Of a stretch of DNA of 64,000 nt, positions 1-64,000 are shown in pieces. A program made the position numbers and the translations under genes. Under the pieces are notes generated by a model. That model was not told the origin of the DNA. It did not search any database and saw only the letters and a program-made list of their open reading frames with translations. Position 1 is the stretch's first letter. Each line of letters starts with the position of its first letter. The stretch comes from an uncultured Thermofilaceae archaeon (GTDB lineage: Archaea; Thermoproteota; Thermoprotei; Thermofilales; Thermofilaceae), in the NCBI GenBank assembly GCA_938036345.1, contig CALHPJ010000011.1, forward strand, positions 1-64,000, given 5' to 3'.

Positions 1-2
1 GC

Positions 3-218
3 CTCCTTTCATTTAACAAAAACCTGCTGATCGTAACTCCAACCAGGGTGTACATAGCGGATTTAGAGTCATCCAACAGCAGAGCGATTGGCAGCGCCTA
101 TGCGCTCTCGGCCGAGCCGCCCAATCCCTTCGGGCACTACGACTTTGCGTTACTAGCAAAGGAAATTAAAGAGGCGTTTTGGAGCTCTCGGGATGCCATT
201 AAAGCCGCTAGAGGTTGA
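3..218 (+). CDS. 3' end of an unidentified protein (cut by window edge)
   Basis: An open frame enters from the left edge and gives about 71 C-terminal residues, ending in TGA at 216-218. The visible part contains a hydrophobic strand (NKNLLIVTPTRVYIADL), a Pro-rich loop (AEPPNPFGHYDF) and an amphipathic C-terminal helix. I do not recognise the family. It overlaps the start of the MtmB-like gene by 26 nt on the same strand, so the two are probably co-transcribed with the UxaA-type genes that follow. Its N-terminal part, outside the window, would be needed to name it. Confidence 0.6.
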   Translation, partial: LLSFNKNLLIVTPTRVYIADLESSNSRAIGSAYALSAEPPNPFGHYDFALLAKEIKEAFWSSRDAIKAARG

Positions 219-1554
219 AGTAAGAAGCCGTGAGGGTAAGTACCTGAGCGCGAGGAGCTTCGACCTTTACGTCTCCAAAGCCATAGCTGAACTCGAAGGA
301 GAGTTCGGGGTAGCCTACGACCCCGCCCAGCCTCTTCCCGAGGACCCCTCACTCGCGCGGGCGGTTTTCGAAGCCGGTTTCAAACTACTCCTAGAGACGG
401 GAGTCTACGTTGTAGAGCAGGAGAGAATTGCTAAGTTCAGCGAGGAGGAGTTGAGGGAAGCTTTAAGGAGCTGTAAACCGGTGCTAACCATAGGTGAGGG
501 GGAGGAAGCAAGGCAGCTTCGAGCTCGGGAGGTAGGTTCAGAGATTCCTCCGCTCGTATTTGGGGGGTACGCGGGAACGCCGGTTTCAGAGGAAGATTAC
601 GAGCCTAGCGCGCTTTCCTACGCCCTTGAACCGCTTGTGGACGCCATCGATCACGGCAGCATCTCGGAGGTGCACGGCGTTAACCCGGCCAGTGGAGCCC
701 CAAGCGAGGTTGAAGCCACAATTATGGAGCTCAAGCTGCTCCGTAGAGCATTGATCGAGGCTGGGAGGCCCGGTATGCACGTGCTAGCGTGCGAGAGCAG
801 CGCTAGCGCTAACGGAAATCTAGCCGCTATCTCCTTAGGCCTTTTGAAGCGGGGCGACGCGCATCTCGTCCCAGTGCTCAACGAATTGAAGGTAGGTTAC
901 TCTCAGCTAGTGAAGTCGGAGGTTGGGCTGCTTTGCGGAGTCTACAACGCTGCACTTGTGGATCCAATCATCGGGGGCTTTGCGCGTGGAGCGGCCGGCA
1001 CGGCAATATGCGCTGTGGCGGAGGTGCTAGCCTCCATAGCAACGTACAGCGCGGCATATGTCTTAATTCATCCCTACCACATTAAGTTTAAGGCCACGAG
1101 CAGTAGAGAGTGCCTTTGGGTTGAGTGCGTGGTAGGGCAAGCTGGCCGTTACATTAACCTGCCGCTCGTGGGCGATGTATGGCCAGCAAACGGCGGGGGA
1201 GTCATCGAGATGCTGTACGAGGTCGCAGCCAATTCTGCAGCGGCCGCGGCAAGCGGCTTGAACCTTCTAGGCCCCGCGCCGGCTAACGGTGAAAAACCTA
1301 ATGGGTGCGGGCTTGAGGCTAGGTTGATGGCTCAGGTGGGTCGAGCGGTTACCGGCCTAAGGCCAAGGGAGGTAGCGGACATTGTTGAAGAGCTTGTAAA
1401 GAAGTACAGCAATACTTTATTGAACCCTAATCCAGGCTTACCCTTCCGCGACCTCTACAATGCTAGTGAGCGTAAACCGGTGGGTCATTGGTATGAGAAA
1501 TACTTGAGCGTGAAGCGGGAGCTTGAAGATCTCGGTTTACATCTACCTGAGTAA
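193..1554 (+). CDS. MtmB-type (monomethylamine methyltransferase) homologue without pyrrolysine
   Basis: The 453-residue product follows the MtmB family along its whole length (the methanogen enzyme is about 458 residues). MtmB moves a methyl group from methylamine to a corrinoid protein and carries pyrrolysine near residue 202. Here the equivalent stretch is AGRPGMHVLACESS, with Leu198 where I align the pyrrolysine of AGRPGMGV-Pyl-GPE, and the frame has no in-frame TAG. Other shared blocks are the LNELK segment (about 228), a GGFARG loop and the C-terminal GLEARLMAQVGRA helix. The active site must therefore differ and the substrate is unknown. It sits first in a tight run with a split UxaA-type enzyme (30 nt gap). 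The alignment to MtmB is from memory; the family call is fairly sure, the activity is not. Confidence 0.75.
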   Translation: MPLKPLEVEVRSREGKYLSARSFDLYVSKAIAELEGEFGVAYDPAQPLPEDPSLARAVFEAGFKLLLETGVYVVEQERIAKFSEEELREALRSCKPVLTIGEGEEARQLRAREVGSEIPPLVFGGYAGTPVSEEDYEPSALSYALEPLVDAIDHGSISEVHGVNPASGAPSEVEATIMELKLLRRALIEAGRPGMHVLACESSASANGNLAAISLGLLKRGDAHLVPVLNELKVGYSQLVKSEVGLLCGVYNAALVDPIIGGFARGAAGTAICAVAEVLASIATYSAAYVLIHPYHIKFKATSSRECLWVECVVGQAGRYINLPLVGDVWPANGGGVIEMLYEVAANSAAAAASGLNLLGPAPANGEKPNGCGLEARLMAQVGRAVTGLRPREVADIVEELVKKYSNTLLNPNPGLPFRDLYNASERKPVGHWYEKYLSVKRELEDLGLHLPE

Positions 1555-1584
1555 ACGTTTTGAACCAGGATCGCCAGTTTCGGC

Positions 1585-2181
1585 GTGGATCTACCCAAGC
1601 TCATCTACAAAGCACACCAAGAGGACAACGTAGGCACCGCACTGGGAGACCTCGAAGAAAATTCGAGGTACCCTATCTTCGAAGAGGGTAAGGGGATTAC
1701 TGGTACGATTGAGGTTGCCACACTGATACCCAAGTGGCATAAAGTGGCTCTGGAAGAGATCCGCGAAGACGAGATAGTAATAAAATTCGGTTACCCTGTA
1801 GGCGTCGCCGTAACCCACATTGCGCCTGGAATGATCGTTCACATAACAAACATAATACTGGACCCGCGTTTTGATTTCAAATCCCTTGCGAGAAAGAGCC
1901 TCATACTTGGAGAGGCAACGGCAAAAATAGGTAAGGGGGAAATCTTAAGGATTTCCAGAAATTTCAAACCACTACATCCGGACCTCAGGAGTGAGCCAGC
2001 TCTAAGTAAAATAGGAATAGCGGTTACGCCGATAGCGGAGGGCGCAACTGTTAGACTAGGCAATATTACAGATTTGAGATTTGAGCGGTGGCATAATGAA
2101 AGGTATAAGCGGTTAATTAGGGATTTCTACCGTTTGCTGAGGGCTGGCTTCATCGATTTTACGAGAGTTCAGGTGGGATAG
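1585..2181 (+). CDS. UxaA-type small subunit with two SAF-like repeats
   Basis: Residues 10-92 match the SAF domain found at the N-terminus of altronate dehydratase/sulfolactate lyase (UxaA) proteins: DNVGTAL near residue 14, then IPKWHKVAL and a VHITNI end. Unusually, the C-terminal half repeats the same module: VGVAVTHIAPG at 72-82 and IGIAVTPIAEG at 143-153 are 71 residues apart and both end in an NI strand. This suggests an internal duplication of the SAF fold. Translation starts at GTG. The stop codon at 2179-2181 is directly followed by the GTG of the catalytic-type subunit, so the pair is translationally coupled. Probably the small subunit of a hydro-lyase acting on a sugar acid or related hydroxy acid; substrate not inferable. 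Confidence 0.75.
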   Translation: MDLPKLIYKAHQEDNVGTALGDLEENSRYPIFEEGKGITGTIEVATLIPKWHKVALEEIREDEIVIKFGYPVGVAVTHIAPGMIVHITNIILDPRFDFKSLARKSLILGEATAKIGKGEILRISRNFKPLHPDLRSEPALSKIGIAVTPIAEGATVRLGNITDLRFERWHNERYKRLIRDFYRLLRAGFIDFTRVQVG

Positions 2182-3465
2182 GTGGGCGATGTCAAAGCAT
2201 ACTACAGGGAGCGAAGGAAGGTATACGGGATTAGAAACCACGTACTCATACTTCCGACGACACTATGTGTAAACAGAGTGGCTGAACGCATTAAAGAGGA
2301 ATTTAAGGACGAGCAGTGGGGGGAAAGCGGCGAAAACAGGGTTATCCTGGTGCGGCACAATAGTGGCTGCTGCCACGTAGGTTTCGACAAGGACATAGCT
2401 TTTAAAGTTCTCATGGGAATAGCATCCCACCCTAATGTACACGGCGTACTTCTGGTTAGTCTTGGATGCGGCCAATTCTGCAAAAAACCGCTAACACCGG
2501 GGGAGGATAAAAGAATCAATTTAGAGGCTTTCAAGCTGTATGATAGGTTAGTGAAAAAGGGAGTTAAGGTATATTGGGTTAATGTTCAAGAAAAGGTCTT
2601 GCCTCGGGAATATTCTGATTCTCTAGAGGAGGCAATAAGTCTGGGTACGAAATTTGTCAGAAAGCTAGCTGAGGAGGCGATGAGCTCTAAACGCGTGGAG
2701 GCTAAGTTAAATCGATTCGTTATCGGCGTGGGGAATGGTGCATCTGATCCAACGTCAGGGATTTTCGCTAACCCTGCACTCGGCCATCTCGTGGATCATC
2801 TGGTGAAAAGCGGTTCCAGCATTGTTTTCTCGCAGACAACGGAGGTGCTGGGAGCTGAAGATTACCTTTTCGCCAAGTCGGCAAACGAGAAGGTGACGCG
2901 TAAGCTAAAGAGGTTACTCGAAGTGGCTTCGGCTTTCAAGGAGGCGCTGCAAGAGTATACCGAGGAATCCGACCCAACTCCTGGCAACATAGCCAGTGGT
3001 ATATCCACACTAGCTGAGAAATCCCTCGGCAGCGTGCTCAAAGCTGGCCATGATGCCGGTACCAGGTTATCCGACGTTCTCCCCTATGCTAGCAAGGTAC
3101 CTAGAGGCGGCGGCCTATACTTCATGGATACCCCGGGCGAGGACATCTTATCGATAACCGGCATGGTGGCGGGTGGAGCCCACGTCGTTATTTTTACGAC
3201 TGGGCTTGGTACGCCGGTTGGGTCCCCAGTTAGCCCCGTTATAAAGGTGACAGCAAATAGGGAAACATATGAAAAACTCAGGAGCTTGATCGACGTCTAT
3301 CTCCCAATAGAGGAGATATTTTACAGGGGTAAAAGTCTCCGGGAAATCACGCTGGAGTACTTACACCCCTTACTCCTAGACATAATGTCGGGTGAGAAAC
3401 TAGCTTGCAACGAAAAACTAGGCTTTGCAGATTTCGATATTAGAGGCTACTGGATAAGGGCGTGA
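2182..3465 (+). CDS. UxaA-family (altronate dehydratase-type) large subunit
   Basis: The 427-residue product has the hallmarks of the UxaA C-terminal domain: an IRNHVLILPTTLCVN opening, GCCHVGFD, the HPNVHGVLLVSLGC block, GASDPTSGIFANPALG near residue 190, PGNIASGISTLAEKSLG near 270, and the late FTTGLGTPVGSP loop. Family members are iron-dependent hydro-lyases such as D-altronate dehydratase and sulfolactate sulfo-lyase. The usual N-terminal SAF domain is supplied by the preceding gene, which abuts it without a gap, so here the enzyme is split. Its placement behind an MtmB-like methyltransferase is unusual and may indicate one pathway for a methylated or N-substituted acid. That link is conjecture. 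Confidence 0.8.
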   Translation: MGDVKAYYRERRKVYGIRNHVLILPTTLCVNRVAERIKEEFKDEQWGESGENRVILVRHNSGCCHVGFDKDIAFKVLMGIASHPNVHGVLLVSLGCGQFCKKPLTPGEDKRINLEAFKLYDRLVKKGVKVYWVNVQEKVLPREYSDSLEEAISLGTKFVRKLAEEAMSSKRVEAKLNRFVIGVGNGASDPTSGIFANPALGHLVDHLVKSGSSIVFSQTTEVLGAEDYLFAKSANEKVTRKLKRLLEVASAFKEALQEYTEESDPTPGNIASGISTLAEKSLGSVLKAGHDAGTRLSDVLPYASKVPRGGGLYFMDTPGEDILSITGMVAGGAHVVIFTTGLGTPVGSPVSPVIKVTANRETYEKLRSLIDVYLPIEEIFYRGKSLREITLEYLHPLLLDIMSGEKLACNEKLGFADFDIRGYWIRA

Positions 3466-3477
3466 GCAATCGCGTGC

Positions 3478-4290
3478 TCAAGGGTGCGCAATCCCTTTCA
3501 AGGATACTATCGGAGGTGGCTGGCGTTTATGCGCTGTGGACTTTACTCTCTTCAAAACTTTTTCCACAAGCTCGAGTGGAAGACCAGTGATTTCGGGGAC
3601 TCTGGATGGCTCAACATTTAGGTCAAAAACCGCGTATAGTATTTGGTCAACATCGTCGTACTTAAAGCCGAGCTCGCTCTCGGCTTCTTGTCCAGGCCAC
3701 AATCTAGGACTGCTGGGTTTAAAGGCTATTCTATTAGGCAAGCCCAGGTGTTTTGCCAGCCATCTCACCTGCGTCTTGTAGAGATCGCCTATCGGTAGCA
3801 GGTCTGCTCCGCCATCTCCGTACTTAGTGAAGTAGCCTAGAAGCAATTCGCTTCGGTCACTCGAACCGAGGACCAGCCCGTTAAACCTATTAGCTACGTA
3901 GTACAGGATGGTCATTCTAATCCTAGCTTTAATGTTGCCAAGCGCGACTCGATCAAGAGGGTTGAAAAAGGGAATCGAGGTAGTTATGGCTTCGACAGCC
4001 TTATCGATCGGTACCACGCTCGACTTGAGGCCCAGTTTTTCAGCAAGGTACAAGGCGTCCTCTACATCATCCTTCGGCGTAGAGGAGGAGTCTGGCATGA
4101 TAAGTGCCATGATTTTCTCCCCTCCAACAGCTTCGGCTGCCAGTGCAGCTACAACGGATGAATCAACACCGCCGCTCAAGCCCACGACATAGAAATCGGC
4201 CCTGTTTTCGGCTAAGTAGTGTACCAGGTTTTTTTCTATGCTTTTCCTAATTGCTTCGTAGTCCACGCTTCTAAGCTTTTCAAGTAGCAA
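3478..4290 (-). CDS. nadE: NH3-dependent NAD+ synthetase
   Basis: NadE converts deamido-NAD (NaAD) to NAD with ATP and ammonia in the cytoplasm. The PP-loop motif SGGVDSS lies near residue 40, followed by the LIMPDSSSTP segment, RIRMTILYYVAN and the GSSDRSELLLGYFTKYGDGGADLLPIG region, all typical. Its 270 residues are the usual length of the ammonia-dependent form, and no glutaminase domain is present. The start is TTG at 4290, preceded by a strong AGGGGGGA Shine-Dalgarno. It is convergent with the UxaA-type operon (12 nt gap) and lies 19 nt downstream of the PIN gene on the same strand. Confidence 0.93.
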   Translation of the reverse strand: MLLEKLRSVDYEAIRKSIEKNLVHYLAENRADFYVVGLSGGVDSSVVAALAAEAVGGEKIMALIMPDSSSTPKDDVEDALYLAEKLGLKSSVVPIDKAVEAITTSIPFFNPLDRVALGNIKARIRMTILYYVANRFNGLVLGSSDRSELLLGYFTKYGDGGADLLPIGDLYKTQVRWLAKHLGLPNRIAFKPSSPRLWPGQEAESELGFKYDDVDQILYAVFDLNVEPSRVPEITGLPLELVEKVLKRVKSTAHKRQPPPIVSLKGIAHP

Positions 4291-4309
4291 GATTCCCCCC
4301 TGAGCTCGG

Positions 4310-4708
4310 TTAACTTTTAATTAAAGTTTTCTTCGACTTCACGTACACTATTGTCGTTATCCTCGCTGCTGCAGCCTCGCGCTTCAAGCGCATATCTGCG
4401 GTAGCGATGCAGGCGTTCATGTCTTTCGCGAGGCGTAGGAGAACTATGTCGGTTTGATTTCCAGCAGTTTCTACTAGTTTACCAATACCCTGGGATAAAA
4501 TGTAATCGACTTCGTTCATCGCAATCCTAGCCAGGAGGCCTCTCCTTCCTCTACTTGTGGCCAAACCCCTAAGTTCATTTACAACCACACTCGGTATGAT
4601 CACCTCGAAAGGTTCATCGAGCGCGTCCTCTAGCAGCTGGCGCAGATGTTTGCCTACTTGGGAAGAGCAGAGCAGCAAACTTGTATCTACGATCACCTTC
4701 ACCGTCAC
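4310..4708 (-). CDS. PIN-domain ribonuclease-like protein
   Basis: A 132-residue single PIN domain. The acidic residues expected for metal-dependent RNase activity are present: Asp8 in IVDTSLLL, a Glu in VVNELRGLA (about 44), an Asp in QTDIVLL (about 87) and an Asp in ATADMRLK (about 101). The lack of an adjacent antitoxin gene and the overall shape favour a housekeeping FCF1/UTP24-like or Nob1-like archaeal PIN protein over a VapC toxin. It is probably co-transcribed with nadE, whose start lies 19 nt downstream. The AT-rich region upstream is shared with the divergent cDPG synthetase gene. Confidence 0.75.
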   Translation of the reverse strand: MTVKVIVDTSLLLCSSQVGKHLRQLLEDALDEPFEVIIPSVVVNELRGLATSRGRRGLLARIAMNEVDYILSQGIGKLVETAGNQTDIVLLRLAKDMNACIATADMRLKREAAAARITTIVYVKSKKTLIKS

Positions 4709-4891
4709 GTAGCCTACTTAGCTGGAGTTGCTAAAGCATTTTACCCCATGTAAAGGCGAAGGGAATACTAGCCTTAAATTAAAAATTCCTTTATTAAAGT
4801 CACTAAATAATTGTAGAAAAATTTACTTAATTATTGCATTGAAGGGATTTTCCTACATAGTGAAAGTTAAAGGTATGCACTGGATAGACCC
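4709..4891. promoter_or_regulatory. AT-rich divergent promoter region
   Basis: This 183-bp region separates the PIN gene (minus) and the cDPG synthetase family gene (plus). It is markedly AT-rich against coding DNA of about 50% GC, with several TATA-like stretches. AGTTAAAGG near 4866 is about 25 nt before the ATG at 4892, consistent with a leaderless transcript. No RNA gene or repeat is visible. Confidence 0.5.
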
Positions 4892-6262
4892 ATGGTGCCG
4901 CAGTTGACATCGCTTCGCCGAAGGAGAAAGAGAGCCCTGATAATGGGCGCCGGTGGGCGTGACTTTCACAACTTTAACGTGTGCTTTAGGGATAACCACG
5001 AATACGAAGTAGTGGCCTTTACGGCTTCTCAAATACCTTTTATCGAAAACCGGATATACCCGCCGGAGCTGAGCGGAGCGTCATACCCCAATGGTATTCC
5101 GATACTCCCAGAGTCAAAGCTCGAAGAGATTATCGAGAAGTGCGAAGTAGATGAGGTTATCCTATCCTACAGTGATCTTGTTTGCGAAGATGTGTTGCTC
5201 AAGATGAGCAGAGCTCTGGCAGCTGGCGCTAGTTTCAGAGTTTTAGGAGTCAGAGAAACTATGCTGCGAGCTCAAATCCCTGTTATCGCGGTTTCAGCGG
5301 TAAGAACTGGTGCAGGTAAAAGCAGCGTTGCACGCAAAGTAGTTAGGATATTGAAGGAGAGGGGGCTGAAACCGGTCGTAGTCAGGCACCCGATGGCTTA
5401 CGGTAACTTGCGGGAAATGAAGGTTCAAAGAATAGGCTGCCTTGAGGATTTGGACAAGTATACGTACACAATAGAGGAGCGCGAGGAGTTTGAATGGCAT
5501 ATTCAGGAGGGGACCGTGGTTTATGCCGGTGTAGATTATGAGGCGGTTTTAAACGAGTTAAGCAAGGAGGATTTCGATATCATTGTGTGGGATGGAGGTA
5601 ACAACGACTGGCCTTTCTTAAAGCCGGATCTCCACATAACAGTCATCGATCCTACAAGACCCGGTCACGAGCTCAGGTCATTTCCAGGCCTCGTCAATTT
5701 AATAATGGCGGATGTCGCATTAATAAACAAAGCCAATTTAGTGCACAAGGATGTGATAAGGCAAACCTTAGAGAGGGTGAAGTCGGTTAACTCGCGAGCT
5801 CGTGTAATTATCGCTTCATCGGAGGTCACCGTAGATAAACCGGAGTTGGTGCGCGGTTTCCGAGTACTAGTTGTTGAAGACGGCCCCTCAGTAACTCACG
5901 GTCACCTAAGTTTTGGCGCGGGATACGCAGCCGCCCTTAAGTACCAGGCAGCGGAGATTGTTGACCCTAGACCCTACGCTGTAGGTAGCATAAAGAAGGT
6001 CTACGAAGACTATCCGCACATAGGTCCAGTCCTACCGGCAATGGGCTACGGACCCCAGCAAATCAGAGATCTCGAGGAAACTATTAACAGGGCAGTAGCT
6101 GACGCCGTTGTGCTCGGTACCCCCACGGATTTGTCGAGGTACATCAAAATCAAAAAACCAGTAGTCAAGGTTAAGTATGAAATACACGAACTTGATGGTT
6201 CGCTATCCGAAGTGATCGACGATTTCCTAAGCAAGGCGAGTGCTAGTGTCCGAGCGAACTGA
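4892..6262 (+). CDS. Cyclic 2,3-diphosphoglycerate synthetase family protein (COG2403)
   Basis: The 456-residue protein belongs to the family of the methanogen cDPG synthetase, which makes the thermoprotective solute cyclic 2,3-diphosphoglycerate. The N-terminus has a Rossmann-like MGAGGRDFHNF segment (about 18-30). A P-loop GAGKSSVARKV follows at about 140, then the conserved VVRHPMAYG and the VWDGGNNDWPF block near 230. Late motifs include GHLSFGAGYAA. Family members outside methanogens are often only labelled predicted GTPases, so synthesis of cDPG is probable rather than proven. The 3' end overlaps the agmatinase start by 23 nt, implying one transcript. Confidence 0.8.
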   Translation: MVPQLTSLRRRRKRALIMGAGGRDFHNFNVCFRDNHEYEVVAFTASQIPFIENRIYPPELSGASYPNGIPILPESKLEEIIEKCEVDEVILSYSDLVCEDVLLKMSRALAAGASFRVLGVRETMLRAQIPVIAVSAVRTGAGKSSVARKVVRILKERGLKPVVVRHPMAYGNLREMKVQRIGCLEDLDKYTYTIEEREEFEWHIQEGTVVYAGVDYEAVLNELSKEDFDIIVWDGGNNDWPFLKPDLHITVIDPTRPGHELRSFPGLVNLIMADVALINKANLVHKDVIRQTLERVKSVNSRARVIIASSEVTVDKPELVRGFRVLVVEDGPSVTHGHLSFGAGYAAALKYQAAEIVDPRPYAVGSIKKVYEDYPHIGPVLPAMGYGPQQIRDLEETINRAVADAVVLGTPTDLSRYIKIKKPVVKVKYEIHELDGSLSEVIDDFLSKASASVRAN

Positions 6263-7118
6263 CTTTTACTTAACAATACGTTGTCCAACTTTCCTAAACT
6301 TCCCGACCGATTGGAGCTCTGCTAAAGCAGTCATAATTGGTATCCCGTTCGATACGGGGTCTACCTGGAAACCCGGATGTAGGCTAGCCCCCTCGAAAAT
6401 CAGGGAGGTTTCTCAGAATATAGAAACATACGACCCTGTGGTGAAGAAAGATGCTGCCACATTACCGGTGGCTGATGCTGGTGACGTGATCGAGTGCGTA
6501 CTACCTGAGAGGATGATCAGCACCGTGGGGAAGGTCGTTTCAGCATTTTATTCTAAAAACAAGCTCGTTGTAAGTTTAGGCGGAGATCACACAGTAACGT
6601 TAGGGGCTTTAAAGGGGCTGGGCGAAGGGAAAGCCCTGATAATGTTCGACGCGCACCTAGACTATAGGGATGAGTACCCAGTAGGGGAAAAAATCACTCA
6701 CGCAACGATGCTAAGGCGGGCCTGCGAGTGGGGTTTAGTGGAGTATGCAATACTGGTAGGCGTGAGAGCTCCTTCCAGAGAGGAGGTTGAGACCCTAAAA
6801 AGGGAGGGGCAAGCGGAAATAGTGTATGCATGGGCTACCGAAGGAGAAATAAAAGACGCGTTTAGCACCCTTAACGGGGGCGTCTACATCAGCGTAGACA
6901 TAGACGTGTTGGATCCCTCGATAGCTCCCGGGGTCGGTTGCCCAGAACCTGGAGGGCTTACCTATACGCAGCTGTGCAGAGCCCTCTATGCTTTACAAGG
7001 TTTCAATGTACTGGGGCTAGATATAGTGGAAGTGAACCCTCTGCTAGACGTCAACGATTTGACGAGTTACGTCGCTGCTAAGCTTCTCTCCAAGCTGCTA
7101 ACAGTGCTAGTAAGCTAA
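6240..7118 (+). CDS. speB: Agmatinase/arginase-family ureohydrolase
   Basis: A manganese-dependent ureohydrolase, most likely agmatinase, making putrescine for polyamine synthesis. The metal-binding motifs are intact: GGDHTV (about 113), DAHLDYRDE (about 136) and SVDIDVLDPS (about 220), followed by the GVGCPEPGGLTY loop. The length of 292 residues is normal. The start is GTG at 6240, inside the end of the preceding gene. The last 4 nt overlap the end of the convergent rpoP gene. Thermophilic archaea depend on polyamines, so a role in that pathway is reasonable. Substrate preference (agmatine or N1-aminopropylagmatine) cannot be told from sequence. Confidence 0.9.
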   Translation: MLVSERTDFYLTIRCPTFLNFPTDWSSAKAVIIGIPFDTGSTWKPGCRLAPSKIREVSQNIETYDPVVKKDAATLPVADAGDVIECVLPERMISTVGKVVSAFYSKNKLVVSLGGDHTVTLGALKGLGEGKALIMFDAHLDYRDEYPVGEKITHATMLRRACEWGLVEYAILVGVRAPSREEVETLKREGQAEIVYAWATEGEIKDAFSTLNGGVYISVDIDVLDPSIAPGVGCPEPGGLTYTQLCRALYALQGFNVLGLDIVEVNPLLDVNDLTSYVAAKLLSKLLTVLVS

Positions 7119-7273
7119 ATTGCAAGTACCTTCCTTACAACGGGGGCTCTCAACTTAACTACTATGCGCCAGCCACAGTAAGGGCATTTAACTCCAGGTA
7201 GGATTTCCATCTCAGTTTTGGAGAATTCTTTACCGCACTTCGGGCATTTATACATTCTTTCTTCTAAACTCAC
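7115..7273 (-). CDS. rpoP: DNA-directed RNA polymerase subunit P (Rpb12)
   Basis: A 52-codon gene with a GTG start at 7273 and TAG stop at 7115-7117. The product has the RpoP zinc ribbon: MYKCPKCGKEF at residues 7-17 and VKCPYCGWRI at 28-37, giving two CPxCG pairs, and the basic tail KLRAPVVRKVLAI that typifies archaeal Rpb12. RpoP is a small zinc-binding subunit of the archaeal RNA polymerase. It lies 24 nt downstream of the UPF0179 gene on the same strand and overlaps the agmatinase 3' end by 4 nt. Because of its size and GTG start it is easily missed. Confidence 0.9.
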   Translation of the reverse strand: MSLEERMYKCPKCGKEFSKTEMEILPGVKCPYCGWRIVVKLRAPVVRKVLAI

Positions 7274-7297
7274 ATTCAGTGGAGGTCGGAAGGCTCT

Positions 7298-7735
7298 TTA
7301 TAAATTTAAAGGGAGTAATTCGGCCAAGCTTAGAGTTCGATTTTCGGGGCAGGCGACCTTTCCATGAACCGCTACTACTTTAACCCGTTCCCCCTCGGTA
7401 AGGTAAGCATTACCGCATAGTGAACGCTGGGGACACGACCTATGTTCACAGCGCATCATCCTATACCTGAAGGTTAAACCCTCAACTGCCAGCTTGCTTT
7501 CAACGGCTAAAAGCACGGGCATTTCCTCTACCTCGACAACTATCATTTGCTCGTTTAAAAGAGGGCACATGTGGGCCTTTCGCCTGATAGCTTTCACCTC
7601 GTATCTGCCACCAGATCTCAGCGTCCCCGCGCAGACCTTGTAAAATTGGCATTTAATGCACTTCGGATTAATTATCGCTTTAAATACCGCACCAACTCTA
7701 GCTTGGGCCTCTGTTACCATGGTTATTTTTGTCAT
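7298..7735 (-). CDS. UPF0179 family protein
   Basis: Archaeal UPF0179 proteins are small, cysteine-rich and of unknown function. I place the start at the ATG at 7735, giving 145 residues beginning MTKITMV. The upstream in-frame TTG at 7771 would reach into the shared promoter. Cysteines are in two groups: [10 protein letters not shown] (about 24-33) plus a CPLL cysteine near 57, and [13 protein letters not shown] (about 95-107) plus ACPEN near 128. This pattern suggests a bound metal or Fe-S cluster. The gene precedes rpoP, probably in one transcript, and diverges from the proteasome beta gene. Confidence 0.8.
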
Positions 7736-7772
7736 ACGTGCATTCGCCTTGGTGGAAGCTTTCTGGGACAAA

Positions 7773-7781
7773 TTTTTAAAG
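7773..7781 (+). promoter_or_regulatory. TATA-like box for proteasome beta
   Basis: TTTTTAAAG lies about 27-30 nt upstream of the ATG at 7808, the expected position for a leaderless archaeal transcript. The near-symmetric AT core could also serve the divergent UPF0179 gene. Confidence 0.6.
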
Positions 7782-7807
7782 ATCTACTTCTCAATCTCAA
7801 GGGAATT

Positions 7808-8443
7808 ATGCAAAATCTTTCTGAGGGTATAGCGGTGAAGCCGCTTAAAGGCACTACCACCATCGGAATAGCGTACAGGGATTTTGTAGTGCTAGCCGCG
7901 GATAGGCGTGCTACAAGCGGCTCCTTTATAGCTCATAAGAGAGCAGAGAAGATCCAAAAAATAGACGACCACGCTGTGGTTACGATAGCTGGGTACGTAG
8001 GGGATGCTCAGTGGCTTGTAGAGCGTTTACGCGTCGAAGCTCGGCTTTACAAGCTAGAAAACGCTGAACCTATACCCCTGGAGGCTCTTGCCTCGCTGGC
8101 CTCCATTATACTTTTCCAGAACAGGCCATTCATAATCGTGCAAATGCTTATCGGCGGCGTCGATAGACATGGCGCTAACCTGTTCTGCTTAGATTGGCTA
8201 GGGACAGCAACTAAGGAGAAGTACGCGGCGACAGGGTCCGGGACTCCGTATGCAATAAGCGTTATAGAGAGCGAGTACCGGGAAGATACTACACCGGAAG
8301 AGGCGTTCAAGTTGGCCGTTAAAGCCGTTAAAGCTGCCACCATGAGGGATCCCGGAAGCGGGGAAGGCGTCGACCTGGCACTGATTAGCAAGGAAGGCAT
8401 ACGTTTTCTTAAGGGGGAGGAGATTCTACCCCGAGCGTTTTAG
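7808..8443 (+). CDS. psmB: Proteasome subunit beta
   Basis: Catalytic beta subunit of the 20S proteasome. With the start at 7808 the protein has 211 residues and a 15-residue propeptide ending in KPLKG, with cleavage before Thr16 (GTTTIGI), the catalytic nucleophile. The conserved Asp/Arg-rich AADRRATSG, lysine in RAEKIQKI (the Lys33 equivalent), ATGSGTPYA and the [10 protein letters not shown] segment are present, so the subunit is expected to be active. The open frame extends far upstream, but the TATA box at 7773 supports this start. Crenarchaea often have a second beta subunit, not seen here. Confidence 0.95.
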
Positions 8444-8457
8444 GTGTGAGCTGAGCT

Positions 8458-10368
8458 ATGGAGTTCTTAGCAAGTTCGGTAGTTGACTTGAGAAGGAAGA
8501 TACTCGAATATCTCCCCCCTGAATGCGAAGTAACGCGGATAGAATTTGAAGGGCCAAAAGTGGCCATTTATGCAAAGAACGTCTCGGCATTCATTAAGGA
8601 TGGGGAAAAGCTCGTAAAAGAAATAGTGAAAAACTTGAAAAAGAGGATAATAGTGCGAAGCGAGGAAAGCGTTAGGCAGCAGCCAGAAAGGGCTGAGCAA
8701 TTGATAAGAACGTTAGTGCCCTCTGAGGCAGGTATCCAAAGAATGTTCTTCAATGAAGCTTTAGGGGAAGTTGAGATAGAAGCCGAGAAGCCTGGATACG
8801 TTATAGGTAAGGGCGGTGAAACGAGAAGAGCTATCTTCGAGATAACGGGTTGGTACCCCAAGATACTAAGAACACCTACGCTGCACTCAAACACCATAGT
8901 GGAGGTTCGCGAGCTGCTAAGGGCAAGAAGCGAGGAAAGGGCTAAGTTGTTAAAAGCTACCGGAAACAGGATTTTTAGAGCAAAGCTTTTCGAGAGCGAC
9001 TACGTCAGGATAATTGGCCTAGGCTCTTTCCAAGAGGTTGGCCGAAGTGCGATACTCGTTCAGACCCCGGAAAGCCAAGTACTCCTAGATGCTGGTATTA
9101 AGCCGACGTCTAATGGGGATGAGTACCCCATACTGGAGGTCCCCGAGTTCGATATTGAGAAACTGGATGCCGTTATTATAACCCATTCGCACCTGGACCA
9201 CTGCGGGGCTCTCCCGTACCTTTTCAAGTATGGGTATAGAGGGCCAGTCTACATGACCGAACCCACGCTTTACTTATCTAAGTTGGTACAAGAGGATTAC
9301 CTCAGGGTAGCTGAGCGGGAGGGGCGCCCTCTCCCATACAGCCTTAAGGACGTAGCGATGTCTGTACTACACACCTATACTCTGAGCTACGGCGAAGTGA
9401 CCGATATAGCACCTGATATAAAGCTAACTTTTTACAAATCTGGGCACATACTGGGTGGGGCGGTTGTTCACTTGCACATAGGTGAAGGCCTAGTAAACAT
9501 AGTTTACACCGGCGACTTTAAGTTTGAACACACATTGTTATTCGAGTCGGCGGAAAATAGGTTCCCAAGGCTTGAAGTGCTAATAATGGAAGCAACCTAT
9601 AGTGGAGCCAATGACGTGCTTCCGAGTAGGGATGAGGCCTTTAGGCAGCTCGCGGAGATCGTGAGGGAAACGCTGAATAGGAACGGGAATGTACTAATAC
9701 CTGTTCTAGCGGTTGGCAGAGCCCAGGAGGTGCTGCTAGCTTTAAAATTGGCTACGGAGAGCGGGTTGATACCGCAGGTACCGATTTTCATTGAAGGCAT
9801 GATAGACGATGTGAACGCTATCCATACAGCTTTTCCCGAATACTTAGAGCAAAGAGTTGGCGAGATGATACTCCGCAGGGAAGACCCCTTCGGTGCTCCG
9901 AACGTGCATATTATGAAAGGCGACGAACGAGAAGAAGTGCTAGCCGCAAGGCCCTGCATAATAATTGCAACATCCGGCATGCTGACGGGGGGCCCTGTGA
10001 TGGAGTACCTGAAGCTGCTGGCCGAGGATGAGCGCAGCTCGCTAGTATTCGTCAATTACCAAGTTGAAGGTACTCTTGGGCGGAAGATCATAGAGGGGGT
10101 TAAAAAACTTACATTCACCGACCCCAAAGGAAGAATGGAGTTCAGAGAGTTGAAGATGTCCGTACACAGGGTGGAGGGCTTTTCAGGACACAGTGATAGA
10201 AGGCAGCTACTAGCATATCTCAGGAGGGTTCAACCTCAACCCAGGAAAGTGATTCTGAACCATGGGGAGCGGGGCAAAATACGGGAGTTCGCTAGGTTCG
10301 TAGCTCAAAGGTTAACGGGCGTTGATGTATATGTGCCAGAAAACCTAGAGGGAATCAGAGCTATCTAG
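8458..10368 (+). CDS. fttA: FttA/aCPSF1, KH-MBL-beta-CASP ribonuclease (transcription terminator)
   Basis: Archaeal CPSF73 homologue that cleaves nascent transcripts and terminates transcription. The 636-residue architecture is standard: an N-terminal KH pair (GKGGETRRAIFEITGWYPK at about 120-138), then a metallo-beta-lactamase domain with GSFQEVGRSA and the HxHxDH motif THSHLDHCG near 240. Next come the GDFKFEHTLL Asp and a beta-CASP domain with ATSGMLTGGPV, and finally the FSGHSDRRQLL histidine and the LNHGERG motif near the end. All zinc ligands appear intact. It follows psmB by 14 nt and is probably co-transcribed. Confidence 0.95.
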   Translation: MEFLASSVVDLRRKILEYLPPECEVTRIEFEGPKVAIYAKNVSAFIKDGEKLVKEIVKNLKKRIIVRSEESVRQQPERAEQLIRTLVPSEAGIQRMFFNEALGEVEIEAEKPGYVIGKGGETRRAIFEITGWYPKILRTPTLHSNTIVEVRELLRARSEERAKLLKATGNRIFRAKLFESDYVRIIGLGSFQEVGRSAILVQTPESQVLLDAGIKPTSNGDEYPILEVPEFDIEKLDAVIITHSHLDHCGALPYLFKYGYRGPVYMTEPTLYLSKLVQEDYLRVAEREGRPLPYSLKDVAMSVLHTYTLSYGEVTDIAPDIKLTFYKSGHILGGAVVHLHIGEGLVNIVYTGDFKFEHTLLFESAENRFPRLEVLIMEATYSGANDVLPSRDEAFRQLAEIVRETLNRNGNVLIPVLAVGRAQEVLLALKLATESGLIPQVPIFIEGMIDDVNAIHTAFPEYLEQRVGEMILRREDPFGAPNVHIMKGDEREEVLAARPCIIIATSGMLTGGPVMEYLKLLAEDERSSLVFVNYQVEGTLGRKIIEGVKKLTFTDPKGRMEFRELKMSVHRVEGFSGHSDRRQLLAYLRRVQPQPRKVILNHGERGKIREFARFVAQRLTGVDVYVPENLEGIRAI

Positions 10369-10474
10369 GTTGCGCCAAGTTTCCCTATCCCTGTGGTTTT
10401 CTCACATTTCTTATAGAGTATTCCCATAAAATTGACAGAAAATTTAAATAGTCCTATACGGAGGATTAGCTGAA

Positions 10475-10909
10475 ATGAGCTCAATAGTTGATGAAAAGGA
10501 TCTAAAGATTATGAAGTTGCTTGAAGAAAATGCTCGAACGCCTTTAACTAGGATAGCGGAGAAAATCGGTATGAGTGATGTAGCAATAAGGAAAAGGCTG
10601 AAAAGGCTCGAAGACGACGGGATCATAAAAGCTTATAGATTGAAATTGGATCACACGAAGCTGGGGTACAGGGCTAGGGCAATTATTGGCTTTAACGTAG
10701 AGGCTGGTCGGTTACTGGAGGTAGTCCGAGCACTCTCGGGCAATCCAAACGCAAAGTTCTTAGCGATTACATCGGGCGACCACATGGTAATAGTAGATTA
10801 CTGGGCTAGGGATAATACCGAGCTAGAGAGCTTCGTGAACGAGCTTAAGGAAAAGTATAACGTGAAGGACGTGATGCCTTCATTAGTTTTAGAAATAGTC
10901 AAAGAGTAG
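10475..10909 (+). CDS. Lrp/AsnC family transcriptional regulator
   Basis: A 144-residue feast/famine regulator: N-terminal winged HTH (residues 5-55, IMKLLEENARTPLTRIAEK then MSDVAIRKRLKRLEDDGII) and a C-terminal RAM ligand-binding domain (about 65-140). It has a GGAGG Shine-Dalgarno 10 nt before the ATG and a TATA-like AAATTTAAATAG near 10440. Ligand and targets are not inferable; members usually respond to amino acids. A second Lrp-type regulator lies just downstream on the other strand, and the two converge with 73 nt between them. Confidence 0.9.
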   Translation: MSSIVDEKDLKIMKLLEENARTPLTRIAEKIGMSDVAIRKRLKRLEDDGIIKAYRLKLDHTKLGYRARAIIGFNVEAGRLLEVVRALSGNPNAKFLAITSGDHMVIVDYWARDNTELESFVNELKEKYNVKDVMPSLVLEIVKE

Positions 10910-10982
10910 GCAAAACGCTAAGCGGGCCTAAGGAGAGCAGGATTGTGAATGTAGTCTTTTTCCCCATAATGGTAGCAAGGCG

Positions 10983-11474
10983 CTATAAGTTGTAAGGCCT
11001 AGGGTCGTCGTATACCGTCTTTAGAACAAGCATGGTATGTGTTTGAGTAACATCCGCGTGAGAGGGCATATAGCGGATAAGGAAGTTGGTCAGCTCATCC
11101 CACTCGCGCGCCCATAGTTTAAGAAGGAGGTCATACTCTCCGGTTATTATATGCACTTCCTCTACCCAAGGTAGGCCTCTTCTCGATCGACAATCCTCTA
11201 CAATTTTTTCAGCCAAGGCTTCCTGGCCGGGTTTTACGCCCTTCAGCTCACCTCTTTTAGCCTTCACTAGCACAAAGGCTGTGTATTTATAGCCGAGTTT
11301 CCGAGGATCGAGATCCAGTCTATAGCCTTTAATTACTCCGCTCTCCTCTAGTTTTTCAAGTCTCTCAGATAACGTTGTCCTAGCCACGTTTAACTTCCTG
11401 GCAATCTCCGTAAGTGGTGCGCGAGCATTAACCATAAGCTCCCTCAATAGAGCCTTGTCAAGTTCATCCGACAT
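10983..11474 (-). CDS. Lrp/AsnC family transcriptional regulator
   Basis: With the start at the ATG at 11474 (MSDELDKALLREL) the product has 163 residues. The longer upstream frame runs into the tRNA-Pro gene and is rejected. The winged HTH spans residues 1-55 (PLTEIARKLNVARTTLSERL), followed by the RAM effector domain with an insertion of about 15 residues (GVKPGQEALAEK) between strand and helix. The EVHIITGEYDLLLKLWA segment is the typical dimer or ligand strand. It is convergent with the preceding Lrp gene. No target operator could be recognised. Confidence 0.9.
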   Translation of the reverse strand: MSDELDKALLRELMVNARAPLTEIARKLNVARTTLSERLEKLEESGVIKGYRLDLDPRKLGYKYTAFVLVKAKRGELKGVKPGQEALAEKIVEDCRSRRGLPWVEEVHIITGEYDLLLKLWAREWDELTNFLIRYMPSHADVTQTHTMLVLKTVYDDPRPYNL

Positions 11475-11577
11475 AGCAGGGCTTCTTGGTAAACGTAGCC
11501 TAATAAGTTTTAGACTCCACGCACTGAATCGCTTTTGGTCGGTAAAGCTTATGCAAATGGAATAAATGCGAGTGTAG

Positions 11578-11651
11578 TGGGGCCGCCGGGATTTGAACCC
11601 GGGACCACGTGGGCCCGAGCCACGCATCCTACCAAGCTGGACGACGGCCCC
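11578..11651 (-). tRNA. tRNA-Pro (CGG anticodon)
   Basis: The reverse strand folds as a complete 74-nt tRNA without intron: acceptor GGGGCCG/CGGCCCC, D-stem GTCC/GGAT, anticodon stem CGTGG/CCACG with loop CTCGGGC (anticodon CGG, codon CCG), five-nt variable loop and T-stem CCGGG/CCCGG with loop TTCAAAT. A73 follows; CCA is not encoded. A TATA-like stretch lies about 20-25 nt upstream (near 11668). Confidence 0.95.
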
Positions 11652-11762
11652 CCGGCTTGCATTTTCGATTTACTGACCATACGTAGTCTTACCTGGTGGT
11701 CCAGGGAGGGAGATATTCCCGGGCTTTTAGGTTTTACCGCTCTCAAGCAAAGTAGCAGGTTT

Positions 11763-12362
11763 AGATTTTATGCGTGGTACTTATGCAAGTCCACAAGAGC
11801 CTCCTATGCAGGTAACAGCAGTTTCTTCCACATCAGTAGGGTTTACGAGCTGAAGAGGGGCCGCAGAGCTTCAAAGAGCCATCGCTTAGGAAAGTTCTCG
11901 AGAAACATTCTAAAGCGTGAAAGGAACGGGGCTAGAGGTTACATGCACAAACTAACGACGCACTTAGCAAGGCTTTTAAAGGGTACGTACGTGGTTTGGG
12001 GATCATAAAGGAGAATATTCGGCAAATCCAGGACTCGCAACAGAAGTATCGGGAAAAGCGACTGAGAAATCATAATCTCCTTGATGAGCTATAAGTCTCA
12101 AGTAAAGATCCTCAACTAGCGCAACTCGACTAGAAGGTGCTCCAGATGTGGGAGGTTGAATGCCCTGAAAGGAGCCACCCATAAGTGTAGGTTCTGCGGG
12201 TTGAGGATTGACCGGCAGCTTAACGCGGCCGCAACCTTTATCTTGAAATGGGGGCTTTCTCTAGCTCCGAAGCTCTTCAGAGAGCTCGTGAGGGGTTGGA
12301 AGGGGTTTACCCCGACAGAGGGTAAGGTTCATGAAGACTCGCATGAGCCTGCGGGAGCCTAA
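11763..12362 (+). pseudogene. tnpB pseudogene (three in-frame stops)
   Basis: One reading frame carries recognisable TnpB sequence broken by TAA at 12006, TGA at 12063 and TAG at 12117. Before the first stop come ELKRGRRASKSHRLGKFSR and RNGARGYMHKLTTHLARL. Then follow FGKSRTRNRSIGKSD, LMSYKSQVKI and the zinc ribbon RRCSRCG...HKCRFCG, ending with the RuvC-III motif LRIDRQLNAAATFI. The zinc cysteines and the catalytic Asp region are intact, and the frame is kept throughout, so inactivation looks fairly recent. The N-terminal half (RuvC-I) is not recognisable upstream and may be deleted. TnpB is the RNA-guided nuclease of IS605-family elements; this copy cannot make it. Confidence 0.85.
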
Positions 12363-12379
12363 AACTAGTGAACCCCCGA

Positions 12380-12415
12380 GAGCTACATAATCAAACTACG
12401 TAGCTCAGAACCCTC
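12380..12415 (+). repeat. IS605-type right-end hairpin (copy A)
   Basis: GAGCTAC (12380-12386) pairs with GTAGCTC (12400-12406), followed by AGAACCCTC. The second copy is at 20677-20718. In IS605 elements such right-end hairpins are recognised by TnpA and form the end of the guide RNA. Confidence 0.75.
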
Positions 12416-12437
12416 AGTAAACGTAATTAAGGTATCA

Positions 12438-13247
12438 TTGGGTAACATACGCAGGGAGTGCTTGATTCACGACGTTGAGGATATAGAGGCTAAGGTAACG
12501 AGGATAAAGGAGGAGAAGAAAGTTAAGGATAGCCAGCTTTTCGAGGTCGTCGAGGAAGTATTTGATTTTAAAACGCTCATGGCGCTTTACGCGCTTCTGA
12601 ATAGGGGAGTCATCAGCAGAATGTACGGGGTAGTTGCAACAGGGAAAGAGGCAAGGATTTACTGGGCGCAAACCCCGGAAGGAGAGGATATAGCAGTGAA
12701 AATATTCTTGGTTCAAACTGCTGAATTTAGAAGAAACAGATTAATGTACATTAGAGGAGATCCACGTTTTAGGAAAGTCAAGAAAGGATTTAGAAATATT
12801 ATAGATTTATGGTGTACCAAGGAGTTCATTAATTTGAAAAGGGCTTATAAAGCGGGTGTGAGAGTACCTCGCCCGTACGCGAAGAATTACAATGTTCTAG
12901 TGATGGAGTTTATAGGGGATCCCGAAGAAAGGGGGAAGCCGGCCCCGCTTCTTAAGGAGGCTGACCTGGAGAACCCTGAGGAAGCCTTCAACATCCTCAA
13001 AGGGTTCATTGAGAAACTGTACTTAGATGCAGGGCTGGTGCACGGCGATCTCTCGGAGTACAACGTTATGGTTAGGGGTAATGAGCTTGTACTGATCGAT
13101 TTTGGCTCGGCTGTGGATATTCGCCATCCTTTGGCAGCGGATTTTCTAAGGAGAGATATCTACAACGTGTACAAGTTTTTCCAAAAACTAGGTGTTGAAG
13201 CAGGCTCGCCTGAAGAACTCTATCTCAAGTTGACTTCAACCGCTTAG
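12438..13247 (+). CDS. rio1: RIO1-type serine protein kinase
   Basis: Atypical protein kinase involved in small-subunit ribosome maturation. The 269-residue protein has the RIO1 ATP-binding segment GVVATGKEARIYWA (about 56-69), the invariant Lys in AVKIF, the catalytic HGDLSEYNVMV (about 199) and metal-binding LIDFGSAVD motifs, and the N-terminal VVEEVFDFKTLMALYALLNRG helix typical of RIO1. The start appears to be TTG at 12438. The IS605 remnant ends about 22 nt upstream, so the native promoter may have been replaced or shifted. The gene converges on aIF1A with an 11-nt gap; in many archaea these two genes run in the same direction. Confidence 0.93.
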   Translation: MGNIRRECLIHDVEDIEAKVTRIKEEKKVKDSQLFEVVEEVFDFKTLMALYALLNRGVISRMYGVVATGKEARIYWAQTPEGEDIAVKIFLVQTAEFRRNRLMYIRGDPRFRKVKKGFRNIIDLWCTKEFINLKRAYKAGVRVPRPYAKNYNVLVMEFIGDPEERGKPAPLLKEADLENPEEAFNILKGFIEKLYLDAGLVHGDLSEYNVMVRGNELVLIDFGSAVDIRHPLAADFLRRDIYNVYKFFQKLGVEAGSPEELYLKLTSTA

Positions 13248-13258
13248 GTTGCATTGGC

Positions 13259-13633
13259 CTACTCAGAACCGAGGATTTTCTTTAAATTGCCGAGAAGTCC
13301 CATTTTTTCAAGCTTGTTCAATTCTCCGCTGTCGTACCTGTGTATGATATCCCCCTTCTCATCGCGTTGGAACTCCCAAGGGGCCACCAGGACCACGTCC
13401 CCGACTCTCATCCAGACCCGCTTCTTCATCCTCCCAGGTATTCTGCACAATCTAACACTACCATCTTCGCAGAGAACCTTAGCCCTATCATAGCCTAGAA
13501 ACTGTTGAATTACGCCGAGCATGGTTTCTTTGCCGTCAGGCAGAGGGGTCTCCTCCTTACTCTCCTCAGGAGTCTTTCTTTTAGGCACGGGTTGAGCAGA
13601 TCCCCATGAATAAGTATCTTCCGCTCCTGGCAA
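13259..13633 (-). CDS. Translation initiation factor aIF1A
   Basis: The OB-fold factor that promotes mRNA and initiator-tRNA binding to the small ribosomal subunit. The core begins around residue 32 (PDGKETMLGVIQQFLGYDRA), with the signature LCRIPGRMKKRVWMRVGDVVLV and the C-terminal KGDIIHRYDSGELNKLEKMG. At 124 residues it is a little longer than usual because of a 30-residue charged N-terminal extension (YSWGSAQPVPKRKTPEESKE). The start could instead be internal. It is the last gene of a minus-strand run DUF424 - NMD3 - aIF1A with gaps of 7 and 12 nt. Confidence 0.93.
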   Translation of the reverse strand: MPGAEDTYSWGSAQPVPKRKTPEESKEETPLPDGKETMLGVIQQFLGYDRAKVLCEDGSVRLCRIPGRMKKRVWMRVGDVVLVAPWEFQRDEKGDIIHRYDSGELNKLEKMGLLGNLKKILGSE

Positions 13634-13645
13634 AGTCTCTGGAGG

Positions 13646-14719
13646 CTAAAACAGGGGTACTAGCAGGAGACGGTTGCTAACACGGAATAAAATGGCATGC
13701 GAATTCTCTTTAACCCACGGGTTCCTTCCGGTAAAAAATAATGAATAAACCCTACTATTAACTAGGCTAACTACTTGCACTTCCTCCCTACCTACCGAAG
13801 ATACAAGCACGGCTTCGCCTTCCTCCCTCTTGCAAATTACTCGGCTTTTCTCTATAAGGGACCTAGAAACTGCGAGGTTCTCTTTCTCCATTTTCTCCAA
13901 GGAGAGAGCTTTCACCAATTTGTTGCTTAACCCAATCACGTAGTACTCCTTGCCGTGGTAGCTCATAATATCTCCGACCCTGAACTCTGGGAACATTGCT
14001 CTGTATGTTATCTTGGCTCTTGGCTTACCTCTCGAATCCATTCCTGCATTTTTCCTTGTTTCAAGAATGGTTACTGGGAACTCACGCTCGATACCTTTGA
14101 GCACAGTTTTAGCTGTTGAAAGAGAGGAGAAGAGGAAGTCGATTCCCCCCTTCGATTCTACAACGTCGATTAAGTCGATATGTCCACGTTGGATGGAGCT
14201 GAGGACTTTATCAACAACTCTCTTCAACTCCTTAACTTCATCCAGCGTCAATGATCTCCCTTTAGCACGTACTTGAATTCGCGCTACCTCTTTTTTCGAT
14301 TTAGCGTTGATGCATGCATCACACAGACTCCAACGGACCCTATACGTGAATTCATACCTTTCCTCGTAGTCCTCCAACCCCCTTTCAGTAGAGCCGTAAG
14401 CTACAGCTAAAGCGGAATTACCTGCGATACGCTCGATGCGTAGCTCTCTTACTAGAGCCCCGCTTTCAACATAGTTGTAAAGAGCCGTTTCCAATGCCTG
14501 AGCCAGTGGATCTCCCTCCCTCGGCTGGTTCCACTTACCCTTGACCCTGTACGCTCCACAAAGCCTGCACATAACAACCTCGACTGGGCCAGGTATTTTG
14601 AGAAGGGGGTTAGCCTGCCTATAGCATTCCTCACATAGCCCGTTGATGAAGGTGGTTGCCTGTTTTCCGCAGACAGGACAAACCCTTAGATTCACCCCCC
14701 TATTCATAGTAAGCATCAA
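13646..14719 (-). CDS. nmd3: NMD3 family protein (ribosomal large-subunit adaptor)
   Basis: Archaeal homologue of NMD3, which binds the nascent large ribosomal subunit. The N-terminal 40 residues form the zinc-binding region with CPVCGKQ (about 16) and CEECYRQ (about 33). A second cysteine pair is MCRLCGAY (about 54), with further cysteines in LCDACINAKSK near 135. The rest contains the NMD3 domain with FLFSSLSTAKTVLKGIE, and near residue 240 an RAKITYRAMFPEF segment leading into an OB-like C-terminal part. Its 357 residues suit the archaeal form. The start may be ATG 14719 or the internal ATG at 14707. It is co-directional with aIF1A and DUF424. Confidence 0.88.
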   Translation of the reverse strand: MMLTMNRGVNLRVCPVCGKQATTFINGLCEECYRQANPLLKIPGPVEVVMCRLCGAYRVKGKWNQPREGDPLAQALETALYNYVESGALVRELRIERIAGNSALAVAYGSTERGLEDYEERYEFTYRVRWSLCDACINAKSKKEVARIQVRAKGRSLTLDEVKELKRVVDKVLSSIQRGHIDLIDVVESKGGIDFLFSSLSTAKTVLKGIEREFPVTILETRKNAGMDSRGKPRAKITYRAMFPEFRVGDIMSYHGKEYYVIGLSNKLVKALSLEKMEKENLAVSRSLIEKSRVICKREEGEAVLVSSVGREEVQVVSLVNSRVYSLFFTGRNPWVKENSHAILFRVSNRLLLVPLF

Positions 14720-14726
14720 GCTTTTC

Positions 14727-15044
14727 CTACTTCAGAATCAATTGAATATGAAGCTTTCCTCCTAGCTCAACTGCCGCCTCCGCTGCCACGCTAATCTTTT
14801 CAGCTATCGCTGCCACTACGTGGTTACCAATAGCATTTACGATAGTCGCCTCCTTTAAGTAATCCCAGAGCGCAGAAATAGGTACCCTTTCCCCACCGTA
14901 GAACTCCTCATCGACCTTTACCTCGAAGCCGTTAGCGTACAGCGATAGGCCCAAAAGTTCTTCGTCGCAGACGGCTATGACAACATCTTTGTCACGCCTG
15001 TGAACTTTTACGTAACACCAACCCTCCATTGCGTTAACTAGCAT
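14727..15044 (-). CDS. DUF424 family protein
   Basis: A small archaeal conserved protein of unknown function (105 residues, or 100 if the second ATG at 15029 is used). Visible features are a CYVKVHRRDKDVVIAVCDEELLG N-terminal strand pair, FEVKVDEEFYGG, and a helix-rich EATIVNAIGNHVVAAIAEKI region typical of the family. DUF424 genes commonly sit beside translation or NMD3 genes, as here (7-nt gap to nmd3), suggesting a ribosome- or translation-related role. That role is inferred from context only. Confidence 0.8.
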   Translation of the reverse strand: MLVNAMEGWCYVKVHRRDKDVVIAVCDEELLGLSLYANGFEVKVDEEFYGGERVPISALWDYLKEATIVNAIGNHVVAAIAEKISVAAEAAVELGGKLHIQLILK

Positions 15045-15078
15045 TAACCGCTATATCAAACTTTACATTGTAGTGCGA

Positions 15079-15087
15079 CTTAAATAA
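15079..15087 (+). promoter_or_regulatory. TATA-like box for C/D box sRNA candidate
   Basis: CTTAAATAA is centred 25 nt before the predicted RNA 5' stem at 15108. The AT core is nearly symmetric and may also serve the divergent DUF424 gene. Confidence 0.5.
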
Positions 15088-15107
15088 CCCATCTAAGACT
15101 ATTTCAT

Positions 15108-15168
15108 GCCCCGATGATGACGGCTGGTATAGCTCGATCGAGGATGAGCGACACCAGATTTGAGGGGC
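15108..15168 (+). ncRNA. Candidate C/D box sRNA
   Basis: A 61-nt segment in a 154-bp intergenic region shows the layout of an archaeal C/D box guide RNA. It has a 5-bp terminal stem GCCCC (15108-15112) / GGGGC (15164-15168), a perfect C box ATGATGA at 15114-15120 and a C'-like GAGGATGA around 15140-15147. The D box is TTGA at 15160-15163 instead of CTGA. The stretch before D (GCGACACCAGAT) and before the poorly defined D' are potential guides for 2'-O-methylation of rRNA or tRNA. A TATA-like box sits at the right distance upstream. The degenerate D and D' boxes keep confidence moderate. Confidence 0.55.
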
Positions 15169-15198
15169 GTAAATAGGTCTAGCACGCTCTTTCGTACT

Positions 15199-15918
15199 CT
15201 ATCCTAGCCTTTTTGAACCATATACAACTATGCCTTTTCCAGGCGTAACATCGAACTGGTAAACAGCTGGCTCAGCGGGTCTCCACCTCATTTTTCTAAT
15301 CCATATTGTTCGAACGTTGCGTCCTCCAACGTTCTTAAGACCTAAAACAAACACCCCCGCAGCTAAGAATTCCTCTACGCCGAAGCGGCTTAGCTGGGCA
15401 GTGCCGGTAGGAATTTCCGACGTGACTAGCGCCGTTGTCTTAAGGTCGCGTTCTATGGATACTACAAGGTTCCTAACATATTCGCGCATCTTTACTACGC
15501 TTTCTCCCTCAACAACGAGTGGAGCGATGGGATCTATCACTAATCGGGTTGCATGAATCCGCTTAACTTCATCTCTGAGGCTTCCTACTATAGATTCGAC
15601 TATAGTGTCTACCGACTTGCTTCTAACCCTCTCTATGAAATCGGGGAGTATAGTCATTATGCTTAGCTTGCCCTGCTTTATGAGGGGGTTTAGGTCCCAA
15701 CCGAACGCTAAAGCACCCTCGACAAAACTTTCATAGTCTTCATCCACTAGCAAGTAAACACCGCTCTCTCCTCGAACTGCTCCGTGCAAAATATAATTTA
15801 GAGCGAATAGCGTTTTGCAAGTGCCGGTCTCCCCCGCTACTAGATATGTTCGACCTTTAATGAATCCACCACCAATGAGTGGGTCTAACCCCTCAATACC
15901 AGTTTCCACCAACTCCAT
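15199..15918 (-). CDS. RecA/RAD55-family KaiC-like ATPase
   Basis: A single-domain RecA-fold ATPase of the archaeal RAD55/KaiC-like group (239 residues). The start MELVETGIEGLDPLIGGG is characteristic, with Walker A GETGTCKT at about 31, a LVDEDYESF segment, Walker B-like RLVIDPIAPLV near 127 and TTALVTSEIP near 160. These proteins are cytoplasmic and often regulatory; some act in recombination and others in signalling. The gene follows the hypothetical 243-residue protein with a 2-nt gap, downstream of L10e, so it is probably in the trmJ-L10e transcript. Precise role unknown. Confidence 0.85.
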   Translation of the reverse strand: MELVETGIEGLDPLIGGGFIKGRTYLVAGETGTCKTLFALNYILHGAVRGESGVYLLVDEDYESFVEGALAFGWDLNPLIKQGKLSIMTILPDFIERVRSKSVDTIVESIVGSLRDEVKRIHATRLVIDPIAPLVVEGESVVKMREYVRNLVVSIERDLKTTALVTSEIPTGTAQLSRFGVEEFLAAGVFVLGLKNVGGRNVRTIWIRKMRWRPAEPAVYQFDVTPGKGIVVYGSKRLG

Positions 15919-15920
15919 GG

Positions 15921-16652
15921 CTAACTTCTCCCCTCCGCTTTACGGGGTCTTTCCTGCTCTTTTGCACTTAAAATATTTTTCAAGTAGCGGTCTCCATCGA
16001 CCTTAAGTACGTTCACGAGTATTTCTCTGATGAACTCGTCTGAGGGTACCACACGTATTGCGTTAAACTTCATACTCAACGCGTGCTTTAGAGTTTCTTT
16101 TTCCAACCGGTTCCTAACATCCCCGCCGGCGATTGCTTGAGCAACCCTGAAAGCTATGTAGAATCTCTTAAAGCCGTTTATCTTGTGAGAAAGATTCGGC
16201 AACAACTCTTCTAACCTATTTAGCAGCCTAACAAGCTCGTCTTCGTGCTGAAATCCGAGAAGGGTACTTGTAGCTGCAAGCCTGGCAATTCGAAACACGG
16301 TGTTCTCATCAATGCTTCCAAACTCTTCTTCGATGGACTCGAGCCCCTCACCCTTCTTTAGTCTTTCAGCCGCTCTTTCAGCCTTTTCTTCTAGGCTGAA
16401 TACACGTTTGTAGAGGTCGGGGTACTCGTCGGGACTTAATCCCAACCCATACCTGGCTATTACGTAAACAGTGCACATTTCTTTGTCGAAAATATTTACC
16501 TTAGTCCAACCTCTAATCGGCTCGATGCCAGAGGTGTTGTAAAGCTCTTCTAGCCTTCTCACAGCGCCTTCCCGATCTACTATGGAGCCTTTAACTATCT
16601 CAGAAATAAGAGTTAGGCTAGCCTCTATCCTCCCCCCGTGCAGATGCTTCAC
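15921..16652 (-). CDS. Conserved crenarchaeal-type hypothetical protein (possibly DUF2192)
   Basis: A 243-residue, predominantly helical soluble protein with no recognisable catalytic motif. Features seen: an N-terminal LTLISEIVKGSIVDREGAVRRL helix, a GWTKVNIFDKEMCTVYVIARYGLGLSPDEYPD segment in two parts, and a basic C-terminus (KEQERPRKAEGRS). The size and composition resemble the crenarchaeal DUF2192 group, but this is from memory and not firm. It overlaps the end of L10e by 4 nt and precedes the RAD55-like ATPase by 2 nt, so it is in an operon with them. Confidence 0.6.
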   Translation of the reverse strand: MKHLHGGRIEASLTLISEIVKGSIVDREGAVRRLEELYNTSGIEPIRGWTKVNIFDKEMCTVYVIARYGLGLSPDEYPDLYKRVFSLEEKAERAAERLKKGEGLESIEEEFGSIDENTVFRIARLAATSTLLGFQHEDELVRLLNRLEELLPNLSHKINGFKRFYIAFRVAQAIAGGDVRNRLEKETLKHALSMKFNAIRVVPSDEFIREILVNVLKVDGDRYLKNILSAKEQERPRKAEGRS

Positions 16653-17164
16653 GCGGGCGTCCCCTTACTCTCTACGATGATCCTACACGGAAACGGGATT
16701 TTCGATGAAGCCCTGCGGAGGGCTTCCTTAGCTTGCTCCACATTGTTTGCGTTGACCCGTACCAGCATCAACACTTGGCCGTTTTCAACTCTCGCGGCTC
16801 TTCCCACCGGGGCCCCAAATGATAGTCTCATACCATCCTGAAGTCGGTCGGCACCGGCCATAGCCATCATTTTATTTTCTCTTAAAATGTGGTGGGGGAA
16901 TACGCAAATCTTGAGGTAATAGTTCTGTTCACCGAGTTTCGCGGTAAGATACTTGTTGGCGATTTGCCTAGAAGCCTCTAAGGCGTTCTGCCTCACCTGT
17001 CCTGAACGCAGGGTGACTAGCTTAACCGTATGAGAAAAATCGCCCTTGGGATTACCTAAGTCGAACTTGGGTATAGTTACTGGGGGTATGCTCTTGATAT
17101 ACTCTAGCCTAGTGTAAGGCGGCGTGTCGAACCTCCTATAGCAGCGGCCCGGCCTAAGCGGCAT
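16649..17164 (-). CDS. rpl10e: Ribosomal protein L10e (uL16 family)
   Basis: Large-subunit protein of the L16/L10e family, positioned near the A-site tRNA and the peptidyl-transferase region. The 171-residue sequence begins MPLRPGRCYRRFDTPPYTR, as in archaeal L10e, and shows the conserved ICVFPHHILRENKMMAMAG and DRLQDGMRLSFGAPVGRAAR segments in order. Length is normal. It lies between trmJ (33-nt gap) and the hypothetical gene (4-nt overlap). Confidence 0.95.
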   Translation of the reverse strand: MPLRPGRCYRRFDTPPYTRLEYIKSIPPVTIPKFDLGNPKGDFSHTVKLVTLRSGQVRQNALEASRQIANKYLTAKLGEQNYYLKICVFPHHILRENKMMAMAGADRLQDGMRLSFGAPVGRAARVENGQVLMLVRVNANNVEQAKEALRRASSKIPFPCRIIVESKGTPA

Positions 17165-17196
17165 ATTTTACACCCAGCTCGTCGTTCCCCCTCTAT

Positions 17197-17931
17197 TTAT
17201 ATTCGTTGCCCTTGTCTATCGGTTGCACTTCCAATTCTATCGTAAGCTCTCCTGATGACTCCCAGAAGCATTCGAACGTCAGCGTCTGTGAAAGGCGATC
17301 CCCCTATAAGTCTTCTAATCATTACGCAAGCTCTCTCAGCCCGCTCCTCGCTGCCGCCTAGAGTCAATATTAGGTTTCTCCAGTAGTGGAGGAGGGTTTC
17401 GACCTCCTCCCGCCTAGGCAGTCTCCGCGGAGAGGGTGTTGGGCAGGTTTGCTTGTAAATCTCGTAAAATATGATAGCCGACGCGTGTGAGACGTTCATT
17501 ACCGGGTAATCCGGATTCGCCGGTATAGATACTACTATGTCGCAGAGGGATAGTTCGCTGTTTGTGAGTCCAATGTCTTCCCTCCCCAGGACTACTAATA
17601 TGCTCCCCTCTTGTTGGGCAATCCTCCCGGCGAACTCAGCCGGCGTTATCCACCGCCTTACACTACTCAACTCCTCTGTAACGATCGCCGTAGTACCCGC
17701 AATTAAGTCGTAGTACTTCTTTAGATCTTCCAAGCTTGGAACTATACGCGCCTCGGACAGCACGTCCTGAGCATGGGCAGCGAAGCGGAAAGCTTCGCTT
17801 CCAATTTTACAGCGGGGCTTTACAAGCACCAGCTTGCTTAAACCGAAGTTCTTCATGCACCTGGCAACGTAACCTACGTTTATTTCGTAAAGGGGCTCTA
17901 CAAAAGCCACTGTTATATCTTCAAGCCTCAT
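17197..17931 (-). CDS. trmJ: TrmJ-type tRNA 2'-O-methyltransferase (SPOUT family)
   Basis: SPOUT-class methyltransferase expected to methylate the 2'-O of tRNA residue 32. Motif 1 NVGYVARCMKNFGLSKLVLV lies near residues 18-37. The SAM-binding knot motifs are VVLGREDIGLTNSEL (about 115) and VSIPANPDYPVMNVSHA (about 134), followed by a helical C-terminal extension used for dimer or tRNA contacts. The length of 244 residues matches archaeal TrmJ. It is the first gene of the minus-strand L10e operon. Confidence 0.88.
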   Translation of the reverse strand: MRLEDITVAFVEPLYEINVGYVARCMKNFGLSKLVLVKPRCKIGSEAFRFAAHAQDVLSEARIVPSLEDLKKYYDLIAGTTAIVTEELSSVRRWITPAEFAGRIAQQEGSILVVLGREDIGLTNSELSLCDIVVSIPANPDYPVMNVSHASAIIFYEIYKQTCPTPSPRRLPRREEVETLLHYWRNLILTLGGSEERAERACVMIRRLIGGSPFTDADVRMLLGVIRRAYDRIGSATDRQGQRI

Positions 17932-18275
17932 GTTCTCCTACCCGAGGCAGGTAGCCAAACTAAGCGGTAAGCTCTTCGGTTCAATACGGTAAAACTGGTG
18001 AAATATCGGTCGAGACAGGTTCGCTCACCGCTCGCTTCGTCTCTTCCTACCTCATCCATTCTCTATAAGGCTGATGCGTATTAAAGTTTTGCTACTAGGG
18101 ATCTGCAGCCATCTGCAGTAAAAGGGGATGCGGGAGTGCCGTGTTTCTCGACGCATCTATATTACGGAAGAATTGAGCGAGGTCGCTCCGCTTCCGGGGT
18201 TGCAGATTAGCTTGGCCATCGCCATTGTCCATAGATTTTTAAGTCAGAAGCTCGGTGAAGGCAGAGGTGTGCATT
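17932..18275. promoter_or_regulatory. 344-bp divergent intergenic region (trmJ / aIF5B)
   Basis: No convincing RNA or protein gene is visible. A TATA-like GATTTTTAAG near 18233-18242 lies about 27-33 nt before the ATG at 18276 and suits aIF5B. Another TATA-like GTATTAAAG occurs at 18078. A tandem pair of ATCTGCAG octamers (18101-18108 and 18111-18118) follows it. A 67-codon open frame from 18128 overlaps the aIF5B start but has no recognisable sequence. Confidence 0.5.
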
Positions 18276-20069
18276 ATGAGCGAGCAGGAGTTCATCCGAG
18301 CACCTATCCTAGTGGTGCTCGGGCACGTTGATGTAGGGAAAACAACGCTCTTGGATAGGATCAGGGGCACCGCTGTAGCCAAGCGGGAACCGGGTACAAT
18401 GACTCAGCATATCGGGGCTTCCTTCCTTCCCTGGAAGGCTCTTCAGGAAATGTGCGCACCTCTCAGTAAAACGGTTAAAGCTGCTATAGAGATTCCTGGT
18501 TTTCTGGTAATAGACACCCCCGGCCACGAGGCATTCTCTAACCTTAGAAGTCGTGGTGGAAGCATAGCGGATCTAGCGGTACTGGTCGTAGACATCAATA
18601 GGGGCTTCGAGCAGCAAACTTACGAGGCGCTGGATCTGCTAGTAACCAGGCGGACACCCTTTATTGTTGCCGCAAACAAGGTGGATAGGATACCCGGCTG
18701 GAAGCCCAAACCCGGTGCCCCCTTTGTACATAGCATAGCAGAACAGGACGTCGATATCCAAGCTAAGCTCGAGGAGCTCCTATCCTCGATAATATTTGAG
18801 CTTAACAAAGCGGGATTTAGGGCGGATCGCTACGACCGTATAAGAGATTTTACTAGAACGGTGGCAATTGTTCCAATAAGCGCGCTCACCGGGGAAGGTG
18901 TACCAGACCTTATGCTGGTTCTTGCCGGTCTGGCTCAGAGGTTTCTTATCGGCAGGTTGAAGGTTAAAGCAGGGCCGGGGAGGGGTGTAGTACTGGAAGT
19001 CAAAGAAGTAGCCGGGTTAGGGACCACAGTTGCTGTAATACTTTACGAGGGGATCCTTAGAAAAGGTGACAACGTAGTTGTAGGCGGACTAGACAAGCCG
19101 GTGGTGACCAAGGTGAGAGCTATCCTAATGCCTAAACCGCTGGATGAAATGAGGTCACCTGAAGATAGATTTATGACTGTAGATGAAGTGAGAGCCGCCG
19201 CTGGAGTGCTCGTTATAGCTCAGGGCTTAGAAGGGGCTTTCTCGGGAGCACCTTTTTATGTGTTCTACGATGAAAGCGAAGCCGAAAAACTTACACACGA
19301 AGTGCAGGAGGAGCTAGCCTCTGTAAGAATCTCAAGGGATATCTGCGGAGTAGTCGTAAAAGCCGATACCCTTGGCACACTCGAGGCGCTTGTAAACTAC
19401 CTGAACAGGATGAAAGTTCCTGTTAGATACGCGGACATAGGCCCGGTTGTAAGAAGGGATGTGGTGGAAGCGACCGTAGTAAAAACATGTGACCGCTTGA
19501 GGGCTGCCGTTCTGGCTTTCAATATCAAGGTTACGGACGAAGCAGAGCTTGAAGCTAAAGTTAACGGGGTAAGAATATTTCAAAACAACATCATTTATCG
19601 TTTAGTCGAGGAATATGTAAACTGGTACGAGAGCGAAAGGCAGCAGGAGAAAATGATGGAAATGGGCAAACTAATTCTTCCGGGAAAGATTAAGCTCTTA
19701 CCCGGATACGTCTTTAGAAGAAGCGATCCCGCTATCGTGGGTGTGAAGGTATTAGTCGGAAGGGTGAAAAAGGGGTACCCGCTGCTCACAAGAGACGGTA
19801 AAAAGATTGGCGAAATACTGCAGCTACAGGAGCATAAGAGGCCTCTCGACCAAGCGAGCGCGGGGCAGGAGGTGGCCATGTCCATAAGGGGGGATATCAT
19901 CGTTGGAAGGCACGTTAAGGAGGGAGATACTTTATACGTTGACGTGCCTCTAGAACACGCTGAGAGACTACTGGAGAAGTATTCGGCCGAGTTAAGCGAG
20001 GAGGAGATAGAAATTTTAAAGAAAATTAGACTTTTAAAGCTGGGCTTGATCGATTCCCTCCCCCCTTAA
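18276..20069 (+). CDS. infB: Translation initiation factor aIF5B (IF2 homologue)
   Basis: GTPase that promotes subunit joining and initiator-tRNA placement. I choose the ATG at 18276 (MSEQEFIRAPIL, 597 residues): GAGGTG lies 8 nt upstream and a TATA-like box fits; an in-frame GTG at 18255 is the alternative. G motifs are GHVDVGKTTLLD, the switch-I GTMTQHIGAS, DTPGHEAF, NKVD and a G5 SALTG. Domain 2 beta-barrel, the domain 3 region and the C-terminal domain with QLQEHKRPLDQASAGQEVAMS follow. No bacterial-type long N-terminal extension is present, as expected for archaea. An intervening ncRNA candidate and IS remnant separate it from S6e. Confidence 0.95.
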   Translation: MSEQEFIRAPILVVLGHVDVGKTTLLDRIRGTAVAKREPGTMTQHIGASFLPWKALQEMCAPLSKTVKAAIEIPGFLVIDTPGHEAFSNLRSRGGSIADLAVLVVDINRGFEQQTYEALDLLVTRRTPFIVAANKVDRIPGWKPKPGAPFVHSIAEQDVDIQAKLEELLSSIIFELNKAGFRADRYDRIRDFTRTVAIVPISALTGEGVPDLMLVLAGLAQRFLIGRLKVKAGPGRGVVLEVKEVAGLGTTVAVILYEGILRKGDNVVVGGLDKPVVTKVRAILMPKPLDEMRSPEDRFMTVDEVRAAAGVLVIAQGLEGAFSGAPFYVFYDESEAEKLTHEVQEELASVRISRDICGVVVKADTLGTLEALVNYLNRMKVPVRYADIGPVVRRDVVEATVVKTCDRLRAAVLAFNIKVTDEAELEAKVNGVRIFQNNIIYRLVEEYVNWYESERQQEKMMEMGKLILPGKIKLLPGYVFRRSDPAIVGVKVLVGRVKKGYPLLTRDGKKIGEILQLQEHKRPLDQASAGQEVAMSIRGDIIVGRHVKEGDTLYVDVPLEHAERLLEKYSAELSEEEIEILKKIRLLKLGLIDSLPP

Positions 20070-20114
20070 CTTATCCCTCTTTGATTGAAAGGGATTTTGA
20101 CGCCGGTAACAGCA

Positions 20115-20123
20115 GTTTAAAAG
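20115..20123 (+). promoter_or_regulatory. TATA-like box before structured RNA candidate
   Basis: GTTTAAAAG sits in an otherwise GC-rich region about 25 nt before the first hairpins of the RNA candidate at about 20143. Confidence 0.55.
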
Positions 20124-20142
20124 TAACATGCCCATAGGTGGT

Positions 20143-20450
20143 GGCGCCGAAGGGGGAACTCCGCGCGCTGGGGGAGGCGGCTACGGAGTTTCAGAGGTCG
20201 CCCGGAGAGCCCGGGCGGTGGCTCCCCGCCCCGGTTCAAGGCTGCTTTCTCCGCCAGCCCTGAACTGCGCGTAAACTACAACACGCGAGAGCCGGGGGGT
20301 AAGTCACCCACAGCGGCCCGAAGCCGCCGGGCTTAATTAAGCTGGTGAGAGGTCCAGTGAGGCTGACCCAATGCTCCTAGCCGCGCCCAACCATTTAGGG
20401 GTAGTAAACGGGTTGTAGCTAGGGCCGGCTACCAGAGCGAGCAGTAAGCG
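20143..20450 (+). ncRNA. GC-rich structured RNA candidate of unidentified family
   Basis: About 300 bp with no open reading frame, high GC and successive helices. AACTCCG (about 20158) pairs with CGGAGTT (about 20183). CGCCCGG pairs with CCGGGCG (about 20191-20209). GTTCA-GGCTG pairs with CAGCC-TGAAC (about 20234-20264). GCGGC pairs with GCCGC (about 20312-20326). CCTAGC pairs with GCTAGG (about 20377-20425) around an inner CAACC/GGTTG. A TATA-like box precedes it at the right distance. Elements such as GGGGGAACTCCGC and CAGCCCTGAAC are reminiscent of archaeal RNase P RNA, but I could not assemble the conserved P4 and CR-V core, so I do not name it. It lacks the SRP RNA core GGAAGGGAGCAG. The 3' boundary is uncertain because an IS605 remnant follows. 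Confidence 0.5.
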
Positions 20451-20462
20451 CTACCTCGAGTT

Positions 20463-20642
20463 GCCGCCGCTAGCTAGTACGTGAACTCTATGCACTTTTC
20501 ATCAACCTGCCCCTCTGTTCAGGCGGCACGGCTGCCTATGGGCAGGCTGGTGAGGTGCGGGAAGTGCGAGGCGGTCATGACCGCGGCGTCGTAGCAGCGC
20601 TTAGCCTTTGAATGCAGGGGCCACGGGGTCCGAGGGGGTTAA
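20463..20642 (+). pseudogene. tnpB C-terminal fragment (pseudogene)
   Basis: A frame beginning at 20463 reads YVNSMHFSSTCPSVQ, then RLPMGRLVRCGKCEAVM, a TAG at 20592, and RLAFECRGHG before TAA at 20640. This corresponds to the strand leading into the TnpB zinc ribbon and the following RuvC-III end. A further stop (TAG) lies just before YVNS. The first zinc CxxC pair is damaged (CPSV) while the second (CGKC) is intact. The fragment is more decayed than the copy at 11763 and cannot be functional. Confidence 0.72.
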
Positions 20643-20718
20643 GCTCTCGGCTGGAAGCCGAGAGAAATGTGGCCAAGAGCTACGTAGCCCATTAAAGGCT
20701 GCGTGGCTCAGAACCCTC
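20619..20718 (+). ncRNA. Omega-RNA-like 3' module of the IS605 remnant
   Basis: Directly after the tnpB fragment, GGCCAC (20619-20624) pairs with GTGGCC (20669-20674) around a 9-bp hairpin CTCTCGGCT/AGCCGAGAG (20644-20664). Next comes an 11-bp right-end hairpin GAGCTACGTAG (20677-20687) / CTGCGTGGCTC (20699-20709) and AGAACCCTC. This layout matches the transposon-end guide RNAs used by TnpB proteins. Whether it is transcribed is unknown. Confidence 0.6.
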
Positions 20719-20745
20719 CAACCCCAATAATAGTAGAGTAAAAGG

Positions 20746-20754
20746 CTTTTATAC
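20746..20754 (+). promoter_or_regulatory. TATA-like box for S6e-aIF2 gamma operon
   Basis: CTTTTATAC is centred about 24 nt before the GTG at 20774, fitting a leaderless transcript and deciding the S6e start. Confidence 0.6.
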
Positions 20755-20773
20755 ACTGTTGCAACTTGCCAAT

Positions 20774-21124
20774 GTGCCAGAGTTTAAAGTTGTGATCGCG
20801 GATCCGAAAACCGGGAAGGCGGAGCAAGTAGAGGTAAAAGGCGATAACGCTGCGCGTCTCATAGGCCACAAAATAGGCGATATTATCGATGGTAGTATCC
20901 TAGGTAAACCAGGTTTAAAACTTAGAATTACTGGGGGGAGCGGTAAAGCTGGCGAGCCGATGCTTCCCTTCGTCCCCGGTGGAGTCAAAAAGTACATCCT
21001 ACTTTCAAGACCCCCCGGGTTCCATCCGCGTGAAAAAGGTGAGCGTAGAAGGAAGTTCGTTAGGGGTAGCGTAATAACCGATGAAATAGTACAGGTCAAC
21101 GCAGTGATAGTTGAGGGGGTATAG
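20774..21124 (+). CDS. rps6e: Ribosomal protein S6e
   Basis: Small-subunit ribosomal protein eS6. The GTG at 20774 gives MPEFKVVIADPKTGK, the normal archaeal N-terminus (116 residues), while an upstream in-frame TTG at 20759 would add five residues and would lie too close to the TATA box. The conserved GHKIGDIIDGS, GGSGKAGEPMLPFVPGGVKK and RPPGFHPREKGERRRK segments are present. The stop abuts the TTG start of aIF2 gamma, so the two are translationally coupled, a pairing common in archaea. Confidence 0.95.
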   Translation: MPEFKVVIADPKTGKAEQVEVKGDNAARLIGHKIGDIIDGSILGKPGLKLRITGGSGKAGEPMLPFVPGGVKKYILLSRPPGFHPREKGERRRKFVRGSVITDEIVQVNAVIVEGV

Positions 21125-22387
21125 TTGGAAGAACAGAGGCTTCTACAACCCCTTGTAAACATAGGGACGGCTGGGCACGTTGACCACGGCAAGACGACTT
21201 TAGTCGAAGCTCTAACCGGTATATGGACGTCCAGGTACTCCGAGGAGCTGAAGAGGGGTATTACTTTAAAGCTGGGTTACGCGGATACAACGGTTTTAAA
21301 GTGTCCATTTTGCCCCCCGCCCCAAGCGTATTACACTTCAGCTACAGCCCCCTCCGATGGCAAATGCAAATACTGCGGTAGCCAACTGGTTCCCCAACGC
21401 AAGATATCCTTTGTGGATGTTCCAGGCCACGAGATGCTGATGGCGGTTATGCTGGCTGGAGCGGCGCTCATGGATGGAGTGCTTTTCGTAATAGACTCTA
21501 TGCAGCCCTGTCCTCGACCGCAAACTAGGGAGCATTTTATGGCGCTCACGATCTCCGGTGTCCGGAACGTGATAATCATCCAAAACAAGGTAGATGTCGT
21601 AAGTAAGGAGAGGGCAATAGAAAGCTACAAGGAGATTAAGCGCTTTTTAGAGGGGACATGGGCTGAGAATGCGCCGATAATACCCGTTTCCGCTCTCCAC
21701 AAGGTTAACATTGATGCCGTTATATGGGCCATTGAAAAATTCATCCCGATTGAGAAAAGGGATCCAAACAAAGACCCACTAATGCTGGTGGCGCGAAGTT
21801 TCGATGTAAACAAGCCTGGGCTACCAGTGGAGGAAGTGAGAGGAGGGGTTCTAGGTGGGATGATAGTTCAAGGAAAGTTCGAAGTGGGCGACGAAGTAGA
21901 AATTAGGCCAGGTGTAAAGATTCCGACCAGACGGGGCAGTTTTACTTACGAGCCAGTGGTAACTGAGATCACAAGCTTGAGGTCCGGCGAGCAGGAACTG
22001 GAAGTGGCTTACCCCGGGGGGCTTGTGGGTGTCGGGACAAAGCTGGATCCCAGTTTTACTAAGGGTGATGGTATGATGGGCTGCGTTGTAGGCCGCCCTG
22101 GAGCTCTACCACCCGTGTTAAACGAAGTTAGGGTTGAGTACTCGCTTCTTGAGCGGGTTGTGGGGCTGGAGAGCGAAATGCGGGTCGAACCCTTAAGAAA
22201 AGGCGAGAACCTTATGCTCAACGTTGGAACAGCTGTCACGATCGGTGTCGTCCAAGAGGTTAGAGGTGGCGAGGCCAGCTTGATGCTGAGAGCGCCTATT
22301 TCAGCTAGCGCCGGCATGAAGGTGGCCATTAGTAGGCAGATGGCTGGAAGGTGGCGCCTGATCGGCTACGGGTTGATTAAAGGCTGA
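21125..22387 (+). CDS. Translation initiation factor aIF2 subunit gamma
   Basis: GTP-binding subunit of aIF2, which delivers initiator Met-tRNA. The 420-residue protein starts at TTG and shows GTAGHVDHGKTTLV (about 15), ELKRGITLKLGYAD (switch I), a zinc knuckle (LKCPFCPPP and GKCKYCGSQ), DVPGHEMLM, QNKVD and SALH, followed by the two beta-barrels with PVVTEITSL and the SASAGMKVAISRQ end. Length is standard. It is the second gene of the S6e operon. The permuted initiator tRNA gene it would serve is also in this window. Confidence 0.96.
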   Translation: MEEQRLLQPLVNIGTAGHVDHGKTTLVEALTGIWTSRYSEELKRGITLKLGYADTTVLKCPFCPPPQAYYTSATAPSDGKCKYCGSQLVPQRKISFVDVPGHEMLMAVMLAGAALMDGVLFVIDSMQPCPRPQTREHFMALTISGVRNVIIIQNKVDVVSKERAIESYKEIKRFLEGTWAENAPIIPVSALHKVNIDAVIWAIEKFIPIEKRDPNKDPLMLVARSFDVNKPGLPVEEVRGGVLGGMIVQGKFEVGDEVEIRPGVKIPTRRGSFTYEPVVTEITSLRSGEQELEVAYPGGLVGVGTKLDPSFTKGDGMMGCVVGRPGALPPVLNEVRVEYSLLERVVGLESEMRVEPLRKGENLMLNVGTAVTIGVVQEVRGGEASLMLRAPISASAGMKVAISRQMAGRWRLIGYGLIKG

Positions 22388-22398
22388 TCCTGCCCATC

Positions 22399-23163
22399 CT
22401 AGAGCATGCCGGCCGCTCTGAATATCAGAGCTATAAACCAGGTTGCAAGAGCCCCAACAGCGCCGCCTAGTATCGACCTTTTCCAATTGAGCTCCCCCAC
22501 TACCTTAAACATGAGAATTGTGAGAAGTAGGCTCCAAAGCCCTCCAAAATAGTCTATTGCGTCTATTAAAAGTTGAGTAGGTAATCCTACTGCATGCCCC
22601 GCGTACTGCACTCTAAAAAGGTGGGCTGCAAGCGAGTGAAACTTTGGATAAAATCCCTGGATAGACACCAGGGTGAGTTGAGGGGATATGCGAATCGCTA
22701 CCATGTAGATAAATAAAGTTACTAAAAACGTTATGAATCTGGATGAAAGGGTATAGCCAGTAGCTGAAAATACGACGAACCCCTCAATGCGAGCTCCTAA
22801 GAGGTACATTATGAGCCAGAACACAGCGAAGAAGATAAACCACGTGGCTATAAGCGCTGCAACTCTAATTGAAACGTAGGGTAGTAGGTTTGAGTAAAAA
22901 CCGCTTACCAAGTTAGTCGTAACGCCTGAGGGTGACCGGATGTATACTCCAGCAAGTAGCGCAGCGGCTATCAACGTTTGAATAAAAAAGGAAAGTATGA
23001 TCAACATGCCCGAGCTGGAAGCATCTGGATCCCTCTTAACTTCTTCAAAGAGCTCTATGGGTTCAAAGTATATTTGGTATAGTCTCTGAGCAGCTCTCAA
23101 GGAAACTTTATACACTTTTCTTGCGAAAACTTGTAAGACTTTTAGAACCGAACTGGCGTCCAT
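22399..23163 (-). CDS. Yip1-family integral membrane protein
   Basis: A 254-residue protein with a roughly 55-residue cytoplasmic N-terminus (basic, ending in LFEEVKRDPDASSSG) followed by about five or six hydrophobic segments, the last near 230-250. The spacing and the membrane core fit the YIP1 superfamily, whose archaeal members have no known function. It lies 2 nt downstream of the stand-alone RAM-domain gene on the same strand and is likely co-transcribed with it. Its 3' end converges on aIF2 gamma. Confidence 0.65.
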   Translation of the reverse strand: MDASSVLKVLQVFARKVYKVSLRAAQRLYQIYFEPIELFEEVKRDPDASSSGMLIILSFFIQTLIAAALLAGVYIRSPSGVTTNLVSGFYSNLLPYVSIRVAALIATWFIFFAVFWLIMYLLGARIEGFVVFSATGYTLSSRFITFLVTLFIYMVAIRISPQLTLVSIQGFYPKFHSLAAHLFRVQYAGHAVGLPTQLLIDAIDYFGGLWSLLLTILMFKVVGELNWKRSILGGAVGALATWFIALIFRAAGML

Positions 23164-23165
23164 AA

Positions 23166-23426
23166 CTATACGCCCACTAAAGTGACTGTGTGCTCGACCC
23201 CCTTAATGCTTCTAATGCTTGTTATTATTCTGTCCAGCTCGCTAAGCGTGCTAACCTCGATCCTAATTACGGCATCCCATATCCCGTATGTAATTAAAAC
23301 CTCCTTAACCCCATCGATTTTCTTAACCTCATCTACCACATCGTACTCATAGCCAGTTCTTATCGTGGCTAGTACAAAAGCTATCACCGATCCACTTTTC
23401 CTCTCACGGGGTATACCCTGCTGCAA
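23166..23426 (-). CDS. Stand-alone Lrp/AsnC ligand-binding (RAM) domain protein
   Basis: Only the RAM fold is present (residues 14-86: VIAFVLATIRTGYE, then VKKIDGVKEVLITYGIWDAVIRIE and SIRSIKGVEHTVTLVGV), with no helix-turn-helix. Such small ligand-binding modules form oligomers and can bind amino acids or pair with full-length Lrp proteins. The start is TTG at 23426, or possibly GTG at 23387, which would remove a non-conserved basic tail. It precedes the Yip1-like membrane protein by 2 nt; a functional link is only suggested by the operon. Confidence 0.82.
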   Translation of the reverse strand: MQQGIPRERKSGSVIAFVLATIRTGYEYDVVDEVKKIDGVKEVLITYGIWDAVIRIEVSTLSELDRIITSIRSIKGVEHTVTLVGV

Positions 23427-23537
23427 GCTCGCCCATATCCCTTTACTTGACCGAGTTTTTAAGCTTCTCTCCCCTTGCTTGATTTTTCGCTAGTCACTTA
23501 TATAACCCATTAAGCCCTTATCTGGTGAGGCTTGTTT

Positions 23538-24521
23538 ATGAGCGGCCAAAATTTAGAACTCTGGGTTGAGAAATACCGACCGCGCAGGCTTGATGAAATC
23601 GTGGACCAGAGGGAGATAGTTGAACGGCTTAAGGAGTTCGTCAGGGATAAGAATGTACCGCACTTGCTCTTCGTGGGTCCACCTGGAACCGGTAAGACCA
23701 CTGCAGCCCTCTGTTTAGCTTACGAGCTGTACGGTGGGTTGTGGCGTGATAACACGCTCGAGTTAAACGCATCTGACGAAAGGGGCATCGACGTGATCAG
23801 GTCTAGGATAAAGGAATACGCTAGGACTGTGCCGCTAGGTGAGGTGCCATTTAAGCTGATAATTTTAGACGAGGCTGATAACATGACGGGCGATGCTCAG
23901 CAAGCTCTTCGAAGAACCATGGAGCTCTTCTCCAGAAGCACCCGCTTCATACTAATTGCAAACTATGCCTCGAAGATAATTGAACCTATACAGTCGCGAT
24001 GTGCGATTTTCAGATTTCAACCAATTCCCAAGGGCGATTTCGCAGCTAGATTGCGCTACATCGCCGAGCGAGAGGGGGTGAAGGTCCTCGACGAGGCTAT
24101 CGAAGCAATATGGGAGGAGAGCCTCGGCGATATGAGGAAGGCTATAAACACCCTCCAAGCCGCCGCTGCGCTTAATAGCGTGATTGACGCCGACGCGGTT
24201 TACAGGGCCTTGGGTAAGGTCACTCCCGCTGAGGTTAGGGAGATGATCAAGCTAGCTCTCAATGGCGATTTCCTATCGGCACGCGAGAAGTTGAGGGAAG
24301 CGCTTTACTCTTACGGTTTGTCCGGCCTAGACATTATTAAGCTAGTATACAGGGAGGTGACTTCCCCGAAGGGTCTCGAACTCGACGAGAGGAAGAGGCT
24401 CGAAATTCTTGAGTTGATCGGGGAAATCAACTACAGGCTAGTCGAGGGCGCGGACGACGAGATACAACTCAATGCCCTCCTCGCTAAGCTGGCGTTGGTT
24501 GGAGGGAGGGGTAAAGTGTGA
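23538..24521 (+). CDS. rfcS: Replication factor C small subunit
   Basis: AAA+ subunit of the PCNA clamp loader. The ATG at 23538 (MSGQNLELWVEKYRP, 327 residues) follows a GGTGAGG Shine-Dalgarno. Motifs are RFC box II (EKYRPRRLDEIV), Walker A GPPGTGKTT, Walker B LDEADNM, sensor 1 in LIANYAS and the SRC arginine-finger motif, then the C-terminal collar helices. The stop codon overlaps the GTG of the large subunit by 4 nt, so the two clamp-loader subunits are coupled. Confidence 0.96.
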   Translation: MSGQNLELWVEKYRPRRLDEIVDQREIVERLKEFVRDKNVPHLLFVGPPGTGKTTAALCLAYELYGGLWRDNTLELNASDERGIDVIRSRIKEYARTVPLGEVPFKLIILDEADNMTGDAQQALRRTMELFSRSTRFILIANYASKIIEPIQSRCAIFRFQPIPKGDFAARLRYIAEREGVKVLDEAIEAIWEESLGDMRKAINTLQAAAALNSVIDADAVYRALGKVTPAEVREMIKLALNGDFLSAREKLREALYSYGLSGLDIIKLVYREVTSPKGLELDERKRLEILELIGEINYRLVEGADDEIQLNALLAKLALVGGRGKV

Positions 24522-25801
24522 GCTCTAGGAGAGTGCAGCCGTGGACAGAGAAATATAGACCGAGAGTAATCGACGAAGTCATAGGTAACCCCGATGCCAA
24601 GAAGGCGTTCATAGCTTGGCTTAACAAGTGGTTAGCGGGTCGCCCGGAAAAGAAAGCGGCTCTGCTTTATGGTCCTCCGGGGTGCGGTAAAACCAGCTTG
24701 GTTCACGCAGCAGCGAGCCAGCTCGGTTTAGAACTTATAGAAGCTAATGCAAGCGATGTACGAACCTCTGAAGCGCTTAAAAGGAGAGTTCTCAGGGCTG
24801 TGACTGAAGGCTCTCTCCTAGGCGTTAGAGGTAAAGTAATACTGTTGGACGAGGTCGACGGCATCAGCCCACAGGACACTGGGGGGCTTGAAACAATTCT
24901 CGAGATAATTCAGGCTTCGAGGCACCCTGTTGTTTTAACAGCTAATGACCCGTGGGATCCCAGGTTGCGCGACCTAAGGAACGTATGCGAGTTAATAGAG
25001 TTCAAGAGGCTGGGACTCCGAGAGGTTTCCAGCGCATTATCTGAGATTTGCAGGAAAGAGGGGGTAGAGTGCGATCCAGCTGTGATTAGAGAGTTAGCCT
25101 CAAACAGCGAAGGCGATCTTAGAGCTGCTATAAACGACCTCCAATCCATCGCGCTGGGAAAGCGCAAGGTTACCCTGGAAGACTTGGAGGTATTAGGGTA
25201 CAGGGCAAAACAAGAGAGCATGTTTGAGATCGTGAGGAACGTTTTGGTAGCTAAGCGTCCTGAGGCTGCTAGGCTCGTGCTCAGCATTCCCTCCCTCGAT
25301 TACGAGATGCTAATGCAGTGGCTTAACGAGAACATTCCATACCAGTACTCCCCAAGCCCGGTGGCCATAGCCGACGCGTACGACGCTCTATCCAAAGCGG
25401 ATGTGACCCTCTCCCGGATAAAGCGGAAGCAAGCCTGGACTCTGCTCCCGTATGCCTTGGATATGATGACAGTAGGCGTGGCCGGCGCTCGGGAAAGGCC
25501 CCCGTTTAAGTTTGTAAAGTATAGCTTCCCCCAAAAGCTTAGGCTGCTTTCCACAAGTAAGGAGGTCCGCGAGGAGAGGAATAGGATAGCTAAAGCCGTA
25601 GCAACTGTTTGCCACGTATCAACCAGGAAGGCATTACTCGAAATGCTGCCCTACATTAAAGTCATCTACGAGAATAATCCGCTAAAGGGAAGGCTAATCC
25701 TAGAAGGGCTAGGAGTATCCGAGGAAGATTTTTGCAAAGCTTTCAGGATTGAAGTTAAGCCGGAGATTCGGAGCCGCCCCTCTCGGCGGCGCCGGAGCTG
25801 A
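24518..25801 (+). CDS. rfcL: Replication factor C large subunit
   Basis: Large subunit of archaeal RFC, 427 residues. Motifs are EKYRPRVIDEVIG, Walker A GPPGCGKTSLVHA (about 50), Walker B LLDEVDGI (about 108), sensor 1 TANDPWDP and sensor 2 GDLRAAINDLQ, then the collar domain. The C-terminus is a short basic tail (RSRPSRRRRS), less than the PIP-box extensions of some archaea. GTG start overlapping rfcS. Its last 47 nt overlap the 3' end of the convergent orc1 gene on the opposite strand. Confidence 0.95.
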   Translation: MSSRRVQPWTEKYRPRVIDEVIGNPDAKKAFIAWLNKWLAGRPEKKAALLYGPPGCGKTSLVHAAASQLGLELIEANASDVRTSEALKRRVLRAVTEGSLLGVRGKVILLDEVDGISPQDTGGLETILEIIQASRHPVVLTANDPWDPRLRDLRNVCELIEFKRLGLREVSSALSEICRKEGVECDPAVIRELASNSEGDLRAAINDLQSIALGKRKVTLEDLEVLGYRAKQESMFEIVRNVLVAKRPEAARLVLSIPSLDYEMLMQWLNENIPYQYSPSPVAIADAYDALSKADVTLSRIKRKQAWTLLPYALDMMTVGVAGARERPPFKFVKYSFPQKLRLLSTSKEVREERNRIAKAVATVCHVSTRKALLEMLPYIKVIYENNPLKGRLILEGLGVSEEDFCKAFRIEVKPEIRSRPSRRRRS

Positions 25802-27011
25802 GGTCTTCGCGGATTGAAAGAAGTAGCTCTTTTTCCAGCGTTTTTAAAGGTATGGCGGGTAAGCCGATCAAAGTCGTCCTACCTTTTTGGCCTTTTCCGG
25901 GTTTCCCCGTGGATACGATACCCATCCGGCTCAGATTCCTGATGCATTCCCATACGGCGGTGTGCTTTTTAGGGGCTAGGCTATACTCCTCGCAAATATC
26001 ATGGTACTCGAGTTCGAGCAGCCCCATTGGGACCTTGCTGACAAACTTTTTTCTCTGGAGAAGTCTCGCCAGTGCGAGCAATAACAGTTTTTCGTCCAGC
26101 TTCAAGTTGGAAAGTGCATCCTTGGGGAAGGGCATGACATCGCTGTGGGCTCTTCGCACATCTTCCGGTAGGATACTATCCCTATTCTCGGACTCTGCGT
26201 ATTTCCCAGCTCTGTAGAGGATTTCGAGGGCTAAGCGCGCGTCACCCGGCCCACCTTTATCGTACCCCACGAGTTCTCCTATCATCTCTATTACTTCATC
26301 GCTGACAGCCGACTCATAAAGCGCCCCCTCTTCAACCCTTCTCAGAAGGATTTCCTCCAACTGCTCAGAGGTGTAGGGGTAAAATCGTATTATGTTGTGC
26401 TGGAGCGTGCTTTGGATTGAGCGGTCCAGCGACATCATGAATGTCAGATCGCGGAACACGAATACTAGCCCTACTCGATGGACTTCATCTTCAACCATCT
26501 CTGTTAGCCTAGTTAGAACGTATAGAGCCTCCTCCTCTGAGTGTGCTATGTAATCCGCTTCATCTACAGCTGCGATTAAGTACTCGTTGGAATTCTTCAG
26601 GTAACTCCAAATCATCATTAGCAACTCTTCACGAGAAAACCCTCTTCGAGGAACGCTTAATCCTAAATCCCTCCCGATTTTCTGCATTATCGAGAAAAGC
26701 GTTCTATGCGCGTGGCAGTTGACGTAGGCAAACCTTGCTGATGCTCCTTTAGCCAGTTTCGCTCCGTTGATGTCCTCTCCGAACCTCCTCACTACCGCAG
26801 TTTTACCAGTACCCACAGAGCCTAGCAGTAGAACCCTTACGAAGACACTACCGGGTTTCAGTAAAAACGGTTTAAAGTATTCGCGGAGCATGCTCAGCTG
26901 CTCCTCCCTGAAAGGAAGATGCCGAGGGATATAATCCGCTTGGAGCTTGCTTTCATCTTTGAAGATCTTCGAAGTGGGAAGCCAAGAGCTGCCACCCATA
27001 GTGCTGTCCAT
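25755..27011 (-). CDS. orc1: Orc1/Cdc6-family replication initiator
   Basis: Archaeal origin-binding AAA+ protein. The 418-residue sequence has YIPRHLPFREEQLSML before Walker A GSVGTGKTAVVRR (about 65-77), the NCHAHRTLFSIM segment, Walker B AAVDEADYI (about 148), sensor 2 GGPGDARLALEIL (about 253) and a C-terminal winged helix (about 300-390). Its C-terminal end overlaps rfcL by 47 nt in antisense. Orc1 genes often lie beside an origin, but only 52 bp separate it from the next gene and no origin-recognition-box array is visible. It follows the THUMP and TrmB genes on the same strand. Confidence 0.9.
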   Translation of the reverse strand: MDSTMGGSSWLPTSKIFKDESKLQADYIPRHLPFREEQLSMLREYFKPFLLKPGSVFVRVLLLGSVGTGKTAVVRRFGEDINGAKLAKGASARFAYVNCHAHRTLFSIMQKIGRDLGLSVPRRGFSREELLMMIWSYLKNSNEYLIAAVDEADYIAHSEEEALYVLTRLTEMVEDEVHRVGLVFVFRDLTFMMSLDRSIQSTLQHNIIRFYPYTSEQLEEILLRRVEEGALYESAVSDEVIEMIGELVGYDKGGPGDARLALEILYRAGKYAESENRDSILPEDVRRAHSDVMPFPKDALSNLKLDEKLLLLALARLLQRKKFVSKVPMGLLELEYHDICEEYSLAPKKHTAVWECIRNLSRMGIVSTGKPGKGQKGRTTLIGLPAIPLKTLEKELLLSIREDLSSGAAERGGSESPA

Positions 27012-27063
27012 GACCGATCCTATACCACTCGATCTAAGTATTAAAATTGTTCGCTAGCAGAAG

Positions 27064-27585
27064 CTAGTTAGCCGCTCTTACAGCCAGTGCTACTATACCC
27101 CGCAAGAATTCGACATGCACAGCCACGCCCTCTCCACTTAAAAGGCCCTTGCTGCGGAAGATGCTCTTCAATTCAGCCTCGATCTTACGGGTTACCGCGT
27201 TGCCCCTGGACTTAACCTCCACTCTCGAGAACCTAATGCCCTTAGCTACGGCCTTGGCCGCTATCGCCTCCGCTATATTCCCTGTCTCAGCAGACTCGAC
27301 CCATGCGATAACTTTTTTCACGGAGGCTATGCCTCTAATTGGAAATCCTTTCAAAGCATCGTATAAAGTATCTGGGTCGAGGTGGCTGTGAACAGCTAGT
27401 CCCCCTCTGATGATTTCAACTTGCAAATTCCTATCCAAAGGGTACAGCGCGTCTAGTAAGTCTAGCTTAACCCTTCTTTCACTCCCAGGCTTTACGGATA
27501 TGACGAGCCTGGGTTCACGTGTATGTGCGTTACACATCGGGGGAAGTGAAAACCCCGAGCCTTTAAACCACGCGCCATCCAGCAT
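27064..27585 (-). CDS. THUMP-domain protein
   Basis: With the ATG at 27585 the product has 173 residues; this start lies 2 nt after the stop of the TrmB gene and behind a GGAGG-like site. The central region (LDALYPLDRNLQVEIIRGGLAVHSHLDP, then DTLYDALKGFPIRGIASVKKVIAW) and the C-terminal FSRVEVKSRGNAVTRKIEAEL match a THUMP RNA-binding fold, found in tRNA-modifying enzymes. No catalytic domain is attached. It could be a Tan1-like tRNA acetylation adaptor. Co-transcription with the TrmB gene upstream is likely. Confidence 0.75.
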   Translation of the reverse strand: MLDGAWFKGSGFSLPPMCNAHTREPRLVISVKPGSERRVKLDLLDALYPLDRNLQVEIIRGGLAVHSHLDPDTLYDALKGFPIRGIASVKKVIAWVESAETGNIAEAIAAKAVAKGIRFSRVEVKSRGNAVTRKIEAELKSIFRSKGLLSGEGVAVHVEFLRGIVALAVRAAN

Positions 27586-27586
27586 C

Positions 27587-28318
27587 CTACGCTTCCCCTC
27601 CTCCGGTGCACGGCACGGGAGGAGTGAAAATCCAGAGTTTCTCGAAGTAGCTCGCTGCAATGCTCGCGACCTCCTCGTCTAGCACTATCAGCCCGCTCAG
27701 CCGCCACTGGACGCTGAAGGGTCCAAACGAAAGCACCAGCTTTTTCCTGTCTGTAATTAACATGTCCAAGGGAAGCATCACTTGCGCCTGTTTCCATTCA
27801 CCAAACTTGGGAGGCTGGAACTCACTTCCCAGTATTCCCCGAACGCTTTTGCACCTAGATAGCGGTTGCTGCAGCGCTTTCAGCAATTCCCCGTCAGAGA
27901 TTACAAGCAGGGCTTCTCCGGCCTCCGCCGCGATCCTCTTTGCGGTTTGTTTCAGCGACTCAAAGCTCCGTATGATGTAAACGCCAGCCGGAACCGCTAA
28001 ACTTCCTATTTTCAGTGCTCTTAGAACGTCGGCGGCCCTTAGCAGCTTGTTTTCGAGCGAAGCTTTTAACCCAGCTATAACGTCTTCCGGCTCGCGGGGC
28101 GCATAAACTAGGGGCGTGTTTGAAACCCTCGCAATCCACCCCCTATCCTCCAGCCTCCTTAAAACTTCGTAAACTTTTGTATAGGGGATGTTGGCAGCCT
28201 CGCTCACCTCCCTAGGGGACATTTCCCCCATAGAGAGCAGAGCCGCGTAGGCTCTAGCCTCGTAATCCGACAATCCGAGTTCCCTTAAAGTCTCGACGGC
28301 TTGCCTAAACTCTTCCAT
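27587..28318 (-). CDS. TrmB-family transcriptional regulator
   Basis: A 243-residue regulator with an N-terminal winged HTH (LGLSDYEARAYAALLSMGEMSPREVSEAANIPYTKVYEVLRRLE, in family order) and a C-terminal effector domain of the short TrmB type (about 110-235). TrmB proteins respond to sugars or other ligands and control nearby transporters. It diverges from the ABC-2 exporter genes with a 55-bp shared promoter, so control of that operon is the natural inference. No sugar-binding residues could be assigned. Confidence 0.85.
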   Translation of the reverse strand: MEEFRQAVETLRELGLSDYEARAYAALLSMGEMSPREVSEAANIPYTKVYEVLRRLEDRGWIARVSNTPLVYAPREPEDVIAGLKASLENKLLRAADVLRALKIGSLAVPAGVYIIRSFESLKQTAKRIAAEAGEALLVISDGELLKALQQPLSRCKSVRGILGSEFQPPKFGEWKQAQVMLPLDMLITDRKKLVLSFGPFSVQWRLSGLIVLDEEVASIAASYFEKLWIFTPPVPCTGGGEA

Positions 28319-28338
28319 ATTAACCGTTTACCGTGAAT

Positions 28339-28350
28339 AATGTATATAAA
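28339..28350 (+). promoter_or_regulatory. TATA-like box of ABC-2 exporter operon
   Basis: TGTATATAAAGC lies about 28 nt before the ATG at 28374. The 55-bp divergent region also holds two ACCGT repeats (about 28322-28334) overlapping the TrmB gene start, possible operator half-sites. Confidence 0.5.
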
Positions 28351-28373
28351 GCGATCGCCGAAAACTCCAAGGA

Positions 28374-29315
28374 ATGGGCTTAGCGATCGAGGCGGTAAAC
28401 CTCACCAAAGTCTTTGGGATCTTCAAGGCAGTTAACAATGTCACACTAAAGGTCGAGGAGGGCGTAATTTTCGGTTTGCTCGGCCCCAACGGCGCTGGCA
28501 AAACCACTACAATACGCATGATCCTCGGCCTGCTTAAGCCGACCTCCGGTTACGTCAAAGTATTCGGAATCGACGTGACACGCGAAAGAAAGCGGGCTCT
28601 TAATCTTGTAGGTTACATGCCGCAGCAATTTAGCCTGTACGAGGATCTCACTGTCGAGGAGAATCTGCGCCTGTACGCTTCCCTTTACGGGATTAATGGG
28701 TTAGAAGCTGAAAAGAGGATTCGGGAGCTATTGGATGAACTAATGCTAGCTGAGTACAGAAAAAGGCCCGCCGGTAAGTTGAGCGGGGGAACGAGGCAAA
28801 GGCTGGCTCTGGCTGCCGCCGTAGTGAATAGGCCGAGGCTCCTCGTAGTCGACGAACCAACGGCGGGTGTTGACCCACCTTTGCGAAGGTATTTCTGGGA
28901 AAAGTTTCGCAAATTGAGGGATGAGGGTGTTACCGTGCTGGTTACAACGCACTATATGGATGAAGCCGAGAATTGCGATAAGATTGCATTGATGAGTAGA
29001 GGCAGTGTAGCAGCTGAGGGTTCCCCACTCGAGATTAAGCGATTAGCGTATGGGGGAGACTTGCTAGAACTGGAGATAGTAGGCAACCCGCAACCTATTG
29101 TTGAGGAATTTGGCTTCAAGGTACTGTCCTCTGAAACCAGAGGTGGCGTGGAGAAAGTAACTTTACTTGTGCCCGATGCCTCCCTGGTGCTAGCCTCTCT
29201 GACGAGGGCGCTTGAGCGAAGTGGCGTTAAGGTCGTCAGAGCATACCCTGTCCCAGTTAGCTTAGAGGACGCCTTCATCCGCCTTACAGCCTCCTCCTAC
29301 AGCTTAAAGAGGTGA
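28374..29315 (+). CDS. ABC transporter ATP-binding protein (ABC-2 type exporter)
   Basis: The nucleotide-binding subunit of an ABC-2 exporter, 313 residues. Walker A GPNGAGKTT (about 38), Q-loop YMPQQF, signature LSGGTRQRLALAAA (about 138), Walker B LLVVDEPTAGVDP and the TTHYMDEAE switch His are all present. The C-terminal 90 residues form the regulatory extension common in CcmA/DrrA-like proteins. It is followed after 6 nt by the permease and then by the surface protein, in one operon. Confidence 0.93.
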   Translation: MGLAIEAVNLTKVFGIFKAVNNVTLKVEEGVIFGLLGPNGAGKTTTIRMILGLLKPTSGYVKVFGIDVTRERKRALNLVGYMPQQFSLYEDLTVEENLRLYASLYGINGLEAEKRIRELLDELMLAEYRKRPAGKLSGGTRQRLALAAAVVNRPRLLVVDEPTAGVDPPLRRYFWEKFRKLRDEGVTVLVTTHYMDEAENCDKIALMSRGSVAAEGSPLEIKRLAYGGDLLELEIVGNPQPIVEEFGFKVLSSETRGGVEKVTLLVPDASLVLASLTRALERSGVKVVRAYPVPVSLEDAFIRLTASSYSLKR

Positions 29316-29321
29316 GAGCGA

Positions 29322-30425
29322 ATGGGGGCCCTAATGGCCTTGGTCGCGAAGGACATCAAGCAACTGCTACGCGATCCCCGGTCTCTAGTGATGGTGCTCT
29401 TGATGCCTATCTTGGTGATGTTCATGTTTGCTGCCGGTTACGGGGAAGAGCGAGGAGGCGTTGTACCCGTCGCGGTTGTAAACTTGGACGGAGGAGTTGT
29501 TTCGTGGCAGTTTATCGAAGCCATTCGCGGGAGCGGTAATTTCCGAATTGTCGGCTTTTCCCCCGCTAAAGAGATTGGTATCGAAATGGTCAGGAAAAGC
29601 GAAGCTTATGCGGCCATAGTTATACCCCAAGGTTTCAGCGATAGCATAATCGCAGGTAAGAGTACGAGGATTGTCGTCGTGCTCGATGCCTCTTACGCTA
29701 CGGTTTCGGAGATCGTATGGCAAGCGGTGGCAATAGCTGTGCAGCAGTTTACGAAAATCGCAGCTGAGCAATATTCAACCTTCAATATCGATGTGATGCG
29801 CGAAACGGTGTATGGCCCAAAGGTTAGCAACCTGGATACTTTCACGTCTGTAGTAATGGGGGTCTTGCTGCACTTAGTGCCCATGAGCCTCATCGCAGTC
29901 TCTATTAGCAGGGAAAGGGAGCGTAGAACTTTCGAGCAGCTCATTATGACCCCTATCACGAGTGCGCACATAGTTATCGGCAAGTTGCTCGCTTACTCGA
30001 TAGTGACCGTGGTAGATATGCTCGTCACGCTCGGCCTGTCCGTCCTACTACTGGGGGTCAGCGTGCGGGGCCCCCTAATGGACCTTACGCTCGTTTCCCT
30101 CCTGCTATTGGTATGCTCCCTAAGCCTCGGTCTGCTTATTTCAGCCGTTTCAAGAAACCAGCTCCAAGCGTACCAAGCCTCCATATTTTTCTTCATACCC
30201 TCGATGCTTTTCTCGGGCTTTTTCATGCCGGTTGAACTCCTATCCCCTTTTGCCCATGCGATTGGGAAGTTTTTACCCATGTACTACTTTATCCGCGCAT
30301 TCAAAAGCATTCAACTCAGAGGGTGGACCCTAGCAGACGTGGCGCAAGATTGCGCCATACTTGCGGGGGAAGCCCTCTTCTTCTTGGTGGCTGCTATCCG
30401 AATGTTGAGGTTAAGGGTGGAGTAG
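29322..30425 (+). CDS. ABC-2 type transporter permease
   Basis: Membrane subunit of 367 residues: a first transmembrane segment (LVMVLLMPILVMFMFAAG, about 24-41), a large extracytoplasmic domain (about 45-170), then five hydrophobic segments from about 185 to 360 including SMLFSGFFMPVELL. This is the standard ABC-2 membrane 2 arrangement. Starts with ATG at 29322. Substrate unknown; the operon's surface-exposed protein could be a cargo or an accessory. Confidence 0.88.
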   Translation: MGALMALVAKDIKQLLRDPRSLVMVLLMPILVMFMFAAGYGEERGGVVPVAVVNLDGGVVSWQFIEAIRGSGNFRIVGFSPAKEIGIEMVRKSEAYAAIVIPQGFSDSIIAGKSTRIVVVLDASYATVSEIVWQAVAIAVQQFTKIAAEQYSTFNIDVMRETVYGPKVSNLDTFTSVVMGVLLHLVPMSLIAVSISRERERRTFEQLIMTPITSAHIVIGKLLAYSIVTVVDMLVTLGLSVLLLGVSVRGPLMDLTLVSLLLLVCSLSLGLLISAVSRNQLQAYQASIFFFIPSMLFSGFFMPVELLSPFAHAIGKFLPMYYFIRAFKSIQLRGWTLADVAQDCAILAGEALFFLVAAIRMLRLRVE

Positions 30426-30426
30426 C

Positions 30427-32943
30427 ATGCAGCTAAGGTACCTTTTCGCCTTCGGCTTAGCTTTTCTTCCGCTCTTAGCGGCGGTTTCTGCAGCGCAGCC
30501 CGTTTTCGAGCTGTACGATGCCTACTGGCTCTATCAGCCGGTCGCCGGCTCGGACAATACCTTGGTCGTGAGGGTAAGGTACCTTGGTTTAGGCTCAGCA
30601 TTAACCGTTAACGCCAAGCTGACGATCCATGGTGTAGCTGGAGTTGACCTTCAAGCGGAGAGCAGCTACACAGGCTACGTTGCCTCGGGCGCAGTCTTGG
30701 ATTTAGAGTTCGACTTTAGTATTCCCGAAGGTGCCAAGGCCTCCTACTACCCTGCGACCCTTGTCCTCGAGGCCGACGGAGCCTCCAGCAGCATGGATTT
30801 ACAGGTCGGCTTTTACGGGGAGCCCGGTTTTGAAGTATCTGCCAGCCCGACTTCCCTAAAGAGAGGGGAGGTAAACGACGTAATTGTCTCGCTAACCGTT
30901 AAAGAGGCACCGGCTCGGGGCGTAGAAGTAAGGGTAACGCCAGCGAGCCCCTTTGTCACAGTCATCGGCGGTTCTCTCAGTAGGAGTGGTCTAATCGGAG
31001 TTGGCGAACAGCTAGACTTACGGCTGAAAGCTGTAGTCGACAGCTCAGCCGGCGACTCTGTCGGCATAACGGTAACAGTAACCTGTTACGACTACGCTCG
31101 AAGGCCACTTTCTCAAACAGTGACTCTCGGCTTCCGCGTAGTAAAGGGCCGAGGCTACCCGCACTTCGCCGGAGCTGCTGTACCCTCGAAAATCCCCTCA
31201 GGCCGCCAGTCCACGGTAACTGTAAGGGTAACTAACATAGGCTCCGCGAACGCTTTTGAGGCTAGAGTAACGCTAAGTTCGCTGTCACCCGGGGTAGCCA
31301 TAGTCTCGGGATCTACCGCCTCGCTTGGGGATATGCCCCCGGGTGCCTCTCGATCCTTTGCAGCAGCTATGCGTGTTGACAGGACGGTTACCGGTACGGT
31401 GTCCCTACAGCTGGTTATCAGCTACATGGATGAGACGGGAAGCAGAGGGGTGCAAACCCTCGAGTTGGGGCTTGAAGTTGGACGTGGAGGAGCCCCCCTT
31501 TTAGCGGTGTACCCTCTGAATGAAAGCCTCCCAGTAGGTCCCCAGTCTAATCTCACCCTCAAGGTTGCGAACATTGGCGACGCCGCGGCTGCGGATCCAA
31601 CGCTGGATTTGGTCTCCAGTGCAGAGGTCTACGTGCTTAAGGCCTCCAAGCTTAAATTGAGCCGCATTGAACCGGGCAAGGCGCTGAATGCTACTTTCAC
31701 CGTCCGGTTACTCACACCAAGGGATGCGGTTACACTTACGCTTAGGCTAAAGTACTACGATGACGCTGGCTATGAGTACAATGACATTATTCAAGTCTCG
31801 ATCAACGTCTCCCAGCGCAGTCCACTTGTGACCATAACCCCGCTCAACCGGACGTTGACACCTAACAGGGTAGGCCGAGTAGTTCTCCAAGTCGAGAACA
31901 CTGGGTCCTCAGTGGCACGCAACGTGTCCATTGCGCTGACCTCCCAGAGCCCTGAGCTGGGGGCAGTGATAGGCCCCTCGTCGAAGCATCTGGGCGAGGT
32001 CGGGGTCGGGGAGCGCAGGCTAGTCGAGTTTGAGATATTTGTTCAACCGCGAGTTTACGGTGCGGCCCAGTTCGTAGCGGTTATCGAATACGGCGGAGAT
32101 GACGGACAGACCCGTAGGAACCTGCTTACCCTAGGCTTTGAGATAAAGGGTGAGTGGGAAATAAGTGTTGCCTCAGTGGTCACTATACCGCCGGCAATAT
32201 TCCCGGGAGATAAGATGGTGCGGCTTGTGGTCACCTTAGTCAACTCCGGCGACTACATGGCCAGGGACGTCAGGCTCCACCTGCTTGGAAGCGAATGGGT
32301 GAAGCCGAGTTCAGCTGCAGGGTCTGAGGCGCTAATCCCGTACTTACCCGTGGGCCAGTCAATTACTCTGACTTTCCTGGCTGACGTGAACGAAGGGGCG
32401 GAGCCCGGTAACCACGAGCTAGTAATCAACGCATCAGGCCGCCACTTGCGGTTCACTTTAACTGTACTTGAAAAGGCAAGATTTGCGGTTAGAAACGTAT
32501 CTAGTGTGGAAGTCGAGCGAGGGGGTAAAGGCTACAGGCTTATCTACGAGGTTGAGAACCTGGCCGAGGCGGGCGCTGAGGACGTTCGAGTGGAGCTGTT
32601 CTCCCCCCTGCTCACAGGTTCTACGAGCACCTACCTCGGTACACTGTCTCCTCGCGAAAAAAAGGTCGTAGTATTCGAGGTCAACGTGGATCGGAACGCT
32701 CCAGCCGGTCCCCTTGCTGCAGAGTTAAAGATTAGCTGGACCCAGGAGACCAGAGGGTTGTCTCAGTACCTAAGGACAACGATTTTCGTTAAGGAGCCTA
32801 AAGGCATAAGCCTAACGCTAGCGGTTCTGGTAGCCGCTGCGGTATTGGCTGGAGCCCTGCTATTCCGCTGGCGTGAAAGAGTTAAATCTTACATTCATAG
32901 AGTTGCCGGAAAAGATGAGCAAGCCGATAAACCCTCCGCTTAA
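30427..32943 (+). CDS. Large surface-anchored protein with repeated CARDB/NEW3-like beta-sandwich domains
   Basis: An 838-residue protein with an N-terminal signal peptide (hydrophobic residues 6-22, ending SAAQP), a long ectodomain and a C-terminal anchor (LTLAVLVAAAVLAGALLFRW, near 800-820) with a short basic tail. The ectodomain contains about seven repeats of roughly 100 residues with a recurring pattern VxVxNxGxxxAxxVxxxL: VRVTNIGSANAFEARVTL, LKVANIGDAAAADPTLDL, LQVENTGSSVARNVSIAL and VTLVNSGDYMARDVRLHL. This is the archaeal COG1361-type S-layer-like architecture. It directly follows the ABC-2 permease (1-nt gap). Its function may be an adhesin or an extracellular component of the exporter. 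Confidence 0.85.
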   Translation: MQLRYLFAFGLAFLPLLAAVSAAQPVFELYDAYWLYQPVAGSDNTLVVRVRYLGLGSALTVNAKLTIHGVAGVDLQAESSYTGYVASGAVLDLEFDFSIPEGAKASYYPATLVLEADGASSSMDLQVGFYGEPGFEVSASPTSLKRGEVNDVIVSLTVKEAPARGVEVRVTPASPFVTVIGGSLSRSGLIGVGEQLDLRLKAVVDSSAGDSVGITVTVTCYDYARRPLSQTVTLGFRVVKGRGYPHFAGAAVPSKIPSGRQSTVTVRVTNIGSANAFEARVTLSSLSPGVAIVSGSTASLGDMPPGASRSFAAAMRVDRTVTGTVSLQLVISYMDETGSRGVQTLELGLEVGRGGAPLLAVYPLNESLPVGPQSNLTLKVANIGDAAAADPTLDLVSSAEVYVLKASKLKLSRIEPGKALNATFTVRLLTPRDAVTLTLRLKYYDDAGYEYNDIIQVSINVSQRSPLVTITPLNRTLTPNRVGRVVLQVENTGSSVARNVSIALTSQSPELGAVIGPSSKHLGEVGVGERRLVEFEIFVQPRVYGAAQFVAVIEYGGDDGQTRRNLLTLGFEIKGEWEISVASVVTIPPAIFPGDKMVRLVVTLVNSGDYMARDVRLHLLGSEWVKPSSAAGSEALIPYLPVGQSITLTFLADVNEGAEPGNHELVINASGRHLRFTLTVLEKARFAVRNVSSVEVERGGKGYRLIYEVENLAEAGAEDVRVELFSPLLTGSTSTYLGTLSPREKKVVVFEVNVDRNAPAGPLAAELKISWTQETRGLSQYLRTTIFVKEPKGISLTLAVLVAAAVLAGALLFRWRERVKSYIHRVAGKDEQADKPSA

Positions 32944-33733
32944 GCTTGAGACCGTGGCTGTCCCCCTGTTCCATAGGCGCGCGCTGTACCTGATAGTCAT
33001 CGGCCCAGCGGGTAGCGGTAAAAGCACGCTGGTAAAATCCTTCGGCGATTGGCTTGAAAGAAACCAGGGCATTAGCGTGAGCTACGTGAATCTTGATCCG
33101 GGCGCCGAGTATGTCCCGTACAGGCCAGATGTCGACGTGCGCCGCTTCGTGAGGGTGGAGGATCTAATGAGGGAGCGGGGGCTCGGGCCAAACGGAGCTC
33201 TGGTAGCCAGTATGGAGGAGCTGCTACTAAGGAGAGACGAAGTTCTCAAAGGATTGGATAGCCTGAACTCCGACTTCGTGCTCGTGGATACACCCGGCCA
33301 AATGGAGCTTTTTCTTTTCCACGAGGTAGGCCCGAGTTTCTCGCAGGAGTTTGCGAGGCGGGGTGCTGCATGCGCGTTACTGCTATTTGACGCCGTTCTC
33401 GCGAGCAGACCGTCTCACGTGGTTATGCTGAAAACCATGGGCCTAGCGGCCCAGCTTCGGTTAGGCTTGCCAACCATAATAGCGCTTAATAAAAGCGATC
33501 TAAGCTTGGCTTCACGCGCAAGCGCGTGGCTTAAGGAGCCGGAGCGCCTTCAAAGAGACCTCCTCGACGAGCCGGGGGTATTCTCCGACCTTGCCAGCCA
33601 CCTAGCTTCCCTGCTCGATAGGTTTAGCTTTGCGAGAAGGATTCCTGCGGTCTCAGCTATTAAAGCGGAAGGGCTCGAAGCCATCTATGACCTAGTTCAC
33701 GAGATCTGGTGCGCCTGCGGAGATCTAACTTAG
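32915..33733 (+). CDS. GPN-loop GTPase
   Basis: Archaeal GPN GTPase, a homodimeric family related to eukaryotic GPN1-3. Walker A IGPAGSGKSTLVKSFG, NLDPGAEYVPYRPDVDVR and the defining GPN motif in RGLGPNGALVASMEEL are clear, with VDTPGQMELF (G3) and ALNKSDL (G4). I place the start at the ATG at 32915 (272 residues), which still overlaps the preceding gene by 29 nt; an earlier GTG at 32873 is possible. The role in archaea is not settled; eukaryotic relatives assist RNA polymerase assembly. Confidence 0.9.
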   Translation: MSKPINPPLKLETVAVPLFHRRALYLIVIGPAGSGKSTLVKSFGDWLERNQGISVSYVNLDPGAEYVPYRPDVDVRRFVRVEDLMRERGLGPNGALVASMEELLLRRDEVLKGLDSLNSDFVLVDTPGQMELFLFHEVGPSFSQEFARRGAACALLLFDAVLASRPSHVVMLKTMGLAAQLRLGLPTIIALNKSDLSLASRASAWLKEPERLQRDLLDEPGVFSDLASHLASLLDRFSFARRIPAVSAIKAEGLEAIYDLVHEIWCACGDLT

Positions 33734-33830
33734 CCCTTGGTCACCCCATTCTCGGATTCGAGTACCTTTAAAAGTAAATGGGTTGTATAGGCAAACCTTT
33801 TAAAGAGTGCGGTTAGGCGTAGGGGGGCGC

Positions 33831-36041
33831 ATGTCATCTCAAAGCGATAACGCCATAACGATATACCCTGCCCCCGAAGATCTGCCACCGCTTGTCAGAG
33901 GGTTGCTTGAGAATGGCGAGGAGGTAATAGCAATAGCCCGAACGGACCTCGTGGGCAGCGATTACGGCGAGGAACTGGTTGTACTGACTAACAGAAGGGT
34001 GTTGGCGGTTGCCGAGGGTCGTGAGACGCGTGCAATACCTTTAGCTAAAATTACAGCGGCCTCTATAAGGGGTTACATTAACAGTTGCGTTCTAGTTGTT
34101 GATACAGATGAAGGATCTCGCGGCTTTGCCGTTTTCACGAGGGCGCGGCTTGAAGCCTTTGAGAAATTCGTCACGCTGACAAATAACATGGTTATTGGAG
34201 GGGGACAGTACCGATTAATGAGGCAAGTCTTGGATAGGATAAAAAGGGTGAGCGTCAGCAGAGGCGGAAGGGCTGTTCTAGTAAGGCTGCTTGGCCTATT
34301 GAGGCCGGTAATGCTTCTTCTCATTTCATCCATACTGGTCGCGGTTGCCATACGCTTGCTGAACATGCTTCCGCCATACCTTATGAAATCCCTCATCGAC
34401 GAGGTGCTTTTGAACAAGCAAGCCGATCGCCTGTTTTACATCATAGTGGGTTTACTAGCCGTCAACTTAGTAAATACAGGTTTAGGGACTATCAACGCGT
34501 ATCTCAATACGAAATTTAACGTTGCCATAGCTAATACGTTGAGGTCCAAAATTTATTCCAAGCTACATGAGCTTTCGCTTTCACACTACGATCAGTTCGG
34601 TAGCGGTGGACTTTGGTCAAGGATAATGGACGACGTAGGCCGTATACAGTGGGCGATGCAAGCGTCCTTCCGCGACCTTTTCATCAACGCTGCAACGGTG
34701 GCCTTCATCGGCTTCACCCTAGTTACTTTGAATGCGCAGTTGACTCTGATTGTCTTACTGCCAATTCCAGTATCGGTGACCGCCACTACAATTTACCGCA
34801 GGCTGTCCAGCAGGTACTACCAACGCATGTGGCGGAGGTGGTCCAGAATAGTCTCCATCATCTCAGACACGATAAATGCCGTAATACTTGTGAGAAGCTA
34901 CGGCAAGGAGAGCTCCTTTAAGGACTCGTTCGAAAGGTACCAGGAAGAGTTCGAGAAGGCCCAGATGGATGTCTTTAAGTTTGAGCAGCAAATATGGCCC
35001 GCCTCGGGTCTAGCTTTCACCGCCAGCAGCCTCCTCGTCTGGTGGATAGGTGGCAATCAAGTGCTTCAAGGAGCCATCAGCTTAGGTACCCTGACGGCGT
35101 TCACAAGCTACATGTGGATGTTCTACAGCCCGGTTTTTGGCCTCATAGATAACATAAAGAATCTTCAGATCCTTAGCATGTCGGCTAGCAGGGTCTTCGA
35201 CATACTAGATCTCGAGCCAGACGTGGTAGTTACTCCAGAAGCTAGGGATGTCGAAATAAGAGGAGATATCGCGTTCAACAATGTTTGGTTTACCTACGAT
35301 GGTATCCACTACGCGCTCAGGGGAGTTAACGTAAAGATTAGAGCAGGTGAAAGAGTAGGCCTAGTAGGGCCGAGCGGATCCGGTAAAACAACCTTAGCTA
35401 AGCTTTTGCTGAGGCTTTACGAGCCGCAGCTCGGCTCTCTCACGTACGATGGCATCGATGTTAAAGAAATCAAGATGGATTCATTAAAGAGGCAGGTAGC
35501 CATTGTTCTACAGAACCCGGTTCTCTTGGATGCAACCATTGCTGAAAATATCTCCCTAGGCGCGAGCAATGCTGAACCAGAGGAGATAATTTACGCGGCG
35601 AAGCTTGCTCGGGCGCACGATTTTATCATGCGTTTTCCCGAAGCTTATGACTTTGAGGTAGGGATGCAGGGGTCAAGGCTTTCGGGAGGAGAGAGGGCAA
35701 GGGTTGCATTAGCTGCTGCGTTGCTAAAGAATCCTAAGGTACTGATACTGGATGAACCTACTGCAGCGCTTGATGCACTAACGGAAGACGAGGTTACGGA
35801 GGAGCTTGAGAGGCTCACGAGAGGGAAAACCACGGTCATAATAGCGCACAGGCTATCCACGTTAAGGTTTGTAGACAGGATTATCGTGATGGACAAGGGG
35901 GCAGCAGTTGAAGAAGGCCCACACGAGGAGCTGCTGAAGCGCGATGGACTGTACAAAAAGCTATGGGAAGCCCAGCTCAAAGGTTTAACTAGGATGAGCC
36001 AAGCCGAAGCGGGTGAGCTCTACGCTGCACAGAGAGCTTAG
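33831..36041 (+). CDS. ABC exporter with N-terminal PH-like domain (DUF1854-associated)
   Basis: A fused permease-ATPase of 736 residues from the ATG at 33831, with TTTTAAAG at about 33798 and AGGGGGG just upstream. Residues 1-120 form a beta-rich PH-like module (ELVVLTNRRVLAVAEG, RAIPLAKITAASIRG). Then comes a six-helix exporter domain (about 150-450). The ATPase domain has Walker A GPSGSGKTTLAKLL, signature LSGGERARVALAAALL, LILDEPTAALD and an AHRLST switch. The next gene encodes DUF1854, a partner known from bacterial ABC genes labelled cyanophycin metabolism-associated. Substrate unknown. Confidence 0.9.
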   Translation: MSSQSDNAITIYPAPEDLPPLVRGLLENGEEVIAIARTDLVGSDYGEELVVLTNRRVLAVAEGRETRAIPLAKITAASIRGYINSCVLVVDTDEGSRGFAVFTRARLEAFEKFVTLTNNMVIGGGQYRLMRQVLDRIKRVSVSRGGRAVLVRLLGLLRPVMLLLISSILVAVAIRLLNMLPPYLMKSLIDEVLLNKQADRLFYIIVGLLAVNLVNTGLGTINAYLNTKFNVAIANTLRSKIYSKLHELSLSHYDQFGSGGLWSRIMDDVGRIQWAMQASFRDLFINAATVAFIGFTLVTLNAQLTLIVLLPIPVSVTATTIYRRLSSRYYQRMWRRWSRIVSIISDTINAVILVRSYGKESSFKDSFERYQEEFEKAQMDVFKFEQQIWPASGLAFTASSLLVWWIGGNQVLQGAISLGTLTAFTSYMWMFYSPVFGLIDNIKNLQILSMSASRVFDILDLEPDVVVTPEARDVEIRGDIAFNNVWFTYDGIHYALRGVNVKIRAGERVGLVGPSGSGKTTLAKLLLRLYEPQLGSLTYDGIDVKEIKMDSLKRQVAIVLQNPVLLDATIAENISLGASNAEPEEIIYAAKLARAHDFIMRFPEAYDFEVGMQGSRLSGGERARVALAAALLKNPKVLILDEPTAALDALTEDEVTEELERLTRGKTTVIIAHRLSTLRFVDRIIVMDKGAAVEEGPHEELLKRDGLYKKLWEAQLKGLTRMSQAEAGELYAAQRA

Positions 36042-36504
36042 AATTTTGGATCCCAAAAGTGTGCGTGTCACCGCAGCATACTTAGACGAGGTTGATGTGG
36101 AGATCAACGGTGAACTGATACAGGGGGTAAGGCCGCGTAAGCCCTTCCCCTACTCGCACCCTGAGATTGTGATTTTCTATAAAGGTAACGAGGAGATAGG
36201 TATTTTGAAGGACTACAGGATGCTGGACAGCGAGTCGAGGGGTACTCTGGAGAAGGCCTTAAGGATAGTGTATTTCATGCCGGAGATTAGGAAAGTCCTG
36301 AGTATCCGCTGGGTTCAAGGAAGGTACGAGTGGCGCGTTGTCACAGACAAAGGCGAGGAAAAGTTTGAAACGTGGAGCAGATGCGTTAGGGTTCTTCCCG
36401 ACGGGAGGCTCGTCGTAAAGGATATTTATAGTCGGGCGTACATCGTTGAGCACCCGGAGAAGCTTGATGCCAAAAGTAAGGCACTGCTAACGATGATGAT
36501 CTAG
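36013..36504 (+). CDS. DUF1854 family protein
   Basis: A 163-residue protein matching DUF1854: HPEIVIFYKGNEEIGILKDYRM with LDSESRGTLEKAL following, MPEIRKVLSIRWVQGRYEW, and a C-terminal VLPDGRLVVKDIYSRAYIV before LDAKSKALL. The GTG start overlaps the ABC exporter end by 29 nt. In bacteria this family sits beside an ABC exporter of the same layout in cyanophycin-related clusters. Here no cyanophycin synthetase or cyanophycinase is visible, so the pair may have a broader role. It has no signal peptide or membrane segment. Confidence 0.82.
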   Translation: MSSTLHRELRILDPKSVRVTAAYLDEVDVEINGELIQGVRPRKPFPYSHPEIVIFYKGNEEIGILKDYRMLDSESRGTLEKALRIVYFMPEIRKVLSIRWVQGRYEWRVVTDKGEEKFETWSRCVRVLPDGRLVVKDIYSRAYIVEHPEKLDAKSKALLTMMI

Positions 36505-36519
36505 CGCTACCAGAGAGTT

Positions 36520-37029
36520 TTACATGCCTGATATAACCTTCCAAATTTTATCCCCTGCATAGTGCAGGTTGCGGACGGCCCTACCCCTTTTCATGCTTCT
36601 CAGCTCCTCACTGCCAACGAGCGCCTGACCAACAGCGAAGACTCTCCGCTGGTTTGCATCGGCGACGTAGACTATGGTATCCCTATCAAACGTATCGAAA
36701 TCGACTATTCCCGGCGCCATAACATCGGCGCCGTTCAATATGTGCGGAACAGCGCCCATGTCCACCACGACTGTAGGCAGCTTGAGAGACAACTTAATGG
36801 CGGCCATTAAAGTGGGGTAGGCAATCTTCTCCGAGAGCACGATCGCAGGCACCTTGTCGACTATGACCAGCTCCAGCTCCGTATCCCTTAACCGGGCTAC
36901 TTCAACCGTCGCCGCGGTTTGGAGAAGCTCCGCGCCTGCGGGAAACTGGGATTTGAGAAGATCAACCAGCTTCCTTCTTTCGCTTTTACTGAGCTGGTGG
37001 CGCGAGCTGAAGGGGCTACGGCCGCTCAT
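36520..37029 (-). CDS. PUA-domain RNA-binding protein (Tma20/MCT1-like)
   Basis: A 169-residue protein with an N-terminal pre-PUA domain (LSKSERRKLVDLLKSQFP, about 13-30) and a C-terminal PUA domain (about 85-165). The PUA part includes LPTVVVDMGAVPHILNGADVM in pieces, PGIVDFDTFDRDTIVYV and RVFAVGQALVGSEEL, then GRAVRNLHYAGD. It resembles archaeal homologues of eukaryotic MCT1/Tma20, ribosome-associated factors. Its start overlaps the end of the EndA-type gene by 4 nt, so they are coupled. Confidence 0.85.
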   Translation of the reverse strand: MSGRSPFSSRHQLSKSERRKLVDLLKSQFPAGAELLQTAATVEVARLRDTELELVIVDKVPAIVLSEKIAYPTLMAAIKLSLKLPTVVVDMGAVPHILNGADVMAPGIVDFDTFDRDTIVYVADANQRRVFAVGQALVGSEELRSMKRGRAVRNLHYAGDKIWKVISGM

Positions 37030-37559
37030 ACTCCAATCACTTTATCGACCTTGTAATACGATATATTCCCCTCTTTGTCGACGATCGCGGTTACAAGCTC
37101 CCTCCTGGCCTCCAGCGCCCTCCTTATGAAAACTTCAACCTCCCTAAATCCTATTCTCTTTCCCTCCTCCAAGCAGACCACAAGGTAGCGCTTTTCGCCC
37201 TCTCTAGTTTTCCTATCCACTACTATAATCGGCTGCGAGCCGCTTATGACTTTCGCCTGCAAACCTCTACTTCTCAGATCCGAATACACTAGCAATTTCA
37301 CCCAAAAATCCGGGTCAGTTTTAGCCCCGAGCGTGACTATTTCCTCAAACGATATTCTCTTCCCGCCACTGTCGACAACCATTAGATCCCCTCTATCGAG
37401 CAGATAGGCGGCCTCGCATAAGTTGAGGAGTAAGTTTTCCCCCTCTACTTCTCCGTAACCCTTTTCAACAAGCTCCGCGCTGTACGGGATCTCTACATGC
37501 TCGCCTTTTAAAACCCCCCTGATAGCCTCACTTACCCCGCACCCCTCTCCTCCTGCCAC
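37026..37559 (-). CDS. tRNA-splicing endonuclease family subunit, probably non-catalytic
   Basis: A 177-residue protein with the archaeal EndA fold: an N-terminal domain (residues 20-80, LLLNLCEAAYLLDRGDL) and the C-terminal nuclease-like domain (FWVKLLVYSDLRSRGLQAKV, about 85-104). The catalytic triad of EndA is Tyr, His and Lys. Here the Tyr strand reads VISGSQPIIVV (104-114), the His site reads GEKRYLVV (121-128) and the Lys segment reads ARRELVTAIV, so none is evident. This pattern fits the structural subunit of the crenarchaeal heterotetrameric enzyme. The catalytic partner is not in the window. It is co-transcribed with the PUA gene. Confidence 0.75.
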   Translation of the reverse strand: MAGGEGCGVSEAIRGVLKGEHVEIPYSAELVEKGYGEVEGENLLLNLCEAAYLLDRGDLMVVDSGGKRISFEEIVTLGAKTDPDFWVKLLVYSDLRSRGLQAKVISGSQPIIVVDRKTREGEKRYLVVCLEEGKRIGFREVEVFIRRALEARRELVTAIVDKEGNISYYKVDKVIGV

Positions 37560-37611
37560 ACCTCCCCAGTGGAAACTGAGCTTTTTAGCGCGTCGGTTCT
37601 GCCAACGAAAG

Positions 37612-37620
37612 TAAATATAA
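37612..37620 (+). promoter_or_regulatory. TATA-like box for tRNA-binding protein gene
   Basis: AAATATAAA lies about 29-31 nt before the GTG at 37647 and favours that start over the upstream in-frame GTG at 37569. Confidence 0.5.
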
Positions 37621-37646
37621 AGCTAGGTAGGGGTAGCGGGTTAACC

Positions 37647-37973
37647 GTGGAAACGGTACCTCTCGAGGAGTTCAAGAAGCTTGATCTCCGTATCGGCAAA
37701 GTCGTTAGCGCCGAGCGTGTTCAAAAGACCAGGAAGCTCCTCCTACTAAAGGTGGATGTTGGTGGTGAAATCAGAAACCTTGTAGCTGGGCTGGCCGAGC
37801 ACTATAAGCCGGAAGAGCTTGTCGGAAAATGCATAGTAGTGGTGGCAAACCTTGAGCCGAAGTTTATCGCTGGCTTTAAATCGGAGGGCATGCTGCTGGC
37901 GGCGGTAGCGGACGATAAGCCTGTGCTGATAGTGCCTGAGCATGAAGTACCGCCCGGCACAAAGGTATCTTAG
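37647..37973 (+). CDS. tRNA-binding domain protein (MetRS C-terminal/CsaA-like)
   Basis: With GTG at 37647 the product has 108 residues and consists of one EMAP-II-like OB fold: PLEEFKKLDLRIGKVVSAERV, KLLLLKVDVGGEIRNLVAGL, then CIVVVANLEPKFIAGFKSEGMLLAA and PEHEVPPGTKV. This module binds tRNA and occurs as the C-terminal part of methionyl-tRNA synthetase or as a free subunit in archaea. A longer frame begins at 37569 but the TATA box and family N-terminus support the shorter form. It diverges from the EndA-type gene. Confidence 0.85.
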   Translation: METVPLEEFKKLDLRIGKVVSAERVQKTRKLLLLKVDVGGEIRNLVAGLAEHYKPEELVGKCIVVVANLEPKFIAGFKSEGMLLAAVADDKPVLIVPEHEVPPGTKVS

Positions 37974-38027
37974 CGTGCTTTCAAATCGCTCATTTATCCC
38001 AGATTTTATAAACTGGTTTTATTATTG

Positions 38028-38062
38028 AAAAATAAAATTTAAAATAACAACCATTTCTTAAT
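38028..38062 (-). terminator. T-rich terminator region of ferredoxin gene
   Basis: On the minus strand the ferredoxin stop codon is followed by an AT-rich stretch containing T runs (TTTTAAATTTTATTTTTC near 38033-38050), typical of archaeal termination signals. It also lies downstream of the converging plus-strand gene. Confidence 0.45.
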
Positions 38063-38080
38063 TTTTATTTATACATGCCG

Positions 38081-38314
38081 CTACTCTTCAACAGATATGG
38101 CGCCGGTGGGGCAACCCTCGGCAGCTTTTTTGGCATCGTCCAGAAGGTTATCTGGGATTTCCCCGGTAGATTCGTCATCTGAGTCGGTTTTTCGGTAAGG
38201 CTCCTTTATCCTACTTTTGTAGCTCTCCGGGTCTTCTTCGAAGACAGAAGGGGCAAGCGCCCAGCAAGCACCGCATCCGATACATAGAGTTTTATCCACC
38301 CTAACTTTAGCCAT
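38081..38314 (-). CDS. Single-cluster ferredoxin
   Basis: A 77-residue acidic ferredoxin with cysteines at 11, 14, 17 and 68 (CIGCGACWALAP and CPTGAI), enough for one [4Fe-4S] cluster. The second cluster motif of bacterial-type ferredoxins is absent, and a central acidic insertion (KTDSDDESTGEIPDN) replaces it. Such monocluster ferredoxins carry electrons for 2-oxoacid oxidoreductases and other redox enzymes in thermophiles. It diverges from mtaB across 128 bp that include an AT-rich palindrome (ATAAT/ATTAT near 38345-38360). Confidence 0.92.
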   Translation of the reverse strand: MAKVRVDKTLCIGCGACWALAPSVFEEDPESYKSRIKEPYRKTDSDDESTGEIPDNLLDDAKKAAEGCPTGAISVEE

Positions 38315-38411
38315 CTTCTCGCCTCTGGGCCCCTTGGCTAGTGATAATAAAAAAATTATTCTTTCCCCGGGCTTGCCTGCTTAAGTAAAGCTGCAGGTTG
38401 AACAGCGACAG

Positions 38412-38420
38412 CTACAAATA
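38412..38420 (+). promoter_or_regulatory. TATA-like box for mtaB
   Basis: CTACAAATA is centred about 27 nt before the GTG at 38443, fitting a leaderless mtaB transcript. Confidence 0.45.
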
Positions 38421-38442
38421 GCGCGCGTTTGCAGGACCGCGC

Positions 38443-39807
38443 GTGGGTAAATATACACAATTAGCTTACAAGGACGCGGGCAGCATTGTATTCGGGAGAG
38501 CCTTACACCCGCTTCGCTACGGCCTTGGGTTAAGCGTGGGAGAGGGCCGGGTTATTCCCGAGCTGAAGTACTGGCCGAGCCGTGCCGCGGACGAGTCGGG
38601 CAAGCTAGTGGACGAGTTCGCCTCGATAACGCGCGACGCGATGGAGAGGGCCGTTGACTTGGGCGTCCATGCGCTGCAGCTGGAGACCGAGCTCAGCCAC
38701 ATAGCTACTCTGAAGCCCCGGTTGGCGAGGGAGATAGTTGAAGCCCAGAAAGGATTAATGGAAAGCTACCACGAGGAGCACGGTATTGCGCTTGCGCTGA
38801 GAGTTACGGTCGCCGATGTGCGATGGACAAGGGAGGTGAGCAGGGAGGAGGCTTTAACTAGGATGCTGGAAGCGTTTGAGGAAGCTGCCGCCGCGGGGGC
38901 CGACGTTCTATCAATAGAGTCAATTGGGGGTAAGGAGGTTTCGGACTACTCAATAGTGAGGAGTGACCTCAAGGGTATAGTCCTCTCCCTAGGCGTGCTA
39001 GCGCCCCGCGATGTGGAAAAGCTGTGGAAGGAGGTCTCTGGCATCGCGTCAAAGTACGGCGTGCTGCCCGGCGGGGACTCGGCGTGCGGCTTTGCCAACA
39101 CCGCGATGAAGCTGGCGGGGGGCTTTAGGCGAAGAATGCTCTCCCACGTCCTAGCGGCCGCCGTACGGGCAATGAGCGCTGTGAGGACTCTTAAGGCGTT
39201 CGAGGCTGGCGCGCGGGGTCCAGGTAAGGATTGCGCATACGAGAACGTGATCGTGAAGGCGATTACCGGCTACCCGATGGCGATGGAGGGTAAGTCGGCG
39301 GCTACGGCCCATTCCAGTTTAGTGGGTAATATTGCGGCGGCCGCCTGCGATTTGTGGAGTAACGAGCAGGTTGAAAACTTGAAGCTCTTCGGCGGCACAG
39401 CTCCTCAGGTTTGCTTGGAGATGCTTCACTACGACTGCGAACTCATGAATACGGCGCTCGAAGCAGGGAATGAGGAATGCTACAGGGGACTGCTGGTAGC
39501 TTCGAACGCGTGGCGCGACCCTCAAGCGCTGGTTCTGGCGCCGCAATTCGCTTGGGAAATCGCTAAGGCGATTGTAGAGGAAGACGACGACTACAGACGC
39601 GTGCTGAGCGCCGGGCTCAAGGCGGTAGAGCTAATCGAGCGGGAGTGGAGGGGTGGGAAATTGAAGCTAGATAGAAGAGAAGTAGAGTACGTGCATAAAC
39701 TTGCTTATGAACTAAGGAGCTTACCCGATGACGTGGAGACCTTCCTAAGCAACGTTGCCACCCTGTACGAAAGCAGAACAAAGGTTAGGTTAGCGGACTA
39801 CCTTTAG
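38443..39807 (+). CDS. mtaB: Methanol:corrinoid methyltransferase MtaB
   Basis: MtaB is a zinc enzyme that transfers the methyl of methanol to a corrinoid protein. The 454-residue protein aligns end to end with methanogen MtaB. The zinc ligands Glu159 (SIESIGGKEV), Cys215 (GDSACGFANTAM) and Cys264 (GPGKDCAYEN) each fall exactly five residues before the Methanosarcina positions (164, 220, 269). Other signatures are ITGYPMAMEGK and YDCELMNTALE. The GTG start gives MGKYTQLAYK, like the family N-terminus. No mtaC or mtaA is adjacent, so the corrinoid partner must be elsewhere. In an archaeon without mcr it could feed methyl groups to a folate or pterin pathway. Reference numbering is from memory. 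Confidence 0.92.
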   Translation: MGKYTQLAYKDAGSIVFGRALHPLRYGLGLSVGEGRVIPELKYWPSRAADESGKLVDEFASITRDAMERAVDLGVHALQLETELSHIATLKPRLAREIVEAQKGLMESYHEEHGIALALRVTVADVRWTREVSREEALTRMLEAFEEAAAAGADVLSIESIGGKEVSDYSIVRSDLKGIVLSLGVLAPRDVEKLWKEVSGIASKYGVLPGGDSACGFANTAMKLAGGFRRRMLSHVLAAAVRAMSAVRTLKAFEAGARGPGKDCAYENVIVKAITGYPMAMEGKSAATAHSSLVGNIAAAACDLWSNEQVENLKLFGGTAPQVCLEMLHYDCELMNTALEAGNEECYRGLLVASNAWRDPQALVLAPQFAWEIAKAIVEEDDDYRRVLSAGLKAVELIEREWRGGKLKLDRREVEYVHKLAYELRSLPDDVETFLSNVATLYESRTKVRLADYL

Positions 39808-39859
39808 TTACGCGATAAGTGGGCCGCTCCCGGAGGCACTTACACAGCTTGAGGCGCCG

Positions 39860-40035
39860 TAGGTATTTTTTCCTCCGGTCCCCGCTCAATACCTGAGTTC
39901 CCCTCGGCTCGCGGGGCGACTTGGCTGCTTCCCAGCAACCGGCCTGGCCTCAACCCCCTCTCCACATTTTCACTCCATTGGTTTAGCCGGCCGCTGGAGC
40001 GGCCCTGTGGGGGACACCCATTAGCCCCCGTCGCG
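39860..40035 (-). other. GC-rich hairpin-rich block upstream of alaX
   Basis: Between mtaB and alaX lie about 290 bp without a convincing gene. On the minus strand the core shows GGCCGC-TCCA-GCGGCC (near 39990), a CCCC/GGGG hairpin (near 39905-39922) and a CTCA/TGAG hairpin (near 39885-39895). The minus-strand translation (SENVERGLRPGRLLGSS) faintly recalls low-complexity tails of archaeal TnpB, so it may be another IS605 3' end or an untranslated RNA. Neither is established. Confidence 0.3.
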
Positions 40036-40103
40036 CTTTGTCGAGAAAGCGGACAGCAGCCTTTCACCGCAAGCTTGAAAGAGAAGGGGGCCGTCAGGGG
40101 TAT

Positions 40104-40823
40104 GTGGCGAAGCTCCTCTACCAGTACGATAGCTATCTTCGAGAGTTCAAGGCAACGGTTGTGAAGGTCAAGGACAACAGGGTCTTCCTGGATCAAACGG
40201 CTTTCCACCCGGGCCCCAGCGGCGGTCTAGACACCGATAAAGGCTACCTGGTCACGCCGGGCGAGGAGAAGCTCGACGTTCTACAAGCCTTCGAGGAGGA
40301 GGGCGATGTCGCCCACTTGGTGTCAGAGGGAAAGCTGAGCGTCGGCGAGGAGGTAAGAGGGGTTATCGACTGGGAGCGGCGGTACAGGATGATGAGGCTC
40401 CACACCGCCAGCCACGTTCTCCTAGCAGTTCTCTACAAAAGGTACGGCGCGCTGGTTACGGGGGGCCATATAGCCCCGGAGGGGGCTCGTGACGATTTCG
40501 ACATATCCGGAGTTGGAAATTGGAAAGAAGCGATCGCGGCGGCAGTTGAGGAGGCCAATACCCTGCTGAGGAAGGGTCTGGACGTTAAGGTGTACTGGCT
40601 CCCGAGGGAGGAAGCTTTGAAGATTCCCGGCATAGTGAAACTCGCTGACCGCTTCCCGCCCACTGCCTCGGAGGTGCGGATCGTCGAGATACCCGGGGTT
40701 GATGTGCAAGCGGATGGCGGACCGCACGTAAGGAACACTAGCGAGGTCGGCCAGATAATTGTGCAGAAAATGGAGAGTAAAGGGGTTAGGAGGAAGCGGG
40801 TATACTACACGGTTGAACCATGA
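40104..40823 (+). CDS. alaX: Alanyl-tRNA editing protein AlaX
   Basis: Free-standing editing domain that hydrolyses mischarged Ser- or Gly-tRNA(Ala). From GTG at 40104 (239 residues, KLLYQYDSYLREFKATVV) the protein has the glycine-rich DQTAFHPGPSGGLDTD loop and the metal motif LHTASHVLLA (HxxxH). It ends with ADGGPHVRNTSEVGQI, in which Asp stands where many relatives have Cys in CGGTH. The medium length corresponds to AlaX-M. The open frame continues upstream to 40038, but that part has no family similarity. Confidence 0.88.
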   Translation: MAKLLYQYDSYLREFKATVVKVKDNRVFLDQTAFHPGPSGGLDTDKGYLVTPGEEKLDVLQAFEEEGDVAHLVSEGKLSVGEEVRGVIDWERRYRMMRLHTASHVLLAVLYKRYGALVTGGHIAPEGARDDFDISGVGNWKEAIAAAVEEANTLLRKGLDVKVYWLPREEALKIPGIVKLADRFPPTASEVRIVEIPGVDVQADGGPHVRNTSEVGQIIVQKMESKGVRRKRVYYTVEP

Positions 40824-40895
40824 ATTAGCTGGCAAGGTTCGGAAGGGCTCTTAACTGTCGCTTCGGAATAATCTATTCATGATTATAAATCTATT

Positions 40896-42023
40896 TCATA
40901 GTTTCAACGTCTTCTTTGCTATTTTATCCACTGCCTTAAGGCCGCTCCCCGTGAGAGGAATATACACTCTTGAACCGGCGTCGAGGAGGCCCCCGGCTTT
41001 GATATCCTTTAGCGCCGCTACAGGGGTTGCTGAGGTTGGCTCCACGAAGACGCCTATTCTAGCTAGCAGCGAAAGGGCTTCCAAGGTTTTAGAGTCCTCG
41101 ACTACAATTGCGTCGCCGCCGGAAGCCTGCACAGCCTCAACTATCTGCCTGAGGCGGGGCGGGTTTGGTATCGCTATCCCGTCAGCGAAGGGTTCGGCGG
41201 GGGGTTCAGCCCCGTACGGGCCGTGCAGCGCATCGTAGACCGGCGTGTAGCCAGCTGCTTGCACCGCTATGATGGCCGGGACTTCATCGAGCAAGCCGAG
41301 CTCCTCTAGTTCGCAGAAGCCCCTATACACGCCGAGGAGCAGCCCGCCACTGCCCACTGGGACAACCACAGCGTCCGGGGGCCCGGTCTGCTCGAAGCAT
41401 TCGTATGCTAGGGTCTTCAGCCCCTCGATGAAGTATGGGTTCCACATGTGGCTAGCATACACTGAGTCACCCAGCTCGGCGAGGGCTCTCTCCCTGACAA
41501 GCGTGCGGCTCCCCTCGACCTCCACAAGCTCGGCGCCGTACAGGGAGATTTGCAGCTTCTTAGAGATAGGGGCGTTAGATGGCACGTAAACCCTGCACCG
41601 GATACCGGCGACGGCTGAGTAGGCGGCGACAGCGGCCCCAGCGTTGCCCGAGGAATCAATGACTATGCTCTTTACCCCTAACGCCTTTAGGTTTGAGAGC
41701 ATTGCGCTGGCTCCGCGGTCCTTAAACGAGCCCGTGGGGTTCATGAAATCGAGCTTCAGGATAACCTCGTAACCCTCGATGCGCCTGGTTAAAACCGGGG
41801 TAAAGCCTTCGCCGAGCGAAACGGTGCACCCGCTCTCAATCAAGGGTAGTAGCTCCCGGTAACGCCACATGCTCTTCTCCCCATCCTTCAGCTCGGTGAA
41901 GCGCGGCGGAGCAGAGCTCAGGTCCTTCACCACATCAAACGGCGCTCCACATGCGCACCTCCAGGCTAATGTTCTGGGAGCCTGCTTCGCACCACAGGAG
42001 CTGCAAGCCAGCCAAAATCGCAC
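40896..42023 (-). CDS. thrC: Threonine synthase family PLP enzyme
   Basis: A fold-type II PLP enzyme of 375 residues. An N-terminal zinc-ribbon-like segment (ACSSCGAKQ, WRCACGAPF) is followed by the PLP lysine motif MNPTGSFKDRGA (Lys near 101), the IDSSGNAGAAVAAY phosphate site near 126 and the VPVGSGGLLLG glycine loop. These match archaeal threonine synthase, which converts O-phosphohomoserine to threonine; related threonine dehydratases are the alternative. The GTG at 42023 lies about 25 nt from a TATA-like CTTATAGAG, so the transcript is probably leaderless. Confidence 0.85.
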   Translation of the reverse strand: MRFWLACSSCGAKQAPRTLAWRCACGAPFDVVKDLSSAPPRFTELKDGEKSMWRYRELLPLIESGCTVSLGEGFTPVLTRRIEGYEVILKLDFMNPTGSFKDRGASAMLSNLKALGVKSIVIDSSGNAGAAVAAYSAVAGIRCRVYVPSNAPISKKLQISLYGAELVEVEGSRTLVRERALAELGDSVYASHMWNPYFIEGLKTLAYECFEQTGPPDAVVVPVGSGGLLLGVYRGFCELEELGLLDEVPAIIAVQAAGYTPVYDALHGPYGAEPPAEPFADGIAIPNPPRLRQIVEAVQASGGDAIVVEDSKTLEALSLLARIGVFVEPTSATPVAALKDIKAGGLLDAGSRVYIPLTGSGLKAVDKIAKKTLKL

Positions 42024-42043
42024 GTGATTGTTTGTGGCAAATA

Positions 42044-42051
42044 CTCTATAA
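42044..42051. promoter_or_regulatory. TATA-like core shared by thrC and the ceramidase-like gene
   Basis: CTCTATAA on the plus strand (TTATAGAG on minus) sits 25 nt from the thrC GTG and upstream of the divergent hydrolase gene, suggesting a bidirectional promoter. Confidence 0.45.
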
Positions 42052-42163
42052 GGGTTCCGCAGCTGTTACGGTGGAGGCCGCTGAAGTTCAAGGGAAGCTG
42101 CTGGTCAGTGAATCAAGCAGCGCGCTTGCGTTTAACGTAAATACCTCCCCCCATTGGAAGCAT

Positions 42164-43471
42164 GTGATCAAGGCCGGTTCAAGCCGCAGGGTTATTACAC
42201 CCCCTCTAGGCGTACCCATGGGGGGTTACGCTGGTAGGCCGGGCCCCGCGGTGGGGGTGCACGATGATTTGCATGTAAGGGCTTTGGTTGTGAAGAGTGG
42301 GGACGACGCCTGCGCCGTGCTTTCCTTTGAGCTTCTCTATGTCACTCGGGATGTGGTCAGGGAGGTCAGAAAAACGGCTGAGGAAGAGGCGGGGATCCCA
42401 GCGGATGCCGTCACGGTAGCGGCGGTGCACACTCACTCTGGGCCATCGGTTATGGGTCTCCACGCGGAGGGTAGGGAGGACCTCCTCGAAACGTACGCGG
42501 CCTCCTTGCCGGATATCGCCTCCAGCGCCCTCGTCGATGCCGCTCAAAGTCTGACGGAGGTCAGCCTGAGGTTTGGCAAGGGGATAATCGATGGCCGGAC
42601 GGTTAACAGGAGGAAACCGTACTCAGGCCCCCTCGATAATGCGGTTGCAGCACTGTGCTTTGAACGGAGAGGGGGGTCCCCTATCGCAACCGTGGTCAAC
42701 TTCGCGTGCCATGCTGTTGTGCTGGGTCACAATAACCTGTTGATAAGCGCCGACTACCCGGGTTACGTTTCGCGAACGGTTGAGGAGCTCCTCGGGGGAG
42801 TATGCCTGTTCCTCAACGGAGCCTGCGGCGAAGTAAACCCACTGACGCCGGGCACAGTGATCGAGAGGGTCTACGACCGCAGTATGGGCACTTTCAGGGA
42901 TGCAGAGGAAATGGGCATGTCGGTTGCGTGCGAGGCCACCAAGGCTTTGCTAAGAGCTGGCTGCGTAAAGGATGCCGTGGTTAAAGTTGGGAGAGAAGCC
43001 GTGCGGCTTAAGGTGCGCAGCGTACCGGAGGTTCAGGCGAGCGACATGGAGGGCATTAAAGAGGAGCTAGTTAGAGCTGAGACTGCTGGCGATAAAGCTA
43101 GGGTTGAGCAGCTCAGGCTTAAAGTCGCTTTGATGAGGTGGCTGCTCAACGTTCGGAAGGGGCTGGAGGGGAGGGTGTGTGACGGCTTCTTGGCTACGGA
43201 GGTCCAGGCGATAAGGATAGGCGATGTAGCAATAGTGAGTTTCCCCGGCGAGCCGTTCGTTGAGCTCGGGCTGGCAGTGAAGCAATTCTCGCCAGCTGCG
43301 TTGACGATCATCGCCGGTTACGCGAACGACCCAATCGGGTACGTGCCCACCGATGAAGCCTTCGATGAGGGAGGATATGAAGTAACACCCCCGGCTTGCA
43401 TTTTGGAGAAAGGGGCTGCTCGGGCGTTAGTAGAAGCTGCCTGGCGGTTACTGCTGAAATTGTACGAGTAG
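42164..43471 (+). CDS. Neutral/alkaline ceramidase-like N-terminal domain hydrolase
   Basis: The GTG at 42164 gives a 435-residue protein starting VIKAGSSRRVITPPLGVPMGGYAGR, the standard N-terminus of this superfamily. Metal-ligand candidates are HDDLHVRALV (about 35), VAAVHTHSGPS (about 85) and NFACHAVVLG (about 182). FLNGACGEVNPL near 221 is also conserved, and a late segment SFPGEPFVELG closes the domain. Members include zinc amidases such as neutral ceramidase, but prokaryotic ones with this short form are mostly uncharacterised and may act on sugar-related amides. No signal peptide is seen, so it is probably cytoplasmic. The frame extends upstream, making a longer N-terminus possible. 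Confidence 0.8.
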   Translation: MIKAGSSRRVITPPLGVPMGGYAGRPGPAVGVHDDLHVRALVVKSGDDACAVLSFELLYVTRDVVREVRKTAEEEAGIPADAVTVAAVHTHSGPSVMGLHAEGREDLLETYAASLPDIASSALVDAAQSLTEVSLRFGKGIIDGRTVNRRKPYSGPLDNAVAALCFERRGGSPIATVVNFACHAVVLGHNNLLISADYPGYVSRTVEELLGGVCLFLNGACGEVNPLTPGTVIERVYDRSMGTFRDAEEMGMSVACEATKALLRAGCVKDAVVKVGREAVRLKVRSVPEVQASDMEGIKEELVRAETAGDKARVEQLRLKVALMRWLLNVRKGLEGRVCDGFLATEVQAIRIGDVAIVSFPGEPFVELGLAVKQFSPAALTIIAGYANDPIGYVPTDEAFDEGGYEVTPPACILEKGAARALVEAAWRLLLKLYE

Positions 43472-43589
43472 GGAGGGCCCGGCCGCGCGCCGGTGCGTAG
43501 CAGCAAGAAATAGCGTGGGAAGCCTCAGCACTAAAGTTCGAAGCCGAAAATGTATTGTAAAACCGTTTACAGACCAGCCAGCTCAGCTT

Positions 43590-44969
43590 TTAGAGCTTCA
43601 GCCACGGGTAAAGGGAGTGGAGCCTCTCCAGGCTTTTCGCTACGGCTTCAGATGGGTACTCGTACGGCTGGAGCTTTCCACTCAGGAATTCGTCGTACGC
43701 CTTTAAATCGAGAAGACCGTGCCCGCTAAAGTTGAACAGGATTACCCTCCTTTCACCTCTTCTCTTTGCCTCCAGCGCGAGATCCACGACGGCCTTTATC
43801 GCGTGCGCGGTTTCGGGAGCTGGCACGAATCCCTCAGTGCGAGCAAAGAGCTGGGCAGTATTGAAAACTTCAACCTGATTGTAGGCAACCGACTTGAACT
43901 TATTATGCTTAACGAGCAGGCACAACGTTGGGGCAGCGCCGTGGTATCTTAGTCCGCCAGCGTGAATGGGTGGTGGGATGAAGTCATGCCCTAACGTATG
44001 CATCTTGAGCAACGGCGTCAACCGAGCAGTATCGCCGTGGTCGTAAGTGTAAACACCCTTTGTCATTGAGGGGCACGCCGTAGGTTCAACAGCCACGAAC
44101 TGAGTGTCTGTTGGAGCTTTACCGGACACCTTCATGTAGTAGAAGGGGTAGGAGATACCAGCGAAATTGCTTCCGCCGCCTACGCAGCCGACAACATAGT
44201 CTGGGAATCTGTCGACGCCTTCTAGCTGCTTCATAGCCTCAAAACCCACGATTGTTTGGTGAAGCAGTACGTGGTTGAGCACGCTTCCAAGGCTGTACTT
44301 GGCGTCATCGTGGGTTGCCGCATCTTCTACCGCTTCGCTGATCGCGACTCCTAGGCTACCAGGGTGATCCGGCTCTCGCTCAAGCACGCTGCGACCCGCG
44401 TTCGTTCTCGTACTCGGGCTTGGGACAACCTCCGCCCCCCACAGCTGCATTAGAACCCGCCGGTAGGGCTTCTGCTCGTAGCTAACGCGAACCATGTATA
44501 TCGTACATTTCAGCCCGAAAAGGTTTGTCGCGAAGGCTAAAGCAGAACCCCACTGCCCCGCTCCGGTCTCGGTCGTAAGGCGCTCCACACCCTCCCTCAT
44601 ATTGTAGTAGGCTTGGGCGACTGCCGTGTTTGGCTTGTGCGAACCGGGCGGGCTCATTCCCTCGTACTTATAGTAAATTTCGGCGGGAGTCCCTAAAGCC
44701 CTCTCAAGCCTGTAGGCCCTAAACAATGGCGTCGGCCTCCACAGCCTGTAGACTTCCAGCACCTCGTCTGGAATGGGTATAAACCGCTCCTGGGACATTT
44801 CCTGGCGGATCAATTCTCCGGGGAAAATCGCCTCGAGATCGCTGGGCGACACGGGCTCGCCCGTAGGCTTCAGAGGTGGGGGTAGGGGTTCGGGGAGGTC
44901 GGGGAGAATATTGTACCAGTAGCGCGGGAGCTCATCTTCCTCTACCAGGATCTTGTATCTCGGCATCAC
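43590..44969 (-). CDS. trpB2: TrpB2-type tryptophan synthase beta chain
   Basis: The 459-residue sequence is the longer TrpB2 class: an extended N-terminus ([31 protein letters not shown] in segments), the PLP lysine in [13 protein letters not shown] (about 130), the [12 protein letters not shown] motif and [12 protein letters not shown] phosphate loop. TrpB2 condenses indole with serine and often works without TrpA; no trpA or other trp genes are nearby. The promoter contains TTTAAAAT about 25-30 nt before the transcript start. It diverges from an ACT-domain regulator, which may control it. Confidence 0.93.
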
Positions 44970-45085
44970 ACACCTGGAGAGTTGCCTAGGTTATCTTTTT
45001 CTGATTTTAAACATTCATCGATCCGAAAAGGCACTTTATTCTGTAAGATAAACCTTTAAAGTGGAAATCTGTATATTTTAATACA

Positions 45086-45616
45086 ATGAGGTTGTGGGAT
45101 GAGGTCGAGAGGGAATTCGGCAGAAGTGAATCTAAGAAGAGGGTTGTTGTAACTCTTTTAATGCATGGCTTAAGCATAAAGGAGAAGGAGCGCGGAGGTA
45201 GAAGGGTCTCGGGTATATTTCTGGGCGACATACCTGTCCCCTACAAAAGCGTCTCGCAGGTGTGCGGGGTTGATTGGAGGACTGTGAAGGAGGCGGTGGA
45301 CGCGATTAGGAGGAATACATTCCTTAGAGAATTTTTTGCGAAGGTGGAAAACGCGGGGCCTTTTCTCAGGGGGGTCACTAAACTCCTAGGTTACAGGTGT
45401 ATAGTTGTAGAAACCGTTAGGGATCAACCGGGCATCCTCGCCTACATCTCGGGTCTACTTGCGGAGAAGAACATCAACATCCTGCAGGTAGTAGCGGAGC
45501 ACCCCCTATTAGTGCGGAGCCCGAAGCTCTACGTGATTATTGAGGGGGAGGTTCCCGGCGATTTCGTACCGAAAGCTCTGCATCACCAAGCAATTAGAAG
45601 CGTCACTGTGTACTAA
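45086..45616 (+). CDS. ACT-domain regulator of amino acid metabolism (COG2150-like)
   Basis: A 176-residue protein with an N-terminal HTH-like region (residues 1-75, EREFGRSESKKRVVVTLLMHGLS and YKSVSQVCGVDWRTVKEAVDAIRR in order) and a C-terminal ACT domain (about 108-176, VVETVRDQPGILAYISGLLAEKNINIL). This combination is typical of archaeal predicted regulators of amino acid metabolism. It diverges from trpB2 over 116 bp with TATA-like elements on both strands, so tryptophan- or serine-responsive control of trpB2 is a reasonable inference. The ligand is unknown. Confidence 0.82.
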   Translation: MRLWDEVEREFGRSESKKRVVVTLLMHGLSIKEKERGGRRVSGIFLGDIPVPYKSVSQVCGVDWRTVKEAVDAIRRNTFLREFFAKVENAGPFLRGVTKLLGYRCIVVETVRDQPGILAYISGLLAEKNINILQVVAEHPLLVRSPKLYVIIEGEVPGDFVPKALHHQAIRSVTVY

Positions 45617-45628
45617 ATCCCTCTTAGA

Positions 45629-45650
45629 GCGCCGAAATCGGCGCCTTCTT
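45629..45650 (+). terminator. Hairpin downstream of ACT regulator
   Basis: GCGCCG-AAAT-CGGCGC (45629-45644) followed by a pyrimidine-rich stretch lies 13 nt after the stop codon. It may act in termination or 3'-end stability. The remaining 230 bp to the next gene show only a TATA-like CCTTTTTAG near 45806. Confidence 0.4.
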
Positions 45651-45877
45651 CCGGGCTCCAGCTGCTTCCTGCCGATGCTAGGTCCAGCTACCACACCCCC
45701 AGCAGCAAGCACTCTCCTCCTCTTTTCCGGTTACCCGCAGCTCCTATGCAATTACACTATTGAGTCTCGCCTCCGGTCCTCGTTTTCTACATTTAACGCA
45801 TATCCTTTTTAGCAAGCGGGGTTTCCAATTACCGGTGGCTGTTTACGAGCTTTAGCGAGATACTTGAGGCATACCGC

Positions 45878-46213
45878 TTGAAGCTTATCGAAGCTATAAC
45901 CTTTCTCACAGCCTTCATTGAGATGAAGGAGGATTCTAATCTGCTGAGAGCAGCTGCAGTGCTCATCGATGCGAGCGAGCAGACGTACGCTCCACTAGCT
46001 GCTTACGGGCAGGCTATACTAGCTGCTATATGCTTTGAAGCTGGAGTAAGGTTACGGGAAAGGGTCTGGCAACTTAGGAAAAGAGGGTTGGAGGAGGAGG
46101 ACCTAGAGTACGTTTACGATATTAGGGCTTACCTGAAGAGAATCGCCGACTCCATAGAAAGTGGAGAATACGAGAAGAGCTACGAGCTAATGCTTAGCCG
46201 TCGCGGCAAGTAG
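45878..46213 (+). CDS. Small helical hypothetical protein
   Basis: A 111-residue protein, entirely helical in appearance, with no family I recognise. It opens with KLIEAITFLTAFIEMKEDSN, has an Ala-rich middle (YGQAILAAICFEAGVRLRERV) and a charged C-terminus (EEDLEYVYDIRAYLKRIADS). The given start is TTG at 45878; the same frame stays open upstream (SFSEILEAYR) without a usual start codon, so the true N-terminus may be longer with a rare start. Coding is supported by its composition and a strand-consistent frame. Confidence 0.5.
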   Translation: MKLIEAITFLTAFIEMKEDSNLLRAAAVLIDASEQTYAPLAAYGQAILAAICFEAGVRLRERVWQLRKRGLEEEDLEYVYDIRAYLKRIADSIESGEYEKSYELMLSRRGK

Positions 46214-46484
46214 CGGCTTTCCCTCGAGCTATAAATAATAGCTTAGGCCGGGCAACGGGTAATACTTGCAACTTTGGAACAGCTTGCACACAGGGCTCTC
46301 ACACCGCCAAGTAATAACTAAACATCCTAGCTCCAAATCTATAAGCAGCTTTCTTGAGTTACTTTATAAAACTTAATATTTATGAAAGCATTTTAAAGTA
46401 CTTCGCCTTCCTGTTTTCGGCGCATCTAAGCTTAACTAGGCACAATGCTTAAAAACGGAAGTTGGAAGCCGTTTCGGTGAAGGT

Positions 46485-47849
46485 TTGACATTCCCCTATC
46501 CTGCTGAGGAGGTAATCCTGAGGGCTAAACCCAAAGTTACGATAGCACTTGTCCTAATAAATGTCGCAGTGTACGCTTTAACAAGCTTGGACTACTCTTT
46601 CTTACAGATATCGGAGCAGTGGTTATGGTGGGGGGCTTTCATACCGGCGTACCTCAGCAATTGGCGCCAAGCGTACAGGATACTCACGTCGATGTTCTTG
46701 CACGCCAACATTGTCCACATCTTCTTCAACATGCTTTTCCTCTACAACTTCGGCAGACAGGTGGAAGCGGCCCTAGGGGGTAAGCGCTACCTGCTTCTGT
46801 ACTTTGGGTCCGGCTTGGCGGCCGAGGTCTTCCACACGGCTTTTATCCCCATTGAAGGGCCGCTTTCAGTCGTTACACCAGCGATTGGCGCTTCTGGAGC
46901 CATCAGTGGCGTACTAGGCGCGTACCTGCTGCTTTTCCCAGGAAGTAGGCTCTCTATGTGCTTTTTTTACCTGTTTTTCCCGATCTGCATAACAACCAGC
47001 GCCGCTGCTTACCTGGTCTTCTGGTTCGCGATGCAGGTGCTACAAGGCTACGCTGGAGCAAGCGCAGGTGTGGCAGTTTTCGCCCACGCGGGGGGCTTCC
47101 TAGGCGGCATGGCGCTTCTACCTTACGTTCTCGATAAACACAGGCATAGGCTGCTGAGATCGCTTACTGCTTCGCGTAGGGCCTTAAAGTACCTTTTCCT
47201 TGGCCACGCAGGATTGGGGCCTTTAGGTAAGCTCGTCCTCATCGCCTTGATCGCGGCTACCGCTGCCGGAGGAGTGTACTCCGCGTTTTACTCTCATGTG
47301 CTGGAGGTGCCCATCAAGGTGCTGGCTTTCAAAGTAGAGTATAGGACATGTGAGCCGGGCGGCGCTCCCTGCGTGGATGGGTATGATGAAGACGTCGTAA
47401 TACTTAGGGTGGACGGTGAGCCTCAGCTTGCAACGCAGATAACCACTAGCAGCGTAAGGATACTGTACAACAGGCTTAGCGCGATTGGCGCCATATATCA
47501 CAGGGCTTACGCTGGAACAGGTAAGGTCATAGAGTGGAGCGGGGCAAGAAAAGTGATGGGTATAGACGTTGCAATAGACGTCAAGATGGACGTGGTCTAC
47601 GATAAATACGGTGTCATTGAACAGGCCAAGGGCGCTCTGCGGACGGATGTGTTGGTATGCGCAGCCAATATATGCAGGGTGGGGGGAACGGGAACATATA
47701 CTTTCGAAGTGAACCCACTTTACAGCCACAGGAGGTCAGAAACCCTCTCCTCATTGGTAACGTTGCTCGCCGTAGCGTCGCTGCTCACATGCGCTATTTC
47801 AATCGATAACGTCGTTAGGAAATCCCACGAGCTCGAAATAATCGCGTGA
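46485..47849 (+). CDS. Rhomboid-family intramembrane serine protease
   Basis: A 454-residue membrane protein. Residues 15-225 form the six-helix rhomboid core: LTSMFLHANIVHIFFNMLFLYNFG in two parts (helix 2 histidines), the catalytic serine motif IGASGAISGVLGAY (about 140) and the catalytic histidine in FAHAGGFLGGMA (about 205). After another hydrophobic segment (about 245-265) comes an extracytoplasmic beta-rich domain of about 150 residues, then a final transmembrane segment (about 425-445). The TTG start follows GGTGAAGG. Its end overlaps the MFS gene by 4 nt. Substrates unknown. Confidence 0.9.
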   Translation: MTFPYPAEEVILRAKPKVTIALVLINVAVYALTSLDYSFLQISEQWLWWGAFIPAYLSNWRQAYRILTSMFLHANIVHIFFNMLFLYNFGRQVEAALGGKRYLLLYFGSGLAAEVFHTAFIPIEGPLSVVTPAIGASGAISGVLGAYLLLFPGSRLSMCFFYLFFPICITTSAAAYLVFWFAMQVLQGYAGASAGVAVFAHAGGFLGGMALLPYVLDKHRHRLLRSLTASRRALKYLFLGHAGLGPLGKLVLIALIAATAAGGVYSAFYSHVLEVPIKVLAFKVEYRTCEPGGAPCVDGYDEDVVILRVDGEPQLATQITTSSVRILYNRLSAIGAIYHRAYAGTGKVIEWSGARKVMGIDVAIDVKMDVVYDKYGVIEQAKGALRTDVLVCAANICRVGGTGTYTFEVNPLYSHRRSETLSSLVTLLAVASLLTCAISIDNVVRKSHELEIIA

Positions 47850-49012
47850 AAAGCATGAAAAACGACAGCAGGAAAACCTTCCTACTTTTCATTGTCTCTT
47901 CCTCACTAGCCTCCCTATCCCACTCACTGTGGTACACGCTTTTCCCACTCCACTTGGAGCGCAGGGGGTTTCAGCTGTGGGAAATAGGTTTCGCCTCGAG
48001 CCTCATTACAACGCTTTCCTTCATACTCGCACTGCCCGCGGGGCTTATAGTCGATATGATACCCATCCGGTTTTCGCTTGTTCTAGCTGCTATAGCTCAG
48101 ACCGCGATGCTCCATGTGCTTAAAGGCGCCACCGCATCGCTGTTGGCAGCCTCCATAACGGTCTACACGTTTTTCGTCACCCTCCGGGGACAGGCCTCTC
48201 TGCGACTTCTTTCAAGGCTCGGCTCCCGAGGATGGGCTCTCAAGTACTCAGCTTTCCTTTTCCTCTCGAGCCTGACGAATGTGATAGGGCCCTACCTCTC
48301 AGGCTTAATCGTCCAGCAAGCCGGTTTCAACGAGCTTTTCACGATCAGCGAAGCTGTGCTGTTAGCATCGGCGCCCGTCGCCGCGACGGTGAGCTTTCGC
48401 GAATCGAGACAGGGGCATACCTCAAGGCTGAGGGTAGTCTGGCGTACAGCGCACAGTTCAGAGCTGTTGCTGCTAACGTTTTCGCTAGCGCTTCATGATT
48501 TTTCGGTTTTCAGCGTGATGTCTTACACGACGCTTTTCCAGTTGAACGTGCTGGGGCTTACACCGTACGAGGTCGGCTCTCTCGTGTCGCTGGGTTCTGC
48601 GGTTTCCCTTGCATCGCAGCTTCTCGCGGGGTATTTCACCGATAGGATCGGCGCGAAAGCCGCACTCGCACTCCACTACGCTGGCGTCTCCGCAGGTTAC
48701 GCACTTATGGGGTTTAGCCGCGACCTCAAAAGCCTAGTCGCGGCTGTTATTGTGCAGAACATAGCTTTCCCGTTCGACATGCCCGCCAGGCGAAAGATCC
48801 TGACTTTCCTGGCACACGAGAGCGTCGTAGCCACTGTAAATGGGCTTTCGGATTTGGTCGTGGGAGCGGTAACGCTTCCCTCCCCCCTCCTTGGAGGCTA
48901 CCTGTGGAATGCTGCAGGCCCCCGCGCGATGCTGGTATGCGGCGCTGCTCTCAACCTAACGGCATTAGCGCCTTTAGCCATGCTTAGAGAGAAGCGAGAA
49001 ATAACACCGTAA
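47846..49012 (+). CDS. Major facilitator superfamily transporter
   Basis: A 388-residue polytopic protein with about 11-12 hydrophobic segments and the MFS loop-like motif AGYFTDRIGAKAALA after the seventh helix. The N-terminal half includes SLASLSHSLWYTLFPLHLERRGFQLWEIGF in segments, as in MFS drug-efflux-like members. The GTG start overlaps the rhomboid gene by 4 nt, so the two are coupled. Substrate cannot be inferred. Confidence 0.88.
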   Translation: MKSMKNDSRKTFLLFIVSSSLASLSHSLWYTLFPLHLERRGFQLWEIGFASSLITTLSFILALPAGLIVDMIPIRFSLVLAAIAQTAMLHVLKGATASLLAASITVYTFFVTLRGQASLRLLSRLGSRGWALKYSAFLFLSSLTNVIGPYLSGLIVQQAGFNELFTISEAVLLASAPVAATVSFRESRQGHTSRLRVVWRTAHSSELLLLTFSLALHDFSVFSVMSYTTLFQLNVLGLTPYEVGSLVSLGSAVSLASQLLAGYFTDRIGAKAALALHYAGVSAGYALMGFSRDLKSLVAAVIVQNIAFPFDMPARRKILTFLAHESVVATVNGLSDLVVGAVTLPSPLLGGYLWNAAGPRAMLVCGAALNLTALAPLAMLREKREITP

Positions 49013-49137
49013 CACTTAAACCACATGTGGAGAGCTGCATAGTTCCTCACGGCTCTAAGCTGCGCTGAAGCGTTTTTCCGGCAGTTAAATATGCAACCGC
49101 GGAAAACGCTTATTTTTTAAAAGACTAAGGGGGAGTC

Positions 49138-50280
49138 ATGTTTGAGAGGCCCGCTGAGCTTACTCTGCTTCAAAGAACTTCCGAGCCTTCCATTACGGTT
49201 ATAATCCCGTCCTACAGAGGTGGGCCAAACCTGGTTAAGTTAGCTAGGAGACTGCTTGAGGGTAGCTACCGGCGAGCGGAGGTTTTGGTAGTTGTGGACG
49301 AGCCCTCCGGCGGTCTTCTCGAGGAGCTATCCTCCATAGGGGGTTGCAGGATTATCGCTAGGGGGTGGAGGCTTGGGAAAGTTAGCGCGCTTAACACGGC
49401 CTTAAAGCTCTCTCGGGGCGAGCTGGTAGTATTCCTCGACGACGACGTTGCGGTTGAGGATCCAGAGTTCCTTCGGAAAATAGCTGAGGCTATGGAGGGG
49501 TACGACGTCGGTGATATCAAGAAAGTCGTGATCGGCCAGGGTTTGCTGGCGAAGCTTATCCACGTAGAGTACGTCGCTTACAATTTCGCTAGTAAGCTCA
49601 TGGCTAAGGCTGCTGGGAGGTCGATAGCGGTTAACGGAGCTGCATTCGCGATGAGGAAGAAAGCTGTAGAAGAATTGGGCAGCTTCTCCCCGGTTGTTTC
49701 CGAGGACTTCGACATCATGCTGCGCTCCTTCCGCGCTGGCCATAGGTTCACCTACATCGATTCGACCTACGTACTCAACTACGCGCCAACCAGCTGGAGC
49801 AAATGGCTGAAGCAGAGGAAACGATGGGCAATTGGCGTTGCCCTCTTTGTGAGGGAGAATTTCAGAGAGCTGTGCGGAGCTTTCGCCAAAATGCCGCAGG
49901 CACTTATCCCGGGTCTCCTCTTCTCGCTCCCCTCCCTGATAACCTCGATGCTGGTAACACTCCTTCGGAACCAGCTTTACGGTAAAGCGGCGTACGTTGT
50001 TCTCCTTTCGCTGTCCTCGCTGCTAGAAAAACTCGTTCCGGCAGCAGCTGTGATAACGGTAGGCCTCCACCTCACGTACGTAGTGCCGGTGCTGCTTACG
50101 GCTGTGCTGCTGGCTTGTCTCCACTGCGCCGCTGCAAGAATAATCAGAGTGAAAGCCTACGTCTACCTGTACCCGCTCTACTTGCTCGTGTACCAGCCAG
50201 TTTGGTTCACGATCCTTATGGCCGGTTTCCTGAGGGTCCTGCTTTTTAGAAAAACCAACGTGGAGGACTGGGTTGTTTAG
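49138..50280 (+). CDS. Membrane-associated processive glycosyltransferase, family 2
   Basis: A 380-residue GT-A fold enzyme. ITVIIPSYRGG (about 20) opens the nucleotide-sugar domain, VFLDDDVAV (about 100) gives the DxD site, SEDFDIMLRSF (about 188) the base region and KQRKRWAIG (about 222) the QxxRW motif of processive enzymes. Three or four hydrophobic segments follow (about 255-370). It likely extends a polysaccharide or glycolipid at the membrane. A GGGGGAG Shine-Dalgarno lies just before the ATG and a TTTTTTAAAAG box further upstream. Confidence 0.9.
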   Translation: MFERPAELTLLQRTSEPSITVIIPSYRGGPNLVKLARRLLEGSYRRAEVLVVVDEPSGGLLEELSSIGGCRIIARGWRLGKVSALNTALKLSRGELVVFLDDDVAVEDPEFLRKIAEAMEGYDVGDIKKVVIGQGLLAKLIHVEYVAYNFASKLMAKAAGRSIAVNGAAFAMRKKAVEELGSFSPVVSEDFDIMLRSFRAGHRFTYIDSTYVLNYAPTSWSKWLKQRKRWAIGVALFVRENFRELCGAFAKMPQALIPGLLFSLPSLITSMLVTLLRNQLYGKAAYVVLLSLSSLLEKLVPAAAVITVGLHLTYVVPVLLTAVLLACLHCAAARIIRVKAYVYLYPLYLLVYQPVWFTILMAGFLRVLLFRKTNVEDWVV

Positions 50281-50317
50281 GGTGCCATAGCGCCAGGGGG
50301 AACTAGGTCGAGGCGGA

Positions 50318-51280
50318 TTAGACTTTAACTGGGTTCAGCCACGCAGCTCTATCAGCGTCGCCGATCAGTTCCAGCCTCAGGAATTTCTTCACCGGTAGCG
50401 CCCCTCTAACCTCCAGCTCCGTGAAGCGCCCGTTTTCAAGTTTCCCCTCGACCCTCAGCTGTCCGAACGTTACCCGGAAGCCATCCTCCCACAGCTCTGT
50501 TTCAACGTTTCTTTCGCTTAAAGCGAGCTGCTTCAGCATTTTCACACTCAGGTAAGCACCTCTCGTATCGCCGGAGAGCACTTTCATGGCTAGGATGCCA
50601 TCAGTCTTCACCCGAGCTAGGCTCTCGCTGAACTCGAAGCTCTTCACCGCAACGCCGCTGGACGCGTAGAACCTGCCCTCCATTAGCGCTTTAAGCACGC
50701 TGCTCGGATCCAGCTCATCAGCGTCGATCTCGACCCAACCCCCTAGCGCGTCTACTGTATAGCGGTGAGCGTCGTCGACGGCCAACCCGTAGCTGAATGT
50801 CCCGTTGGAGAGAGCGTAGTCCCAGTGCGGCCCGCTGTAGCCCCGCGATATCTCGACCTCGCACCCGTGGTTGTAAACCTCGATGCCGTGGTAGCCCTTA
50901 ACGGTTACAAGGTCGTGACCGCTCAGCATGGACCAGTACGGGTGAGCTATGAACGCAAAGCAACCGTTTTCCCGGCTCCAGTACAGGAGGTCTTCGATGC
51001 TCTGCCGGGCATCCTGCGGGGGCGCCTCGCTTAAGCCCAGGATAACCACGTGGTACCGGCAGGCCGCTTTCTCGGACCCCACCTCGATTTCGGTGCCCGT
51101 AATCGTGGCAACCCTCGAGTGCGACACCGAAGTCACCTTGTTGTGGTCGGTTACCGAGACCACTCTGTAACCGGCTGAGCCGTAGAACTCGACGACACGC
51201 TCAGGGTCAAGCCTACCGTCCGAGCAAGTTGAGTGCGTATGGAGAGCCGCCCTAGCCCACGAAGCCCGCGGGAGTTTCAC
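50318..51280 (-). CDS. PHP-domain metal-dependent hydrolase
   Basis: A 320-residue protein with an N-terminal PHP phosphoesterase domain: ALHTHSTCSDGRL (HxH, about 12), VTDHNKV (about 43), TEIEVGSE, FIAHPYWS (about 113), VEVYNHG-like EVYNHGCE and VDDAHRYT (about 175). These are the usual metal ligands. The last 110 residues are beta-rich with no named fold. Substrate unknown; related archaeal genes occur near sugar or nucleotide metabolism. It diverges from the HD-domain gene. Confidence 0.85.
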   Translation of the reverse strand: MKLPRASWARAALHTHSTCSDGRLDPERVVEFYGSAGYRVVSVTDHNKVTSVSHSRVATITGTEIEVGSEKAACRYHVVILGLSEAPPQDARQSIEDLLYWSRENGCFAFIAHPYWSMLSGHDLVTVKGYHGIEVYNHGCEVEISRGYSGPHWDYALSNGTFSYGLAVDDAHRYTVDALGGWVEIDADELDPSSVLKALMEGRFYASSGVAVKSFEFSESLARVKTDGILAMKVLSGDTRGAYLSVKMLKQLALSERNVETELWEDGFRVTFGQLRVEGKLENGRFTELEVRGALPVKKFLRLELIGDADRAAWLNPVKV

Positions 51281-51359
51281 GCAGTTTCCGCGGAGGGGTA
51301 GGATATCAATGTAGCGCGGGCGCGAAACGCTTTACAGGGAGCCTTTCGCAGGCATTCCC

Positions 51360-51920
51360 ATGGATCGGCAGGAAGCCCTGAAACTCCTGTCGAAATACCT
51401 TGCGGACGAAAGGATGGTTAAGCACTGCATAGCGGTGGGCGCTATCATGCGGAGTTTGGCCGGAAGGCTTAAAGAGGATGAAGACCTTTGGGAGCTTGTA
51501 GGTTTGCTCCACGATATAGACTACGATGTCACAAACCGGGACATGGCTCGACACGGGCTGGGGGCAATGCGTATTTTGGAGGGCTTGCTTCCCGAGGTTG
51601 CGGTGGACGCTATAGCTTCCCACAACGAGCATAACGGGCACGCACCTGGTAGCCTCGAGGCTGAGCGCTTAATGCATGCGCTGAGGGCGGCCGACCACGC
51701 GAGCGGGCTCATAGTAGCAACCGCTTTAGTCATGCCTAGCAAGAAGCTGGCGGAGGTAAAGCCCGAGTCTCTCATGAAGAAGTTTAAGCAGAAGGATTTC
51801 GCGAGGGGGGTGGATAGAAACCGGCTAAAGGAGTGCGAACTGCTGGGGTTAAGCCTGGAGGAGTTCCTGGTCCTTTCACTAGAGTCGATGAAAAAAGTAG
51901 CCGGAGAACTCGGGCTCTAA
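51360..51920 (+). CDS. HD-domain (HDIG-type) phosphohydrolase
   Basis: A 186-residue HD-superfamily hydrolase. The metal site is H in KHCIAVGAIMRSLA (about 21), GLLHDIDYD (about 50-58), a His in MARHGLGA and HNEHNGH (about 90-96), and the distal Asp in LRAADHASG (about 112). This is the small archaeal/bacterial form related to HDIG proteins acting on nucleotides. The last 4 nt overlap the stop of the convergent gene. The exact substrate is unknown. Confidence 0.88.
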   Translation: MDRQEALKLLSKYLADERMVKHCIAVGAIMRSLAGRLKEDEDLWELVGLLHDIDYDVTNRDMARHGLGAMRILEGLLPEVAVDAIASHNEHNGHAPGSLEAERLMHALRAADHASGLIVATALVMPSKKLAEVKPESLMKKFKQKDFARGVDRNRLKECELLGLSLEEFLVLSLESMKKVAGELGL

Positions 51921-52939
51921 GTTATGAAAGCTTCCGCCAGTGTGATGGATCCATAGGATTTCGGCTCAAAGTGTAGCCTGAGAAAGGGAGGACCCACCTC
52001 GAGGGTCCAGTAGAGCGTCCTACCCGCCTGGACCTCAAGCGAGTCGACCTCGTCCCAATCCCCCTTGAGCGTGTAGGCTTCGGCGCACAGCCTTCCGCCA
52101 ACGTCTGCTTTAAAGGCGAGCGTTACTCTGGAACCGGCGCACGGGATGGGGTGCGATACTGCGCTGCCCTCGATCCCCCCCTCTAACGTCTTTTCGGAGC
52201 CGTACCGGTATAGCCTCATCGCCACAGAGGGCCGAGGATCCCCCTCGAGCACACGGACCTGCCAGGGGTGAAGGTCGTTCCAGCTCCATTCCCGGTCTAC
52301 GGATCCCCCATCGATGTCGAGGAGGACGCCCATCGACTGGGCTGGGCGCATCGGTGTTACCCCGCACGAGTAGGGAGGGCCTTCGTGCACAAGCGCGCCG
52401 TCGCCGGAGTCCATCAACGCGCTAACTCCCCGGAGCTTGTCGTCGATGAACCACAGCGCTAGCGCGCTGTGCACCTTCACTGTGTAAATATGCCTCCGCG
52501 AGTGGTAGTCTCCGGGTAAGCCAGGGAGCTCGAAGCTGAGGGGTGCGGGCCAGGCGCCAGCGAATGCTTTCAGCTTCCCCCTGTGGTAGAGGAAGTGAAC
52601 CACCCCACCTCCGAAGAGATCTTCCGCCTCGAACCCGAACCAGATCATTGGGCTGTCATCCCCCCAGGGAGGTAGCCTGGCCGCTAGCTGGAACACCCCG
52701 TACTTAAACACCGAGCGGGAGCGGAGTGATAGGGTGGTTAAGCCGGGAGGTCTGACAAGGCTCGCCTCCTCAAACTCCGTGTAGGTTTTCTCCTCCCACG
52801 ATGCTCTCCAGTATTTCCTAGGATCGTCGGATTTAAATCGCTCGCGCCCACTCGCTAGACTTTCCCTAATCCAGCAGTAAAATAGCTTACCCAGGTCCCC
52901 TTCCAGCACGTACCCGAATCGGACCGGTAGTTTCCCCAC
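51917..52939 (-). CDS. Hypothetical protein, probable concanavalin/jelly-roll beta-sandwich
   Basis: A 340-residue soluble protein without signal peptide. The middle third (FKYGVFQLAARLPPWGDDSPMIWFGFEAEDL in segments, then GDYHSRRHIYTVKVHSALALWFIDD) resembles strands of concanavalin-like glucanase folds. No catalytic ExDxE motif is visible. The C-terminal part is another beta-rich region. It follows the Gfo/Idh oxidoreductase on the same strand (21-nt gap), so a role in carbohydrate metabolism is suggested by context. I do not recognise a named family. Confidence 0.6.
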   Translation of the reverse strand: MGKLPVRFGYVLEGDLGKLFYCWIRESLASGRERFKSDDPRKYWRASWEEKTYTEFEEASLVRPPGLTTLSLRSRSVFKYGVFQLAARLPPWGDDSPMIWFGFEAEDLFGGGVVHFLYHRGKLKAFAGAWPAPLSFELPGLPGDYHSRRHIYTVKVHSALALWFIDDKLRGVSALMDSGDGALVHEGPPYSCGVTPMRPAQSMGVLLDIDGGSVDREWSWNDLHPWQVRVLEGDPRPSVAMRLYRYGSEKTLEGGIEGSAVSHPIPCAGSRVTLAFKADVGGRLCAEAYTLKGDWDEVDSLEVQAGRTLYWTLEVGPPFLRLHFEPKSYGSITLAEAFIT

Positions 52940-52960
52940 AGCGGATTTGCCGCGGCCCCG

Positions 52961-54127
52961 TTATTTTGCTTTACGCGCCGGCTGAGGCCACGGCGGCCTC
53001 CCGGATTTACTTAACCTATCTAAGAGTTTATCGTACTCGGCGGGGTTTATAGGAATGCTCACCGGCCTATGCTCGACCGCTGACATTATTATTGCGTTTA
53101 TAAGCTCCACGGATTTCAACCCCTCTTCGCCGGGTACCTCCGGCTCGCGGTCCTCTATGAGTGCTCGAGCGAAGTCCTTGTATACGGCCTCGTGGCCAGT
53201 GAAAGGTCCATCAGCCTTTATTTCCTCGATCGAGAAGGCGGGCCTCGGCGCGCCGGGCTTTAGGGAGGCGTAGATGGCCCTTCTAACGGGCGGCTCATTC
53301 CTGTACACGTACGCACCCTGCAGGTTCGCCAATCCCCGCTCACTGGGCTTGGGGCTGGTCTCCACAAGTAGCATGCCCTTATCCCCCCTTATCTCTAGAT
53401 TAAACATGTCCGGGTAGTCCAGTGTGGAGAGCTGAAGCATCGCTTGACAACCGTTCTCGTAAGCCGCTACCGCACTGACCAAGTCCTCAACTTCGATGTC
53501 GTGGCCCACTGTATCCCCGTACGCAAAGACTTCGAGCGGCATTCTACCCATCAACCAGATGAAAATGTCGATAAAGTGCACACCCTGGTTTATCAGCACG
53601 CCTCCTCCCTCGGTCGCCCACCTCCCCCTCCACTGGGCGCTGTAGAAGTAAGCCATATCCCTGTAGGTCACGTATCTCAAGTATGCCCTATATGGCTCGC
53701 CTAGCGCTCCCGAGGCTATTAGGCTCTTGGCGCGCCGAAGCCTTGGGTCGAACCTGTACTGGAACACAACGCCTAGCTTAACCCCCCGCTTCCGCGCTTC
53801 AGCGATCATAGCGAGGCACTGGCTCACCGTGGCAGCCATCGGCTTCTCGGTCAAAACGCTGACCCCCCGCTTCATCGTCTCAATCGCGATTTCGGAGTGG
53901 GTCGGGTGTGGGGTGCAAATGGCTACAGCGTCAAGCTCCTCCCTATCCAGCAGCTCCGCGAAGCTCCCGTAGGCACGCACGCCGTAAAGGGAGGCTACGC
54001 TCTTGGCCCTTTCCTCCACAGCGTCTGCCACAGCCACAAGCTGGTACTCCTCCAGTTTGCTAACCACCTCCGCATGGTGCCGGCCAATACCTCCAGCCCC
54101 TATGATCCCCAGCTTGAGCTTCCTCAT
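52961..54127 (-). CDS. Gfo/Idh/MocA-family NAD(P)-dependent oxidoreductase
   Basis: A 388-residue sugar or inositol dehydrogenase-type enzyme. N-terminal Rossmann fold LGIIGAGGIGRHHAEV (about 6-21), VAICTPHPTHSEIA (about 70), the EKPMAAT motif (about 93) with its catalytic Lys, and the second-domain GGGVLINQGVHFIDIFIWLMG with the usual Asp/His pair (about 175). Substrate is likely a hexose, pentose or inositol. It lies upstream of the lectin-fold gene and is separated from the permuted tRNA by about 220 bp. Confidence 0.92.
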   Translation of the reverse strand: MRKLKLGIIGAGGIGRHHAEVVSKLEEYQLVAVADAVEERAKSVASLYGVRAYGSFAELLDREELDAVAICTPHPTHSEIAIETMKRGVSVLTEKPMAATVSQCLAMIAEARKRGVKLGVVFQYRFDPRLRRAKSLIASGALGEPYRAYLRYVTYRDMAYFYSAQWRGRWATEGGGVLINQGVHFIDIFIWLMGRMPLEVFAYGDTVGHDIEVEDLVSAVAAYENGCQAMLQLSTLDYPDMFNLEIRGDKGMLLVETSPKPSERGLANLQGAYVYRNEPPVRRAIYASLKPGAPRPAFSIEEIKADGPFTGHEAVYKDFARALIEDREPEVPGEEGLKSVELINAIIMSAVEHRPVSIPINPAEYDKLLDRLSKSGRPPWPQPARKAK

Positions 54128-54336
54128 CGCTCAGGCTTGTTGCCTGTCTCGCTAAAATGTTTTGAGGAGTATGCCTACTTAGGGCTGGCTAGTAGCTAGA
54201 ACGAAAAGGAAACGGGCTCTATTTTCCGGAACCTGCGAGGAGTTAGGGCTTTCCCTTATAAGCAGGCTAGAGTGGGAGAGCATAGCTGAGTAGCGAAGGT
54301 CTTTGAGGTTGGTGGAGAGAGTAACCTTATCGATGA

Positions 54337-54350
54337 GTAGGGCCGCGGCC
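54337..54350 (-). promoter_or_regulatory. Trailer half of the permuted tRNA precursor helix
   Basis: On the minus strand GGCCGC-GGCCCTAC directly follows the 5' tRNA fragment and pairs with the leader GTAGGGCGCGGCC (54465-54477), 13 bp with one bulged base. This brings the two exon ends together in a bulge-helix-bulge-like structure. Confidence 0.75.
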
Positions 54351-54351
54351 T

Positions 54352-54458
54352 TTTGAACCACCGTCCTCGGGGTGGCTCCCCCGGGTTGTCCTCGAGTTAT
54401 GAGCCCCGCGGGATACCTGGCTTCCCCACCCCGCTGCTCCGTGGTAGCGGGGGGTGGA
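54352..54458 (-). tRNA. Circularly permuted tRNA-iMet (CAU) with canonical intron
   Basis: On the minus strand the tRNA 3' fragment comes first: T60 (54458), T-stem CCACC, acceptor CCCCGCT and A73 (54445), then CCA and a six-nt spacer. The 5' fragment starts at A1 (54435): acceptor AGCGGGG, D-arm GGGA/TCCC, and anticodon stem CGGGG with loop CTCATA. A 24-nt intron after position 37 (54374-54397) follows, then A-CCCCG, AGGAC, T-stem GGTGG and TTCAAA ending at position 59 (54352). Joined, acceptor and T-stem pair perfectly and the A1-U72 initiator signature is kept. The break at 59/60 is that reported for Thermofilum pendens tRNA-iMet. A TATA-like box (54502-54511) and a 13-bp leader-trailer helix flank it. 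Confidence 0.9.
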
Positions 54459-54464
54459 TTCTCC

Positions 54465-54477
54465 GGCCGCGCCCTAC
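54465..54477 (-). promoter_or_regulatory. Leader half of the permuted tRNA precursor helix
   Basis: GTAGGGCGCGGCC on the minus strand, seven bases (GGAGAA plus T60) before the T-stem 3' strand. Complementary to 54337-54350. Confidence 0.75.
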
Positions 54478-54501
54478 GAGCATTGAAGCTTTTCCTAGAG
54501 G

Positions 54502-54511
54502 GGATATAACC
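54502..54511 (-). promoter_or_regulatory. TATA-like box for the permuted tRNA
   Basis: GGTTATATCC on the minus strand, centred about 27 nt upstream of 54480, which places the transcript start just before the leader helix. Confidence 0.6.
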
Positions 54512-54548
54512 TTTTCTCAGGCAGGTTCCCGAATTTTCCGTACTTCGC

Positions 54549-54764
54549 TTATGTCTCGGTGCCGCCACCGCTTAGCTTTGTGTCGAGCCACTCCATGTAA
54601 GCGTCGAATATGTTTGCCAGGTACACCAGATCGCTCTGCTCTAACTTTCTCATTATCCTTTTGATGTTCCTTTCCTCTATTTTAGAAAACTTTGGGTTCT
54701 TTCTTAAAACTTTAAGTATGGATTCTATCAGCATGTCTTTGGCCTTAACGTCCTCCTGCGCCAC
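54549..54764 (-). CDS. Small charged hypothetical protein
   Basis: A 71-residue, highly charged, helical protein (KAKDMLIESILKVLRKNPKF, EERNIKRIMRKLEQSDLVYL, LANIFDAYMEWLDTKL) with no recognised family. The ATG start and sensible composition favour a real gene. It lies just upstream of the permuted tRNA promoter on the same strand; its stop is about 40 nt before the TATA box. Could be a small nucleic-acid- or protein-binding factor; nothing in the sequence decides this. Confidence 0.5.
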   Translation of the reverse strand: MAQEDVKAKDMLIESILKVLRKNPKFSKIEERNIKRIMRKLEQSDLVYLANIFDAYMEWLDTKLSGGGTET

Positions 54765-54897
54765 GGTGAGTTTTTGGTGACTTTCGTTAAAGGTGTTTTG
54801 CTCGATACTTTTCCGCTTTGCGCTCTGGCGCTAGGCACCTCTCACCGGACTGATTTAACTCGCTATTTATTTTTACCCTAAGGCTAAGTATCTTCGT

Positions 54898-55410
54898 ATG
54901 GAGTTCTACGAGCTGGTTAAACGGAGGAGAAGTATACGGGCTTACAGGCCGGACCCCTTTGAAGAGGATAAGCTGCTGAGAATCCTGGAAGCCGGCAGGC
55001 TAGCCCCCTCGGCCGCCAACCGCCAGCCCTGGCATTTCATAGTTGTAAGAGATCCGACGAAAAAGGAGCTCCTTAGGAGGGGGTACAATCGAGACTGGTT
55101 CGTGAAAGCCCCTGTGATCATTGTAGTTTGCGCTGACCCCTCGGAGGCTTGGAGGCGAAGGGATGGAGAAGAGTATTGGAAAGTCGACGCCGCAATTGCG
55201 ATGGAGCATATAGTGCTGGCTGCGGCAAACGAGGGCCTCGGAGCCTGCTGGATTGGGGCTTTCGATGAGAAAGCCGTGAAGGAGGTCCTGGGGATCCCGG
55301 AGCATATACGCGTTGTCGCCATGACGCCCCTCGGCTACCCGGCTGAGGAGAAGGGCCCAGTCACCGACAGGAAGCCATTAGAGGAGATAGTTCACTACGA
55401 CGGCTGGTAG
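54898..55410 (+). CDS. Nitroreductase-family flavoprotein
   Basis: A 170-residue FMN-dependent nitroreductase-like protein: VKRRRSIRAYRPDPFEED (FMN phosphate-binding arginines, about 7-24), APSAANRQPWHFIVV (about 36-50), AIAMEHIVLAAANEGLGACWIGAFDE in two halves (about 95-125) and a VVAMTPLGYPAEEKGP end. TTATTTTTA lies upstream of the ATG. Physiological substrate unknown. The TIM-barrel gene starts 1 nt after its stop, so the two are co-transcribed. Confidence 0.92.
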   Translation: MEFYELVKRRRSIRAYRPDPFEEDKLLRILEAGRLAPSAANRQPWHFIVVRDPTKKELLRRGYNRDWFVKAPVIIVVCADPSEAWRRRDGEEYWKVDAAIAMEHIVLAAANEGLGACWIGAFDEKAVKEVLGIPEHIRVVAMTPLGYPAEEKGPVTDRKPLEEIVHYDGW

Positions 55411-55411
55411 A

Positions 55412-56227
55412 ATGAGGATCGCGCTGTGCAACGAGGTCCTCAAAGAACCTTGGCCGCGTACTGTGGCTACGATCTCCGAGCTGGGCTACGATGGAATCGA
55501 GGTGGCACCGTACACCTTGGCCAACGACGTAAGGGGGCTTAGCCAGTCCGATAGGAGGAGGATCAGGGAGGAGGCCGAAAGCTACGGGTTGGGGATATGC
55601 GGCTTGCACTGGCTGCTGGTTTCCCCGCCGGGCCTGCATTTAGCGCACCCGGATTCCCACATCAGGGAGCGGGCTGTCGTGTACCTGGGCGAGCTCGCCC
55701 GCCTCTGCAGCGAGTTGGGCGGGAGCGTTATGGTGCTCGGCTCGCCGAAGCAGCGCAGCACGCTGTCGGGGCAGAGCAGGGATGAAGCGTGGGCGCTGCT
55801 CAGGGAAAGCCTGCGCCGAGCCTCCGCGTTGGCTGAAGACCACAGCGTTGTAATCGCGCTCGAGCCGCTGGCGCGCAGCCTCACTGACACCGTTAACTCC
55901 GTGAAAGAGGCCTTGAGGATGCTTGAAGAGGTCGGCTCGCCGGCTCTCAGGATCAACCTAGACGTCTATAGCATGACCGATGAAGGGCGACCTTACGCCG
56001 ACATAATCAGGGATGCCGGTCCCCACCTAGCCCACTTCCACGCGAACGACACGAACGGCCTCGCCCCGGGGATGGGGTCGGCCAACTACCGGGAGATACT
56101 GCTAGCTCTCAAAACTATAGGGTACGGGGGTTGGCTATCGGTTGAGATACTGGCACCCATAGATGACCCGGTGGGCGCGGCTAAGGCCGGTCTCAAGCAT
56201 CTCTGGGAAACATTACGCGTTACATGA
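55412..56227 (+). CDS. Sugar phosphate isomerase/epimerase (TIM barrel)
   Basis: A 271-residue xylose-isomerase-like TIM barrel. Metal-site candidates are the Glu in VVIALEPLARS (about 150), the Asp in LRINLDVYSM (about 186), the His in LAHFHANDTN (about 210) and the Glu in WLSVEILAP (about 246). The GICGLHWLLVSPPGLHLAH segment supplies the usual active-site His. Members include xylulose/tagatose epimerases and hydroxypyruvate isomerase. Coupled to the nitroreductase and close to a Gfo/Idh enzyme, it fits sugar metabolism. Confidence 0.88.
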   Translation: MRIALCNEVLKEPWPRTVATISELGYDGIEVAPYTLANDVRGLSQSDRRRIREEAESYGLGICGLHWLLVSPPGLHLAHPDSHIRERAVVYLGELARLCSELGGSVMVLGSPKQRSTLSGQSRDEAWALLRESLRRASALAEDHSVVIALEPLARSLTDTVNSVKEALRMLEEVGSPALRINLDVYSMTDEGRPYADIIRDAGPHLAHFHANDTNGLAPGMGSANYREILLALKTIGYGGWLSVEILAPIDDPVGAAKAGLKHLWETLRVT

Positions 56228-56235
56228 GAGGGTGC

Positions 56236-56946
56236 CTACAGGGCTATCAGCCTGGATACCGCGTTGGGCACCTCGGCAAGCGATTTGACGACCGCAATGC
56301 GCAAATGCTTGTCGAGGTAGGTTCCCGAAGCGACCCTGCTGATAAGTATGCCGGCCATGTTGGACGCCAAGGCGCCGGCTAAATCCTCCTGAGGGCTATC
56401 TCCGACGTGAGCGGCCTCCTCGGGGCTGGCGTTTGCAGCCCTCAAAACCTCGGCGAAGATCCTGGGGTCGGGCTTCAGGGAGCGTACCTCGTCGGCGTAC
56501 ACCTGGATCCTGAAAAATCTTGATAAACCCACCCGGTCCATCACAGCCCTCGTCAGGGCTCCGGGCCAGAAAACCACGTTACTTGTTACCGCAAGCTTTA
56601 ACCCTATTTCGGTTAAAGTTTGCAAAACGTCGAAAACCCCGTCTAGGGGGAGCAGGCTGGGGTCCACGCTGTTCGCCGCGCGCGCGAAGGCCCATTTGAG
56701 GTCGTGCGCGGTGAACGGCAGCCGCGCCTCCTCCACCGCTACCCTGATTGAGCTCCCCACTACGTCCTGTTCGTCGATCAGCTTCCTCAGCCGAGCCGCT
56801 TTAACCTCCCGGTAAGCCCTCTCTAGGAGCTCCTCCGCCCTGCGGTGCGGAATGCGCGTGATCTCGCTAAGGGCATTCGCCGCCGACGAGTAGAACGCGT
56901 TCACGTCTAGAAGCGTCCCCCAGACATCGAATGACACGAGCGGCAT
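56236..56946 (-). CDS. HAD-superfamily hydrolase
   Basis: A 236-residue HAD phosphatase-like protein. Motif I is VSFDVWGTLLDVN (nucleophile Asp5), motif II LAVTSNVVFWP (about 117), motif III Lys in VRSLKPDPRIF (about 155) and motif IV HVGDSPQEDLAGA (about 178). The cap insertion lies between about 15 and 90. It is similar to phosphoglycolate-type or haloacid-type small-molecule phosphatases; substrate unknown. Converges on the TIM-barrel gene with an 8-nt gap. Confidence 0.9.
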   Translation of the reverse strand: MPLVSFDVWGTLLDVNAFYSSAANALSEITRIPHRRAEELLERAYREVKAARLRKLIDEQDVVGSSIRVAVEEARLPFTAHDLKWAFARAANSVDPSLLPLDGVFDVLQTLTEIGLKLAVTSNVVFWPGALTRAVMDRVGLSRFFRIQVYADEVRSLKPDPRIFAEVLRAANASPEEAAHVGDSPQEDLAGALASNMAGILISRVASGTYLDKHLRIAVVKSLAEVPNAVSRLIAL

Positions 56947-57014
56947 AACCCCCTTGCTTGGCCACAGCTAAAAACATACCCCGCTGTACAGCCTGCTTGC
57001 CCGGGGTTTCCGAG

Positions 57015-57617
57015 TCAGCCCTTCAGAAGGCTCGCAGCGATCTCCTCAATGCCCGACCGAATCATGGTGACGGCGAAAACTGCTAGCAGGAAGGCTAGGA
57101 TCCTGGCTAACGCGAGCAGGGTGTTACGCCCGGCTTTTCTCAAAATTAAGCTGCTTTTCGAGAGTATCACGTAGGCGACTCCGGTGTTCAAGGCGATGCT
57201 GACGAGAGTCGGTATTAGGCCGTACGTGGAGTTAAGGTAGATAACCGTGTAAATGCTGCCTGGACCCGCCAGAAGAGGGGTGGCCATGGGAACTACGGCG
57301 ATCTCCTCGCTTCTAAGCTGTTCGGCCTCGATGCGGCCCAGGATCTCCCCCAGCGCGATCAGCAAGAGCAGTAAGCCCCCAGCTACTTTAAAGTCGACGA
57401 AGGATGAACCGTACCAGGAGAAAAGATTGTGACCAGCTACGGCGAAAATGGTCAAAAGCATAGATGCAACGACTATGGATTTCGTGAAGGCTTTTGCCCT
57501 CTCCTCGCTCGACATTTTCTCAGTAATGCTGTAGAATAGGGGGATATTCCCTATCGAGTCGAGCACTACGAACAACATTATAAAGGAATACCAGAAATCT
57601 TCCAGGGTTAAGGGCAT
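57015..57617 (-). CDS. MarC-family integral membrane protein
   Basis: A 200-residue protein with six hydrophobic segments. The family signatures are FFVVLDSIGNIPLFYSI-like (LFVVLDSIGNIPLFYSI, about 14-30) and the mid-protein AVVPMATPLLAGPGSIYTVIY (about 105-125). MarC proteins are of uncertain function; some are amino acid transporters. Single gene, divergent from the MscS gene. Confidence 0.9.
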   Translation of the reverse strand: MPLTLEDFWYSFIMLFVVLDSIGNIPLFYSITEKMSSEERAKAFTKSIVVASMLLTIFAVAGHNLFSWYGSSFVDFKVAGGLLLLLIALGEILGRIEAEQLRSEEIAVVPMATPLLAGPGSIYTVIYLNSTYGLIPTLVSIALNTGVAYVILSKSSLILRKAGRNTLLALARILAFLLAVFAVTMIRSGIEEIAASLLKG

Positions 57618-57745
57618 ATGTAGCCTGGCTTCGCCGACGTTTTAGGTTTTCCCTAAATCCCCCGCGATAGCTGCTTCAAAGCACGTACGCCTAATTTGCG
57701 AAGTTTTCCGTTATTTTTTTAAGAAAATGCTTGGCTATCCGTCAA

Positions 57746-58354
57746 GTGGAGGTAAGTCCTGCAAAGCAGGTGAGCCGAAGCATAATTTCGCTTGTAACGT
57801 GGGTTGCAGCTTACACTCTGGCTTCAGCGGTAGTTTTCACAACGATCCCAGCTTTCATCCCCCAAGTTGGCGCGTTTATCTCAGAGTACTCAACCTACTT
57901 GGGGATCGGCTTAGCCCTCTTCTTCGGTTACATGATCGTGAAATCCATTGCCTCTATAGCCTACTGGTCCCTGAGGATGAGGTACCCCCACAGCACAGCG
58001 GCAGCTGTTAGGAGTTTAATACAAATACTCGGCGTCGGCGCGCTCGCCGCCGGCATTGCCGGGGGGACGGCAGGCGGCGCGGCTGGCGTAGCCCTGGGCG
58101 GCTTCATAGGGATGGTTGTCGGCTTCGCAACCCAGCAGGTTCTCAGCCAAGCTATCGCGGGGCTCTTTGTGCTGCTGGTTAGGCCGATAAGAATCGGCGA
58201 CAAGGTAACCGTAGCGGGGGAAACCGGCATCGTCGAAGATGTAGCGACGCTATTTACTACAATCAGGAAGGAGGACGGAACTATTGCCTTAGTACCAAAC
58301 AACATGCTGCTGGGTTCCAAAGTGTACATACACCAGCGGGCGCTACAAGCGTAA
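57746..58354 (+). CDS. MscS-type mechanosensitive channel, short form
   Basis: From GTG at 57746 (202 residues) the protein has three hydrophobic helices. The third is the glycine/alanine-rich pore helix (LAAGIAGGTAGGAAGVALGG then FIGMVVGFATQQVL), followed by the beta domain (PIRIGDKVTVAGETGIVEDV, TIRKEDGTIALVPNNMLL). The C-terminal alpha-beta domain of larger MscS proteins is missing. A T-rich TATA-like stretch at 57714-57723 favours this start over TTG at 57731. It would release solutes on osmotic downshock. Confidence 0.88.
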   Translation: MEVSPAKQVSRSIISLVTWVAAYTLASAVVFTTIPAFIPQVGAFISEYSTYLGIGLALFFGYMIVKSIASIAYWSLRMRYPHSTAAAVRSLIQILGVGALAAGIAGGTAGGAAGVALGGFIGMVVGFATQQVLSQAIAGLFVLLVRPIRIGDKVTVAGETGIVEDVATLFTTIRKEDGTIALVPNNMLLGSKVYIHQRALQA

Positions 58355-58443
58355 AGCGGCGCCCTCGTATACGTGGTGGATCCCAGTGCCTTAAGGCGTC
58401 TTTTGTCCCCCCTCGATACGGTAGAAGCGTTGCGATTGCGAGA

Positions 58444-59745
58444 TCACGAGCGTGGAAAAACGAGCATACCATGGGCCTGAGGTCGAAGCTTTGTGTAAAG
58501 CGTGTACCAAACTACGCCGAATAAAACCACCAGTGAGCCAGCGGTTACAGCCCAAGCCCCAGTGCTAAGCATTAGGACGGCGCTGGTGGTTAACCCAATT
58601 AAAGCATGCAGAGGTCTAAAAGGAGCCTTAAACGGGGCTTCGATCCTCTCCGCGTAGAGCCTGATGTCGGCTAGGTTGGTGAGAACGTGGGAGGCCAGGA
58701 CCAGGAAACTGGTGAGCGTCGCAAGTCCCGAAACATCCACGGTTAACGCCAAGGTCGTCATCACGCATCCCGAAAAGAGGATAGAATAAATGGGGGTTCC
58801 CAGCTTCGGGTGCAACTTGGAGAGAATCTCCGGTATCTCCCTGTTCCTGGCCATCGCGAAGAAGACCCTGGACTGCCCCATGGCAGACGTTAGCACAACG
58901 CTGAATGTGGCGAGCAAACCGCCTACACCGACGATCCAGCCGATTCCCAAATCTTTCGCTACCTCCCCCAGAGGAGCTGTACTCCTGCTAAGCCTTTCCC
59001 ACCCGGCTACGCCCACCGCCGTTACGGTCACAAGCAAGTAGATGAGCGTGGACGTGCCCAAAGCGATGAGTATGGCCATCGGGATAGTTCTCTCCGGTTC
59101 CTTCACCTCCTCGGCCATTGTGCTTACCCTCGGAAAGCCTATGTAAGCGAAGTAAAACAGGGCAGCGGCACTCACCACAGCTGCGGGACCCTTGGGTAGA
59201 AACGGTGAAAAATTATCCACCTTAATTCTTGGAAGCCCTACGATGGAGAACAGCACTAGAGTCAGCACTTTCCCTGCCACGATGGCATTATTTAGCGAAG
59301 CCGATAGCTTCGAGCCGGCTATGTTTAGCGCCACAACGGTAAGTATCAGGAGCATAGCCGATGCTCTATAGTCCAGCCAGGGGGCGAAAAGCGAAAGGTA
59401 GTAACCGAAGCCCAAGCTCCCGGTGGCACCCAGTACGATGTTGCCGAAAACCCACATCCATCCCATGACGAAGCCGGCTAAGGGATGCAGCAGTGTGTGC
59501 CCGTACTCGTACACACCGCCGGCTCTCGGCAAAGCGGCGCCCAGCTCGGAGAAGCTGAGCGCCGTAAAGGAGGCGCTTAGAGCCGATAGAATAACTGACA
59601 GCACTACGCTGGGACCGGCCATTCCGGCCGCTATACCTACAAGGACGAAAATGCCGGCGCCGATTATTGCCCCTAAACCGATGGACACCGAGTCGATTAA
59701 GCCGAGTTCCCTTCTCAGCAGAGGCTTTGAAGTGGTTGGATCCAC
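58444..59745 (-). CDS. APC-family amino acid permease
   Basis: The GTG at 59745 gives 433 residues beginning DPTTSKPLLRRELGLIDSVS, and lies about 25 nt from a TATA-like TTATTTATATCC. The frame extends further to 59811 but the promoter argues against that. The first helix carries the APC signature GLGAIIGAGIFVLVGIAAG, and about 12 transmembrane segments follow, with the conserved YFAYIGFPRVSTMAEEVKEPERTIP loop in pieces. Probable proton-coupled amino acid uptake. Confidence 0.92.
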   Translation of the reverse strand: MDPTTSKPLLRRELGLIDSVSIGLGAIIGAGIFVLVGIAAGMAGPSVVLSVILSALSASFTALSFSELGAALPRAGGVYEYGHTLLHPLAGFVMGWMWVFGNIVLGATGSLGFGYYLSLFAPWLDYRASAMLLILTVVALNIAGSKLSASLNNAIVAGKVLTLVLFSIVGLPRIKVDNFSPFLPKGPAAVVSAAALFYFAYIGFPRVSTMAEEVKEPERTIPMAILIALGTSTLIYLLVTVTAVGVAGWERLSRSTAPLGEVAKDLGIGWIVGVGGLLATFSVVLTSAMGQSRVFFAMARNREIPEILSKLHPKLGTPIYSILFSGCVMTTLALTVDVSGLATLTSFLVLASHVLTNLADIRLYAERIEAPFKAPFRPLHALIGLTTSAVLMLSTGAWAVTAGSLVVLFGVVWYTLYTKLRPQAHGMLVFPRS

Positions 59746-59884
59746 GGGGCATGCAGAAGCGGGATATAAATAAGCGAACCTCTGAACGCAACACCCTTGC
59801 GTTAGCTGCACTTAGGGCCTGTACGATGCGAGCGCTGCGCAGCTAATTTAACCTCCTCAAATTATAACTAGGGACGGAGTTGCA

Positions 59885-60154
59885 ATGAAAACCGGAGGCG
59901 TGAGTTATCGCTTCAGGGTTGTAGTGCCCAGGCGGGACTACAAGCGCATCGAGTGGCTCGAGGACGTCGTAAGGAGCGGGATGGCGAGCTCTCTCCACAC
60001 TAACGTGGACGTCCTTTTTGCTGAACGAAGGGATTTAGACATAATTGAAATAGCGTTCACCGTCGAATCTATCGAGCAGAGGAGGGAACTGGAAGCTCGG
60101 TTGGCGAAAAGCTTGAGGGGGAGCATTGGCTTCTTCATAGTGCGCAGGGCCTAA
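59885..60154 (+). CDS. Hypothetical protein, possible KEOPS-Pcc1-like fold
   Basis: An 89-residue alpha-beta protein (YRFRVVVPRRDYKRIEWLEDVV, VDVLFAERRDLDIIEIAFTVES, IEQRRELEARLAKSLRG, then a basic end). The strand-strand-helix pattern and size vaguely recall Pcc1-type subunits, but the match is weak and I do not assign it. A GGGACGGAG site precedes the ATG. Its last 4 nt overlap the stop of the convergent small gene. Confidence 0.5.
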   Translation: MKTGGVSYRFRVVVPRRDYKRIEWLEDVVRSGMASSLHTNVDVLFAERRDLDIIEIAFTVESIEQRRELEARLAKSLRGSIGFFIVRRA

Positions 60155-60456
60155 GCAGGGTCCATTATCTCCGACATCAGGCTTTCCGCTTCCCTGAGCG
60201 TACCCACATCCTTGAGCCTGATAATCAGCCTGTTCGGCGCTACGTACGTCAGCGAGTTTTCCCTGTAATCAAACTTCACTAAAGCATCGCCAAGCTTTAG
60301 CTTAACCTTAGCCTTTCTCCTAAGAGTAGCTAGAACTTCCTCCTCCTTGCCGGGTTTAATAAGCGCCAAGTACGTCCCGCTGGTTTGGCATACAACGTCA
60401 AACTTTTCAAAGAACTCGTATGCCCGATCGCTGCCCGAGGTACCTGCGCAATTCAC
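60151..60456 (-). CDS. Hypothetical alpha-beta protein
   Basis: A 101-residue protein of unknown family. The visible pattern is helix (RAYEFFEKFDVV), strand (GTYLALIKPGKEEEVLATLRRKA), two strands (LGDALVKFDYRENSLTYVAP, RLIIRLKDVGTL) and a helix (REAESLMSEIMD). No catalytic motif. It is convergent with the preceding gene (4-nt overlap) and divergent from the YbjQ gene. Confidence 0.5.
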   Translation of the reverse strand: MNCAGTSGSDRAYEFFEKFDVVCQTSGTYLALIKPGKEEEVLATLRRKAKVKLKLGDALVKFDYRENSLTYVAPNRLIIRLKDVGTLREAESLMSEIMDPA

Positions 60457-60511
60457 GGTCGAATTTCCACCGTGTAGATAAAAATTTTAAGCGCAGCCGG
60501 GAAATGCACGT

Positions 60512-60850
60512 ATGCTGCTTTCCACGATTCACACGCTACCCGGCTACAGGGTGGTCAGGAACCTCGGCATAGTGACCGGTATAAGCATTCGGACTAGGGG
60601 AATGCTCGGGCGCTTCATCGCCGGCATCGAGTCTATAGTTGGGGGGCGAGCTGAATCCTACATAGCCGAGCTTAAGAGAGCGAGAGAGGAGGCTCTCCAG
60701 GATATGGTAGCGGCTGCGAGCAGGTTGGGCGCGAATGCTGTCATCGGCATAGATTTCGAAACAAGCGAGGTTCTAGAGGGCTTCATAATGATAACCGTTA
60801 CGGGCACAGCGGTCGTGGTCGAGCCTGAAGCGCGCAGTCCGGAACATTAA
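60512..60850 (+). CDS. YbjQ/UPF0145 family protein
   Basis: A 112-residue member of the YbjQ family (putative heavy-metal-binding, homopentameric). The motifs TLPGYRVVRNLGIVTGISIRT, the long IEAELKRAREEAL-like helix (SYIAELKRAREEALQDMV) and GANAVIGIDFETSEV are diagnostic. TATA-like AAAATTTTAAGC lies about 25 nt before the ATG at 60512. Function unknown. Confidence 0.92.
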   Translation: MLLSTIHTLPGYRVVRNLGIVTGISIRTRGMLGRFIAGIESIVGGRAESYIAELKRAREEALQDMVAAASRLGANAVIGIDFETSEVLEGFIMITVTGTAVVVEPEARSPEH

Positions 60851-60917
60851 TTAGTAACCTCCGAGGGAAAAATAAAGGGGATGCTGAAGGGTACCAAATC
60901 GGATTCGGTGAAGAGAT

Positions 60918-62789
60918 TTACTTTTCTGAGCCGGCTTTGCGGACCCAGACTATCATCGGTCCAGGCTCCCTGTTAGCCCACGCGTAGTAGGGTATCGCCG
61001 TGAAATCCGTTTTGCAATACTTGGCTTCCACTTCGCCCAGGCGCGCGTAGAGCTTGCCTTTCCACGCGCCTGTGTCCATCGCCCAGGCTTTCCCCTTCAC
61101 GACAGTCACTCCTCCGAGTAGATCAACCCTGTACTCGGCTTTGAGGGTACCGGGTACTACCGCCAAATTCCAAACATCGTGATCGGGGTTGTCAACCTGC
61201 TCCAGGCAGTAAATCAGGGGGCCATATCGCAGCGCAACCCGGCCAGTGTTGCACGTGACGTGCGGGTGGGATTCCAGTAGCATGGGTCCCATGTCGAATC
61301 CGATTCTTAGCAGATCCCCCTCTCTCCACCTTCTTCGTACTTCCGCGTAGGAGCCTGGATGGACTCCCTCAACTCTTTCCCCATTCACCTCTACTTTCGA
61401 GTCGCGGGTCCAGCCAGGTATTCTCACGAAAATCGAGAACTCGTCAATACCCTGGGGTTTCACCTCTATCTCCACGAACCCGCTCCAGGGGTACTTTGTG
61501 CGCTGGGTAAGTTCCACCGACCCCCCGTGCACGTTGATGCGGGCGGTGCTGGCCGCGTAGAGGTGAATCCAGACACCCCGCTCAGAGGTTGTATAGATCA
61601 TGCCGGGGACGTACGCAATGAGCCTAGCGATGTTGGGCGGGCAGCAGGCGCACTCGAACCACGGCTGCCTCCTATGCTTACCTCTGTCTGCGAGGGGGTT
61701 CACGTAGAAGTAGAGGTCCCCGCTCAGCGAGATGCCAGCCAAAGCGCCATTGTAGAGGGCAAGCTCCATAACGTCCGCGAACCTGGCTTCCCCGGTCATC
61801 AACAGCATCCTCCAGTTCCACATAACGTTGGCGACGGCCGCGCACGTTTCCGCGTAGGCTCTCTCGTTGGGCAACTCGTAGGCTTCCCCGATGGCCTCCC
61901 CCTCGTGGCGGGAGCCGACACCGCCTGTCACATACATTTTCCTCTCAACTAGATCCTGCCACAGCCTCTCAAGCGCTACCCGCAGCTCCGGGTCTCCGTT
62001 TTCCATATAGACATCTGCAGCTCCGCAGCAGAGGTACAGAGCGCGAACGGCATGGCCGACTAACTCTTGCATCTGCTTGAAGGGGGTGTGGTCGAGGTGG
62101 TACGGGCTACCCCCGATAAGCCCCCGTCCCCTCCTTTCGACAAAGATCTGCGCCAGCTCTAGGTACTCCCGCTTGCCGGTCTCCCTGTACAGTTCAACCA
62201 AAGCCATTTCAACTTCTGGGTGCCCGTCTACGCCCTCCCTCCGATCCGGCCCAAAAACCCCGTAAATATGGTCGGCAAACTTCACCGCGGCCTCCAAAAG
62301 GTCCCGTTTCCCGGTTGCGCGGTGCCGAGCCACCGCGGCTTGGAAGAGGTGCCCGGCGCAGTACATTTCGTGAAGGTCGCGCAAGTTACTCCACCTTTCT
62401 TTCTTCTGTTCAAATGTGAAATAAGTGTTGAGGTACCCGTCGGCGTCCTGCGCCTCTACTACATCCTTTACCGCAGCATCAGCTAGCCGCTCTACCTCCT
62501 CGTCCCGCTCGTAAGCTAACGCGAAGGACGCCGCCTCTACCCACTTGTACACGTCGGAGTCGTTGAAGACGAGCCCCTTAAAGGGACCGCGTATTTTACC
62601 CGCGGCCCGCTTGAAGTTATCGAGCCTGCCTGTTTCCTCTAGCAGCTTGTACTGAGACGGGAGCGTGACCCTAACTAGCATGCGCAGCCTTGGCGCCCAG
62701 AATGCATCATTAAGCCTTACGTTCTCTATCGGAACAGGGTTTAGCAGCTTGTGGGGAGAATTCTCGACACTAACCACTACCGTTGGCAC
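60918..62789 (-). CDS. GH127-family beta-L-arabinofuranosidase (DUF1680)
   Basis: A 623-residue cytoplasmic glycoside hydrolase with an (alpha/alpha)6 barrel and C-terminal beta domains. The GH127 zinc-thiolate site is visible as YAETCAAVANVMWNWR (Glu and Cys, near 311-315) and WFECACCPPNIARL (the Cys-Cys pair, near 376-385), where the Cys nucleophile sits. VRLNDAFWAPRLRML near residue 24, and the HAVRALYLCCGAADVY segment, are further family marks. It releases L-arabinose from arabinan or arabinoxylan fragments. With the Gfo/Idh and isomerase genes nearby it suggests plant polysaccharide use. Confidence 0.92.
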   Translation of the reverse strand: MPTVVVSVENSPHKLLNPVPIENVRLNDAFWAPRLRMLVRVTLPSQYKLLEETGRLDNFKRAAGKIRGPFKGLVFNDSDVYKWVEAASFALAYERDEEVERLADAAVKDVVEAQDADGYLNTYFTFEQKKERWSNLRDLHEMYCAGHLFQAAVARHRATGKRDLLEAAVKFADHIYGVFGPDRREGVDGHPEVEMALVELYRETGKREYLELAQIFVERRGRGLIGGSPYHLDHTPFKQMQELVGHAVRALYLCCGAADVYMENGDPELRVALERLWQDLVERKMYVTGGVGSRHEGEAIGEAYELPNERAYAETCAAVANVMWNWRMLLMTGEARFADVMELALYNGALAGISLSGDLYFYVNPLADRGKHRRQPWFECACCPPNIARLIAYVPGMIYTTSERGVWIHLYAASTARINVHGGSVELTQRTKYPWSGFVEIEVKPQGIDEFSIFVRIPGWTRDSKVEVNGERVEGVHPGSYAEVRRRWREGDLLRIGFDMGPMLLESHPHVTCNTGRVALRYGPLIYCLEQVDNPDHDVWNLAVVPGTLKAEYRVDLLGGVTVVKGKAWAMDTGAWKGKLYARLGEVEAKYCKTDFTAIPYYAWANREPGPMIVWVRKAGSEK

Positions 62790-62877
62790 AGGAGCCTATC
62801 CAAGCCTCTAATAAAAGTACACCGATAAAGCTAAAAATCGATAAACCTAAGAGGAACACCGGTTTGAGCTGAATGGT

Positions 62878-63639
62878 ATGGGTGAGCAGTGGGAGAAGTT
62901 CATAGACGAGGCTAGGTCCACGCTCAGGAAGTTCGAGGACCTGCAGTTCGAGCTGAGGGATTACGAAAGAAGGCGCAACGAGATACTCCGAATGTACTCT
63001 ACAGGTCAGGTTTCCAGGGAGGTGTTCGATAACCTTATGTTAGATTTGCGGGCGAAGCTGTTCCCTTTAGTTAAGAGTTACTTCGAGCTAAAGGGCAAGC
63101 TCAAGGATTTGGAGGGCCAATTACAGCTTGCTGTAACCAGGCTCAGCGTTGAGACCAAAGCCGCTGGCGAACCCTATAGGGGTAGCTTTGAGATCGAAAG
63201 GGAGCAGAGGATAAGGCAAGCCTTAAACAGGCTCGGAGGAACGCTTGAGAACATAAGAGCGGCTTTAAAGGGGGCGAACCCAGAGAACGAGCTGCGGCTT
63301 TTCGACGTTATACTCGACGAACTTGTTGGGAAGGATGAAAGGGGTGTGTGGAAACCGGCTATTAAGGAGGTTCTTGACGCTTGGTCGCGCATCCGTCTAA
63401 CGTACGCAAGCAAGTCTGAGGAGATGGAGCGCCAAATCGAGCAGCTCAACGATTCACTGAGGGAGCTGGAGGTGCGGTTTCTGGTGGGGGAGTTCGATAG
63501 AGCCGAGTACGAGACCCGGCGATCGGCTTTGGAGAGAGAAATAGGCGAGCTGCAGTCCCAATTGGAGGGTTTGCAGGAGAGGCTGGAAGATCTCGACCTT
63601 ATAGCGGCCAGATGTAGGAGGTTTCTCGAAGGTGGTTAA
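62878..63639 (+). CDS. Coiled-coil protein, possibly CdvA-like
   Basis: A 253-residue protein that is nearly all coiled coil. Two segments share a pattern, MYSTGQVSREVFDNLMLDLR (about 40) and FLVGEFDRAEYETRRSALER (about 200), each followed by a long heptad stretch. This helix-GE/GQ-turn-helix pattern resembles the coiled coil of CdvA cell-division proteins, but the N-terminal PRC-like domain is missing and the resemblance is from memory. No signal peptide or membrane segment. Its stop overlaps the start of the following secreted-protein gene by 8 nt. Confidence 0.6.
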   Translation: MGEQWEKFIDEARSTLRKFEDLQFELRDYERRRNEILRMYSTGQVSREVFDNLMLDLRAKLFPLVKSYFELKGKLKDLEGQLQLAVTRLSVETKAAGEPYRGSFEIEREQRIRQALNRLGGTLENIRAALKGANPENELRLFDVILDELVGKDERGVWKPAIKEVLDAWSRIRLTYASKSEEMERQIEQLNDSLRELEVRFLVGEFDRAEYETRRSALEREIGELQSQLEGLQERLEDLDLIAARCRRFLEGG

Positions 63640-64000
63640 CCTGAAGACTCTGAAGCTGCTCATTGGAGCACTGGTGGGGTTAGCGTTGCTGAGCGTTGCT
63701 GCCAGATGCGAGGGCAGTGTAGGTGTTAGGGAGGTTGTGTTCTTCAACCCCTTACCGGGTACCTATACGGGCATAGTTACCTTGGATCTCAGCTTCGCAG
63801 AGGGAGAAGCGTATAACGGTACTGTTAGAGTGCTCGATGAGTCGGGCGGGGGGGTGCCGTTTCAACTGGTGGATTGCAGCTTCTACGCTTCAGGCTACTA
63901 CCGCGGCTGCAAGCTCGCGCTTTTGGCGACTGTCCCAGGGATGGGGGCTTCTAAGTACACAGTAACGTACCTTTCATCACAAACCCCGCTTAACGTTAGC
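63632..64000 (+). CDS. Secreted protein, N-terminal part (cut by window edge)
   Basis: From GTG at 63632 the visible 123 residues begin with a signal peptide (KTLKLLIGALVGLALLSVAA) and continue as a beta-rich ectodomain: REVVFFNPLPGTYTGIVTL, GTVRVLDESGGGVPFQLV, and LALLATVPGMGASKYTVTYL. This last pattern resembles beta-sandwich domains in glycosidase-type and pseudaminic surface proteins, but no family is certain. Four cysteines are visible within 70 residues, unusual and perhaps forming disulfides outside the cell. Overlaps the coiled-coil gene by 8 nt. Confidence 0.6.
   Translation, partial: MVNLKTLKLLIGALVGLALLSVAARCEGSVGVREVVFFNPLPGTYTGIVTLDLSFAEGEAYNGTVRVLDESGGGVPFQLVDCSFYASGYYRGCKLALLATVPGMGASKYTVTYLSSQTPLNVS

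What the first reader, a model, noticed from the sequence alone, without database searches (positions are those of the whole stretch)
54337..54511. Circularly permuted, intron-containing initiator tRNA gene
Seen: on the minus strand the tRNA 3' fragment (T60-A73, then CCA) precedes the 5' fragment (A1-A59), separated by a 9-nt stretch (CCACGGAGC). Acceptor (AGCGGGG/CCCCGCT) and T-stem (GGTGG/CCACC) pair only when the ends are rejoined at 59/60. A 24-nt intron interrupts 37/38, a 13-bp helix joins leader and trailer, and a TATA-like box sits about 27 nt upstream. Known: permuted tRNA-iMet and tRNA-Tyr were described in Thermofilum pendens with the break in the T-loop. Inferred: this locus supplies the cell's initiator tRNA after endonuclease cutting, circularisation and end trimming, and ties the genome to Thermofilales.
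Basis: partly seen in the sequence, partly recalled or inferred. Interest (0 to 1): 0.9.

Follow-up and report, generated by a model that had tools for sequence, protein, structure and literature searches.

The report
Rearranged start-tRNA gene in Thermofilaceae archaeon
The gene for the tRNA that starts every protein is stored with its two halves in swapped order and must be cut and rejoined as RNA to work; this oddity was known from one archaeon, Thermofilum pendens, and here it proves to be shared by most of its family members in which the gene could be found.

Summary
On the minus strand, 54458-54352, the 3' part of an initiator tRNA-Met (T60-A73 plus CCA) lies upstream of its 5' part (A1-A59), with 6 nt between them after the CCA. 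A 24-nt intron sits at 37/38 and a 13-bp leader/trailer helix encloses the unit. Rejoined, it reads as tRNA-Met(CAU). No other iMet was found in the genome (92% complete).

It is a new member of a known kind: permuted iMet and Tyr were described in T. pendens in 2011, with the same 59/60 join. T. pendens is one of the relatives recovered here.

What I add:
(a) 12 permuted iMet genes across Thermofilales and 6 permuted Tyr genes, one of them in this genome outside the window.
(b) Strong covariation of the leader/trailer helix, and a bulge-helix-bulge at 59/60.
(c) A TATA-like box 45-52 nt from T60 in 17 of 18 genes, with no fixed distance to A1.
(d) Two splicing-endonuclease family genes (one in the window) and an RtcB ligase gene.
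(e) A sister genus (g5) with ordinary-order iMet, one genome carrying a relic second 5' half downstream. This suggests a reversal but does not prove it.

Processing through a circular RNA is inferred.

The parts
54504..54509 (-). TATA-like box TTATAT, 51 nt upstream of T60
   Evidence: Read directly. The same 45-52 nt distance to T60 is found in 17 of 18 permuted genes.
54465..54477 (-). Leader strand of the leader/trailer helix (GTAGGGCGCGGCC)
   Evidence: Pairs with the trailer, 13 bp with one bulged G; covaries across relatives.
54459..54464 (-). Leader strand of the central helix (GGAG) and the first two bulge nt (AA) before the cut at T60
   Evidence: Pairs with T54-C56 (3 of 4 pairs in this gene); 94% of cells paired across relatives.
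54445..54458 (-). 3' part of tRNA-iMet, T60-A73
   Evidence: Sequence; ARAGORN on the rejoined sequence.
54442..54444 (-). Encoded CCA end
   Evidence: Sequence; encoded in all 18 permuted genes.
54436..54441 (-). Spacer CGGAGC between the 3' and 5' parts
   Evidence: Sequence; 1-25 nt in relatives.
54352..54435 (-). 5' part of tRNA-iMet, A1-A59, including the intron
   Evidence: Sequence; conserved in relatives.
54374..54397 (-). 24-nt intron at 37/38
   Evidence: Called by ARAGORN on the rejoined sequence.
54337..54350 (-). Trailer strand of the leader/trailer helix
   Evidence: Complementarity and covariation.
37026..37559 (-). Splicing-endonuclease family subunit gene (177 aa), likely part of the enzyme that cuts this precursor
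   Evidence: PF02778 and PF01974 matches; one of two such genes in the genome.

Best explanation
This is the cell's initiator tRNA-Met gene, circularly permuted at 59/60. Transcription starts near the leader helix. The precursor folds so that acceptor stem and T-stem form across the permuted order and leader pairs with trailer. The T-stem, the pairing of T54-R57 with the leader, and the leader/trailer helix form a bulge-helix-bulge with cuts after A59 and before T60. The two-subunit splicing endonuclease cuts there and at the 37/38 intron. RtcB ligase joins A59 to T60, giving a circular pre-tRNA. RNase P and a 3' nuclease then remove the 6-nt spacer and free A1 and the CCA end. Shown here: the gene order, the lack of another detectable iMet, the covarying precursor fold, the promoter position, and the presence of endonuclease and ligase genes. 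Inferred: start site, cutting, circle, ligation and trimming.
For: Direct reading; ARAGORN tRNA-Met(cat) on the rejoined sequence; no other iMet in the genome; 12 permuted iMet and 6 permuted Tyr genes in the order; leader/trailer pairing 11.0 of 12 positions within a gene against 6.2 across genes; covariation score 0.769 against 0.217 in shuffles; TATA-like box fixed relative to T60; two PF01974 genes and RtcB; published T. pendens precedent (PMC3218864).
Against: No RNA data. The genome is 92% complete, so an ordinary iMet could lie in unassembled sequence. In this gene the central helix has one A.G mismatch and the leader/trailer helix one bulged G. The unconstrained MFE fold at 37 C is a different one. 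RNase P and tRNase Z genes were not searched for.
Confidence: 0.95

Rival explanations
1. The locus is a decayed or chimeric remnant (tandem duplication or integration scar), and the working iMet lies in unassembled sequence.
For: About 8% of the genome is missing; a decayed 5' half does occur in a relative, G015.
Against: Every stem pairs, the intron and CCA are intact, and the leader/trailer helix is kept by compensatory changes across genera. In the closed chromosome G026 and in T. pendens the permuted gene is found as well and no ordinary one was seen.
Confidence: 0.03
2. The two parts are separate transcripts joined in trans, as in split tRNA genes.
For: Split iMet exists in Nanoarchaeum equitans (Table 1 of PMC3218864).
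Against: The parts are only 6 nt apart (1-25 nt in relatives), leaving no room for a second promoter. The TATA-like box keeps its distance to T60, not to A1.
Confidence: 0.02
3. On the origin of the arrangement: permutation arose independently several times (iMet in the g1/g6 lineage, in g7 and in f7) or moved by gene transfer, and the ordinary gene of g5 is simply ancestral.
For: The outgroup genomes G002, G004 and G008 are ordinary; three gains explain iMet without any reversal and two gains explain Tyr; leader and trailer of G010 resemble those of g7.
Against: One more step than a single gain plus one reversal; all gains would have to hit the same 59/60 position; the 5'-half relic in G015 would need another cause.
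Confidence: 0.5

Closest known systems
Permuted tRNA-iMet(CAU) of Thermofilum pendens (Chan, Cozen and Lowe 2011, PMC3218864)
   Same: Same isotype, 59/60 junction, intron at 37/38, encoded CCA, short spacer (7 nt there, 6 here), single copy. Promoter at -72 from A1 there; the box spans about -74 to -69 here.
   Different: Another genus. Intron, spacer, leader and trailer sequences differ.
Permuted tRNA-Tyr(GUA) of T. pendens (PMC3218864)
   Same: Same junction and logic; a homologue exists in this genome.
   Different: Other isotype; spacer of 1-25 nt.
T-loop (59/60) permuted tRNAs of the red alga Cyanidioschyzon merolae (reviewed in PMC3978253)
   Same: Same split position. A circular intermediate was demonstrated for algal permuted tRNAs.
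   Different: No encoded CCA; unrelated sequences; thought to be of independent origin (PMC3218864, PMC3978253).
Split (trans-spliced) archaeal tRNAs, such as Nanoarchaeum equitans iMet
   Same: Joining at a bulge-helix-bulge by the splicing machinery.
   Different: There the halves lie at separate loci; here they are in one unit.

Membership tests
Circularly permuted tRNA genes | 3' half upstream of the 5' half on the same strand, with a short spacer | tested here: met
Circularly permuted tRNA genes | The rejoined halves form a complete tRNA | tested here: met
   ARAGORN tRNA-Met(cat) with intron
Circularly permuted tRNA genes | Bulge-helix-bulge formed by leader and trailer at the junction | tested here: met
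   relaxed in this gene (3 of 4 central pairs, one bulged G in the outer helix)
Circularly permuted tRNA genes | Circular RNA intermediate | not testable with these tools
   Needs RNA sequencing; unproven in archaea according to PMC3978253
Archaeal initiator tRNA-Met | CAU anticodon, A1:U72 pair and three G:C pairs at the base of the anticodon stem | tested here: met
   Sequence; the other CAT tRNAs of the genome (L010, L020) begin with G1
T. pendens type permuted iMet | 59/60 junction, encoded CCA, no ordinary iMet in the genome | tested here: met
   the genome is 92% complete
Split (trans-spliced) tRNA genes | Halves transcribed from separate loci | tested here: not met
   Halves 6 nt apart; TATA-like box upstream of the 3' part, at a distance fixed to T60

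The most novel reading that the evidence does not exclude
The permuted iMet arose once, before the split of Thermofilaceae and its sister family f7, and was later turned back into an ordinary 5'-3' gene in genus g5 by tandem duplication of the permuted unit. The decaying second 5' half downstream of the ordinary iMet in G015 would be the scar. tRNA gene order would then be reversible, and permutation an evolutionary phase that can be left again.
Probability: 0.4. Interest if true: 0.6.

Novelty: new member of a known kind. Interest (0 to 1): 0.42.

Why it matters
Permuted tRNA genes in archaea had been reported from one species. Here they appear to supply an essential single-copy tRNA across a family, with the precursor structure kept by compensatory changes. 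That allows the archaeal pathway to be tested by comparison, and it gives a set of related ordinary and permuted iMet genes in which the origin and possible reversal of permutation can be studied. It also shows that a general tRNA finder (ARAGORN) and the Rfam tRNA model miss the initiator tRNA in such genomes.

Tried and rejected
Other permuted isotypes were sought with a generic 59/60 model (R1) over 27 genomes: apart from permuted iMet, the high-scoring hits that were read were ordinary or tandem tRNAs. The printed list was cut off, so weaker candidates were not all seen; the permuted Tyr genes came from BLAST instead. Two bacterial hits of the genome-wide pattern scan (L165, L166) have no tRNA body and are chance. 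Contamination as the source of the permuted gene in G010 was considered: its contig has a GC content (0.47) like that of other G010 contigs (0.40-0.48), mildly against it; gene transfer is not excluded. iMet genes of either order were sought in ten genomes without a hit, by covariance model and by patterns, and none was found.

Full report
Observation. The minus strand of 54480-54336 was read directly. The order is: TATA-like box 54509-54504; leader helix strand 54477-54465; GGAG AA; T60 at 54458; T-stem and acceptor 3' strands; A73 at 54445; CCA 54444-54442; spacer CGGAGC 54441-54436; A1 at 54435; anticodon CAT 54401-54399; 24-nt intron 54397-54374; A59 at 54352; bulge A; trailer helix strand 54350-54337. 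ARAGORN finds no tRNA there as it stands but calls tRNA-Met(cat) with a 24-nt intron once the parts are rejoined at 59/60.

Is it the only initiator tRNA? A BLAST of the mature iMet against the own genome (1.52 Mb, 24 contigs, 92% complete) finds only the three pieces of this locus plus one 14-nt match. The Rfam tRNA model finds 38 ordinary tRNAs. I read their anticodons by eye: the two with CAT look like elongator Met and Ile2, and both begin with G1. An iMet covariance model (R2) finds no complete iMet elsewhere in the genome.

Relatives. The permuted locus was searched against all 27 held genomes of the order and the hits were read as DNA. Permuted iMet is in 12: this genome (g1), G017-G019 (g6), G020-G026 (g7) and G010 (another family, f7). 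G021 is T. pendens: its hit covers the published coordinate 539254(-) (PMC3218864). G026 has the published chromosome length of T. uzonense, 1,611,988 bp (PMC4673724). A pattern scan of the genome collection finds the arrangement in Thermofilum, Thermofilaceae and Thermofilales records and in one unnamed archaeal record (G010), plus two chance bacterial matches. The scan demanded a spacer of at most 30 nt and this acceptor sequence, and records near the window may be left out, so it is not a full census.

Permuted tRNA-Tyr. T. pendens also has a permuted Tyr. A homologue was found in the own genome outside the window (G000:C1:78048-78202) and in G016-G019. G020, G023, G013, G010, G009, G006 and G005 have Tyr in ordinary order.

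Junction structure. In the 18 permuted genes (12 iMet, 6 Tyr) leader and trailer pair with each other: on average 11.0 of 12 positions within a gene, against 6.2 (sd 2.1) when leaders and trailers of different genes are combined. On the gap-free junction alignment A3, 96.4% of cells pair, against 66.2% in shuffles and at most 49.1% in slid versions, and all 12 leader/trailer pairs show changes on both sides. The central helix joins T54-T55-C56-R57 to the leader: genes with TTCG have CG.. in the leader, and genes with TTCA mostly TG.., a compensated change. This gives a bulge-helix-bulge with cuts A58A59^N and NN^T60. In this gene the central helix has one A.G mismatch and the outer helix one bulged G. 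Two nucleotides of the G018 leader were left out of A3 to keep register, so that row was fitted by hand; without this its ungapped count is 3 of 12.

Transcription. The TATA-like box lies 45-52 nt from T60 in 17 of 18 genes (in T. pendens Tyr the best-scoring box is nearer), while its distance to A1 ranges from 63 to 90 nt in those 17. The promoter is therefore tied to the permuted unit as a whole. In T. pendens the published distance to A1 is -72 (PMC3218864); here the box spans about -74 to -69.

Processing enzymes. The genome has two PF01974 splicing-endonuclease family genes, one of them in the window at 37026-37559. This fits the two-subunit enzyme reported for T. pendens, which accepts strict and relaxed motifs (PMC3978253). 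An RtcB ligase gene is present. RNase P and tRNase Z were not searched for.

Mechanism. Shown by sequence: the permuted order, the absence of another detectable iMet, the conserved precursor fold, the promoter position, and the endonuclease and ligase genes. Inferred: cutting, ligation into a circle, and removal of the spacer by RNase P and a 3' nuclease. CCA is encoded in all 18 permuted genes (the pattern used to extract them required it, but none of the BLAST-found permuted loci was lost by it), against 13 of 38 ordinary tRNAs of this genome, counted by eye. The MFE fold of the isolated precursor at 37 C is another one; at 85 C it contains the leader/trailer helix, T-stem and acceptor stem.

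Evolution. A species tree from RpoB and EF-2 (rooted on families f2-f6) puts g5 as sister of g7. Both g5 genomes have iMet in ordinary order with a 37/38 intron, as G002, G004 and G008 of other families have ordinary order. Parsimony needs two steps for one gain in the common ancestor of f7 and Thermofilaceae plus one reversal in g5, or three independent gains; if a reversal costs twice a gain, the two are equal. In G015, 16 nt after the CCA of the ordinary iMet, there is a decayed second 5' half that ends at the 37/38 splice site. That is the order expected when a tandem duplication converts one arrangement into the other (model reviewed in PMC3978253). The direction is not settled, because no iMet could be found in g2, g3 or g4 and the position of G010 is weakly supported.

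Verdict. It is a new member of a known kind. The searches of the held library returned no report of permuted archaeal tRNA genes outside T. pendens (most papers were judged by title and abstract only), and curated tRNA databases could not be checked.

Noticed in passing
G000:C1:78048-78202 (L198), same genome, outside the window: A second permuted gene, tRNA-Tyr(GTA), also split at 59/60, with a canonical intron and apparently a second intron in the variable arm.
   Followed up: partly
L053 / L315 (G015 contig C163), about 180-215, minus strand: Relic of a second iMet 5' half, 16 nt downstream of an ordinary-order iMet, ending at the 37/38 splice site.
   Followed up: partly
G001, G003, G005, G006, G007, G009, G011, G012, G013, G016: No iMet gene of either order was detected in these ten assemblies, some of them 93-95% complete: missing from the assembly, or broken up in another way.
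   Followed up: partly
37026-37559, minus strand: Splicing-endonuclease family subunit gene within the window; a second one lies on contig C18.
   Followed up: yes
54549-54764, minus strand: A 71-codon ORF just upstream of the tRNA promoter, same strand, possibly a small protein gene; not tested for relatives.
   Followed up: no
whole genome G000: Ordinary genes for His(GTG), Glu(TTC), Pro(TGG), Arg(CCG) and some Leu tRNAs were not seen among the 38 Rfam hits (anticodons read by eye); they may be multi-intron, rearranged or unassembled.
   Followed up: no
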